This document shows, in pieces, positions 1-42,517 of a stretch of 42,517 nt of DNA (positions within the stretch are counted from its first letter, which is position 1; every line of letters begins with the position of its first letter). The stretch spans positions 1 through 42,517 of the forward strand of contig NZ_JAGSOH010000066.1 in NCBI RefSeq assembly GCF_018139625.1, given 5' to 3'. Position numbers and translations under genes: made by a program. Below the pieces are notes generated by a model that worked only from the letters and a program-made list of their open reading frames with translations, did no database searches and was not told the DNA's origin. This DNA comes from Actinospica acidithermotolerans (GTDB lineage: Bacteria; Actinomycetota; Actinomycetes; Streptomycetales; Catenulisporaceae).

Positions 1-104
1 ACCCCCGCCGACGCGGCCCCCTCCGCGAACGCCGAGGCGAGCCCGCCCCTGCCGTCGTTCTTGGAAGCCGCACCACTCGTCGTCGCCCGTGGACGCTCCG
101 CCAC
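1..104 (-). CDS. Partial 5' end of an unidentified protein
   Basis: A minus-strand reading frame opens with GTG at 104 and runs off the left edge after 34 codons. A purine-rich ribosome binding site (GAAGAGG) lies 6 bases before the GTG. The visible residues are polar and small (starting VAERPRATTSG), as in a cytoplasmic tail, so the family cannot be named; an ABC permease N-terminus is only a guess. The AT-rich inverted repeat at 205-219 would sit in its promoter. The opposite strand is also open over 1-207 without a visible start, so the strand is uncertain. Confidence 0.35.
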   Translation of the reverse strand, partial: MAERPRATTSGAASKNDGRGGLASAFAEGAASAG

Positions 105-204
105 TGTGAACCTCTTCCCATGCGAGATCTCGCCTCAAGCCCGCCGAGGCTACCGGCGCCGTCCCGAGCGCCACGAATCAGCGCGCGAACAGCGTGTGAA
201 GCAG

Positions 205-219
205 TAGTAAAGGTTACTA
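205..219. promoter_or_regulatory. Inverted repeat TAGTAA-AGG-TTACTA, candidate operator
   Basis: Perfect 6-bp arms with a 3-bp spacer in an unusually AT-rich patch between the GH127 stop and the partial gene reading left from 104. It has the form of a dimeric repressor site and would control the leftward gene. Which regulator binds it cannot be read from the window. Confidence 0.4.
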
Positions 220-305
220 ATCTGTACAGCCCCCGTCGACGGCGCAGACGATCCGAACCGCCGCGGAAGACGTCGCGGGCCGATTTCCGAGGACGTATGT
301 CGGGG

Positions 306-3161
306 TCAGAGGATGCGCCAGAGATGGTCGGCGGTGCCGCTGTCGGCGTACTGCACGATCTGCGCCGAGTCGGCCGTGGACATGTTCGCGACGCCGAGCA
401 CCAGCCCGCTGTTGCGGTTCTGGATGCGGAGCCACGGGCCGCCGCCTGGCAGCAGGCGCCACAGGTGGTCGGCGGTGCCGTTGTCGTCGAACTGGACGAC
501 GGCCGCCGAGTCGAGCGTGGACATGCCCGACACGCCCATGACCTTGCCCGAGTTGAGGTTCCGGACCTTCCACCAGCCGCTTGGATCGCTCTCGAAGGTC
601 CACAGGTGGTCGGCGGTACCGTTGTCGTCGAACTGGACGACGTCGGCCGAGTCGAGCGTGGACATGTTCGCCACGCCGAGCACCAGGCCGCTGTTCCGGT
701 TCATGATGCGGACCGGGCCGTCCGGTATCAGCGTCCAGAGGTGGTCGGCGGTGCCGTTGTCGTCGAACTGGACGACGAGTGCCGAATCAGAGGTCGACAT
801 GTTCGCCACGCCGAGGACCTTGGCGCTGTTGGCGTTGCGGATGCGCATCGAGCCGTCGCCGTTGTCGATCAGGGTCCAGACGTGATCGAGTGTGCCGCTG
901 TCGGCGAACTGGACCACGTCGGCCGAGTCCGCCGTGGACATGGCCGATACCCCGAGTACGAGGCCGCTGTTCGCGTTGCGGATGCGGACGTTGCCATCGC
1001 CGTTGTCGATGAACTGCCAGAGGTGGTCGGCGGTGCCGTTGTCGTCGAACTGGACCACCTGCGCGCTGTCGTCCCAGGACATGCCGGACACGCCCATGAC
1101 CAGTCCGCTGTTGACGTTGCGCAGCCGGAACCAGCCCCCTGGGACGCTCCACGCGCCTCCGGACGAGGACGCCGCCGGGAACGCGGTGATCCGCAGCCGC
1201 GCCGCGCCCATGGGGATCAGCGTCACGTTCGTCGTCGAGGATGCGGCGAAGGGCCCTGGTTCGAGCGGCGTGACCGTGCTCTGATCGTCCGCGGTCCACG
1301 CCGCGAGTTGCGCGGCGGGCGCGGTGATGCTGACCGGTACGGTCTGCTGCGTGAACGGGCTCGCCGGGATCGAGCCGGTTGCGCCGTGGAATTCGAGCGC
1401 ACCGGCGGGGTTCGACGACGGCAGGTCGAGCGCGTAGTTCCACGGCGTGGTGGCGTGCACCTCGTACTCGGGGAACTCCGTATCGCCCGCGAACTGGACG
1501 TAGTTCTCGCCGATCTGCAGCGAGTAGTCCAGTGCTCCGTTGGAGACGGACACCGAGGAGTTGCCGGCCCACGTGGTGACCACCGGCGTCGAGGGCAGCT
1601 GGACGGTGACGGTGTCGCCGTTGCTCCAGGTCCGGGTGACGGATGTGTACGCAGGGCCTGCCGGCGCGCTGACGCTCTGCCCGTTCACCTTGATCGACGG
1701 GGATGCGCACCAGCCGGGAACGCGCAGGTAGAGCGGGAACGTCGCCGGGGCGGAGAGGGAGACCGTCAGGGTGACGGTATCCGTGAACGGATATCCGGTG
1801 TCCTCGGTGATCGTGATCGGCGCGGCGGCAGACCCCACCTTTGCGGTCACGGAGCAGGGTGCGTACATGGCGGCGCACAGCCCGTTGTCCGGGGTGGCGA
1901 GCCAGAGTTCCTCGGTGAAGTAGGGCCAGCCTTGACCGTAGTTGTGCGGGCAACAGCGGTACTGGTCCACGCCCGGCATGTACGCCTGCAAGGCGAACGT
2001 GTCGCTGAACTGCCCTTGTGTTTTGGGCGTATTCGACAGGTCGACGCTGTTGGCCGAGGTGACGTAGTGGGTTCCCTTGCCCCACGGGTCGAGGGCGGCG
2101 GGCAGCATGTTGAAGGCGAGTTGCTCGCACCGGTCCGCCCACACGGGGTCGCCGGTGAGCCGGGTCAGCAGCTCGTGGCTCGCCATCAGCTCGACGATGC
2201 CGCACGTCTCGAAGCCCTGCCGGGGATCGGTGTAGCCCGGCCGGCAGTTCTCGTCCCCGGCGAAGCCGCCACCCGGGAACTGCCCGTAGACGCCCATGAT
2301 CGACGCGTAGTCGGTATACGTGTCCTGAGTCATCGCGGACTGCCCGGAACGCTGCGCGTACACCGCCGGTTCGCGGAAGCCCTGGGCGAGATTGACGTTG
2401 TGCGGGGTGGGCAGATCGCCGAGCCAGTTCGCGCCATTGGCGTGCATCGTGTCGGCGAGGGTCAGCAGGAAGGCTTCGCCGGTGCGGTTGTAGAGCCAGA
2501 ACAGCACGTCGAGGCCGTCGGCGATCCGGTACGAGATCCAGCTGGAGGAGAACACCGAGCCCGGCTGTGCGTTCATATACCGGCAGAACCCGGTCATCGC
2601 GGTCAGCAGGCCCTGGTCGCCGGTGTACTCCTGGTGGCTGCGCAGCGCCTGGAGCAACGGCAGGTACGGCCAGAAGTCGGGGCCGCCGCCCAGGGACGTG
2701 CGCAGTCCGGTGGGTCCGAGGAAGCCGTCGGAAGCCTGCGTGGCGAGGATGCCCTCGATCCACGACGCCGTGTCCGACAACGTTGTCGCGTCCCGGGTGA
2801 CGTAGCCGAGGTCGCCGTAGCCGCGGAGCCAGTACGGCACCTCCTCCCAGCCGGCCTGCGCGGGATTGAGCCAGCCGGTGGCGGACTTGTCGAGGAAGTG
2901 CGAGACGTCCTGATACTTCCCGCACAGGCCGTCGAGCTGCAGCTGGAGCTGCCCGGCGAGCCAGCCCGAGGGGGTGACGGCGCCCGGCGGCAGCCGCAGA
3001 AACGCGGTGGGGGCCAGCGGTGCCGCGTTCGGCGAGTAGAGCCCGCCCGGCGCCGGGGCGACGCGGGCGGAGGCGGCGGACGCCCGCGGGACAGGGCCCG
3101 CGAAGAGCGCGGCCGCGGTCAGAGCGCCGCCGCGCAGGAGGGAACGACGGGAGAAGGCCAT
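306..3161 (-). CDS. Secreted GH127-type beta-L-arabinofuranosidase with ricin-like repeats
   Basis: Predicted to release beta-L-arabinofuranose from plant or glycoprotein glycans outside the cell. The start at 3161 is chosen because GGAG lies 7 bases upstream and it gives a clean twin-arginine signal (MAFSRRSLLRGG, cleavage near residue 29). The body (about 45-640) is a DUF1680/GH127 domain. It holds GDE near 304, the ETC pair (E318, C320) and the adjacent cysteines C403-C404, matching the Zn(Cys)3Glu site and cysteine nucleophile known for this family. Residues 675-951 are six units of about 46 residues with the motif QFDDNGTADHLW, a ricin/CBM13-like carbohydrate-binding array. Total 951 aa, long for the family because of this tail. 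Transcribed alone, with a palindrome just upstream. The family is clear; exact substrate is inferred. Confidence 0.9.
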   Translation of the reverse strand: MAFSRRSLLRGGALTAAALFAGPVPRASAASARVAPAPGGLYSPNAAPLAPTAFLRLPPGAVTPSGWLAGQLQLQLDGLCGKYQDVSHFLDKSATGWLNPAQAGWEEVPYWLRGYGDLGYVTRDATTLSDTASWIEGILATQASDGFLGPTGLRTSLGGGPDFWPYLPLLQALRSHQEYTGDQGLLTAMTGFCRYMNAQPGSVFSSSWISYRIADGLDVLFWLYNRTGEAFLLTLADTMHANGANWLGDLPTPHNVNLAQGFREPAVYAQRSGQSAMTQDTYTDYASIMGVYGQFPGGGFAGDENCRPGYTDPRQGFETCGIVELMASHELLTRLTGDPVWADRCEQLAFNMLPAALDPWGKGTHYVTSANSVDLSNTPKTQGQFSDTFALQAYMPGVDQYRCCPHNYGQGWPYFTEELWLATPDNGLCAAMYAPCSVTAKVGSAAAPITITEDTGYPFTDTVTLTVSLSAPATFPLYLRVPGWCASPSIKVNGQSVSAPAGPAYTSVTRTWSNGDTVTVQLPSTPVVTTWAGNSSVSVSNGALDYSLQIGENYVQFAGDTEFPEYEVHATTPWNYALDLPSSNPAGALEFHGATGSIPASPFTQQTVPVSITAPAAQLAAWTADDQSTVTPLEPGPFAASSTTNVTLIPMGAARLRITAFPAASSSGGAWSVPGGWFRLRNVNSGLVMGVSGMSWDDSAQVVQFDDNGTADHLWQFIDNGDGNVRIRNANSGLVLGVSAMSTADSADVVQFADSGTLDHVWTLIDNGDGSMRIRNANSAKVLGVANMSTSDSALVVQFDDNGTADHLWTLIPDGPVRIMNRNSGLVLGVANMSTLDSADVVQFDDNGTADHLWTFESDPSGWWKVRNLNSGKVMGVSGMSTLDSAAVVQFDDNGTADHLWRLLPGGGPWLRIQNRNSGLVLGVANMSTADSAQIVQYADSGTADHLWRIL
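309..1139 (-). repeat. Six tandem ricin-type coding repeats, about 138-141 bp each
   Basis: The 3' third of the GH127 gene is six in-frame repeats. A block reading aggtggtcggcggtgccg recurs almost unchanged near 321, 462, 603, 741 and 1020, with a diverged copy near 881. DNA identity exceeds what the shared protein motif alone requires, pointing to recent duplication or homogenisation. Confidence 0.85.
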
Positions 3162-3184
3162 GGGGCAGCTCCGTTGCACGTGGG

Positions 3185-3198
3185 TTTCAACGTTGCAG
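3185..3198. promoter_or_regulatory. LacI-type palindrome (core CAACGTTG) before GH127
   Basis: The sequence TTTCAACGTTGCAG has a perfect 8-bp CG-centred core and lies about 24 bases upstream of the GH127 start, where a bound repressor would block transcription or the early transcript. CG-centred palindromes of this form are typical LacI/GalR-family operators. Regulator unknown. Confidence 0.4.
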
Positions 3199-3324
3199 GG
3201 CCTTATTGAGACACCAGACTGACACGGCGTCAAGCGTCGCGGGAAGAATATCGATGGATCCTGATGCTCCGGATAGTGGAGCCCTTGGCTTGCCGGCCCG
3301 GGTCCGAGCCGGCCCGGGTCCCGT

Positions 3325-3352
3325 GCCGGCCGAGCGCTTCGGCTCGGCCGGC
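3325..3352 (-). terminator. Hairpin downstream of the GH10 xylanase
   Basis: Perfect 11-bp stem (GCCGGCCGAGC and its complement) with a 6-base GCTTCG loop, about 75 bases past the GH10 stop. There is no clear T run, as is common in actinomycetes. Confidence 0.6.
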
Positions 3353-3425
3353 CGCGTCTTCGCCCTCGGCCGGCCGGCCGCGCGCGAACTGGCCCGGAAG
3401 GAAGTTCAGCCGGCGCCCGGGAAAA

Positions 3426-4601
3426 TCAGGAGCCGAAGCCCCCGTTGGACCCGCCGACGCGGTGCGGGGCGCCTTCCGCCGCGAGCCGCAGGTCCTGCTG
3501 CAGGTCGTAGAAGGCTGGCTTGGGCTGGAGGTTCACGTCGTAGATCGTCCCGTAGCCCTGGCCGGTGAAGAACCCGGGAATCCACGAGTCGGCGTCGCAG
3601 AATCCCCAGCAGGTGAACGAGATGCATTCGGGGACCGCGAGGGCGGCCTTGAGCATCTGCGAGAACTCGTACGGCTGGGCGAAGGTCGCCAGGTGGTCGG
3701 TGGGCACCTGGGTGGTCGGGCCGTCGACGAAGGTCCGCACGTCGGCCTCCGTGATGGCGACCTTGAGGCCGAGGTCGGCGTACCGCTGCAGGTCCGCGGC
3801 CATCTGGGTCGGGAAGCCGTACTGCGTGTCGAGGTGTCCCTGGTCGCCGACGCCGTGGATCGGCACACCCTGCGCCAGCATCTGGCGAAGCCACGCGTAC
3901 ACGGCGTCGCTCTTGGCGTTCGTGCCGTCCTCGCCCGCGATGTTGTAGTCGTTGAAGAACAGCAGTGCGTGCGGGTCGGCTTCGTGGGCCCAGCGGAAGG
4001 CGTCGGCGATGATCTCCGTTCCGCAGTTGGCGATCCAGAAGTTGTTCGGGTCGATTCCGGACGGGTTGGCGTCGAGGAAGAACTCGTTGGCGACGTCCCA
4101 CTGCCAGATCCGGCCGCGGTAGCGGGTGACTTCGGTGAAGATGTGCTGCTTGAGCAGCGAGGCGAGCTCGCCGGCGCTGATCGTGCCGTTCTGCACCCCG
4201 GTGGTGAGCCAGTCCGGCAGCTGGTTGTGCCACAGCAGGGTGTGGCCGCGCACGAGTTGCCCGTTGCGTTCGGCGAAGGCGACCAGGGCGTCGGCGTCCG
4301 ACCAGTCGAACTGGCCTTGCGTCGGCTCGACCGAACCCCATTTCATGGCGTTGCCCGGGGTGACGACCGAGAACTGGTCGGCGAGCACCGCGGCGTAGGA
4401 CGGGGTGTCGAGGTCGGTCGGTATCACGGCCGTGCCGAAACGCAGGCCGATGCGCGCCGCGAGGTCGCGGAGCGAGTCGGAGCCGGCCGAGTCCGCGGCC
4501 GGGGTCGTGTGCGACTGCGCGGCGGCGGCGTCGGCCGGAGCCGTGAGCACGAGCGGGGCTACGGCTCCGGCGCCCATCGCAAGAAAAGTTCTGCGTCGCA
4601 T
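3426..4601 (-). CDS. Secreted GH10 endo-1,4-beta-xylanase
   Basis: Cleaves the beta-1,4-xylan backbone. The 391-aa protein starts with a Tat-like signal (MRRRTFLAMGAGAV, cleavage near residue 25). A single TIM-barrel catalytic domain spans about 45-375. Landmarks are the substrate-binding stretch TPGNAMKW, HTLLWHNQ, the acid/base glutamate in WDVANE (E173) and the nucleophile glutamate in AITEADV (E285). There is no binding module. The start has a GAGAGAG ribosome site. It lies downstream of the GH11 gene on the same strand, but a strong terminator separates them, so it is probably its own transcript. No obvious CGAAA-N-TTTCG box was seen before it. Confidence 0.95.
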   Translation of the reverse strand: MRRRTFLAMGAGAVAPLVLTAPADAAAAQSHTTPAADSAGSDSLRDLAARIGLRFGTAVIPTDLDTPSYAAVLADQFSVVTPGNAMKWGSVEPTQGQFDWSDADALVAFAERNGQLVRGHTLLWHNQLPDWLTTGVQNGTISAGELASLLKQHIFTEVTRYRGRIWQWDVANEFFLDANPSGIDPNNFWIANCGTEIIADAFRWAHEADPHALLFFNDYNIAGEDGTNAKSDAVYAWLRQMLAQGVPIHGVGDQGHLDTQYGFPTQMAADLQRYADLGLKVAITEADVRTFVDGPTTQVPTDHLATFAQPYEFSQMLKAALAVPECISFTCWGFCDADSWIPGFFTGQGYGTIYDVNLQPKPAFYDLQQDLRLAAEGAPHRVGGSNGGFGS

Positions 4602-4663
4602 TGCGGTTGCTTCTCTCTCATTGGAACGTGCGATGTGGTTCTGTCCAAGGGCATTGCGGCGTC

Positions 4664-4700
4664 GCTCGGCGGAGCCCCGCGTGGGGAGGCTCCGCCGAGC
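4664..4700 (-). terminator. Strong hairpin terminator after the GH11 gene
   Basis: A perfect 13-bp stem (GCTCGGCGGAGCC and its complement) closes an 11-base loop, 17 bases past the GH11 stop and 63 bases before the GH10 start. It separates the two xylanase transcription units. Confidence 0.75.
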
Positions 4701-4716
4701 TGTATCAGGGCGCGGC

Positions 4717-5715
4717 CTAGGTGCTACAGGACACCGATGGCCAGGTCCACTGCCCGTTCGGCGAGATCGTGACGCTGAAGTTGTTGCCGTTGCCGTTGGG
4801 TTTGGCGACCATGACGTACTGGCTCGGCCAGGTGGCGCTGACGTTCGAGGTGGAGTAGACGACGGCGGGGGCGACGAGGTTCATCGTGACGGTCCACGTG
4901 GAGGACCCGGTGACCGCGACGTTCAGGCTGTACCAGTTGCTGCCCTGCGAGCCGGCCGAGAGCGTCGCGGTGCACGAACCGCTACCGCCGCCGCCCCCGG
5001 TGCCTCCGCCGGAGCCGCTGCCGGAGTTCACGGTGACGCTGTCGTTGCCGCTACCGCCTCCCCACGACTCGGTGGCGAGTATCTGGTAGTTGAGGGTGCC
5101 GAGGTTCATGCCGTGGCTGGCCCAGGCGTTGATGAAGTTCTGCGTGGTGATCGTGCCACTGGAGACGGGCGACGTGCGGATCGCAAGGTACTGCTCGAAG
5201 GTCGCCGTGCCCTGGATCGAGGGCTGGTTGACCTGCTGGTGCTCGTAGATGTTGTACGTGCCGCCGTCGCTGGTGACCTGGCCCATGTAGGTGCCGGCCG
5301 TGTTCGGCGATCCCGAGTAGTTCTCCTCGATGTAGTACTCGACCAGCGGGCTGGTCGACCAGCCGTAGAGCGAGACCAGCGTCGTGCCGCCGGAGGCGTT
5401 GAGGCTGCTCGAGAAGTTCACCGTGTTGTTGCTGCCGGGGTTCCAGCCGACGCCGTCGACGAAGTCGCCGACGCCGCTCCAACTGGTCGAGTAGCTGGTC
5501 CCCGAGTTGAGGGTCATGCAGGCCGAGCCGGTGCCGTTGGTCCACATCTGGTAGTAGTTGCCGCCGTTGGTTCCGGTCTGGCTCGAGCAGATGGTGGACG
5601 CCGCGCTGGCGCTGCCCGGGAGCGCGACGAGGGCCGCGATCAGGGCGAGGACGAGGGTGAGCGCCAGGCGGAGCCGGCCGGCGCCGGGCGCTTTGAGTGG
5701 GAATGGAGCATGCAC
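4717..5715 (-). CDS. Secreted GH11 endo-1,4-beta-xylanase with C-terminal binding module
   Basis: A second, structurally unrelated xylanase. The start is set at GTG 5715 because a perfect AGGAGG lies 9 bases upstream; an upstream in-frame ATG at 5733 would contain that site. The signal peptide has a hydrophobic core (LALTLVLALIAALVAL) ending GSASA. The GH11 jelly-roll spans about 40-225, with nucleophile E126 in LVEYYIEE and acid/base E216 in ILATESW. A glycine/serine-rich linker follows. The last ~85 residues (247-330), bounded by two cysteines with several tryptophans, resemble a CBM2-like module; that family call is less certain. Total 332 aa. CGAAA-type palindromes at 5824-5834 and 5890-5900 suggest control by the neighbouring LacI protein. 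Confidence 0.93.
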   Translation of the reverse strand: MHAPFPLKAPGAGRLRLALTLVLALIAALVALPGSASAASTICSSQTGTNGGNYYQMWTNGTGSACMTLNSGTSYSTSWSGVGDFVDGVGWNPGSNNTVNFSSSLNASGGTTLVSLYGWSTSPLVEYYIEENYSGSPNTAGTYMGQVTSDGGTYNIYEHQQVNQPSIQGTATFEQYLAIRTSPVSSGTITTQNFINAWASHGMNLGTLNYQILATESWGGGSGNDSVTVNSGSGSGGGTGGGGGSGSCTATLSAGSQGSNWYSLNVAVTGSSTWTVTMNLVAPAVVYSTSNVSATWPSQYVMVAKPNGNGNNFSVTISPNGQWTWPSVSCST

Positions 5716-5823
5716 GCGAGTGAGCCTCCTCATTGAGGGTCGTTGGGCGGCGAGGTGGGTAGTGCCGCTTGCCGCCCAAGCGGGAGTGTCCGAGAGAGGG
5801 GCGCGTGCCGTCAATGGATTTCG

Positions 5824-5900
5824 GAAAAGTTTCGAAGAGTGCTGCCTAGATCTTCCGCGCCTCAGCTCATTACCGCTGGTCGCAGGGTTCGAAAGTTTCG
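5824..5900. promoter_or_regulatory. CGAAA-N-TTTCG operators upstream of GH11
   Basis: 5890-5900 is a perfect CGAAAGTTTCG inverted repeat; 5824-5834 (GAAAAGTTTCG) is the same motif with one damaged arm. Both lie in the GH11 upstream region, just past the lacI stop. From memory, streptomycete xylan regulators of the BxlR type bind CGAA-N-TTCG repeats, so this is a plausible xylan/xylobiose operator. Confidence 0.55.
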
Positions 5901-5911
5901 GAGCGCTGCGC

Positions 5912-6937
5912 TCAGTCGCCCGGTCGGCAGGGCGCGGCGGTGCTGCTGCGCACGATCAATTCCGTCGCCAGCTCGACCCGGGTGGCGGCGGAGACCCGGT
6001 CGCGCCCCGCGGCGAGGCCGAGGACGATGCGGGCCGCGGTGGCGGCCATCTCGGTCAGCGGCTGCCGCACGGTCGTCAGCGCCGGCCCGACCCAACGGGC
6101 GGCCGGCAGGTCGTCGAAGCCGACGACGCTGAGGTCCTCCGGGATGCGCAGGCCAAGTTCGCGTGCGGCCCGGTAGACCCCGAGCGCCTGCAGGTCGTTG
6201 CCCGCGAACACGGCGGTGGGACGGTCCGCGAGCCGCAGCAGCTGCCTGCCGCACTCGCTGCCGGCCTCGTCGTGGAACGGGCCCGAGCGCACCAGCGCGG
6301 GATCGAACCGGAGCCCGGCCGTCTCGAGCGCGGCCCGGTAGCCGTCGACGCGCGCGCGGCTGCACAGCATGTGTTCGGGTCCTGCGATCACGCCGATCCT
6401 GCGATGGCCGAGTTCGATGAGGTGGCGGGTGGCGGCCAGGCCGCCCTGCCAGTTGGTCGCGCCGACGGCGGGGACGTCGGGGTCGAGGTCGCCGACCGGG
6501 TCGATGACCGCGAACGGGATGTCGCGGGCGGCCAGCTGCGCGCGCTGAGCCGGGCCGAGCTTCGAGAGCACGAGCAGGACACCGGCGGACCTGCGGGCGA
6601 GCACGCCGTCGAGCCACGACTGGCCCGGGGTGATGCGGCCCGCGGACTGCGAGAGCACCAGGCTCAGCCCTTCCGCGTGGGCGACCTGCTCGGCGCCGCG
6701 TATCACCTCCATCGCCCACGCGCTCTCGAGTTCGTGGAAGACCAGGTCGAGCAGGGGCGCCGCATGAAGACCGCGGCGCCGGTACCCGTACTCGAGCAGC
6801 AGCGCCTCGACGCGCTCCCGCGTGGCGGCGGCCACGTCCGCCCGGCCGTTGAGCACCTTCGAAACAGTCGGGGCGGAGACCCCGGCCGCACGGGCGATGT
6901 CGGTCAGGGTCGCGGGCTCGCGGGCAACGGAGGTCAC
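5912..6937 (-). CDS. LacI/GalR-family transcriptional regulator
   Basis: Sugar-responsive repressor of 341 aa. GTG 6937 is chosen because AGGA lies 8 bases upstream and it places the helix-turn-helix at the N-terminus (TLTDIARAAGVSAPTVSKVL, about residues 9-28), followed by a hinge ending near residue 60. The rest is a periplasmic-binding-protein-like effector domain, with the family's C-terminal TTVRQPLTEMAATAARIVLG. It lies upstream of the GH11 gene on the same strand. CGAAA/TTTCG palindromes occur both before GH11 and before its own start, suggesting that it represses the xylanase and itself. Ligand (xylobiose or an arabinoxylan fragment) is inferred from neighbours. Confidence 0.9.
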   Translation of the reverse strand: MTSVAREPATLTDIARAAGVSAPTVSKVLNGRADVAAATRERVEALLLEYGYRRRGLHAAPLLDLVFHELESAWAMEVIRGAEQVAHAEGLSLVLSQSAGRITPGQSWLDGVLARRSAGVLLVLSKLGPAQRAQLAARDIPFAVIDPVGDLDPDVPAVGATNWQGGLAATRHLIELGHRRIGVIAGPEHMLCSRARVDGYRAALETAGLRFDPALVRSGPFHDEAGSECGRQLLRLADRPTAVFAGNDLQALGVYRAARELGLRIPEDLSVVGFDDLPAARWVGPALTTVRQPLTEMAATAARIVLGLAAGRDRVSAATRVELATELIVRSSTAAPCRPGD

Positions 6938-6961
6938 GGCACGGATCCTAACCCAACCCCG

Positions 6962-6996
6962 CGAAAGGATTCGAGGGAAGGCCCAAAAGCTTTCGG
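6962..6996. promoter_or_regulatory. Two CGAAA/TTTCG-like palindromes before lacI
   Basis: 6962-6973 reads CGAAAGGATTCG (CGAA and TTCG arms). 6983-6996 reads CCAAAAGCTTTCGG, a palindrome with one mismatched pair. They lie 25-60 bases upstream of the lacI GTG and share their half-sites with the GH11 operators, which suggests autoregulation. Confidence 0.45.
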
Positions 6997-7176
6997 AGCA
7001 CGATCTGCCGCCGACGTCTCCAGGTTCGCGGACGGGATGAGTTCCGCAGGGCACGATCGCGCGGCGGCCGACAACCTTTCGGGGCCTCGGTGCCGCTACG
7101 GCGCAGAAAGTGGCTGATCGGCTCCACGGCCGTCGCGACGGCTGCCGTCGTCGGCGTGCCTCGAACCGAGCACGCC

Positions 7177-7212
7177 GACGCCACCGACGCCACCGACGCC
7201 ACCGACGCCACC
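7177..7212. repeat. Four tandem GACGCCACC units
   Basis: Four exact 9-bp copies in a row, followed by a partial GACC. They lie in the non-coding stretch just past the DUF1579 stop. Possibly slippage DNA; no function visible. Confidence 0.8.
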
Positions 7213-7256
7213 GACCAGCAGACTCAGAGCACGAAGTTACGCGCGAGAGACCGAGG

Positions 7257-7760
7257 TCAGTGGCTGATCCGGCTGAATGACATCTGCCAGTTGGGCACCC
7301 AGGTGGTGCCGTCGTCGAAGGAGAAGGCCTGGCACCACTGCGCGGTGTTCTCGTCGGTCACGGTCCAGTCGAACTGGACGAGGATCGCCTTGCCCGCCAC
7401 GGTGTCGGTGCCGTGGAACCTGCCGTGCTTGCCGTCCCAGCGGCCGGTCACCGGCGGGTCGAGGTGACCGGGCGCCGCGGTGGAGGCCCAGCGGATGCTC
7501 CACAGGCCCGTCTCCGGGTCGAACAGCCGCAGCGACATGCCCTCGAAGCTCGAGCCGTCCGGCATCCGCTCGACTCGCAGGTTGTCGACATTGCCGAGGC
7601 CGCCGACGACCTGGCGCATCCACTGGATGCCGTCGAATTCGACCCACTCGTCGCACGCGGGATCCGCCATGCGGGCCAGCTTGCGATGGTGGACGTGCCA
7701 TTCGCCGACCAGGAAGTCGAAGTCGTGCCGGCCGTCGTTGCTGTCGTGCGTCGTTGTCAT
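7257..7760 (-). CDS. DUF1579-like small beta-barrel protein
   Basis: A protein of about 167 aa, probably cytoplasmic, without signal or membrane segments. The start FDFLVGEWHVHHRKL, a middle with alternating hydrophobic strands rich in W and G, and a C-terminal WTVTDENTAQWCQAFSFDDG resemble the DUF1579 group, thought to be lipocalin-like barrels of unknown function. Start is uncertain: ATG at 7760 (MTTTHDS) is used, ATG 7769 is equally possible, and neither has a strong ribosome site. It lies 85 bases downstream of the ABC permease on the same strand and may be co-transcribed with it. Confidence 0.7.
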   Translation of the reverse strand: MTTTHDSNDGRHDFDFLVGEWHVHHRKLARMADPACDEWVEFDGIQWMRQVVGGLGNVDNLRVERMPDGSSFEGMSLRLFDPETGLWSIRWASTAAPGHLDPPVTGRWDGKHGRFHGTDTVAGKAILVQFDWTVTDENTAQWCQAFSFDDGTTWVPNWQMSFSRISH

Positions 7761-7845
7761 GGAGCCCATGATGAAGCACGCCACTGACAACGTCTGTAAG
7801 TGCAGCTCGGGATCGGGTTCGACGACGGATGCGGGCACCCTCCGC

Positions 7846-9438
7846 CTAGCGCGCCAGGTCGCGGCGGCGGAATCCGGCGAGGCCGACGGCGAGGAAGCCG
7901 AGGGTGAACAGGCTCACCCACACCAGGCCGCTCCAGACCGGGGACGCGGCCGTGACGTGCGGGACGTGCCAGAACGGGCTGATGCCGAGCGCCCAGTCCG
8001 GGAGCTTGAACGTCGGGCCGAGCAGGGTGAGGGCGAACGCGGCGATCACGCCGATCCACGCGGCGATCTTGACCTGGGGGCGGGCGCCGACGACGGCCAC
8101 GGACACCGCGGTGACGGTCCACACCGCCGGCGCGGTCGCGACAGCCTGGAGCAGCACGTCGCCGAAGGACACGCCGATGTCCGCGGTCCCGGCCATCACG
8201 GCGATCACGAGGCCGGCCACGAGCAGTCCGAGGGTGGGCCCGGCGAGTGCGATCAGGATGTTCGAGCCGAAGTAGGACGGGCGCCGGACGGCGGTGGCCA
8301 GGACGGGCTCGACCCGGTCGTCCATCTCCTCGGCGCGGACCTTGAGCATGGACTGCACCCCGCCGACCGCCGCGATGATCCCGGTGAGCGAGAGGATCGT
8401 GACGAGGAACGAGCCGACCAGCGCGCCGGGGGCGGTGGCGCCTCCGGCCAGCACGTTCGCGGCGGCGGGGTTTCCGGCCAGCAGGCTCGTGACCGAGGTG
8501 GCGAGGTTCCCGAAGACGCTGCCGAGCAACGCGAACGCGACCGTCCAGGAGATCACCGGCGCGCGGTTGAGCCGCCACGCCAGCGCGGTGGTGCTGCGGA
8601 CCTTGCCGCGCGCGGGCCCGGGGCGCGGGGCGATGGTGCCCTGGCCGAAGTCCCGGCGCCCCTGCAGCCGCGCGGCCACGACCGAGAGCAGGAGGGCGAC
8701 GGCGAGGCCGGGCAGCAGCGGCCACCACCTGTTTTCGGTCGCGGGCCTGGTCTGCTCCATCCAGCCGAGCGGGGTGGTCCAGGCGACCCAGGCCGGGAGG
8801 TTCATCGTGTCGATGTAGCCGCGCAGCAGGAAGAGCGTGCCGAGAGTGGCCACCGCGATCGTGGAGGCTGTGCGCGCGTCCGAGCCGATCTGCGCCGCGA
8901 CGGCGGCGACCGCGGCGAACATCAGTCCCGTGACGGTGAAGGTCGCGGCCAGCAGGCACGCGTCCGGCCAGTTGCTGCCGGACAGGCCGGTGGCGACGGC
9001 GGCGACCACGCCGAGCACGATCGAGGCCAGCGACGCCATAGCGACCGCGACGACCAGTCGGGCCGAGCGGCCCAGGACGCCGGAGGCGAGCAGTTCGGCC
9101 TGCCCGGAGTCCTCCTGCGCGCGGGTGGCGCGGATCACGGCGAAGATAGCCATCAGGGCCGTGATGAACCCGCCGAGCGCCAGGGCGCGCCACGTGTTGA
9201 AGCCCTCTGCCGTGGACAGGTCGCGGGCCGGGCCGAAGATCAGGCTCAGGGCGGGGTTCGCGCCGAGGGTCGCCGCGAGCTGCCTGCGGTCCGCCTGCGT
9301 CGGGAACGCGTAGGGGTAGACGATGATCGAGGAGATCGAGAGTGCGGTGACGACCGCGATCCACGGCGCGAAGGAGCGGGCCTCCTGCTTGAGGGAGGCG
9401 GTCAGCAGCGGGCGTGTGCCCGCGAGGGCCGGGCTCAC
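7846..9438 (-). CDS. ABC-2 exporter permease (polyketide-antibiotic type)
   Basis: Integral membrane half of an export ABC transporter. The 530-aa protein has roughly twelve hydrophobic segments in two similar halves (first helix near [20 protein letters not shown]). The lengths and motifs ([35 protein letters not shown]) match the large actinobacterial permeases annotated as exporters of polyketide antibiotics. Its GTG start overlaps the ATPase stop by four bases (GTGA), so the two are translationally coupled and form one complex. Substrate is unknown; likely a hydrophobic drug or secondary metabolite. Confidence 0.85.
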
Positions 9439-10373
9439 TTGGCGCCCCCGGCTTCGCCCTCGGTCGTCTCGTAGTGGCTCAGGAACAGGCTCTCGAGCGA
9501 CGGCGGGGCGACGGTGAGGGAGGCGAACCCGTAGCCGGTCAGTGCGCTGATCGCCTCGGTGATCCGCGCGGAGTCCACGCTCGCGCTCAGCCGGCGCCCG
9601 TCGAGGTGGACGTCCTCGAGCACGGGCACTGCGGCGAGCGCCGCCGCGGCCTCGGACTCCCCGCCCGGCAGGTGCTGGACGACGGCGTGGATGCTGGTGC
9701 GGGCATGGCCGCGTAGCTGGTCGAGGGTGCCGGACTCCACGATCCTGCCGTCGCGGATGATGCTGATCCGGTCCGCCAGCGCCTCGACCTCGGACAGGAT
9801 GTGGCTTGAGAGCAGCACCGTGACGCCGCGGGCCTTCACCTCACCGACCACCTCTTGGAACACCGCCTCCATCAGCGGGTCCAGCCCGCTGGTCGGCTCG
9901 TCGAGGATCAGCAGCTCGACATCGCTGGCCAGCGCGGCGACGATGGCGACCTTCTGCCGGTTGCCCTTCGAGTACTGCCGCCCGCGCTTGGTCGGGTCGA
10001 GCTCGAACCGCTCGACGAGCTCCGCGCGGCGGCGCTCGTCCACCCCGCCGCGCAGCGCGGCGAGCAGGTCGATCGCCTCGCCCCCGGTCATCCCGGGCCA
10101 CAGCGACACATCGCCCGGGACGTACGCCAGGCGCCGGTGCAGCTCGACGACGTCGCTCCACGGATCCGCGCCGAGCATCCGAACCTTGCCGCCGCTCGCC
10201 TTGAGCAGCCCGAGCAGCACCCGGATCGTCGTGGACTTGCCCGCCCCGTTGGGGCCGAGGAAGCCGTGCACCTGGCCCCGCTCGACCCGCAGGTCCAGGC
10301 CGCGCAGGGCCTGGAACCCGCCGAAGTTCTTGGTCAGGCCCTCGATCTCGATCACTTCGTTCGCGGCGGCCAC
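9435..10373 (-). CDS. ABC transporter ATP-binding protein, drug-export type
   Basis: Energises the overlapping permease. GTG 10373 is preferred because AGAGGG stands about 7 bases upstream; an upstream in-frame start at 10424 adds 17 unconserved residues. 312 aa. Walker A is GPNGAGKST (about residues 36-44), Walker B is [13 protein letters not shown], and the H-loop is SSHILSEVE. The signature reads YSKGNRQK instead of LSGGQ, the usual variant in this exporter subfamily. The C-terminal ~90 residues are an accessory domain common to DrrA-like ATPases. It follows the quinone oxidoreductase gene after a hairpin, so it probably has its own promoter. Confidence 0.92.
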
Positions 10374-10437
10374 CGGCGCCCTCTCTCGTACGGGAAACAG
10401 CGGAAGGAAGGATCCGCGCGGCACCCGGGCCGCGCGC

Positions 10438-10462
10438 GTGGCCGGTGACGCGTTCCGGCCAC
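10438..10462 (-). terminator. Hairpin after the quinone oxidoreductase gene
   Basis: An 8-bp perfect stem (GTGGCCGG and CCGGCCAC) with a 9-base loop begins 8 bases past the stop at 10470. Confidence 0.5.
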
Positions 10463-10469
10463 CGGCGTG

Positions 10470-11399
10470 TCAGACCACGATCACGGTCTTGCCGGACAGG
10501 GCGCCCCGGTCGGCCTCGGCGTGCACGGCGGCGAGTTCGGCCAGCGGGCGGCGCTCGGCGACGTTGACGCTCAGGGTGCCCGCGGCTACCCGCTGGAGGA
10601 GTTCGGCCAGTTGTGCGGCGTCGCTGCGCACGGCCATCTGCACGACCTTGATACCTCGGCCTGGATCGGCGGACGGCGGGGTGGTGGCGGTGACGAAGAC
10701 CCCGCCGTCGACGGCGAGCGCGGCCAGGGCATCGCTCTGCTCGGGGGTGGTCGGGGCGAAGTTGAGCACGAGGTCGAACGGGCCCTTCGCGGCCTCGGCC
10801 AGCGGCGTCGCGATGTGGTCGATGACGTGGTCGGCCCCGTAGGCGCGCACCCGCTCGGCGCTGCGTGGGCTGGCGCTCGCGGTGACCTCGGCGCCGGCCT
10901 CGTGGGCGAGCTGCACCGCGTACCCGCCGACCGCGCCGCCGGCGCCGTTGACCAGCACCCGCCGGCCCGAGGTGAGGCCGCCGTGCTCGAACACCGCCTG
11001 CCAGGCGGTCAGTCCGGTCCCGGGCAGCGCCGCCGCGTCGACCGGATCGACGCCGTCGGGCAGCGCGGCCAGGACCTCGGCCGGGGCCAGCACGTACTCG
11101 GCCGACGCACCGGTTGCGGTCAGCGGCAGGAACGCCGCCACGGCCGCGCCCTCGGCCCACCCGGTTACCTCCGGCCCGACCGCCGCGACGGTCCCGGTGA
11201 CATCCACCCCGGGCACGTGCGGGAGCTCGAGCGGGAGCATCTCCTTGAGGTATCCGGCTCGGAACGCGGCGTCCGCCGGGTTGAACGAGGTCGCAGTCAC
11301 CTTCACCAGTACCTGTCCGGCACCCGGCTCCGGCGTCGGAACGTCCTCCAGCACCAACTCGCTGCTCGCGCCGTACCGGTGGTAGCGCACCGCCTTCAT
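10470..11399 (-). CDS. NADPH:quinone oxidoreductase-like MDR protein
   Basis: A zinc-free medium-chain reductase of 309 aa that probably reduces quinones or reactive enones with NADPH. It begins MKAVRYHRYG with GGAG 6 bases upstream. The N-terminal GroES-like domain has the family's FNPADAAFRAGY and LPHVPGVDVTGTV. The Rossmann half carries the dinucleotide motif NGAGGAVGGYAVQLA and lacks the structural-zinc cysteines of alcohol dehydrogenases. It is transcribed divergently from a MarR gene, and two copies of a 16-bp element fill the gap, so induction by the MarR ligand is likely. No cofactor specificity can be proven from sequence alone. Confidence 0.88.
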   Translation of the reverse strand: MKAVRYHRYGASSELVLEDVPTPEPGAGQVLVKVTATSFNPADAAFRAGYLKEMLPLELPHVPGVDVTGTVAAVGPEVTGWAEGAAVAAFLPLTATGASAEYVLAPAEVLAALPDGVDPVDAAALPGTGLTAWQAVFEHGGLTSGRRVLVNGAGGAVGGYAVQLAHEAGAEVTASASPRSAERVRAYGADHVIDHIATPLAEAAKGPFDLVLNFAPTTPEQSDALAALAVDGGVFVTATTPPSADPGRGIKVVQMAVRSDAAQLAELLQRVAAGTLSVNVAERRPLAELAAVHAEADRGALSGKTVIVV

Positions 11400-11451
11400 G
11401 GCCTGCTCCGTTCCCGAGGGGAGCGCACGGCGGACACCGCGCGCGAAATAT

Positions 11452-11501
11452 GCTTCCAGTTGGAAACAGTTCCGCACGCTATCATGCTTCGAGTTGGAAA
11501 C
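11452..11501. promoter_or_regulatory. Twin MarR operator between quinone oxidoreductase and marR
   Basis: Two 16-bp copies, GCTTCCAGTTGGAAAC (11452-11467) and GCTTCGAGTTGGAAAC (11486-11501), differ at one base and start 34 bases apart. Each contains a TTCCA/TGGAA-type inverted repeat. They occupy the 120-bp divergent gap, as expected for MarR control of both genes. Confidence 0.65.
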
Positions 11502-11519
11502 GAAAGGACCGGATGGGCG

Positions 11520-12002
11520 ATGACACTCGACGCACGCCGCACCCAGGCGTACTTCGCCCTCATGGAGGCGAGCGGACTGCTCCAGCAGCTCATGGAAGAC
11601 CAGCTGCGCCGCGACGGCGGCCTCAGCTACCTCCAGTTCTTCCTGCTCGCCCGCCTCGCCGAGGCGCCGGGCGGCCGGATGCGGATGACCGACCTCGCCG
11701 ACACCGTCGTGCACAGTCGCAGCGGCCTGACCTACCAGGCCGGCCGCTTGGAGAGCGCCGGGCTGCTGCGGCGCGAACCCTCCCCCGACGACGAGCGCTC
11801 CGTCACCGCCGCCATCACCGACCAGGGCCGCGACCTGCTGGCGAAGGTGCTGCCCGGCCACGTCGCGATCGTCGAGCACGGCATGTTCGACGCCCTCGAC
11901 GACCAGCAGACCGACGCGTTGACCGACGCCCTCGGCGCAGTCCGCGACAAGCTGCGCAACCTCGCCCCCACATCTGCCCAACGCCGCCGCAGCCGCGGCT
12001 GA
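11520..12002 (+). CDS. MarR-family transcriptional regulator
   Basis: A 160-aa winged-helix protein. The DNA-binding region spans about 45-110: LSYLQFFLLARLAEAPGGRMRMTDLAD, then the recognition helix SRSGLTYQAGRLESAGLLRR and the wing DDERSVTAAITDQG. Long helices at both ends make the dimer. It contains no cysteine, so thiol oxidation cannot be the signal; a small phenolic or quinone ligand is more likely. Start at 11520 (MTLDARRT) keeps the first dimerisation helix intact. The gene is divergent from the quinone oxidoreductase and ends before a strong terminator. Confidence 0.9.
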   Translation: MTLDARRTQAYFALMEASGLLQQLMEDQLRRDGGLSYLQFFLLARLAEAPGGRMRMTDLADTVVHSRSGLTYQAGRLESAGLLRREPSPDDERSVTAAITDQGRDLLAKVLPGHVAIVEHGMFDALDDQQTDALTDALGAVRDKLRNLAPTSAQRRRSRG

Positions 12003-12225
12003 GGGACCGACACCGAGTGCGCGCCGGCGGTAGAAGACAACCGGGTGCGAGCCGCTGGTAACGGCGCGCACGCTCTCGTTCGACGCCCCGGTCGCCGAGC
12101 CGCAGCCGCAGCCGCAGCCATGAGCCTGTCGCGCCACGGCTATCGCGCGTCCGGTCGGTCCGCGGCGGCCGCGAGCATGGGATTCGGTGAAGCGGTGGAG
12201 CGGTGGAGCGGTGGGGGGCTTCCGG

Positions 12226-12267
12226 TCCGGACGCGGCGGGCGGAACCCGCCGCGTCCGGAGTCCTTT
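12226..12267. terminator. Strong intrinsic terminator between convergent genes
   Basis: Perfect 15-bp stem (TCCGGACGCGGCGGG and complement) with a 5-base loop CGGAA, then GTCCTTTT on the plus strand. It ends the marR transcript and can also act on the MFS transcript coming from the right, whose stop is at 12280. Confidence 0.85.
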
Positions 12268-12279
12268 TCGAGGTTCGGG

Positions 12280-13821
12280 TCAGTGCACGATGACCGGGAT
12301 CTCGTCCTGAGGTCCTCCGGCGTCTGATCCGCCGGAGGACGCGTCGGCGTCCGGGGCATGCGCAGAGCGCAGCGGAGCGGCGTTCACAAGTACGGCTGCC
12401 GTGATCGACGCCAGCACGAGCAGCCCGGCGGCCGTCCAGAACGCGACCGTGAAGCCGTGCACCATGGCGGACAACTTCAACAATCCGGCGGCTGCCTGCG
12501 AGTGCACGGCTGCCGCGTGCGAGGCGGCATAGTTGGCCGTCGCGCTGTTGGCGAGGGTGCTGAGCAGAGCGGTGCCGATCGCGCCGCCGACCTGCTGGGA
12601 GGTGCTGACCATGGCCGAGGCGACGCCGGCGTCCTGCGGCTTGACCCCGAGGGTGGCCAGGTTCATCGACGGCATGAACACCAGGCCCATCCCGAAGCCG
12701 ATCATCAGCAGCGCCGGCAGCACGTGCGTAGCGTACGAGCTGCCGACCTGGATCTGCGTCAGGATCAGCATGGCCGAGGCCGCGATCAGCGCGCCGGGGG
12801 CCATCAGGTACCGGGCCCGCACCTTGGGCAGCAGCCGCACCGCGACCTGCGTGGCGCCGAGCATCATGCCGACCACCATCGGCAGGAACGCCAGGCCGCT
12901 GGTGACCGGGGTGTACCCCAGTACGACCTGCAGGTAGTACGTCAGGAACAGGAACGCCCCGAACATCCCGACCACCGCGATGCCGAGCGTCAGGTACGCG
13001 CCACCACGGTTGCGGTCCGTGACCACTCGCAGCGGGAGTAGCGGAGCACTGGTACGCGACTGGACGAGGACGAACACGCTAAGCAGCACCACGGCCGCGA
13101 TGATGAAACCGAGCGTGACACCTGAGCCCCAGCCGTCGGTCTCGGCCTTGTTGAACCCGTAGACCAGCGACGCCAGACCCGCGCTCGCCAGGACGATGCC
13201 GGGGATGTCGAGCCTGTTGCGGTTGCGCCCGCCCTCAGGCTCCTTGATCTCGAACACGGCGCCGGCCACGGCGATCACAGCGAAGAAGACGTTGATGTAC
13301 AGGGTCCAGCGCCAGTTCGCGTACTCGGTGAGCACGCCGCCGAGGATGAGGCCGACGGCCGCGCCGGCGCCGGAGATCGCGCCGTAGATGCCGAAGGCCT
13401 TGGCCCGCTCCTTCGGCTCGGTGAACATGACCGCGAGCAGCGAGAGAGCCGCCGGGGCGAGCAGCGCGCCGAACGCACCCTGCAGTGCGCGGGCACTGAG
13501 CAGCATGCCGGTGTTCAGCGCCGCGCCGCCGAGGGCCGAGGAGGCGGCGAAGCCGACCAGGCCGGTGATGAAGGCGCGCCGACGGCCCCAGCGGTCCGCG
13601 ATGCGGCCGCCGAACAGCAGCAGGCCGCCGAAGGCCAGCGCGTAGGCCGTCACCACCCACTGCCGGTTCGCGTCGGAGATGCCCAGGTCCCGCTGCGCGG
13701 ACGGCAGGGCGATGTTCACGACGGTGCCGTCGAGCACGACCATCAGCTGAGCGAGCGCGATGAACGCAAGCGCCCGCCATCGCCTCGGGTCAAGAGTCTG
13801 CGCTATCGGTGAAGTGGTCAT
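12280..13821 (-). CDS. MFS drug efflux transporter, DHA2/EmrB-QacA type
   Basis: Proton-driven exporter of 513 aa with about 14 transmembrane helices. Motif A GGRIADRWGRRRAF lies after helix 2, and the first helix carries LDGTVVNIALP (motif D1 of the 14-helix DHA2 family). Motif C glycine-rich stretch is AISGAGAAVGLILGGVLTE. The ATG at 13821 overlaps the stop of the TetR gene upstream (TGATG), so the two are translationally coupled; GTG 13824 is an alternative. Substrate unknown; such pairs usually export the drug sensed by the TetR partner. Confidence 0.93.
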   Translation of the reverse strand: MTTSPIAQTLDPRRWRALAFIALAQLMVVLDGTVVNIALPSAQRDLGISDANRQWVVTAYALAFGGLLLFGGRIADRWGRRRAFITGLVGFAASSALGGAALNTGMLLSARALQGAFGALLAPAALSLLAVMFTEPKERAKAFGIYGAISGAGAAVGLILGGVLTEYANWRWTLYINVFFAVIAVAGAVFEIKEPEGGRNRNRLDIPGIVLASAGLASLVYGFNKAETDGWGSGVTLGFIIAAVVLLSVFVLVQSRTSAPLLPLRVVTDRNRGGAYLTLGIAVVGMFGAFLFLTYYLQVVLGYTPVTSGLAFLPMVVGMMLGATQVAVRLLPKVRARYLMAPGALIAASAMLILTQIQVGSSYATHVLPALLMIGFGMGLVFMPSMNLATLGVKPQDAGVASAMVSTSQQVGGAIGTALLSTLANSATANYAASHAAAVHSQAAAGLLKLSAMVHGFTVAFWTAAGLLVLASITAAVLVNAAPLRSAHAPDADASSGGSDAGGPQDEIPVIVH

Positions 13822-14489
13822 CACGAAGGCCTTGTCTGTATGGGTTCGGTCGGTGCGGGTTCGGGCGGTGCGGGATCGGGTGGAGCGGGTGCGCGGCGCG
13901 GCCCGGGCTGGTGGGCCAGTGGCAGTAGAACGCGGTCGATCACGGTGAGGGCGAAGTCCGCGTCGGGCGCCTGACCGGTCGTCATCATGCGGTGGAAGAC
14001 CATCGCCGGCAGCACCCCGGCGAGTAGGTCGAAGTCCTGCTGCGGCGGGATCTCCCCGCGCCGGACCGCTCGCTCGAACGCGGTGAGCTGCATCCGCTTG
14101 CGCGGCGCGAGGAAGTGCTCGGCGAACGCGTCACGCAGCTCGGCGTCGTGCACCAGCGCGGAGACCAAGCCCGCGGTGACGCCGGTCTGGAACGGATCGT
14201 CCCCCGCGCCGAAACCGCACGTCATCGCCACCAAGTCGCCTCGCAGCGAGCCGGTGTCGACTTCGTCCGGGATGGCCTTCATCCGGCTGAGCGCGTCGGC
14301 GACCATGGAGGCCTTACCCGTCCACCGCCGGTAGAGGGTGGCCTTGCCCGCGCCGGCCCGGGCCGCGACGGCGTCCATGGTCAGCCGGTCGTAGCCGAGC
14401 TCGCTCAGCAACTCGAGGGCGGCCCGGCACAGCTCGTCGTGCCGGGCGGTGGTGCGGATGCGCCCATGAACGGCGTAAGCGCTGGTCAC
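13821..14489 (-). CDS. TetR-family repressor of the adjacent MFS pump
   Basis: A 222-aa regulator. The N-terminal helix-turn-helix (about 14-60) includes LTMDAVAARAGAGKATLYRRW. The ligand domain follows, and the last 30 residues are a proline-rich disordered tail (PAPPDPAPPEPAPTEP). GTG start at 14489 with GGGAGGGG just upstream. The stop overlaps the start of the MFS gene, so repressor and pump are made together. Just upstream is an array of direct repeats with an exact 16-bp period, probably its operator. Confidence 0.92.
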   Translation of the reverse strand: MTSAYAVHGRIRTTARHDELCRAALELLSELGYDRLTMDAVAARAGAGKATLYRRWTGKASMVADALSRMKAIPDEVDTGSLRGDLVAMTCGFGAGDDPFQTGVTAGLVSALVHDAELRDAFAEHFLAPRKRMQLTAFERAVRRGEIPPQQDFDLLAGVLPAMVFHRMMTTGQAPDADFALTVIDRVLLPLAHQPGPRRAPAPPDPAPPEPAPTEPIQTRPS

Positions 14490-14518
14490 CGCCCCTCCCT
14501 TCGTAGCGCGACGAGCAG

Positions 14519-14582
14519 GTATCGAAACGCGCGCGTATCGATACTACAGCGTAGCGAAACTAGAGCGTCTCGCCTAGCGCGG
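14519..14582. promoter_or_regulatory. 16-bp-period direct-repeat operator array before tetR-MFS
   Basis: GTATCGAAAC, GTATCGATAC and GTAGCGAAAC start at 14519, 14535 and 14551, exactly 16 bases apart. A weaker fourth GTCTCG begins at 14567, again in register. The middle copy (14535-14544) is itself a perfect palindrome. The array fills the upstream region of the tetR-MFS operon, starting 30 bases before its GTG. Confidence 0.65.
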
Positions 14583-14623
14583 GCCCAGAGCATGGCGCGC
14601 GAATCGAGGGAGATGCTGGTCGA

Positions 14624-15229
14624 TCAGCTCTCTGCGATGCGAGCGCCAGGGCCGAAGAATTGGTCGGCGATCCGCTGGGCGAGTTGCTCGTCCGGGACTG
14701 TGCCGGTCAGGACGTAGTGGTGGTGGACCAATGCCGTGGGCAGGACGGCCAGCAGTTCGACATCGGTGTGCGGCCCGAGTTCGCCGCGTTCGACGGCGCG
14801 TTCGATGATCGTGCGGAACCCGGCCGTCAGCTCGCCGCCGAGATGCTGGCCGAAAAGTCGCTTGAGTTCGGGATCGGCCAGCACCTCCCCCACCCACACC
14901 TGAGCCTGCCGGAAGTCGATCAGTGCGCGCAGGTATGTGGAGATGTCCTGGTGCAGGCTGCCGGTGTCGGGCGGCTCCGGCCGACCGGCGAGGCCGACTT
15001 TGGCGACGGCGTCCAGGATCAGCGCGTCCTTGCCGGCCCAGCGTCGATAGAGGCTGGTCTTCGCCACTTCCGCGCGCTGCGCCACGGCTTCGATCGACAA
15101 GCGCGCATACCCCTGCTCGCCGAGTACCTCCAGGGCCGCGGCCAGAATCGCCTCGTCCACCTTCGGATCGCGCGGCCGACCGCCTTTCGACGCGGGCGCC
15201 GGGCCCTCGCCGCCCGCCGAGGCCGGCAT
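14624..15229 (-). CDS. TetR-family transcriptional regulator
   Basis: A second TetR protein, 201 aa from ATG 15229, which has GGGAG 5 bases upstream; earlier in-frame ATGs lack a ribosome site. The helix-turn-helix spans about 20-65 with LSIEAVAQRAEVAKTSLYRRW. The C-terminal domain (VGEVLADPELKRLFGQHL, then a helix bundle ending QRIADQFFGPGARI) resembles the TetR_C_11-like group. Its stop lies about 135 bases from the start of the neighbouring tetR, on the same strand. Its target is unclear; the SDR gene upstream on the same strand is the nearest candidate. Confidence 0.88.
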   Translation of the reverse strand: MPASAGGEGPAPASKGGRPRDPKVDEAILAAALEVLGEQGYARLSIEAVAQRAEVAKTSLYRRWAGKDALILDAVAKVGLAGRPEPPDTGSLHQDISTYLRALIDFRQAQVWVGEVLADPELKRLFGQHLGGELTAGFRTIIERAVERGELGPHTDVELLAVLPTALVHHHYVLTGTVPDEQLAQRIADQFFGPGARIAES

Positions 15230-15422
15230 CCGTGCTCCCGTCCATAGGCTTCGATGACGCTGCATGAGCGTGTGATACCCGACCTGTCCCAGTGATGACC
15301 TCGCAGGCCGCACGTTCGGGTTGCCGGTCAGCCCGCATACATCGTAGTGCGCGATAAACCGGGCCAAGGCGTCGCGGGTGCAGCGCGGCGCGCCGCCCAA
15401 TCGGGCGCTCCTGCCACCCCGA

Positions 15423-16127
15423 TCATCCGCGCATCCCTTCCGGCAGGAGGACTGCTTCGGGCTCGCCGCTGCGGATCAGCTCCAGGATCGTGGCGGCCAC
15501 CTTCTCGGGCGGGTCCGGCTCGAACCCCGGCGTCAACGAGCCGGCACGCAGCGTCTGGTGGAACTCCGTCGCCGTGACGAACGGGTAGATCGTGGAGACG
15601 ACGATCCCGTCGTCGGCCAGTTCGGTCCGGGCGGCGTTGCTGAGCATGTTCAGCGCCGCCTTGGTGGCCGCGTAACCGGCGACTCCGCGCAGTTTGGGCA
15701 TGCGGGTGGTACCGCTGCTGACGTTGACGATGCACCCGCCGCCGGCCGCGCGCATCCCGGGGATCACGGCCTGCATCGCGAGCAGCGCCCCGTACACGTT
15801 CAGCTCGACGATCGCCGTCAGGTCCTCGATCGTGATCTGCTCGATCGGAACGTGCAGGCCCTGCCCGGCGTTGTTGACCAGAACATCCACCCGCCCGAAC
15901 CGGTCGAGCGCCGCCTCGACCAGCCGCCGGATCTGCGCCGGATCACGCACGTCGGTCTCCACCGGCAGCACGTCGCCGCCGATCTGCTCGGCCAGGACCT
16001 CGAGCCGCTCGCGCCGACGCGCGGCGAGCACCAGCCGCGCTCCCGCCTCGGCGGCGGCGCGGGCGGTGGCCTCCCCGATTCCCGCGGATGCACCGGTGAT
16101 GAGCACGACCTTGCCGTTGATATCCAT
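15423..16127 (-). CDS. Classical short-chain dehydrogenase/reductase
   Basis: NAD(P)-dependent oxidoreductase of 234 aa in one Rossmann domain. The cofactor loop is TGASAGIG (11-18), with NNAG at 85-88 and the catalytic triad S138, Y152 and K156 in GYAATKAAL. The arginine-rich loop AARRRERL after beta-2 favours NADP(H). The ATG at 16127 follows AGGAGAGGG. Length is at the short end for classical SDRs. Substrate unknown. It lies 70 bases downstream of the MBL gene on the same strand and may share its transcript. Confidence 0.9.
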   Translation of the reverse strand: MDINGKVVLITGASAGIGEATARAAAEAGARLVLAARRRERLEVLAEQIGGDVLPVETDVRDPAQIRRLVEAALDRFGRVDVLVNNAGQGLHVPIEQITIEDLTAIVELNVYGALLAMQAVIPGMRAAGGGCIVNVSSGTTRMPKLRGVAGYAATKAALNMLSNAARTELADDGIVVSTIYPFVTATEFHQTLRAGSLTPGFEPDPPEKVAATILELIRSGEPEAVLLPEGMRG

Positions 16128-16197
16128 GCGCCCTCTCCTACCTCATCCGCTGCCGTGAGCCAAAACCGGCCGCGGCTCGACAGGCTAGTCGCGGCCG

Positions 16198-17058
16198 CTA
16201 TCGGCGACCTGCGTAGAGCGCTTGGCTGCTGCCCCAGAGGCTGCTGCGGTTGAGGTGGTCCGGGTGCCGCCGGATCATGGCGTGGTAGAACCCTTCCGGC
16301 GTCGGTTCTGTCATCAGCACCTCGTCGACGTCGGCGAGATACCGACGGGTCTGCTCGATTTGCCGCGCCGCGTCATCGTCGAGCTCGCCGTTCTTGTGGC
16401 CGGCGACGAGCCTGCCTGCGCCGAGCGCTTCGACCACATCGATGGCCCCGCGCCACGCATCGCGACCCCCGTCGCCGGATTCGACGAGGTATTGATGGAC
16501 CCCGTTGTAGACGACATCGCCGGCGACGACGAGACCGAGATCGGGCACGTGCAGCACGCTGGTGTCGTCGGTGTCGCTGTGCCCGACCTCGATGATGGGC
16601 AGCTCATGTCCCTCGAGACCGAGCCGGTTGCCGATCTCCTCGGTAGCGGTGGCGGTGACCGGGGACGCCGGGATCTGGTCAGGCACGATCCTGTCCCAGA
16701 AGCCGGCGCGTGCCTGAACGGCGCGACGCATCTGCTCGATGGTCCCGGCCGTGGCCACCACCCGGGCCCCGGGGAATCGGTCGGCGAGGCTCGCGGCGGT
16801 GAACCAGTGGTCACCGTGGGCGTGGGTGGCGAAGATGTAGGTGAGCCTCCTCCCGGCGGCTTCGACCCGGTCCGCCACGCGCTCCGCCTGGGCGGCGGTG
16901 AGCGGCGGGTCGATGAGTACCGCCTCGCGCCGACCGTATACGAGCGTCGTGGACACCGGTGCCCAGGTTCGGGCGCCTCCGTCCGGGGTGCGATCCGGCA
17001 TGGCGAGCGGGATCGCCGGAGACACGAGGACTTCGTAGTCCAGTCCGGTGGCGGTCAC
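16198..17058 (-). CDS. MBL-fold metallo-hydrolase
   Basis: A 286-aa metallo-beta-lactamase-fold protein. The metal motif THAHGDH gives H79, H81, D83 and H84. Later ligands are likely H in VGHSDTDDTS, D in VVAGDVVYNGVH and H in LVAGHKNG, so the dinuclear site looks complete. No signal peptide; cytoplasmic. The GTG start overlaps the stop of the preceding SDR gene by four bases (GTGA), so the two are translationally coupled. The subfamily (QuiP/SoxH-like, with AGDVVYNGVH) does not settle a substrate; a lactone, thioester or ester is possible. Confidence 0.88.
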   Translation of the reverse strand: MTATGLDYEVLVSPAIPLAMPDRTPDGGARTWAPVSTTLVYGRREAVLIDPPLTAAQAERVADRVEAAGRRLTYIFATHAHGDHWFTAASLADRFPGARVVATAGTIEQMRRAVQARAGFWDRIVPDQIPASPVTATATEEIGNRLGLEGHELPIIEVGHSDTDDTSVLHVPDLGLVVAGDVVYNGVHQYLVESGDGGRDAWRGAIDVVEALGAGRLVAGHKNGELDDDAARQIEQTRRYLADVDEVLMTEPTPEGFYHAMIRRHPDHLNRSSLWGSSQALYAGRR

Positions 17059-17798
17059 TGCGCTGCTCCGAACGATGCGAGGGCGTCTTCGGCCTGGGCC
17101 CGGTTCAGCAGGCGTACGTGCCGGCCGGGTTGCGTCGAAGCGGAGGCGGCGGCGGCGACCGCGCCGATCTGTGCGGACGTGATCTGAGACGGGTCTGCGG
17201 TCTCGACGAAGCGCGTCGCCACGGGGCCGAGTTCGAGCAGGAACACGCGCTTGGTGCCCTGGAGTTCGGCGGCGAGCACCTGGTGCATCATGAGGAGCGC
17301 GGTCTGCTCCATGCTCACCAGGCCGCTACCCGGGATCGGGGCGTGGGCTGACTCGCCGACGACTATGGAGTACGCGCCCTGCTTCGTCATCCGGGGCACG
17401 GCCGCGCGCAGCACGGCCATGTGGGCGGTGGCCAGGCCCACGAAGGCGCCCTGCCAGTCGGTCTCGTCGATCTCCCACAGCCGCTTGCCGTGCCACCAGC
17501 CGCCGATCGGGGCGAGGACGTCGTCCACGCCGCCGAGCCGGTCGACCATGGTGGCCACCAGGGCCTCGGCACCGGCGAAGCTCGTGTAGTCGTGCTCGAA
17601 CAGGTGCAGGCGCTCGGTCGCGTCGCTTCCGAGCAGGGCGCGGAACTCCGCCGCCCGCTCGTTGCTGCGCGTGGGCACCACGACCTGGGCGCCGGCTGCG
17701 AGGTAAGCACGGACAGCGCCTTCGCCGACTCCTCCGGTGCCGCCGGGGATCAGCACGCGCCGACCGCTCAAATCAGGAGACGGAGTGGCTTCGGACAT
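17055..17798 (-). CDS. Atypical SDR-fold protein lacking the YxxxK pair
   Basis: A 247-aa Rossmann protein. ATG 17798 is chosen because AAGGAG lies 6 bases upstream. The nucleotide loop PGGTGGVGEGAV (18-29) is intact, but NNAG is replaced by LAPIGGWWHGK. Where YxxxK is expected after S150, the sequence reads SMEQT (162-166), so the catalytic tyrosine and lysine are missing. It may be a binding protein, a regulator or an SDR with different chemistry. It is coupled to the MBL gene downstream and divergent from a MarR gene, with GTTGGG palindromes between, so it is probably the first gene of a MarR-controlled operon. Confidence 0.85.
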   Translation of the reverse strand: MSEATPSPDLSGRRVLIPGGTGGVGEGAVRAYLAAGAQVVVPTRSNERAAEFRALLGSDATERLHLFEHDYTSFAGAEALVATMVDRLGGVDDVLAPIGGWWHGKRLWEIDETDWQGAFVGLATAHMAVLRAAVPRMTKQGAYSIVVGESAHAPIPGSGLVSMEQTALLMMHQVLAAELQGTKRVFLLELGPVATRFVETADPSQITSAQIGAVAAAASASTQPGRHVRLLNRAQAEDALASFGAAQ

Positions 17799-17849
17799 GG
17801 TGCGCTCCTTCAAGGACGACGGACGGGCATCGACCCGCCCGAGGGACTG

Positions 17850-17916
17850 CGTTGGGAAACCCAACGTTGTGAGGCCCAACGTAACACACTTCGGTTGGGC
17901 TGGCCAACGGTATAGT
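17850..17916. promoter_or_regulatory. Two GTTGGG palindromes and a -10 box in the SDR/marR gap
   Basis: 17850-17866 holds a perfect CGTTGGG-AAA-CCCAACG inverted repeat. 17894-17908 has GTTGG and CCAAC arms, and GCCCAAC at 17874-17880 pairs with GTTGGGC at 17894-17900. TATAGT at 17911-17916 fits a plus-strand -10 box only 8 bases before the marR ATG, suggesting a leaderless or very short-leader transcript. A protein bound at the second site would cover this promoter. Confidence 0.65.
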
Positions 17917-17923
17917 GAGGTGC

Positions 17924-18382
17924 ATGAACGAGGAGGAGGACGACCTGAGGCCGCCGGCGCGTCTGCGCGCGCTCACCAGCTGGCAGGCGAACAAGGTCTC
18001 CACGATCGGGGCCCGCATGACCGCCCGGCACATGCCGCTGACGGCGCGCTCCGACTTCGCCGTGCTCGCGGCGCTGGAGGAGTACGGTCCGTTGAGCCAG
18101 GCCGATCTCGGCAGGCGGCTGGGCCTGGACCGCAACGACGTCAGCGGCATCGTGACGCGGCTTCAGGAAGGCGGCTACCTCGACCGCCAACCCGATCCCG
18201 GTGACCGGCGCCGGAATCTCGTCACCGTGAACCAGGCCGGCCTGCGCTACCTCGAGGAAACCCAGGCCAACGCCGACAAGGCCCAGGCCGAACTGCTCGC
18301 GGGCCTGACGACGGACGAACGCCGCCAACTCCACGCGCTCTTGGCCAAGGCCCTGGAGGCTCACCAGCGGGAACCCGCCTGA
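17924..18382 (+). CDS. MarR-family transcriptional regulator
   Basis: A 152-aa winged-helix protein. The helix-turn-helix spans about 50-90: LSQADLGRRLGLDRNDVSGIVTRL, with the wing DPGDRRRNLVTVNQAG. Start at ATG 17924 (MNEEEDD); a GTG at 17915 overlaps the likely -10 box and is less attractive. From that ATG it has no cysteine, so it is not a thiol-based redox sensor even though a sulfide-oxidising enzyme lies next door. It reads away from the SDR-MBL operon and toward the SQR gene; the palindromes at its promoter suggest that it controls itself and both neighbours. Confidence 0.9.
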   Translation: MNEEEDDLRPPARLRALTSWQANKVSTIGARMTARHMPLTARSDFAVLAALEEYGPLSQADLGRRLGLDRNDVSGIVTRLQEGGYLDRQPDPGDRRRNLVTVNQAGLRYLEETQANADKAQAELLAGLTTDERRQLHALLAKALEAHQREPA

Positions 18383-18503
18383 CTCGGGCTCGCAGCGGCT
18401 GAGTGACATGCGGATCCGTTCCACCGGGCCCTAAGGCCCTGCCCTCAGCGTCCACGGCCTGGTGCTATGGCCGAAAGGACGCGTCCCCGCGTGGAGAGAA
18501 GCG

Positions 18504-19724
18504 GTGATCAGGGTGAGCGCGAAGCAAGTGATAGTCGTCGGCGGGAACTTCGGTGGTCTGGCCGCGGCCCTGGAGCTCAAGTACGAACTCGCGGACGACG
18601 TGGCGGTGACGGTGGTCTCGGCCTCCGCGCGGTTCCTGTTCAACCCGTCCCTGATCTGGCTGCCGTTCGGCAAGCGGCGGGCCGGGGACATCACGTTCCC
18701 ACTGGAGCCGACCTTCGACGCGCACGGCGTGGAGTTCGTGCACGCCGAAGCCACGGCGATCGACCCGGCCGCCCGGACCGTTACGACGTCCACCGGTGCC
18801 GAGTACCGGTACGACTACCTGATCCTCGCCACCGGGTATCGCAACGACTACGAGGCCGTTCCGGGCCTCGGCCCCGACGGCTGCGCCCAGTCGATCACGA
18901 CACTCGCCGACGCGGAGCGCGCCGGCGCGGCCTGGCGCGACTTCCTCGACGACCCCGGGCCGGTGGTGATCGGGGCCACCCAGGGGGCCAGCTGCTTCGG
19001 CGCGGCCTACGAGTTCCTGTTCAACATGTCCCACCAGCTGCGCAAGTCGAAGCTGAACGAACTGACTTCGCTGACCTTCCTGACCGCCGAGCCGTTCGTC
19101 GGGCACTTCGGGATCGGCGGCCTGCCGGGCGGCGAGAAGCTGCTGAAGATGTTCCTGAAGAAGGAGGGCATCGCCGTGCGGACGGGCGTCGCGTTCGAGG
19201 AGGTCGGGGGCGACTACGTCCGGCTGACCGACGGCTCAAAGGTGAAGTTCGCCTACTCGATGGTCGTGCCGCCCTTCGTCGGCCAGGACGTCGTGCGCGC
19301 GGTCCCGAACCTGACCGACGGCAAGGGCTACATCCCGGTCGAGGACACGTACCGGTCGAAGGCCTACCCGGAGATCTACGCCGCGGGCATCGCCGCGCAG
19401 GTCCCGGTGCCGTGGCGCACCTCGGTGCCGATCGGCATCCCGAAGACCGGCTTCCCGACCGAATCGATGGCGAAGGTCGCCGCCCGCAATGTCGCCTCGG
19501 CGATCAAGGGCGAGGACCCGGTCTCGCACAAGGAGTTCGGCGAGATGGCGGCGGTGTGCATGATGGACGCAGGCAACAACGGCGTGCTCATCCTGGCCGA
19601 TCACATGCTCCCGCCGCGCAAGGCCGCAGTCATGATCCCCGGCCCGCAGGTGCACGCCATGAAGCTGGCGTTCGAGAAGTACTACCTGTGGAAGTCCCGC
19701 CACGGCTACGTGCGACTGCCGTGA
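18504..19724 (+). CDS. sqr: Sulfide:quinone oxidoreductase-like flavoprotein
   Basis: Membrane-associated FAD enzyme expected to oxidise sulfide to polysulfide and pass electrons to quinone. GTG 18504 follows GGAGAGA at good spacing; 406 aa. An N-terminal FAD loop VVVGGNFGGLAAALELK and LILATGYRND place it in the two-dinucleotide-binding-domain family. Three cysteines only are present: C127 (DGCAQS), C164 (GASCFGAAYEF) and C352 (AAVCMMDAGNNG). These match the conserved cysteines of characterised SQRs in number and spacing. The C-terminal region PQVHAMKLAFEKYYLWK is amphipathic, fitting membrane contact. It follows marR by 120 bases on the same strand. Confidence in the family is high; the physiological donor is inferred. 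Confidence 0.82.
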   Translation: MIRVSAKQVIVVGGNFGGLAAALELKYELADDVAVTVVSASARFLFNPSLIWLPFGKRRAGDITFPLEPTFDAHGVEFVHAEATAIDPAARTVTTSTGAEYRYDYLILATGYRNDYEAVPGLGPDGCAQSITTLADAERAGAAWRDFLDDPGPVVIGATQGASCFGAAYEFLFNMSHQLRKSKLNELTSLTFLTAEPFVGHFGIGGLPGGEKLLKMFLKKEGIAVRTGVAFEEVGGDYVRLTDGSKVKFAYSMVVPPFVGQDVVRAVPNLTDGKGYIPVEDTYRSKAYPEIYAAGIAAQVPVPWRTSVPIGIPKTGFPTESMAKVAARNVASAIKGEDPVSHKEFGEMAAVCMMDAGNNGVLILADHMLPPRKAAVMIPGPQVHAMKLAFEKYYLWKSRHGYVRLP

Positions 19725-19775
19725 GTGCGACACATTGAATGAGTTCGGATCCCTCCCGGTCATCCGCGGTGCACG

Positions 19776-21434
19776 TTATGACTGGTCGCCTTGCCGGACG
19801 GGATCGGGCGCTGCTGCGGTGGACGGTGTATCGCGCCGGATGGGCAGGAGGATCGCGGACGGGTGCGCCGGGCCGTGGTGGACCGACTGGGTCGCGGGGC
19901 GCAGCGTGGTGGCGGTAGCGTGAGGTTCGCCCGTGCCGGGATTGCGCGCGTACCGCGGGAACGCGCCGCTGGAGATCTGGACCCTGATGCGATGCCCGCG
20001 CTTGAACAGCTGCGCCGTCGGCCAGAGCCGCACGTGAGCGCAGGAGAGCTCGTCGGCGGCGGAAAGACTGATCAGACCGTCGCACACATTGGTGGATCGG
20101 CCATCCGGATCGACGTCGCAGAGTCGGACGAAGACGTCGGCATGGGGCAGGCTGGACTGGAACCAGATCTCTGCGTTGACCTCGCCGACGACCTCGACGT
20201 CCTCGGCAAGCGCCTCGGTGGTGTAGGTGAGCACATCCGCACGGGCCTCGAGGGCCGCGTTGTCGACGCGGCCGCTGTCTTTCACCATGCGCACGCCTCC
20301 GGCGGCGGGAGTGGGGTCCGCCGGGTCGTAGCGGTACGTGTCGGGGGCTGATTCACGCGGCGCTTCGGCGGAGAGCGCGCCGTCAGGCTGCAGGTGGAAG
20401 CGCTGTGTCTCGTATCCGCTCGGCGGCCAGGAGCCGAACTCGCGCCAGGACTCCTCACCCATCACGTACAGCCGCACCGGGGCTCGCTCCGGCGGCTGCT
20501 CGCTGCGGGCGTGAGGGAGCCCGAACTCGACCGCTTCCCGCACGGCCGTGTCGTTGAAATCGAGGTGCGTCCACGGGCCCACCGTCAGGTGCGCGTGGCG
20601 TTCGGCGTCCTGCAGGGTCCGGAAGTCGCGCAGTTGGCCGGGAAGGAAGATGTCGAACCAGCCGCCGATCAAGCTGACCGGCACGGTCACCGCTGCCACC
20701 CGATCGCGGTGGTCGACGCCTGACCAGCGAGGGTCGGCGGCGTCGTGCGCGAGGATGTCCTGGATGTAGTCCGAGCGGTGGCCGATGGCCGCGACGTCGG
20801 CCTCCCCCAGCGGCAGGGTGCGCAGCGCCCGGCGCGTCTTCCTGGCCTGCCCGGCCTGGCGGAACATCGCGCCACGGCGCTCCTGCGTGCCGACCAGGAC
20901 TCCCCAGCCGAACGGCGTCTCGAGCGAGAAGGCGTCCTTCTCCAGGAATCCGAGAGTGAGCGCCGACTCGGTCGCCTGCGGGATCATCGCCTTGACCTGG
21001 GGCGGCAGCCGGTCGGCGACCGCCCACTGCACGTATCCCAGGTAGCTCGGGCCGTACAGCACGATCGAATCGCCGAACCACGGCTGCCTCACCAGCCACT
21101 CCAGGGTCGCAAGCCCGTCCTCGCGCTCCTGACGAAGCGGGTCGAAGGTGCCGCCGGAGCCGAAGCCGCCGCGCACGCTCTGGATCAGCACCTGGTACCC
21201 GCGCTCGGCCAGCGGCCGGGCCATGAACATGCCGAACGGACCAGACCGGCCGTACGGCGTGCGCAGCAGCGCGGTCGGCAGCCCCTCCCCGCCGGCTCGC
21301 GGAGCCCACCGGTCCGCCAGCAGTTCGACCCCGTCGGCCATCGGGACCCGCAGATCCCGCTCGACGACGAGGTCCCGCGTCCTCGGCGGGTCGAGCTTCA
21401 GGCGGCGCTCGATGAGACGGCTGCCGAGGTTCAA
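19776..21434 (-). CDS. CocE/NonD-type alpha/beta hydrolase (peptidase S15-like)
   Basis: A 552-aa serine hydrolase of the cocaine-esterase/X-Pro-dipeptidyl-peptidase group. It starts with TTG at 21434, supported by AAGGAG 7 bases upstream; no ATG or GTG nearby has such a site. The triad is visible: nucleophile S130 in YGPSYLGY, D261 in GGWFDIFLPG and H290 in VGPWTHLDF. The C-terminal jelly-roll (about 330-552) is the usual XPD_C domain. No signal peptide, so cytoplasmic. Substrate cannot be deduced; esters, beta-lactam-like acyl compounds and proline peptides are all known in the family. Convergent with SQR and divergent from the DUF1254 gene. Confidence 0.88.
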   Translation of the reverse strand: MNLGSRLIERRLKLDPPRTRDLVVERDLRVPMADGVELLADRWAPRAGGEGLPTALLRTPYGRSGPFGMFMARPLAERGYQVLIQSVRGGFGSGGTFDPLRQEREDGLATLEWLVRQPWFGDSIVLYGPSYLGYVQWAVADRLPPQVKAMIPQATESALTLGFLEKDAFSLETPFGWGVLVGTQERRGAMFRQAGQARKTRRALRTLPLGEADVAAIGHRSDYIQDILAHDAADPRWSGVDHRDRVAAVTVPVSLIGGWFDIFLPGQLRDFRTLQDAERHAHLTVGPWTHLDFNDTAVREAVEFGLPHARSEQPPERAPVRLYVMGEESWREFGSWPPSGYETQRFHLQPDGALSAEAPRESAPDTYRYDPADPTPAAGGVRMVKDSGRVDNAALEARADVLTYTTEALAEDVEVVGEVNAEIWFQSSLPHADVFVRLCDVDPDGRSTNVCDGLISLSAADELSCAHVRLWPTAQLFKRGHRIRVQISSGAFPRYARNPGTGEPHATATTLRPATQSVHHGPAHPSAILLPIRRDTPSTAAAPDPVRQGDQS

Positions 21435-21704
21435 CGGACTTCTCCTTCGCTCGGAAATGCACTGGCGGGACGGTTCGAGCCGCTCGGTGGAGGCCGGGCG
21501 GCCGAGTTGGCGGCGACGAGGGAACGAGCGTGCCCTCTGAGCGCTCTGCCGAGCACTGATGAGCACTGCCGGGCTCAGGGCACGATGACAGGTTAGAGGC
21601 CGGCTCGCCCGTTCGGGTGGCCCGGGTGGCGATGAGCCCGGCGGACCGGCACGGTGTGTGGACCGGGCTCGTGTGGGGCGGGATTGTGAGAGGGAGTCGT
21701 GCGC

Positions 21705-23021
21705 GTGGGATCGGCTGACCTGAGGACGCTGGGCCGTGAGGCGTACGTCTACCTCTATCCGCTGGTCATGATGGAAGTGACCCGCGAGCAAGCTGCCGCG
21801 CCACGGCCCGGGGTGAAGCCCGGCTACGGCCCGGCGAACCAGTTCCACCATTTGCGCGCCTTCCCCGCGGCGGACTTCCGGGCAGTGGTGCGGCCGAACT
21901 TCGACACGCTGTACTCGAACGCCTGGCTGGACCTGACCGCGGGGCCGGTGCTGCTGCACGTGACCGCCACCGCGGACCGCTACTTCATGCTGCCGCTGAT
22001 GGACATGTGGACCGACGTGTTCGCCACCATCGGAACGCGCACCACCGGCAACGGCGACCAGGACTTCCTCGTCGTCGGCCCCGGGCATCCGGGTGACCGG
22101 CCCGCCGCCGTGCCGAGCACGGCGAGGCTGCTGCGCGCGCCGACCCCGCACGTGTGGATCATCGGGCGGACCCAGACCAACGGCCCGGCCGACTACGACG
22201 CGGTCCACTCGGTTCAGGACGGCTACGCCCTGACCGAGCTCGTGCCGGTCGAGCACGCGCCGGACCCGACCGTCGACGTCGCCACCGACGCGCTGCGCAT
22301 CGTCAACGGCCTCAGCGCACCGGACTTCTTCACCAGGGCAGCCCGCGCGCTGGCCGTCAATCCGCCGCATGCCGCGGACTTCTCGATCCTCGCGCGCATA
22401 GCCCGCCTGGGGCTCGTGCCCGGCCGAGCCTTCGACCCGGGCCGACTCGACGCCGCGCAGCTGGCTGAGATCCAGGACGGAGTCGACGCGGCCCGTTCCG
22501 CGATCATGGGATCGCTCACCGGCTTCGGCACGCCCGCCAACGGATGGCGCACCTCGACCGACACCATGGGCACCTACGGCAACAACTACTTCAAGCGGGC
22601 GGCCGTGGCCGCCGGCGGGCTGGGGGCCAACCCTCCCGAGGACGCGATCTACCCGATCCTGGCCCTGGACGCCGACGGCGAACCGCTCACCGGCGAGTGC
22701 GACTACGTCCTGCGCTTCGACGCCGGGCAGCTGCCTCCGGCCGAGGCCTTCTGGTCGGTCACCATGTACGACGCCGAGGGCTTCCAGGCCGCCAACGAAC
22801 TCAACCGCTTCGCCCTCGGCGACCGCGACCCGCTGACCTACGACTCGGACGGCTCACTCGAGATCTACCTCTCCCACACCAACCCCGGCCCGCGGCGCCA
22901 GGCCAACTGGCTCCCCGCCCCGCTCGGGCCGCTGGGCGTGACCATGCGTCTGTACTCGCCCCGGCCCGAAGCCCTCGACGGACGCTGGAACCCCCCGCCG
23001 GTCCGCAAAGCCCGACCCTGA
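21705..23021 (+). CDS. DUF1254/DUF1214 domain protein
   Basis: A 438-aa protein of unknown function. GTG 21705 is chosen because AGGGAG lies 8 bases upstream, whereas GTG 21699 is only 2 bases from it. The N-terminal DUF1254 has AYVYLYPLVMMEVTR and the signature VVRPNFDTLYSNAWLDL, then RYFMLPLMDMWTDVFATIG. The C-terminal DUF1214 has NYFKRAAVAAGGLGANPPEDAIYP and ends AFWSVTMYDAEGFQAANELNRFALGDR (split here by function only). No export signal is seen, unlike many relatives. It is divergent from the CocE gene with a 270-base gap and may share regulation. Confidence 0.85.
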   Translation: MGSADLRTLGREAYVYLYPLVMMEVTREQAAAPRPGVKPGYGPANQFHHLRAFPAADFRAVVRPNFDTLYSNAWLDLTAGPVLLHVTATADRYFMLPLMDMWTDVFATIGTRTTGNGDQDFLVVGPGHPGDRPAAVPSTARLLRAPTPHVWIIGRTQTNGPADYDAVHSVQDGYALTELVPVEHAPDPTVDVATDALRIVNGLSAPDFFTRAARALAVNPPHAADFSILARIARLGLVPGRAFDPGRLDAAQLAEIQDGVDAARSAIMGSLTGFGTPANGWRTSTDTMGTYGNNYFKRAAVAAGGLGANPPEDAIYPILALDADGEPLTGECDYVLRFDAGQLPPAEAFWSVTMYDAEGFQAANELNRFALGDRDPLTYDSDGSLEIYLSHTNPGPRRQANWLPAPLGPLGVTMRLYSPRPEALDGRWNPPPVRKARP

Positions 23022-23304
23022 CCGCACGCGCGGCGAGATGGTGCCGCAGCCACTCCCCCGGGGCCCGGAAGTAGCGGCACGACGAGACGCCGACCACCTG
23101 CGGCAGCGGACGGAAACTCCGGGTGAGAGGTTGCCAGGCGTCGCCGTGGTCTCATGAGTTTGTAAGAACCATGCGAAACCTTAGGGTGCTGATCGGGCTG
23201 TTGCCGCTCCCGGGGACGGTAGCGACGATGATCGGGCCGACCTCGACGTACCCGAATGCGAGCAACGGTGCCCGCGCGAATCAGGCCGGCGGAGCGGAGT
23301 ATGC

Positions 23305-24702
23305 GTGTCCGTCAAGAATGCATCCGAACCGGAATACCCTCAGGGCAGCGGAGTGCGGCGGCGCTCGCTGCTGATCGGCGGGGCCACCGCGGCGATGACG
23401 GCCTCCACGCTGGTGAACGCGGTGACGGCGCGGGCGAGTTCGGCAGCTTCGGCACAGGGGGCGGGCGTCCTGAAGGCGGGGGCAGGCAAGGCCGCGATCG
23501 CCATCCCGTCCTCATTGCTGCCGCTGGACGGCTTCACCGCCGTGCACGACGACCTGTACGTGCGGGTTCTGCTTTTGGAGTCGGGATCGCAGCGGGCCGC
23601 GATGGTCGTGCTGGACCTGACCTCCATCAGCGAAGAGGCGATCACCGATATCCGCACCGCGGTCACCGCGGCCACGGGAATCACCGCGCAGGACATCGTC
23701 GTGACGGTGACGCACACCTTCTCCGCCCCCCACGTGCAGTCCGCCAGCGCTTCGACGCAGGAGGCCACCTGGATCGGGAACATCACGGCGGCCGCCGCCA
23801 GCGCGGTCGCGGACGCGGCGAAGACGCTGCGGCCGGCCCGCGTCGGCTACGGCACCGGTACGGCGGACGTGAACGTCAACCGCAACGTGCTGACCGCCGA
23901 GGGATGGTGGCTGGGCACCGGCGAGGCGGGCCCCTCGGACAAGAGCGTGGGCGTGGCGCGCTTCGACGACCAGGACGGCAACCCGATCGCCATCCTCATC
24001 AACTACAACGTGCAGTCCTCCGTCATGATGGACTCGGTCATGGCGAACGGGGATCTGCCGATCAGCGCCGACCTCGCCGGGGCCGCGGTGGCGCACGTGG
24101 AGGCGCAGTACAGCAACGACGTCGTCGGGTTCTTCCTGGTCGGGGCCTGTGGAGACCAGCAGCCGGCCTTCAAGTCGTACCGGTACACGATCGACAAGGA
24201 CAAGAACTGGTCGATGGTCGACGCGAAGGACGCCGGCTGGCTGCTGCTCACCGTGCAGGGCGAGCGGCTGGGCACCGAGGTGGTGCGGGTGAGCGAGACC
24301 ATCACGCCGTCTGACGACTCGACACTGCGCTTGGTCACCGACACCGTCACCGTCACCACCGTGGCCACGGCCCAGGGCCAGAACGCCGCGCCCACCACCA
24401 CGCACACGTTCACGCCGAACGGGACCGCCCAGGCCCCGGCATGGGTTCTGCGGATCGGCGACGGCGTGCTCGCGGGCGCGGAACCGGAACTGTCCACGGA
24501 AACCGCACTGGCAATCAAGAAGAGCTCGCCGTTCGAGCACACCTTCGTGATGTCGATGCTCGAGGGCGGGGCGAAGAACATGGCCGACAAGTGGAACTAC
24601 GAGCACATCACCTACGAGGCGCTGGATTCCTCGTACGCCGAGGGTGCGGCCGAGAAGCTCGCCTCGCGTCTCGGCCGGGACATCGAGTCCGTCCGCAAGT
24701 AA
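23305..24702 (+). CDS. Tat-exported neutral-ceramidase-like protein
   Basis: A 465-aa exported protein. The N-terminal Tat signal is VRRRSLLIGGATAA (cleavage near residue 45-50). The remainder resembles the N-terminal catalytic domain of neutral/alkaline ceramidases: AGKAAIAIP, LYVRVLLLESG, then VTHTFSAPH (H137) and GACGDQQPAF. Bacterial ceramidases are usually about 650 aa with a C-terminal Ig-like domain, which is absent here. Where the second zinc histidine is expected the sequence reads NYNVQSSVM, so Q237 may replace it; lipid amidase activity is therefore doubtful. GTG start with CGGAG 5 bases upstream. An exported esterase gene follows after 29 bases. Confidence 0.72.
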   Translation: MSVKNASEPEYPQGSGVRRRSLLIGGATAAMTASTLVNAVTARASSAASAQGAGVLKAGAGKAAIAIPSSLLPLDGFTAVHDDLYVRVLLLESGSQRAAMVVLDLTSISEEAITDIRTAVTAATGITAQDIVVTVTHTFSAPHVQSASASTQEATWIGNITAAAASAVADAAKTLRPARVGYGTGTADVNVNRNVLTAEGWWLGTGEAGPSDKSVGVARFDDQDGNPIAILINYNVQSSVMMDSVMANGDLPISADLAGAAVAHVEAQYSNDVVGFFLVGACGDQQPAFKSYRYTIDKDKNWSMVDAKDAGWLLLTVQGERLGTEVVRVSETITPSDDSTLRLVTDTVTVTTVATAQGQNAAPTTTHTFTPNGTAQAPAWVLRIGDGVLAGAEPELSTETALAIKKSSPFEHTFVMSMLEGGAKNMADKWNYEHITYEALDSSYAEGAAEKLASRLGRDIESVRK

Positions 24703-24731
24703 GCCGATTCCCTACCCACGAGGAGTCCGCA

Positions 24732-26075
24732 ATGGTAAACAGGCGTACCTTCATCGCCGGATCCGTGGCGGCCGGGGCCGCGGGCGTCATCGGCCTGCCG
24801 ACCACCAGCCAGGCCGCACAGACCGGGGCCGGGCCGACGGGCACCGGAGCGCCGCAAGTCCAGAGCGTCACCGCCATCACGAAGGTCTACGGCGAGGGCC
24901 AGAAGCTCATCGCGGTGGCCGTCGAGTACGACAGCGACATCGCCGACTCATCCTTGTCGACCTCGACCTTCGCGGTCACCGGGCGCACCGTCACGAACAT
25001 CTACGCCGCCCGTACCGCGGCTCTCGCCCCGCGAGGCGAGAACGGCCGGTACGTCATCGTCGAACTCTCCCCCGAGGACGCCGCGGCGCTGCTCTGGGTG
25101 CCGGTCGACAGCGGAGGCGGCGGGATCGGCTCGGGCGGCCCGACGGTCGGCGATACCACGCCGGGACACGCCATCCTGGCGGCCAGTGCCAGTTTGACCC
25201 AGACCGGGCCTCTCGCCACGACCCACGGCCAGAGCTCCCCCGCGAACACCACGACGCTGACCACCGACGCCGTGATCAATCTGATCGTCGACGACTTCCG
25301 GCAGTTCGCCTTCGCCGACCCCGCGACCGGGCAGACGCTGAACTACAACCTGTTCACGCCGAAGAACTACGACCCGCGGCGGCGCTACCCGCTGGTGCTG
25401 TTCATGCACGACGCGGGCGTGATCAACGTCGCCACGATCGGGCCGCTGGTGCAAGGGCTCGGTGCCGTGTGCTGGGCCGGCGCGGAGGACCAGGCGCGGC
25501 ACGAGTGCTTCGTGCTGGCGCCCGAGTACGGCGCGATCGTGATCGACGACAACTACGAGCCATCAACGCTCTTCGACGCCACGGTCAACCTCGTCCGGTC
25601 GATCACCGAGCGGTACAGCGTGGACCGCGACCGGCTCTACGCCACCGGCCAGTCGATGGGGGCGATGATGGCGCTGGGCATGAACATCGAACACCCCGAC
25701 CTGTTCGCGGCCTCGTTCATCGTCGCCGGCCAGTGGCCCTCCGGCCAGGCCGCGCCGCTGGCCGGGGAGAAGCTCTGGATCCTGGTATCGCAGGACGACA
25801 CCAAGGCCTACCCGGGTGAGAACGCCATCGTCGAGGTCATCCAGGACGCCGGCACCCCGGTGAGCACCGGAACCTGGGATGCCACGTCCACCGCCGCGCA
25901 GTTCGCCGCGGATGTGCGCAGCATGCAGGCCCGGCACACCCCGGTGAACTACGCCACCTTCGCGCCCGGCACGGTCGGCACCGCCACCGGCGGCGGAAAC
26001 GCGCACACGGGCACCTGGCAGATCGCCTACGAGATCCCCGGGATCCGCGACTGGATCATGCGCCAGTCCCGATAG
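24732..26075 (+). CDS. Tat-exported esterase with N-terminal Ig-like domain
   Basis: A 447-aa secreted serine hydrolase. ATG 24732 follows AGGAG by 6 bases. Tat signal: VNRRTFIAGSVAAGAAGVIG, with likely cleavage near residue 29. Residues 42-185 form a beta-rich Ig-like domain seen in EstA-type esterases (VTAITKVYGEGQKLIAVAVEY). The alpha/beta hydrolase follows, with oxyanion loop LFMHDAG, nucleophile S308 in ATGQSMGAMM, acid D355 or D356 in SQDDTKAYPG and H425 in GGNAHTGTW. It resembles PHB-depolymerase-like esterases. It lies 29 bases behind the ceramidase-like gene and is surely co-transcribed, so both probably act on the same extracellular lipid or ester. Confidence 0.88.
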   Translation: MVNRRTFIAGSVAAGAAGVIGLPTTSQAAQTGAGPTGTGAPQVQSVTAITKVYGEGQKLIAVAVEYDSDIADSSLSTSTFAVTGRTVTNIYAARTAALAPRGENGRYVIVELSPEDAAALLWVPVDSGGGGIGSGGPTVGDTTPGHAILAASASLTQTGPLATTHGQSSPANTTTLTTDAVINLIVDDFRQFAFADPATGQTLNYNLFTPKNYDPRRRYPLVLFMHDAGVINVATIGPLVQGLGAVCWAGAEDQARHECFVLAPEYGAIVIDDNYEPSTLFDATVNLVRSITERYSVDRDRLYATGQSMGAMMALGMNIEHPDLFAASFIVAGQWPSGQAAPLAGEKLWILVSQDDTKAYPGENAIVEVIQDAGTPVSTGTWDATSTAAQFAADVRSMQARHTPVNYATFAPGTVGTATGGGNAHTGTWQIAYEIPGIRDWIMRQSR

Positions 26076-26110
26076 CCGATCGGGACGGCCTGCCCGTTCC
26101 GTTTCGCCGG

Positions 26111-26160
26111 CCGGGCCCGGTCGCGCGAGTTCTCATGCCAGAGCCGCCGCCCGGGCCCGG
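26111..26160. terminator. Paired CCGGGCCCGG palindromes between convergent genes
   Basis: The identical self-complementary decamer occurs at 26111-26120 and 26151-26160. The copies can pair into a 10-bp stem with a 30-base loop. They lie in the 98-base gap between two convergent stops and probably serve as a two-way terminator; there is no T run. Confidence 0.4.
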
Positions 26161-26173
26161 TGGAGTATCCGGA

Positions 26174-27376
26174 TCAGCGGAAGATGCCGGTGTGGCCGAG
26201 TGAGTAGCGGCCGGGCTGCGGGTAGACGCACAGTCCGTGCGGTCCCTGGCCCACCGGGATGCGGGCGATCAGGTGGCCGTCGGTGGTGGAGATGGCGTAG
26301 ACCTCGGCGTTGTAGCGCCCCGAGAGCCACAGCACCTTGCCGTCCGCGGAGATCCCGCCCATGTCCGGGCTCCCGCCGCCGGGAATGCGCCACTTCACGC
26401 GGACGGCGTTCGTGGCGAAGTCCAGGACGCTGATCGAGCCCTCGCCGCGGTTGCTGATGTACAGGTCCTTTGAATCGCGGCTGACGTACAGGCCGTGCGC
26501 CCCGGCCCCGGTGGGGATGAACCCGGTGACCTTGAACCGGTCGCCGTCGAGCGTCCACACTCCGTTGGCGGTCATGTCCGCGACGTACCAGACGCTGCCG
26601 TCCGGGGAGATCTTCACGTCCTGCGGCATCGCGCCGTGGCCCAGATCCACCACCCCGAGCAGGGTGCGCTTGGCGGTGTCGACCTTCAGCAGCTGGCCGC
26701 TGAACTCGCACGAGGCGATGAAGTAGCTGCCGTCCGGGGAGAAGTCGACGTGGTTGACGCCCGCGCACGGCACATCGAGCGTGTCCTGGACCGCCATGGT
26801 GTGCGGGTCCCGGAAGACGATCTGCCGGTCGGCCTCGGCCATCACCATCGCGGAGCGGCCGTCCGGGGTGAAGTAGAGGTTGTACGGGTCGTGCACCGCC
26901 ACCGGCGTGCCGAACCGGCCGGTGGCCGGGTCGATCGGGGTCAGCGAGTTGCCCTGGTCGTTGTTCACCCACAGCATCTTCAGGTCCCAGCCGGGCACGA
27001 CGTGCTGCGGCTGCTCGCCCACCTCGACGGTGCGCACGACCTTGTAGGTGGCCGGGTCGATCACGCTGACGGTGTTCGACTCGGTGTTCGGGACGTACAC
27101 GAAGCTCGGGTCGTTCTTCACCACCGGCGACAGCTCGTTCGGCCGGTCCGCGGCGTACAGGTCCTTCGGGTCGTACTCCGGCATGCCGGACAACGCACCG
27201 ACCCGCATCCGAACACCGCCCGCACCCGCATCGGCGCCCGCACCCTGCGACGGTTTCGCCGCGGCGGCGGAGGCGGTCGGACGCGGCGCACCGCCGGCGC
27301 AGGAGGCGCACGCCACGGCCAGGGCCGCGACCGCGCCGGCACCGAGAAGGGATCGACGACGTGTGCTGGTCTTCAC
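26174..27376 (-). CDS. Tat lipoprotein with YVTN/NHL-type beta-propeller
   Basis: A 400-aa surface protein. GTG 27376 (KTSTRRRSLLGAG) has GGAG 7 bases upstream. A twin-arginine motif is followed by a lipobox-like LAVAC/CASC, so a lipid-anchored extracellular protein is likely. After an alanine-rich linker come about seven blade repeats (from residue 85) with the pattern V.D..T......I..G..P: FVYVPNTESNTVSVIDPATYKV, then LYISNRGEGSISVLDFATN (each shown only in part) and the final VGQGPHGLCVYPQPG. The propeller most likely binds protein or sugar; no catalytic residues are evident. Convergent with the esterase gene. Confidence 0.85.
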   Translation of the reverse strand: MKTSTRRRSLLGAGAVAALAVACASCAGGAPRPTASAAAAKPSQGAGADAGAGGVRMRVGALSGMPEYDPKDLYAADRPNELSPVVKNDPSFVYVPNTESNTVSVIDPATYKVVRTVEVGEQPQHVVPGWDLKMLWVNNDQGNSLTPIDPATGRFGTPVAVHDPYNLYFTPDGRSAMVMAEADRQIVFRDPHTMAVQDTLDVPCAGVNHVDFSPDGSYFIASCEFSGQLLKVDTAKRTLLGVVDLGHGAMPQDVKISPDGSVWYVADMTANGVWTLDGDRFKVTGFIPTGAGAHGLYVSRDSKDLYISNRGEGSISVLDFATNAVRVKWRIPGGGSPDMGGISADGKVLWLSGRYNAEVYAISTTDGHLIARIPVGQGPHGLCVYPQPGRYSLGHTGIFR

Positions 27377-27618
27377 CGCGCGGCTCCGATCTGCGTTCGA
27401 GGGCGCCACCACCGGACGGTCCGGCCGGCGACACCACTCGCGGCGAGAGATTCGCCGAATGGATTGCACAGGGCACGCCGTTCCGCCGCCGACCGCCGAC
27501 AGCCCGGCAGGGCAGCGAGCGCCCCCGGCCGAGACGGGGGAAATCCGGGCAGATCGCGCATGTCCACAGGCCGAGCCTAGGCGACGGCGAGCCGGCCCGG
27601 CCGCGCCTCCCATCCGAC

Positions 27619-27637
27619 CGGGTGAGCCTCTCACCCG
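27619..27637. promoter_or_regulatory. Palindrome CGGGTGAG-CCT-CTCACCCG
   Basis: Perfect 8-bp arms with a 3-bp spacer, about 245 bases upstream of the propeller lipoprotein start. The form suits a dimeric regulator. No adjacent regulator gene is present. Confidence 0.45.
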
Positions 27638-27783
27638 TACGCAGCAAGTCGGACCGTTCACGTCGATTGCACTACGCAAGGATGGAAGGCCGAGCCTCGG
27701 CCGCACCGGCGCAGGCGGCGAACACAGGAATCGTCCGCGCGGGGCTCGCCGCGCGGCACCGCACAAGTCGTAGGCATGACGAC

Positions 27784-27816
27784 GCCGGCCCGGGCCCACC
27801 GGGGGCCCGGGCCGGC
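27784..27816 (-). terminator. Hairpin terminator after the DEAD-box helicase
   Basis: Perfect 14-bp GC stem (GCCGGCCCGGGCCC and complement) with loop ACCGG, 14 bases past the helicase stop. No T run. Confidence 0.75.
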
Positions 27817-27830
27817 TGTTCGCGCTCCTG

Positions 27831-29354
27831 CTATATGACGGCGGTGTAACCCGTGGGCGCGCCCGCGCGGGAGGCCGTGGCAGGACGGCTGGTGCGGGGG
27901 CGGCGGTTGCGGCCGCGTCCGGCGGAATCGTTGCGGCGGGGACGCTCCGCCACCGGGTCGGCCACCACCACTGCCGTGCCTGTCGGTACCCGGGCACCGG
28001 TGATGCGCGCGAGTTCCTCGTCCGTGGAGTGCACGGAGACCGAATTGGGGGCAAGTGCGGCGGCAGACATCATCCGGCTCATCTCACGGCGCTGGCCGGG
28101 CAAGACCAGGGTGACGACCGTACCGGACTCGCCGGCCCTGGCGGTGCGCCCGCCGCGGTGCAGGTAGTCCTTGTGGTCGGCCGGCGGGTCGATGTTGACG
28201 ACCAGGTCCAGCCCGTCGATGTGGATCCCGCGGGCCGCGACATTGGTCGCGATCAGCGCCGTCACCTGGCCCTGACGGAACTGCTCCAGGGTGCGCGTGC
28301 GCTGCGGCTGCGACTTGCCGCCGTGCAGCGCGGCCGCCTTCACGCCGTTCGCAAGCAGGTCGCGCACCAGCCGGTCGGCGCCGTGCTTGGTCTCGGTGAA
28401 CATGATCACTCCGCCCTGGCGGGAGGCGATGTGCGCGATGACGTCGTTCTTATCGTGGTTCTGCACGTGCAGCAGGTGGTGCTCCATCGTGCTGACGGTC
28501 GCGGCCGTGGGGTCCACCGAGTGCACCACCGGGTCGTTGAGGAACTGCCGTACCAGCTGGTCGACGTTGCGGTCCAACGTGGCGGAGAAGAGCATCGTCT
28601 GCCCGCCGTCGGCGACCTGCTTGAGCAGCGCGGTGACCTGCGGGAGGAAGCCCATGTCGGCCATCTGGTCGGCCTCGTCGATCACGGTCACGGCCACGGC
28701 GTCCAACCGGCACTCGCCGCGCTGGATCAGGTCTCTGAGCCGGCCGGGCGTGGCGATGACGACCTCCGCGCCGCGGCCGAGCGCCATCGCCTGACGGCCG
28801 ATCGACATCCCGCCCACCACCGTCGCCAGCCGCAGCTGCACCGCCTGGGCGTACGGCGTGAGCGCCTCGGTGACCTGCTGCGCGAGCTCCCGGGTGGGAA
28901 CGAGCACCAGCGCCAGCGGCCGGCGCGGCTGCGCGCGCCGGCCCGCGGTGCGCCCCAGCAGCGCGAGGCCGAACGCGAGAGTCTTGCCGGAGCCGGTGCG
29001 GCCGCGGCCGAGCACGTCCCGGCCGGCCAGGGTGTTCGGCAGCGTCGCAGCCTGGATCGGGAAGGGCGAGGTCACGCCCTGCCGGGTCAGCATCGCCAGC
29101 AGGGCCTTAGGCATGTCCAGTTCGGCGAACGACTCCGCCGCCGGCAGGGCGGGGGCCACGGTGACCGGCAGAGCGAACTCGGTCCGCCCCGCAGACCCCT
29201 GACGGGCGCTCGCCCCGGACGTGCGCTGACCGCCGCCGGAACGCGAGCCGTAGGCCGAACCGCCCGAGCGGGCACCGCGGCCGGCGCCGGAGCGCGCACC
29301 CGCGGCGGAACGGTCGTTGGGATGCTGATATGACGAACGACTGGAGCGATTCAT
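27831..29354 (-). CDS. DEAD-box RNA helicase
   Basis: ATP-dependent RNA unwinding enzyme of 507 aa, likely active in ribosome assembly or mRNA turnover, especially in the cold. ATG 29354 has AGGAAGG 8 bases upstream. A Gly/Ser/Arg-rich RNA-binding N-terminus (1-60) precedes the core. Q motif FPIQAATLP; motif I GRTGSGKT (118-125); Ia PTRELAQQ; Ib TPGRL; II DEAD (226-229); III SAT; IV VIMFTETK; V ATNVAARGIHI; VI HRGGRTARAG. All motifs are intact. The basic C-terminal tail (RPRRNDSAGRGRNRR) is another RNA-binding extension. A 500-base upstream non-coding stretch and the neighbouring csp gene suggest joint cold-shock control. Confidence 0.93.
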   Translation of the reverse strand: MNRSSRSSYQHPNDRSAAGARSGAGRGARSGGSAYGSRSGGGQRTSGASARQGSAGRTEFALPVTVAPALPAAESFAELDMPKALLAMLTRQGVTSPFPIQAATLPNTLAGRDVLGRGRTGSGKTLAFGLALLGRTAGRRAQPRRPLALVLVPTRELAQQVTEALTPYAQAVQLRLATVVGGMSIGRQAMALGRGAEVVIATPGRLRDLIQRGECRLDAVAVTVIDEADQMADMGFLPQVTALLKQVADGGQTMLFSATLDRNVDQLVRQFLNDPVVHSVDPTAATVSTMEHHLLHVQNHDKNDVIAHIASRQGGVIMFTETKHGADRLVRDLLANGVKAAALHGGKSQPQRTRTLEQFRQGQVTALIATNVAARGIHIDGLDLVVNIDPPADHKDYLHRGGRTARAGESGTVVTLVLPGQRREMSRMMSAAALAPNSVSVHSTDEELARITGARVPTGTAVVVADPVAERPRRNDSAGRGRNRRPRTSRPATASRAGAPTGYTAVI

Positions 29355-29565
29355 GCGATGAGCCTTCCTGGGGGGCGGCACGTCACGAGGAAGGCTCCGC
29401 GGCCACAGGGCGGCGCGAAGCTCGCACGAACGAGCCAGAAGTGGGTGAAGGAGCCGGTACGGACGAAATCCGCCCGGCGGCACGGCATCTTGCGGTCGGT
29501 GCTCGTCGGTGGCCATCGGTGCCAATCGGAGCTCACCGGTGCTTACCGTGAGGGCGGCGGCAATC

Positions 29566-29622
29566 CCTGACCGTGGGCTTGATGCCTGACCGTGGGCGTG
29601 ATGCCTGACCGTGGGCGTGATG
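29566..29622. repeat. Three tandem 19-bp repeats
   Basis: CCTGACCGTGGGCKTGATG occurs three times head to tail (29566, 29585, 29604), the first copy differing at one base. They lie in the inferred helicase leader. A role as protein-binding sites or RNA elements is possible. Confidence 0.85.
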
Positions 29623-29693
29623 GGGGAAGCGGCCGCCTGACGCAATGGGCGAAATAGGCGCGACGGAGGCTATGGACACTGTGGTGCGATTAC

Positions 29694-29727
29694 GCAATGC
29701 TCTGCGGTCATACCGCAACGTTCTGCG
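29694..29727. repeat. 13-bp direct repeat with 21-bp spacing
   Basis: GCAATGCTCTGCG (29694-29706) and GCAACGTTCTGCG (29715-29727) differ at two bases and are two helical turns apart, as for tandem binding of a regulator near the putative helicase promoter. Confidence 0.4.
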
Positions 29728-29784
29728 TATCGCGCGGCGCGGGTCCGCCGGCGGCGCGACACGAGACTTTTCGGCGTACATGCC

Positions 29785-29824
29785 GAGGGGCCCGCACCGT
29801 GCGTTGACGCGGTGCGGGCCCCTC
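29785..29824 (-). terminator. Hairpin terminator after csp
   Basis: Perfect 15-bp stem (GAGGGGCCCGCACCG and complement) with a 10-base loop, starting about 30 bases past the csp stop. No T run. Confidence 0.8.
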
Positions 29825-29854
29825 CTGCGTGGCAGGTGCCTGCGGCAGGTGAAA

Positions 29855-30058
29855 TTAGAGCGGACGAATGTTCTCGGCCTGCGGGCCCTTCTGGCCCTGC
29901 GCGACGTCGAACTCGACCTTCTGGCCCTCGAGCAGCTCACGGAAGCCGTTGGCGTTGATGTTCGAGTAGTGGGCGAAGACGTCCGGGCCGCCGCCGTCCT
30001 GCTCGATGAAGCCGAAGCCCTTTTCCGCGTTGAACCACTTCACAGTGCCACTTGTCAT
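29855..30058 (-). CDS. cspA: CspA-family cold-shock protein
   Basis: A 67-aa single-stranded nucleic acid binding protein acting as RNA chaperone or antiterminator. The OB fold carries both RNP motifs: KGFGFIEQ (RNP1, about 13-20) and DVFAHYSNI (RNP2, about 26-34). Ends [10 protein letters not shown] as in actinobacterial Csps. ATG 30058 follows AAGGAG with 8 bases between. It is monocistronic, bounded by a strong terminator downstream and an unusual leader upstream that contains a hairpin with a T run. The symbol reflects family membership; actinomycetes carry several paralogues and this one cannot be assigned more precisely. Confidence 0.96.
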
Positions 30059-30144
30059 AAAAAAATCTCCTTCAGGGGCTGACCGGCACCCGCCATGCGC
30101 GGGGCCGCGTCGCCGCGATGATGACCCACCCGGAGAGGACCGGG

Positions 30145-30181
30145 AAACAAAAATGCGCCTGCATCACAACCTGCAGGCGCA
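30145..30181 (-). promoter_or_regulatory. Terminator-like attenuator in the csp leader
   Basis: Read on the csp strand, TGCGCCTGCA and TGCAGGCGCA form a 10-bp stem with loop GGTTGTGA, followed at once by TTTTTGTTT. This is a textbook intrinsic terminator lying 87 bases before the csp ATG and in the csp sense direction. A second small hairpin (CCCGG/CCGGG, 30129-30144) follows. A 50-codon frame from ATG 30224 (GGAG 7 bases upstream) runs through the hairpin and stops at 30072. It may control csp by attenuation or end a separate short RNA. Confidence 0.6.
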
Positions 30182-30758
30182 CACAAAAGTTCATGGGAAC
30201 CACAACTGCAACTGCGTTGAGCATAGCAGGTCTCCGGCCGTTTGGGCGAAGCACGCGCGCGCTGCACGCAATTCCGCTGCTCCAGCGGCTGCGGAATCCG
30301 CGGCGGGACGGGGGCCTGCCCCGGCGGTAGACCACACATCGCGCCTCAGTGGAGTAGTATGGACGGTACCGGCAGTCACCATTCGCAAGGCGCCTCTCCG
30401 GTGCCCGTGCGCCGGTCGATCGGCAACCGCGCCTGAGGGGCCCGGATCGGCGGACCGCCTCCATCTCGAAGCTCCCGGCTTATCAAAGAGCCGATATCAA
30501 GCGGCTTTTTCACAGTCGCTCGTCCCCGGCGGTCCTCCGCGCATCCCGGCCCGCCGCCAACAAGAAACCGCCGCCACCCCGTAACTCATCTCGCCGCACC
30601 AGCGAGGCAGGTGGCAGCAGGGCCACGCATCCCGGAGCCCTCGATCCCGGCGAACTCGGCCGCGGCGCAGCGCAAACGGATGCGCGGCGACCCAACTTGT
30701 CAGGGCACCCGCAGAAGCGGATCCGGCACATGGCCACACATATACGTAAACGAAGAGG
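30182..30758. other. Non-coding stretch between csp leader and STAS gene
   Basis: About 575 bases without a convincing gene. It holds a possible csp -10 box (TATGCT on the minus strand, 30220-30225), a 25-codon plus-strand frame at 30359-30436 preceded by GGAG, and a plus-strand terminator at 30485-30510. Together these suggest a short plus-strand transcript. Confidence 0.4.
30485..30510 (+). terminator. Orphan intrinsic terminator with T run
   Basis: AAAGAGCCG and CGGCTTTTT pair (9 bp, one G-T) around loop ATATCAAG, ending in T residues. No recognised plus-strand gene lies upstream; it implies a small RNA or short-peptide transcript from about 30240-30480. Confidence 0.5.
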
Positions 30759-31172
30759 ATGATGACTTTGACTGAACAGCTTCGCTGCACGCCGAGTACC
30801 GACTCGGACCGACGCGCCGTGCTACGGGTGCGCGGGGAGGTCGACATCGCCACCGCCGATCAATTCCGCGAGGCGGCGCTCGCCCTCGTGCGGCAGGGGA
30901 ACCAGGCGGTGTTCGACGTCGAAGGCGCGATGCTCCTCGACGCCAGCGGCCTACGCGTGCTGGGCGCCGTCGCCCGCGAGGCACGGCGGCTCGGACATCC
31001 GGTTCCCGTGCTGCGCGGAGTCCGGCCCCTGCTCGCCAAGTCGTTGAAGGCCACTGGTCTGCTCGACTCCTTCATCCAGGAGCCTGCCGCTCCCACCGCC
31101 CGCGTCCGCGCCTCGGGACGCGGCCACCGCATCGCACCGCGCGGCGTCCGCGCCACCGCCCCGGCGGCCTGA
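30759..31172 (+). CDS. STAS-domain anti-sigma-factor antagonist
   Basis: A 137-aa SpoIIAA/RsbV-like switch protein. The STAS domain spans about 15-105 with VLRVRGEVDIATADQFREA and the phosphorylation loop LLDASGLRVLG; S63 is the expected target of a partner serine kinase (RsbW-like). The last 35 residues are basic and low-complexity. Two ATGs (30759, 30762) sit right behind GAAGAGG; a TTG at 30768 would have better spacing, so the first few residues are uncertain. No kinase or sigma gene is adjacent. It lies in the stress block and presumably releases an alternative sigma factor. Confidence 0.85.
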   Translation: MMTLTEQLRCTPSTDSDRRAVLRVRGEVDIATADQFREAALALVRQGNQAVFDVEGAMLLDASGLRVLGAVAREARRLGHPVPVLRGVRPLLAKSLKATGLLDSFIQEPAAPTARVRASGRGHRIAPRGVRATAPAA

Positions 31173-31210
31173 TCGGAAGAGATCAGCGGCGCGCCGAAGC
31201 TCGGTGCACC

Positions 31211-31277
31211 GCTGATCGCACGTACTGGAACGAGCCGCTGATCGCACGTACTGACGAGCCGGTGATCGCACGTACTG
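31211..31277. repeat. Three copies of a 17-bp repeat at 24-26 bp spacing
   Basis: GCTGATCGCACGTACTG occurs at 31211-31227 and 31237-31253, and GGTGATCGCACGTACTG at 31261-31277, separated by near-identical GAACGAGCC/ACGAGCC. They lie in the gap between the STAS stop and the convergent flavodoxin stop. Not a CRISPR array: spacers are too short and alike. Confidence 0.85.
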
Positions 31278-31307
31278 GGACGAGCCGGCCTGATGCCGAA
31301 CCCCGGG

Positions 31308-31892
<585 letters not shown>

Positions 31893-31960
31893 GATTGCCT
31901 CCGCTCCCACTCCAGGCCGGTCTGCTACCTCCATCGACGCGCGCAGGCCGCCATGGCACC

Positions 31961-31977
31961 AGGGGCGAACGTCCCCT
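31961..31977. promoter_or_regulatory. DosR-like box before the flavodoxin gene
   Basis: AGGGG-CGAACGT-CCCCT is an inverted repeat; on the coding strand the core is GGGACGTTCGCCCC. It matches 11 of 14 positions of the mycobacterial DosR core GGGACTWWAGTCCC and differs by one base from the site before the HPF gene. Confidence 0.5.
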
Positions 31978-32109
31978 CACGAAGAGCAGGCCTACGCCCT
32001 GCCGCGACCAGGACCTTCCTCCCCACCGGCGTGCTCCAGGGCAGCGCGGCTCGGCCGGACGTATCAGGGCTGTATATGAGGACCGCCAGCTCCCTGTCTG
32101 TTCCGCGGG

Positions 32110-32295
32110 TCAGGGTGTCCGCCCGTCCGGGCCGAGACCCAGGAACGGATCGCGCAGAACGCCGGTGCCGACGCTGCCGCGCAGCACCGGGCGCCCCTCG
32201 TTCACCGACAGGAAGCTGTAGCCGCCGTCCCGGCTCACGGCCAGGTGCAGCGACTCGTCCCGCTCGGTGAAATACGACATCACGTAGGTCGGCAT
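32110..32295 (-). pseudogene. Truncated GH43-like glycosidase fragment
   Basis: A 61-codon frame (MPTYVMSYFTERDESLHLAV...) ending in TGA. It resembles the N-terminal first blade of GH43-type xylosidase/arabinosidase-like proteins: YFTERDESLHLAVSRDG, then GRPVLRGSVGTGVLRDPFL. Complete members are roughly 300 residues or longer, and no frame to the left continues the family. It is therefore most likely a decayed remnant. Its ATG lies 4 bases past the stop of another open stretch. It has no ribosome site of its own. Confidence 0.55.
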
Positions 32296-32298
32296 CGG

Positions 32299-32457
32299 TC
32301 AGGCGTCCTGCCCGCTAGCGCCCACGGCGTCGTCCGACGTGCCGCGCGACGAGGCGAGCAGCCGGTCGAGGATGGCGTCGACATCGGCCGGGGCCGCCGT
32401 CGTTCGGCCGAGCCGTGACCGCGCGCGAGCGGGAGGCCCCCCAGCCCGAACCGGGCG
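32299..32457 (-). pseudogene. Open C-terminal remnant downstream of dnaK
   Basis: A minus-strand open stretch between TAG and TGA with strongly G/C third positions, coding ...TTAAPADVDAILDRLLAS and ending SGQDA. It has no ATG, GTG or TTG near its beginning, so it looks like the 3' end of a lost gene rather than an active one. Family not recognised. It lies between the dnaK terminator and the GH43-like fragment; together they mark a site of gene decay. Confidence 0.35.
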
Positions 32458-32470
32458 CTAGCGAGAGCGA

Positions 32471-32495
32471 CGCAGGCGGCGAACCGCCGCCTGCG
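32471..32495 (-). terminator. Hairpin terminator after dnaK
   Basis: CGCAGGCGGC and GCCGCCTGCG form a perfect 10-bp stem (11 with an inner G-C) around GAACC, about 22 bases past the dnaK stop. No T run. Confidence 0.65.
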
Positions 32496-32516
32496 ACGTG
32501 GTTCGGCAGCCCCGCA

Positions 32517-34397
<1,881 letters not shown>

Positions 34398-34522
34398 CGC
34401 CAATCCTCCTCACCCGGCGACCACAGGGTGCGGGCAGAGATCCGGGCACGCCGTGATGCGCCTTCGATCCTCATCGGCACGGTTTGTTCGGTTCGCCGCC
34501 CCCGCAGGCGCCGCGGCGGGCC

Positions 34523-34798
34523 CTACCGGGGCGGAGTGATCTCCGGGCGGGCTTCCAGAACCGTCTTGACGGTCGCTTCGACCTGTGCCCACGTACGCTC
34601 CAGCGAGTCCTGGACCGCTTTGAACTCGTTATGCGCATCGAGCAACTGCGCTGCGGCCGCGGGATCGCGGGCGACATGCATCTGCCGGTCGAAACCCGGC
34701 AGCATCGACTCCGCCTCCTGCGCCAGCCTTGCCATCTCGAGGAACGTGCGCGCGATCACACCGGCCTCGGCGAGGCCGCCACCTGAAGAACCGCTCAT
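34523..34798 (-). CDS. Small helical protein of unknown function
   Basis: Family not recognised. A 91-aa, mostly helical, slightly acidic protein without cysteine, signal or membrane segment; residues 15-85 read as two amphipathic helices (MARLAQEAESML, then LLDAHNEFKAVQDSLERTW). G/C third positions and G/C-rich degenerate codons support it as coding. The ribosome site is weak (GGACGT). It lies 125 bases upstream of dnaK on the same strand and may be co-transcribed with it, making a DnaK helper or stress protein conceivable. It is divergent from a small membrane-protein gene, with 8-bp inverted repeats ATCGTGCG/CGCACGAT (34816, 34866) between. Confidence 0.6.
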   Translation of the reverse strand: MSGSSGGGLAEAGVIARTFLEMARLAQEAESMLPGFDRQMHVARDPAAAAQLLDAHNEFKAVQDSLERTWAQVEATVKTVLEARPEITPPR

Positions 34799-34992
34799 AC
34801 GTCCACGCTACGCGAATCGTGCGATAAGAGACATACCGGTGCGGCACGCGGGTGACAGCGACAAACGCACGATCGCGACGTTCGCGCGGAGCAGCGCGAG
34901 AGGTCACCCGAAAGGACCGGGCATGGTCGCGGTGGCCGCCGTGCGGACACAGAGTGGGGGAAAGGCCGGGCACCCCACTCAAGGAGCGCAGG

Positions 34993-35400
34993 ATGACGAC
35001 CAGACCCGCGGCGCAGCCTGGAGAAAGCGTGCCCGAGCCGGGCGAGCCGAGAGACGAGGTGGAGGGCGAGCCGACAGGGTCGACGACCCGCGTCGCAGCG
35101 ATCGCGGTGGTCTTCGTACTACTGCTCTCCTTGGGCGTACGGGCGTTCGTCTACCTGAACAGGTCCCGCTCAGGACGCGACGAGGACACATCGCACTCCG
35201 CGCCGTGCTCCCGGATCCGGATCGCGGCCGCACCGCACTCCACCGTGCACGTCGTCTCGGCGCCCTGCGTCGGTCACTCCGAGGTGCGTAGTCCGACGCG
35301 CCTGGCCACGAAGACCACCTCAGGACGTCAAGCCCCGCTGCCGCGCACCACCACTACGCACCTGGCCCGGCCGCGCCGGGACTCTGCTCGGCGCTCGTGA
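34993..35400 (+). CDS. Small single-pass membrane protein, unknown function
   Basis: Family not recognised. A 135-aa protein; ATG 34993 follows AAGGAG by 6 bases. An acidic, proline-rich N-terminal part (1-33) precedes one transmembrane helix (VAAIAVVFVLLLSLGVRAFVY, about 34-54; shown in part by its ends VAAIAVV and RAFVY) and a positively charged, Ser/Thr-rich tail. Its last 47 bases overlap the convergent HPF gene, so the tail could be over-extended. Transcribed from the divergent gap shared with the 91-aa gene. Confidence 0.5.
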   Translation: MTTRPAAQPGESVPEPGEPRDEVEGEPTGSTTRVAAIAVVFVLLLSLGVRAFVYLNRSRSGRDEDTSHSAPCSRIRIAAAPHSTVHVVSAPCVGHSEVRSPTRLATKTTSGRQAPLPRTTTTHLARPRRDSARRS

Positions 35401-36217
35401 TCAGCCCGTAGTGGCCGTCGTATCGGTGGTACAGAACGCTGCCTCGTCGGGTTTCGGAGTCGACGAAGAACACGAAGGGCCACCCCGTGGCCTCGAGACG
35501 GTTTTCGGCGTCGGGCAGGCTCAGGTTCGGCGCCGCCACCGGGCTGACGGTCAGCGGCACCGCGAGCGGTCCCGGTTCCGGCGTGGCCCCGGGCGTGGTC
35601 CGAGCCAGCCGGTAGCCGGTCGGCCCGGCGCGGTAGATCACGCAGTCCGCGCCGGTCGCCTCATCGGTGAACAGGTGGAAGTCGTAGTCCATCGACTCCA
35701 TCTCGAACGCCGCCTCGTCCGCCGATTCCACCCGCTGCGCGAACGACTTGCGGCGGATGATCTGCCGATCCTCCACCGACCTCGGATAGTGGTCCGGGCG
35801 GTGGGTCGGTTCGCTGCCGTGGCGCCACTCCCGCGGCGCCGGCTTGGGCATACCGCCGCGACGTGCCTCCCAGTGCTCGTTGACGCGCGCGAGGCGCACC
35901 CGCAGCCGGTCGACGAGCAGGTCCACCGCCTCGCGCATGGTGCTCGCGGCGATCTGCGCACGCACCGCGCGGCCGGCCACGTCGAGATTCCCCTGCGCGA
36001 TCGACCCTCGGCGCACGGCCGGGTTGCGCAACTCGGTGAGTTTCACCCGCGCGAACGCGATCGGCTCACGGACGTAGTGGGCGAGCGCGGCGACCTTCCT
36101 GCGGGCGTAGGCGGCGTCATCCGCCGAGACCGACCCGTGCAGTACGGTCTGGACGGGCGCCGCGTCGGTGCTCCGCTCGTCGGCGGTGCGGATGCGGTGT
36201 CGGGAAGTCGTGTTCAT
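35354..36217 (-). CDS. hpf: Long ribosome hibernation factor with two C-terminal domains
   Basis: Binds 30S subunits in stasis and promotes inactive 100S dimers or protected 70S. ATG 36217 has AGGA 6 bases upstream; 287 aa. The N-terminal S30AE domain covers about 22-120 (ARRKVAALAHYVREPIAFARVKL). Residues 154-206 form a first HPF C-terminal domain (RRKSFAQRVESADEAAFEME, then FHLFTDEATGADCVIYR), and 231-275 a second, closer to the consensus (FVFFVDSETRRGSVLYHRY, DGHYGLI). Most long HPFs have one. The layout recalls the mycobacterial RafH/RafS group, of which RafH is DosR-controlled. A DosR-like box lies about 130 bases upstream. Confidence 0.85.
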   Translation of the reverse strand: MNTTSRHRIRTADERSTDAAPVQTVLHGSVSADDAAYARRKVAALAHYVREPIAFARVKLTELRNPAVRRGSIAQGNLDVAGRAVRAQIAASTMREAVDLLVDRLRVRLARVNEHWEARRGGMPKPAPREWRHGSEPTHRPDHYPRSVEDRQIIRRKSFAQRVESADEAAFEMESMDYDFHLFTDEATGADCVIYRAGPTGYRLARTTPGATPEPGPLAVPLTVSPVAAPNLSLPDAENRLEATGWPFVFFVDSETRRGSVLYHRYDGHYGLITSAEQSPGAAGPGA

Positions 36218-36341
36218 AGCCAGTCCTAGCGGCGCGTCCGATCTGGACCCGAGGTTCTCCCCCGCCCCGCGGCTGCAGTACCTCGCTCGAGGGCGGATTC
36301 CGTCTGGTCTCCAGCGTGGAACGATCAGCCGATCAAGGAAA

Positions 36342-36355
36342 GGGACCTTCGCCCC
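36342..36355. promoter_or_regulatory. DosR-like box before the HPF gene
   Basis: GGGACCTTCGCCCC on the plus strand, one base different from the site before the flavodoxin gene. Centred about 131 bases upstream of the HPF start, inside the 150-base gap before the GH54 terminator. Confidence 0.5.
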
Positions 36356-36363
36356 GACTTCCG

Positions 36364-36395
36364 GGCTGCCGCACCACCGGGGTGGGGCGGCAGCC
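36364..36395 (-). terminator. Terminator after the GH54 gene
   Basis: GGCTGCCGC and GCGGCAGCC form a 9-bp stem that continues inward with CCACC/GGTGG. A smaller 7-bp hairpin (TTCGCGC/GCGCGAA, 36407-36427) precedes it on the minus strand. Together they isolate the HPF gene from GH54. Confidence 0.65.
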
Positions 36396-36445
36396 GTGTC
36401 ACGCACTTCGCGCATGGTTCGCGCGAAGGTGTTCGGGATTGACCA

Positions 36446-37984
36446 CTACCAGGCTGTGTCGACGAGCCAGCTGGTGTCGTTGGGCCAGAGGGAGCTGGCA
36501 TCCCAGGCGTTGGAACCGCCGTCGCTCGCGATGTAGGCGGTGTAGTTGTAGTGCCGCAGGTACTTGCTCGGGTAGGCCAGGGCTTCGAACGAGACACCGG
36601 TACCGCTGTTGCCGGGCTGTGGGCAGAACGTCGCGTCCGAGGCGAACAGGGATGTGCCGTCGTTCGGCTGCAGGTAGATCTCGAATCCGGAGTGTCGCAG
36701 GTACTGGCCGGAGTCGTTGGCGGATTCGAAGGATATGCACGAGGTGTCGGCAAGGCCGGTGGTCACGATCCAGTCGGCGTCCGCCTTGGTGGTCGCCGAA
36801 CTGCTGGAGGAGACTGCGGCGATGACCACCTTGGTGTCGCTGTCGTCGTGCTTGAGGTAGTCGCCGGTGCAGCACGCCGTCGTGGCCTGCAGCGAGACGG
36901 TCGAGCCGACCGCCGGGCCGACCGAGGCCGGAGAAGCGTATCCGGCGGCGACGATGTTGGCCTGGACGGCGGCGTCGGTCGCATTCGACGGGTAGCCGGA
37001 GGTCATGACGCCCTCGTAGAAGGTGCCCGCGGAGCTCTTGCTGTTGTCACCGCCGATGCCCAGGATGATGGCGCCCTCCTTGTGCATCGGGTTGTAGCCC
37101 GACGGGCGCGCCCCGCTGTAGAACGTGGACAGGGAGCCGGACTGGGCATTGCCGCCTTCGATGGCCCACTGGTTCGCGGTGCCCTTGACCATCGCGGTGG
37201 TGTACCGGTAGTTGATCGTGGGATCGCCGCTGTTGTATCCCGCGTTCACGCCGCTGAACAGACCGTTCTCCAAGTCGGCCATGATCCACGGGCCGGTGCC
37301 GGCGCCGTAGCCCCAGTCCTTCTCGTTGCCGAAGTTGATCGCTTCCATGTGACCGGCGCCGGTGTCGGTGTTGCTGGTCTCCGCGTTGCCGTAGTCGAAG
37401 CAGCAGCCTGAATCGAAGTGGGTGCCGTCGAAGATCGCGTATTCGCCCTCGGCGCTGTCGCCGGTCGCGATGCCGCTGGTGCTGTCGTCGCGGTAGCCGG
37501 TGCCGGGGGCGATGTACACCCCGTACGCCTCCTGGCCGTTGAGCGTGGTGCGCGCGGCGGTGGCGACCGCGAGGTTGTCCGGGCCGCCGGCCGCTCCACC
37601 CGCGGGCGCCTGGGTCAGGTTGTTGCCGTGCCCGGACTGATCGTAGATGACGGTGATGTAGCAGGTGGTCTGCGCGCAGAAGGAATCCTGCGCGGCGGCG
37701 TCGGCCACCCCGCCCGCAGCGAGCGGGCTGATGGTCAAGGTAGTGCTGTCCGAGACGCGCTCCACCTGGTACAGCGGGCCATCGTAAGCCGCGTATAGCG
37801 CCCGAGTGGTGGAGTGCGCCGCCACGCACGGCGTGCCGCCGGCGGCGTAGATGTCGCAGGGGCCCTGAGCCGCGGCTTGGGAAACGCCGCCGGCGAGAAG
37901 CACGCCGCCGAGCGCGAGCGTGACGCTCGCCCCCGAGCTCAGCAACGTCCTTCGACGAGTCCGAGATGATGCCCGATCAGTCAA
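36446..37984 (-). CDS. Secreted GH54 alpha-L-arabinofuranosidase with CBM42
   Basis: Removes arabinose side chains from arabinoxylan. The start is TTG 37984, supported by AAGGAG 6 bases upstream; no ATG or GTG fits better. Tat-like signal SRTRRRTLLSSGASVTLALG, cleavage near residue 38. The GH54 catalytic domain (about 40-350) has adjacent cysteines C194-C195, nucleophile E202 in DYGNAETSN and acid/base D313 in LGIGGDNS, matching the fungal AbfB enzymes. Residues 362-512 are an arabinose-binding CBM42 beta-trefoil (YLKHDDSD, YLRHSGFEI, YLRHYNYTAY). Length 512 aa is typical. Two GTTAGCGCTAAC-type sites lie upstream. Confidence 0.94.
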   Translation of the reverse strand: MTDRASSRTRRRTLLSSGASVTLALGGVLLAGGVSQAAAQGPCDIYAAGGTPCVAAHSTTRALYAAYDGPLYQVERVSDSTTLTISPLAAGGVADAAAQDSFCAQTTCYITVIYDQSGHGNNLTQAPAGGAAGGPDNLAVATAARTTLNGQEAYGVYIAPGTGYRDDSTSGIATGDSAEGEYAIFDGTHFDSGCCFDYGNAETSNTDTGAGHMEAINFGNEKDWGYGAGTGPWIMADLENGLFSGVNAGYNSGDPTINYRYTTAMVKGTANQWAIEGGNAQSGSLSTFYSGARPSGYNPMHKEGAIILGIGGDNSKSSAGTFYEGVMTSGYPSNATDAAVQANIVAAGYASPASVGPAVGSTVSLQATTACCTGDYLKHDDSDTKVVIAAVSSSSSATTKADADWIVTTGLADTSCISFESANDSGQYLRHSGFEIYLQPNDGTSLFASDATFCPQPGNSGTGVSFEALAYPSKYLRHYNYTAYIASDGGSNAWDASSLWPNDTSWLVDTAW

Positions 37985-38132
37985 GGTGAACTCCTTTGTT
38001 CATCAATGGGCCGAGAGCCACGCCGGCGCGGGGTGGCCGGGATCTCCTGCGCACCACCGACCGCCACTTTCGCCATTCTCCGGATATGAACATCAGACAG
38101 CAGACGTGCAGAGCCGGAGACGATGATGATCG

Positions 38133-38150
38133 AATGTTAGCGCTAACATT
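38133..38150. promoter_or_regulatory. Perfect LacI-type operator AATGTTAGCGCTAACATT
   Basis: 18-bp perfect palindrome with a central CG, about 150 bases before the GH54 start. The GTTAGCGCTAAC core is a typical LacI/GalR-family operator form for arabinose/xylan genes in actinomycetes. Confidence 0.7.
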
Positions 38151-38250
38151 TCGACGGGCAGTCAGTGGAGGATCGGATAGTGGGCGTGGTGTGTTCGCGC
38201 GGATGGAGCGTATCCGCGCCGGGAAGTCGCGTCAAGGTCTCAGAGATCTG

Positions 38251-38266
38251 CTGTGAGCGTTAACAG
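38251..38266. promoter_or_regulatory. Secondary degenerate operator CTGTGAGCGTTAACAG
   Basis: Shares the GCGTTAAC half and six of eight palindromic pairs with the site at 38133, about 117 bases away (close to eleven helical turns). It could support repression by DNA looping. Confidence 0.4.
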
Positions 38267-38353
38267 CAATGGGGGCGATTCGGCACATCGGAGGCTTCGC
38301 CCTCGGGGTGGCGGAATCCGATGCCCCGCTTTGGGCGAGGCCGAATGAGCAGG

Positions 38354-39385
38354 TCAGTCGGGCCGGTAGATGGCGACCCAGGCGATGTAGATGTCGGCGG
38401 TGTCCGCGCTGTGGGTGACGCGGTCCGGGACGGTCTCGCTCTGCAGCACCCAGTGCATCGGGGTGTCCGGGATGCGCGCGTCAGCCTTGCCGGTCACCGT
38501 GCCGTCGAGGATGAAGGTGCAGCCGGTCGCGGTCCATTCGACGATGCTGGTGTGCCAGCCTGACGAGATCGGGACGGCGGTGTCGAACTCGTTCTGGTCG
38601 TTGTCGGCCGTGGCGCCCCGGCGGTGCATGAACGCGGTGATGTCGCCGTTGAGCTGGCCTTCCGGGAAGTCGATCTCGCCGTCGCCGGGGAATTTCTCGC
38701 TGTCGGGCCACAGCAGCCAGGCGAGCTTGAAGCTGGCGGTGGGGGCCTTGACCATCCAGCGGACGGCATAGCGGCCGTAGGTCTGGCCACCTTCGGGGCC
38801 GGCCGGGGCGGGGATCTTCGGAACGGGCGCGGCGACCATGGTCCGCCCGTTCGAGGTGAACATGTGGATGTGCATCTCGCCGTTCGCGATGCTCATCGTC
38901 TCGGAGGGCATGTAGGTGCCCTGGCCGCTGGTGTCCTTCCAGCCGTCCGGGTAGGCCCACCATTTCGCGGCGACCGTCGCGGGCAGCCCGGTGCACGTGC
39001 GGGTGGCGCCGTTGTCGCAGCCGGAGAAGCCGCCGACCGGCACGTCGGTCGGGAAGTCGTCGGCGAAGATCTGGTGCCAGCCGGGGATGTCCCCCGGCGG
39101 CATCGGCACGGCGGCCGCGCTCGCGGTGCGCGCACCGGCGGGTACGGCGACGGAGCCCGACGAGGTGTTCGGGGCCGCCGCGCCGGTTGCCGTGCGGGTG
39201 GCGGTGCTCGGCTGAGTGCGGCCGGTGCCGGTGGCCGCTGCTGCGCCGCTTCCTCCGCAGCCTGCGAGGGTGCCGGCGAAGGTGAGGACGGCGCCGGCCG
39301 CTGCGGCGGCGGCGATCGGGCGGGCGCGCGGCCGTCTGATTCTCCGACGGCGCGCTCCCCTGGCCCAGTCGGCGGACGACCGCAT
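38354..39385 (-). CDS. GH16-family lipoprotein (beta-glucanase-like)
   Basis: A 343-aa surface-anchored glucanase-like protein. ATG 39385 has GAGGAG 5 bases upstream. A basic N-terminus and hydrophobic core end in the lipobox LAGC (C43), followed by a long Ala/Thr/Ser linker. The GH16 domain (about 100-343) carries the catalytic EIDFPE signature (E237, D239, E242), in the E-x-D-x-x-E form. It would cut beta-1,3/1,4-glucan or act on the polymer made by the upstream membrane proteins. It is last in a tight four-gene minus-strand unit, 23 bases behind the phosphoesterase gene. Confidence 0.87.
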   Translation of the reverse strand: MRSSADWARGARRRRIRRPRARPIAAAAAAGAVLTFAGTLAGCGGSGAAAATGTGRTQPSTATRTATGAAAPNTSSGSVAVPAGARTASAAAVPMPPGDIPGWHQIFADDFPTDVPVGGFSGCDNGATRTCTGLPATVAAKWWAYPDGWKDTSGQGTYMPSETMSIANGEMHIHMFTSNGRTMVAAPVPKIPAPAGPEGGQTYGRYAVRWMVKAPTASFKLAWLLWPDSEKFPGDGEIDFPEGQLNGDITAFMHRRGATADNDQNEFDTAVPISSGWHTSIVEWTATGCTFILDGTVTGKADARIPDTPMHWVLQSETVPDRVTHSADTADIYIAWVAIYRPD

Positions 39386-39408
39386 TGTCACTCCTCGTGT
39401 TCGTATGC

Positions 39409-40335
39409 CTACGATACGCCGAACACGTCGCTGATGGGAGCGGCTCCGGCGCTTTCGGCGGCGGGCGGCAGGCGGTAGAAGCCCTCGATGGTGCGCAGCA
39501 GGCTGTAGTGGGTGATCTGCTCGTCGTAGGTGCCGGGGCGGACGTGGGCGCCGACGATGATCGTGGGGATCTGGTTGGCGCTGGAGTTGTCGTCCTCGTC
39601 CCAGGTGACGACGAGTTCGCTGTCGTGAGTCTTCGCCCACTGCGCGTAGCCGTTGATGTTGGCCTTGAGCCAGGCGTCGCCTTGGGCGATGGTGCCGTCG
39701 TGCATGTCGTTGTTGAGGTTCGGCACGACGAACGCGACGGTGGGCAGTTTCGCGTAGTCGCTGGGGAACGCGGCGAAGGTGCGGTTGTCGGCGCTGGGGA
39801 CGTTGGTGAAGTTGACCCACGGGTTGTGCTTGCGGGCGTACTCCCCCGCCGAGCAGCCGGTGTAGCCGTCGCTGGGCATGGATTCGGAGTAGCCGGTGAA
39901 GGTGAGTCCGGCAGCGGCGAGTTCCGAGGCGAGATTGGGGCCGGTGTAGGTGTGCGGGCAGCTGTCGTCATCGAGGCCTGTGGTGGAGCCGGAGAACAGG
40001 GCGAGGTAGTTGGGCTCGCTCGGGTGGGTCACGGCGTAGGAGCGGCTGAAGGAGGCGCCTTGGGCTGCGAGAGCGTTGATGTAGGGGGCGTCGGGGTTGC
40101 CGATGATGTCGGAGTAGGAGTGGTTCTCCATCATGACCACGACGACGTGGCCGGGGCGCGGGAGCGCCACGTCGGCGACGGTGGTTCGGGCGGTGGTTCG
40201 GGCGGTGGCCGCCGGCGTGCCGGTGCCCGGTGTGCCTGCGGCTTGGGTGGTCGAGGTGCAGGAGGCAGTGGCCAGGGCGAGGCCCGCGGCGAGGGCGGCG
40301 GCCTCGATGACGCGGGATGCGGTCGGCGTTCTCAT
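39409..40335 (-). CDS. Phosphoesterase lipoprotein (acid phosphatase/phospholipase C family)
   Basis: A 308-aa exported phosphoesterase of the AcpA/PLC group. Signal ends with the lipobox ATASC, so it is membrane-anchored outside. Family motifs are VVVVMMENHSYSDIIG (metal and nucleophile region), the HPSEPNYLALFSG stretch, VPNLNNDMHDG and VTWDEDDN near the C-terminus, all expected for a metal-dependent alkaline-phosphatase-like fold. ATG 40335 has GGAAGAG upstream. Substrate could be phospholipid or a phosphate ester on a cell-wall polymer. It lies 15 bases downstream of the small membrane-protein gene. Confidence 0.85.
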   Translation of the reverse strand: MRTPTASRVIEAAALAAGLALATASCTSTTQAAGTPGTGTPAATARTTARTTVADVALPRPGHVVVVMMENHSYSDIIGNPDAPYINALAAQGASFSRSYAVTHPSEPNYLALFSGSTTGLDDDSCPHTYTGPNLASELAAAGLTFTGYSESMPSDGYTGCSAGEYARKHNPWVNFTNVPSADNRTFAAFPSDYAKLPTVAFVVPNLNNDMHDGTIAQGDAWLKANINGYAQWAKTHDSELVVTWDEDDNSSANQIPTIIVGAHVRPGTYDEQITHYSLLRTIEGFYRLPPAAESAGAAPISDVFGVS

Positions 40336-40350
40336 GGTGCTCTTCCGGGG

Positions 40351-40779
40351 TCAGCGGTGTCGGGCGGCGGGCGCGCGTGGCGGGACGTGCAGGAGGCCGG
40401 GTTTGCCGGGCCGTTCCGCGCGCGCGGTGGTCTTGAGGGGGCGGCGTGGGACGGGCCAGAGTGCGGCGACGCTGGTGATGGCGGCAAGCACGATGGTGGT
40501 GCGGGTGAGTGTGTAGGTGTGGGTGATGAAGAAGGCTTCGCTGACGAGGGCGCCGACGGCGAGGCTGAGGGTGACGGCCAGGACGCCGGCTTCGAGGCGG
40601 TCCATGGGCCGGCCTCGGCGGGTGAGGGCGGCGTTGCCGAGTCGGACGAGGGCGGCGCCGGGACAGACGAGCATGAAGGCGACGGCGATCAGGGCGCGCA
40701 GGGGTGAGCCTTCGGGCAGGGCGGTGGCGGCGAGGGCGATCCAGCCGGAGGCGGCGAGGGTGAGGCGCTGCGGGGTCAT
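40351..40779 (-). CDS. Small polytopic membrane protein
   Basis: A 142-aa protein with about four hydrophobic helices (LTLAASGWIALAATALPEG, then ALIAVAFMLVCPGAALV, LAVTLSLAVGALVSEAFFI and TTIVLAAITSVAAL) and a basic proline-rich tail. The motif CPGAALVRL recurs in membrane proteins found beside actinobacterial exopolysaccharide glycosyltransferases. Its ATG overlaps the stop of the upstream gene (ATGA at 40776-40779), so it is translationally coupled to it and probably partners that protein. Confidence 0.75.
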   Translation of the reverse strand: MTPQRLTLAASGWIALAATALPEGSPLRALIAVAFMLVCPGAALVRLGNAALTRRGRPMDRLEAGVLAVTLSLAVGALVSEAFFITHTYTLTRTTIVLAAITSVAALWPVPRRPLKTTARAERPGKPGLLHVPPRAPAARHR

Positions 40780-42517
40780 GAGGGGATGCCTTCCGGTCTC
40801 GGCGGGGTCTGCGGCTCGGGCTGCTCGGTGAGAGTGACGACGATGGCGTCGGCGTCGCGGTAGACGACGGTGAATTCGGGCGAGGTGGTGACGTTCTCGA
40901 ACTGGTCGAGGGTGGCCTGCGGGAGCAGGCCGGCGGTCTGGATCTCGGCGATCTGGGAGCGGGTGAGGATGAAGTAGGCGGGGCTGCCGTGGACGGTGAG
41001 CTCGTCCCTGAGGGCGTCGAGGGGGTGGCGTTCGACGAGGACGCGTTGCGGGCCGGAGATCTGGTCGAGCCAGGAGATCTGCTCGTAGTACTCGTAGTAG
41101 AGGTTGCCGCCGGGGTAGTCGCCGGTCGCGGCGACGATGATCGAGCCGTGCGGGGCGGTGCTGTACGTGTAGTCGATGGCGGTGATCTCCCCTGGCGGGA
41201 AGTAGTTCTCGGATTCCTTGCCGTAGTAGGGGACGGCGAACGCGGCGAGCAGCAGGAGCAGGAACGCCGGGAAGACCAGGGCGTGGACGCGGGCGGTCCA
41301 GGGCCTGGCGGAGCTCGGGAGCAGGAGTCTGCGGTTGAGGTAGACGGCTCCCGGGAGTGCGAAGAGGTAGACGCGGAAGATGACTTCGCCGCCGTAGTTG
41401 TTGGCGGCGAGCATCGGCAGGGGTGCGAGGGTGAGCATCCAGGCGCTGCTGCGGCGCAGGTTCTTGTGGATGAGGACGGCCGCGATGGCGAGCAGGGCGA
41501 CGGCGAGGGCAGCGGCGGTGTCGACGTACGCGATGACCTGCTGCTGGTTGCTGGCGGTGGCGGCCGCGCCGAGGGGCGCGGTGGCGTTGGAGTCGAGGTT
41601 GCCGAAGGACCCGACGATGGAGCTGAGGTTGTTGCGGATGTAGGGCGCGGCGACGGTGCCGTCCCAGGCGAGGGTGAGGGCGACGGCGGCGGCGAGGGTC
41701 CAGAGCAGGACGGGGTTTCGATAGCGGGTGACGGCGAGCACGGCGAGCGCCAGGACCAGCATGAGCGGGGTGAGCTGGTGGGATGAGTCGATGGCCGCGA
41801 CGAGGGGGGCCAGGAGCAGGATCCAGACGGCGTTGCCGGCGCGGGGTGCTCGCGGCTGGTCGGGGGTGAGGTCGCGGTGGGCGGCGGCGCGGTTGAGGAC
41901 GACCCCGATGATGGCGAGGAAGAGGGTGAGGGCGAAGGCCTGGGGGGCGAAGTAGTCCTGTCCGGTCCAGGCGCAGCTGTAGAAGAGCCAGATGGTGCCC
42001 CACAGGACGCGGCGGTCGCGGGTCATGGTGCGCAGGATGAGCACGAGCGGCGCGATCATCAGGAGGTTGTTGATCGGTGGTCCCCAGGCGGCGTAGCCGA
42101 GTGCGGATCTGAGGCCGGCGAGGCGGACGATCTGGGCGTTGAGGGTGAAGAAGCCGGGCCATTGGTTGTAGGCGCTGAGCTGGCTGTTGCTGGGGTCGGT
42201 GGCGTTGTGGCGCAGCAGGTAGTCGATGACGGCGATGTGCTTCCAGGCCCAGGCGTAGCGCAGGGTGCCGTAGAGGAGTGTGGGGGTGGCGTGGAGCATC
42301 GCGATGAGGGCGATGACGTGGGCGAGGAGCCAGGAGGTGCGGATGCCGGGTTGGGCGAGGGCGGCGGCGAAGCCGAGGGTGAGCAGGACGAGGGCTATCC
42401 AGAACAGGGCGGGGAGGATGGCGAGCAGGCCGTAGGCGCCCATGGCGTGCAGGTCGACGCGGGTGAGGGCGGCGAGCCAGAGGATGAGGGCGGCGGGCCC
42501 GGCGGCGTAGGCGGGGA
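40776..42517 (-). CDS. Polytopic membrane protein, GT-C glycosyltransferase-like (5' partial)
   Basis: At least 580 residues; the frame stays open and hydrophobic to the right edge (PAYAAGPAALILWLAAL precedes the ATG at 42443), so the true start lies outside. About a dozen transmembrane helices are followed by a soluble C-terminal part (from SENYFPPGEITAIDYTYST). The arrangement, with lumenal loops such as YNQWPGFFTLNAQ, resembles GT-C-fold or O-antigen-ligase-like proteins of surface polysaccharide synthesis, but no catalytic motif is definite. It is the first visible gene of the unit with the small membrane protein, phosphoesterase and GH16 lipoprotein, which together suggest making and trimming an extracellular polymer. 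Confidence 0.75.
   Translation of the reverse strand, partial: PAYAAGPAALILWLAALTRVDLHAMGAYGLLAILPALFWIALVLLTLGFAAALAQPGIRTSWLLAHVIALIAMLHATPTLLYGTLRYAWAWKHIAVIDYLLRHNATDPSNSQLSAYNQWPGFFTLNAQIVRLAGLRSALGYAAWGPPINNLLMIAPLVLILRTMTRDRRVLWGTIWLFYSCAWTGQDYFAPQAFALTLFLAIIGVVLNRAAAHRDLTPDQPRAPRAGNAVWILLLAPLVAAIDSSHQLTPLMLVLALAVLAVTRYRNPVLLWTLAAAVALTLAWDGTVAAPYIRNNLSSIVGSFGNLDSNATAPLGAAATASNQQQVIAYVDTAAALAVALLAIAAVLIHKNLRRSSAWMLTLAPLPMLAANNYGGEVIFRVYLFALPGAVYLNRRLLLPSSARPWTARVHALVFPAFLLLLLAAFAVPYYGKESENYFPPGEITAIDYTYSTAPHGSIIVAATGDYPGGNLYYEYYEQISWLDQISGPQRVLVERHPLDALRDELTVHGSPAYFILTRSQIAEIQTAGLLPQATLDQFENVTTSPEFTVVYRDADAIVVTLTEQPEPQTPPRPEGIPS

Follow-up and report, generated by a model that had tools for sequence, protein, structure and literature searches.

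RESULTS AND DISCUSSION

The csp locus and its surroundings

The window (the whole stretch of 42,517 nucleotides of Actinospica acidithermotolerans DNA that was analysed, and to which all coordinates refer) encodes on its minus strand a cold-shock protein, Csp, the ATG start codon of which is located at 30058. The gene, its ribosome-binding site, its leader and its promoter are positioned as follows.

29855 to 30058, minus strand: csp, cold-shock protein of 67 aa (PF00313, E value 1.1e-30)
30067 to 30072, minus strand: Shine-Dalgarno of csp, AAGGAG (from the sequence)
30059 to 30212, minus strand: csp leader RNA (predicted start at approximately 30212; match to model R1 at 3.6e-28; fold z of -3.26)
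30220 to 30228, minus strand: extended -10 promoter element TGCTATGCT

Directly downstream of csp lies a gene for a DEAD-box RNA helicase (PF00270 and PF00271; 27831 to 29645, minus strand), and the gap between the two genes contains a GC-rich hairpin (approximately 29823 to 29785) that has no U run and remains short of d>0 in the terminator score applied below. A YncE-like beta-propeller protein (PF21783) is encoded at 26174 to 28054 on the minus strand; as its open reading frame overlaps the end of that of the helicase, the true start of this protein is probably located further in.

Spread of the leader and its link to csp

Of 89 leaders extracted (90 until the leader L032 was skipped), 50 make up alignment A1, and model R1 was built from these 50 rows, one of which is the window leader itself. 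Out of a sample of 394 genomes from the class, 103 contained R1 matches at an E value of ≤0.01, representing 32 of 138 genera. Across 15 genomes, all but one of which had been picked for holding matches, each of the 42 matches at this threshold was located directly upstream of a cold-shock-domain gene, as was 1 of 7 weaker matches (E value up to 1). The leader was carried by 42 of the 92 strong cold-shock-domain genes in these genomes (92 of 121 rows, above about 91 bits) and by one of five in the window's own genome. A second copy in the latter genome, L032, looks related by eye but scores only 16.9 bits and was unreported in the R1 genome search. A weak match in L139 (1713 to 1856, minus strand, G000:C38; 20.6 bits, E value 0.046), with no csp start after it, is probably due to chance.

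The 5' element of the leader, expressed as an exact pattern, was found in at least 120 stretches of the named genomes, and a csp start followed within 330 nt in 113 of the 120 matches listed, the other seven being cut off by the end of the stretch. The genera among the matches listed include Streptomyces, Kitasatospora, Streptacidiphilus, Actinacidiphila and Nonomuraea, and further Microbispora, Actinomadura, Actinoallomurus, Saccharopolyspora and Actinopolymorpha. A DNA query composed of the leader and the start of csp found matches in 99 of 99 genomes from the window's order, its own genome among them, a result which is alone no proof of leader conservation because the query includes csp coding sequence; among the matches listed, many of the best begin at approximately 30212 to 30214.

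Of 169 distinct csp upstream stretches, seven were left out (L006+3005, L031, L034, L035, L036 and L096, which are without the element, and L138, in which it is decayed), yielding 162 leaders with the 5' element and, from these, 62 non-redundant representatives of <80% identity. Terminator scores were computed for 57 of the latter, the short leaders L060, L186, L021, L181 and L187 being left out, and the swap tests of the long-range pairings P1 and P5 (see below) used 59, as L129 and L135 are without the P1 3' strand and L145 is without an anchor. Taken as a comparison of sequences, these data leave next to no doubt that the csp leader RNA is conserved in many actinobacteria.

The promoter and the predicted transcription start

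The motif TGNTANNNT was present in 60 of the 62 non-redundant leaders (best of the places within approximately 22 nt) and ended 6 to 8 nt before the conserved GTTGC start in 58 of them; no conserved -35 element was found among the csp leaders compared. From the extended -10 element at 30228 to 30220, the start of the message is predicted at approximately 30212. The initial annotation had held that transcripts beginning downstream of 30145 would speak against a hairpin in the leader; such transcripts appear unlikely, given how widely TGNTANNNT occurs at the correct spacing from GTTGC.

RbpA favors extended -10 promoters. The promoter type of the csp leaders fits what passages of PMC6344877 report for SCO3731 and SCO4505, namely, that they are among the genes modelled best with HrdB-RbpA.

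A conserved terminator-like hairpin

The leader contains two adjoining elements.

30153 to 30182, minus strand: hp1, terminator-like hairpin
30145 to 30152, minus strand: U-rich tract TTTTGTTT after hp1 (terminator score d of 33)

A hairpin followed by a T run had been noted here from the sequence alone, and both are indeed present, the stem spanning 30182 to 30153 and TTTTGTTT extending to 30145, at a distance of 87 bases from the csp ATG. The hp1 stem is composed of 10 Watson-Crick pairs and a closing G-U pair, and this GC-rich hairpin with a U run directly after it has the shape of an intrinsic terminator. A loose consensus scan of 10 kb returned one terminator-like site, against 3.1 ± 1.9 in shuffles, and the presence of a hairpin alone, thus, proves nothing. 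A stricter score, d, of the d'Aubenton-Carafa form, was applied instead, and hp1 represents the sole site with d>0 on either strand of the 42.5-kb window. Among the 57 non-redundant hairpin-length leaders, d>0 was reached in 32, compared to 14 of 1,140 dinucleotide shuffles (32 of 62 leaders once the five short ones without hp1 are counted), and d>-20 was reached in 44, compared to 93 of 1,140 shuffles. These figures derive from a maximum-score search, run identically on the shuffles, which replaced a cruder hairpin picker that had given d>0 in 26 of 62 leaders. The 3' end of hp1 fell at an offset of 52 to 63 in 42 of the 44 leaders with d>-20.

In these same 44 leaders, chosen by d>-20 for both the arm-swap and the antiterminator tests, the native arms of hp1 pair at -17.9 kcal/mol compared to -12.5 kcal/mol for arms swapped between leaders (z of -11.3; native better in 5,000 of 5,000 swaps, i.e., 0/5,000 as good). 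An alignment of csp leaders, inspected for paired stem changes and a kept T run as had been suggested at the outset, thus gave a positive outcome, the arms covarying and the T run being present in many relatives. The 3' flanks of the csp genes themselves reached d>0 in 33 of 61 cases (longer stretches than the leaders, scanned without shuffles), by which measure hp1 is as terminator-like as the ends of csp genes. Twenty-five of the 57 hairpin-length leaders had d≤0, two of them without any scoring hairpin; within the window's own genus (G002), L086 is without a scoring site and L095 has a d of -59, neither having the U run. Sequence comparison establishes hp1 as a covarying terminator-like hairpin conserved in csp leaders, while the odds that it terminates transcription in vivo are judged to be even or slightly better.

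The proposed upstream reading frame

The initial annotation further described a 50-codon reading frame through hp1 and suggested that ribosome movement upon it could decide read-through. This frame does run from an ATG at 30224 to a stop at 30072, overlapping hp1 and ending 14 bases before csp, and it forms part of an open frame which extends back to 30464. The proposed start codon, however, shares its A with the -10 hexamer, and an ATG at this place was found in 2 of the 62 non-redundant leaders, one being that of the window itself, and in 2 of all 162. Among the 62, the frame stays open in 35, compared to 28 and 37 for the other two frames; in shuffles it is open in 1,063 of 3,100 cases. An in-frame ATG at 30194 would give a shorter, 40-codon version inside the predicted transcript; 18 of the 62 leaders have an ATG at this place, from which 3 to 46 codons are open, and none of the 18 has a purine-rich ribosome site ahead of it.

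The upstream frame was consequently rejected as a feature, on account of its start codon within the -10 hexamer, its rarity in relatives, an openness no better than that of other frames, and the varied lengths and absent ribosome site of the 30194 version; a small upstream gene in the csp leader is probably not real. Leader-peptide attenuation, whereby ribosomes on the 50-codon frame would decide termination at hp1, may draw on the overlap of the frame with hp1, its end close to csp and the fact that the 40-codon version would be transcribed. It is characterized by a transcribed and conserved leader reading frame over the terminator, and none was found over hp1 in the 62 leaders. Set against the counts given above for both start codons and for frame openness, this mechanism is extremely improbable, and the suggested role of ribosome movement is left without support.

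A probable larger fold around hp1

Beyond hp1, the following elements are proposed.

30200 to 30212, minus strand: P1 5' strand GTTGCAGTTGTGG (RNAalifold on 50 leaders; pair counts)
30109 to 30121, minus strand: P1 3' strand TCATCGCGGCGAC (RNAalifold, pair counts and minimum free energy [MFE] fold)
30129 to 30144, minus strand: hp2 hairpin, CCCGG..CCGGG (MFE fold; by eye in many relatives)
30085 to 30107, minus strand: P4 hairpin (pair changes on both sides; MFE fold)
30125 to 30127, minus strand: possible P5 5' strand, GGG (pseudoknot, tentative; swap tests)
30075 to 30078, minus strand: possible P5 3' strand, CCCC (tentative; swap tests)

Applied to A1, RNAalifold returned, unprompted, a long-range helix P1 between the 5'-end sequence GUUGCAGUUGUGG and UCAUCGCGGCGAC, in addition to the P4 hairpin; P1 would enclose both hp1 and hp2. 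Of 550 P1 cells, 97.8% are paired. Eight of its 11 pairs vary on one side only and one is changed on both (G-U to U-A); doubly changed cells number 7 compared to 1.7 in shuffles, while pairs changed on both sides (1 compared to 0.9) show no excess. When slid by three columns, 84 to 87% of P1 is still paired, and the covariation score at +3 columns is 0.116 compared to 0.103 in place. The P1 swap test was not significant (z of -1.52, 327/5,000; z of -1.28 in a second test) because the 5' strand hardly varies. In P4, 8 of 9 pairs have changed on both sides, and comparison of the leader sequences thereby demonstrates this hairpin.

Folded from 30212, the window leader forms P1, hp1, hp2 and P4 with a z of -3.26, 0 of 200 shuffles being as stable, whereas a fold started at 30235 is without P1. 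When the window fold is extended by 40 nt of coding sequence, the predicted probabilities of its outer P1 pairs are 0.18 to 0.26 at 4 to 20°C and 0.08 at 37°C. A GYRRY partner for P1 was present in 53 of 55 anchored leaders starting with GTTGC, a loose count since the anchor search favored the pattern, 20-odd anchors were set by hand and GCGGC in GCGGCGAC also passes; P1 was, therefore, judged on RNAalifold, the pair counts and the fold of the window leader. From these predictions, it is likely that P1 forms. The leader hairpin of the initial annotation is borne out; the predicted P1-closed structure around it had gone unseen.

P5 would join the G run that precedes the P1 3' strand to the C run that precedes the Shine-Dalgarno and, with P1, make an H-type pseudoknot. 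Native pairings exceeded swapped ones in the 59 leaders (z of -2.57, 25/5,000) and in a second test (z of -2.25, 128/10,000, n = 85), for which usable anchors were available in 76 of 113 named leaders; two control pairings gave no effect (z of 0.58 and 0.53). The effect was lost in the 42 leaders without GGGG or CCCC (z of -0.78, 2,189/10,000). Background-corrected column covariation in 129 leaders mainly reflected how the leader classes differ from one another; pairs of P4 and of hp1 were prominent, and P5 pairs were absent from the 60 best. A P5 pseudoknot beside the Shine-Dalgarno is, on these sequence data, proposed tentatively, its chances lying somewhat below even.

The promoter at one end and hp1 at the other would allow the stretch from 30212 to approximately 30146 to be read as a separate, trans-acting small RNA of approximately 67 nt, with csp transcribed from another promoter. 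This is highly unlikely, given that the element stands directly upstream of a cold-shock-domain gene in all 42 matches at an E value of ≤0.01 and that P4 and the P1 3' strand are conserved between hp1 and csp in most leaders.

Modular variation among leader classes

By eye, leaders such as L021, L029, L044, L045, L058, L078 and L093 are without hp1 and have a U-rich stretch where it would be, L060 has lost both hp1 and the U run, and L181 to L185 and L187 seemingly possess neither hp1 nor hp2. Another class (L129 to L138 and L180) keeps hp1, the U run and hp2 and has dropped the P1 3' strand and P4, again by eye. GTTGCAG is decayed in 3 of the 11 leaders of this class (L131, L132 and L138), as would be expected if it pairs with the lost P1 3' strand. 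The csp leader is, to judge from these alignments, modular, and the window copy has both modules. The Streptomyces csp leaders L181 to L187, of 100 to 112 nt, carry the 5' element, the P1 3' strand and a P4-like hairpin and, by eye, no hp1; nature thereby supplies a set of controls for judging what the hairpin does.

Such variation bears on whether the leader might act on translation only. In that case hp1 and the U run would be nonterminating, hp1 acting as a structural arm and the U run as a U-rich, single-stranded linker within the P1-closed fold; the linker would perhaps be a Csp binding site, and the fold would control ribosome access or mRNA stability. The leaders which keep a U-rich stretch without hp1 agree with this, as does the report, in passages of PMC6009599, that six csp mRNAs of S. 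coelicolor, as a csp group, gain in translation upon heat shock while their transcripts fall, the basis of which is given as unknown and the molecular basis of joint translational csp control as little known. The U run directly after a covarying hairpin in 44 of 57 hairpin-length leaders (d>-20) and the class that keeps hp1, the U run and hp2 without the P1 3' strand and P4 argue against it, and a purely translational leader is considered unlikely.

Temperature and antitermination

The leader of E. coli cspA refolds in the cold, opening the Shine-Dalgarno. The csp leader described here, being long, structured and equipped with a long-range helix, could likewise be a cold-sensing RNA. In nested models, from which pseudoknots are excluded, the Shine-Dalgarno of the window is predicted to be unpaired with a probability of 0.28 at 10°C and of 0.43 at 37°C; the average over 59 leaders is 0.35 at both temperatures. 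Nested predictions from 4 to 55°C gave no cold-opening of the Shine-Dalgarno, which speaks against an RNA thermometer. The cspA thermoregulator family RF01766, in which a cold-shock-domain gene likewise has a long, structured leader, scored 12.4 bits, below its gathering score of 78, and this weak match (30084 to 30006) covers mostly csp coding sequence; it differs further in that no cold-opening is predicted (nested model) for the window leader. A cold-sensing leader of the cspA kind is, thus, very unlikely. In a survey of C. glutamicum, the Rfam cspA motif is assigned to cg0215 (PMC4046766).

The predicted formation of hp1 is at least 0.96 from 4 to 55°C. Among upstream partners, an antiterminator duplex within 3 kcal/mol of hp1 was found in 0 of 44 leaders, and a mutually exclusive antiterminator using the hp1 5' arm, as in attenuators, in none of them. 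With no antiterminator, a stable hp1 and no cold-opening, the RNA alone fails to explain control in these models, and read-through would, in consequence, be set by a trans factor. Precedent for such a factor is provided by passages of PMC9765468, according to which intrinsic termination in E. coli is attenuated by CspD, and the same effect is cited for CspA, CspC and CspE at the metY-rpsO terminator.

A working model for csp control

The explanation which we favor, with a probability of approximately 0.48, is a csp-specific cis-regulatory leader in which partial termination, set by a trans factor that is perhaps Csp, is combined with translational control. The joint translational control of six csp mRNAs in S. 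coelicolor (PMC6009599) would be in line with this explanation too. The leader and its promoter are demonstrated by the sequence comparison; we infer partial termination, its regulation, the involvement of Csp and translational control from the arrangement of the elements. Transcription would start at approximately 30212 from the extended -10 promoter, and RNA polymerase would soon make hp1 and the U run, with the covarying shape of an intrinsic terminator. Part of the transcripts would probably stop at the U run, giving an RNA of approximately 67 nt. Read-through would add the P1 3' strand, which is presumed to pair with the 5' end and so enclose hp1 and hp2; this closure would set P4, and perhaps the P5 pseudoknot, beside the csp Shine-Dalgarno as a likely second, translational control. 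If read-through is set by a trans factor, Csp is the best candidate, which would amount to autogenous control. By analogy with E. coli, Csp may be this factor, an assignment that is rather doubtful, and an arrangement in which a long-range P1/P5 pseudoknot holds the terminator in its loop and gates ribosome entry, with Csp melting the terminator, is improbable. The leader may, by these means, set the amount of cold-shock protein. As regards the initial annotation as a whole, its conserved terminator-like csp leader hairpin stands and leader-type regulation is likely, whereas the upstream frame and ribosome movement are not sustained.

Relation to known systems

No Rfam 15 family reached its gathering score for the window or for eight relatives, and no description of this csp leader was recognised among the results of searches of open-licence PMC papers; it is in these two senses that the leader is termed undescribed. 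A Term-seq study of S. griseus reports 79 premature transcription units, and its main text makes no mention of csp or cold (PMC8914203); the passages of PMC4895711 on cold shock, leaders and terminators name no csp leader.

The Csp-sensitive terminators of E. coli (the internal terminator of metY-rpsO, and that of SgrS with CspD) likewise consist of a GC-rich hairpin and U residues and operate in cells whose Csp proteins are known to weaken terminators, as described in parts of PMC9765468. In contrast to these, hp1 belongs to csp's own leader and is enclosed by a predicted long-range helix, and the action of Csp upon it is putative. Transcription attenuators with alternative antiterminators also place a terminator-like hairpin between promoter and gene; the csp leader differs in having no upstream antiterminator duplex within 3 kcal/mol (0/44). 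The Actino-pnp motif, RF01688, is presumably the leader of pnp. It is, from the account in PMC2864571, similarly a conserved cis-regulatory leader of an actinobacterial RNA-metabolism gene, but it belongs to another gene, and the window has no Rfam match at the gathering score. The csp leader would, thus, appear to work like known csp leaders and Csp-sensitive terminators, while not displaying in full the defining features of any family tested.

Csp proteins are abundant RNA chaperones, and a conserved csp-specific leader with defined helices offers a concrete cis element for the study of csp control, as well as a natural case in which the target of a terminator-weakening protein family may be a terminator-like hairpin on the messenger that encodes it. 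Annotation would benefit from the promoter and structure boundaries, which could also serve as the basis of a new Rfam family. Were the P1/P5 pseudoknot reading true, a single cis element would account for the joint control of csp genes in Streptomyces, with Csp reading its own leader across the actinobacterial class.

Other csp leaders

Two csp genes in the window's own genome (L034 and L035, on G000:C77 and C199) have a different, short leader directly upstream, the ends of which look complementary by eye immediately ahead of the Shine-Dalgarno (ATGGAACG with CGTTCCAT in L034 and ATGGAGTG with CGCTCCAT in L035). The layout of L096 is similar, and these short leaders perhaps represent a second csp leader type. 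In L006, a further csp gene (near 2870 to 3005, plus strand, start at 3005) is located approximately 1.3 kb downstream of the first; its leader contains a partial 5' element (score of 13 of a possible 19) and is perhaps a decayed or divergent copy.
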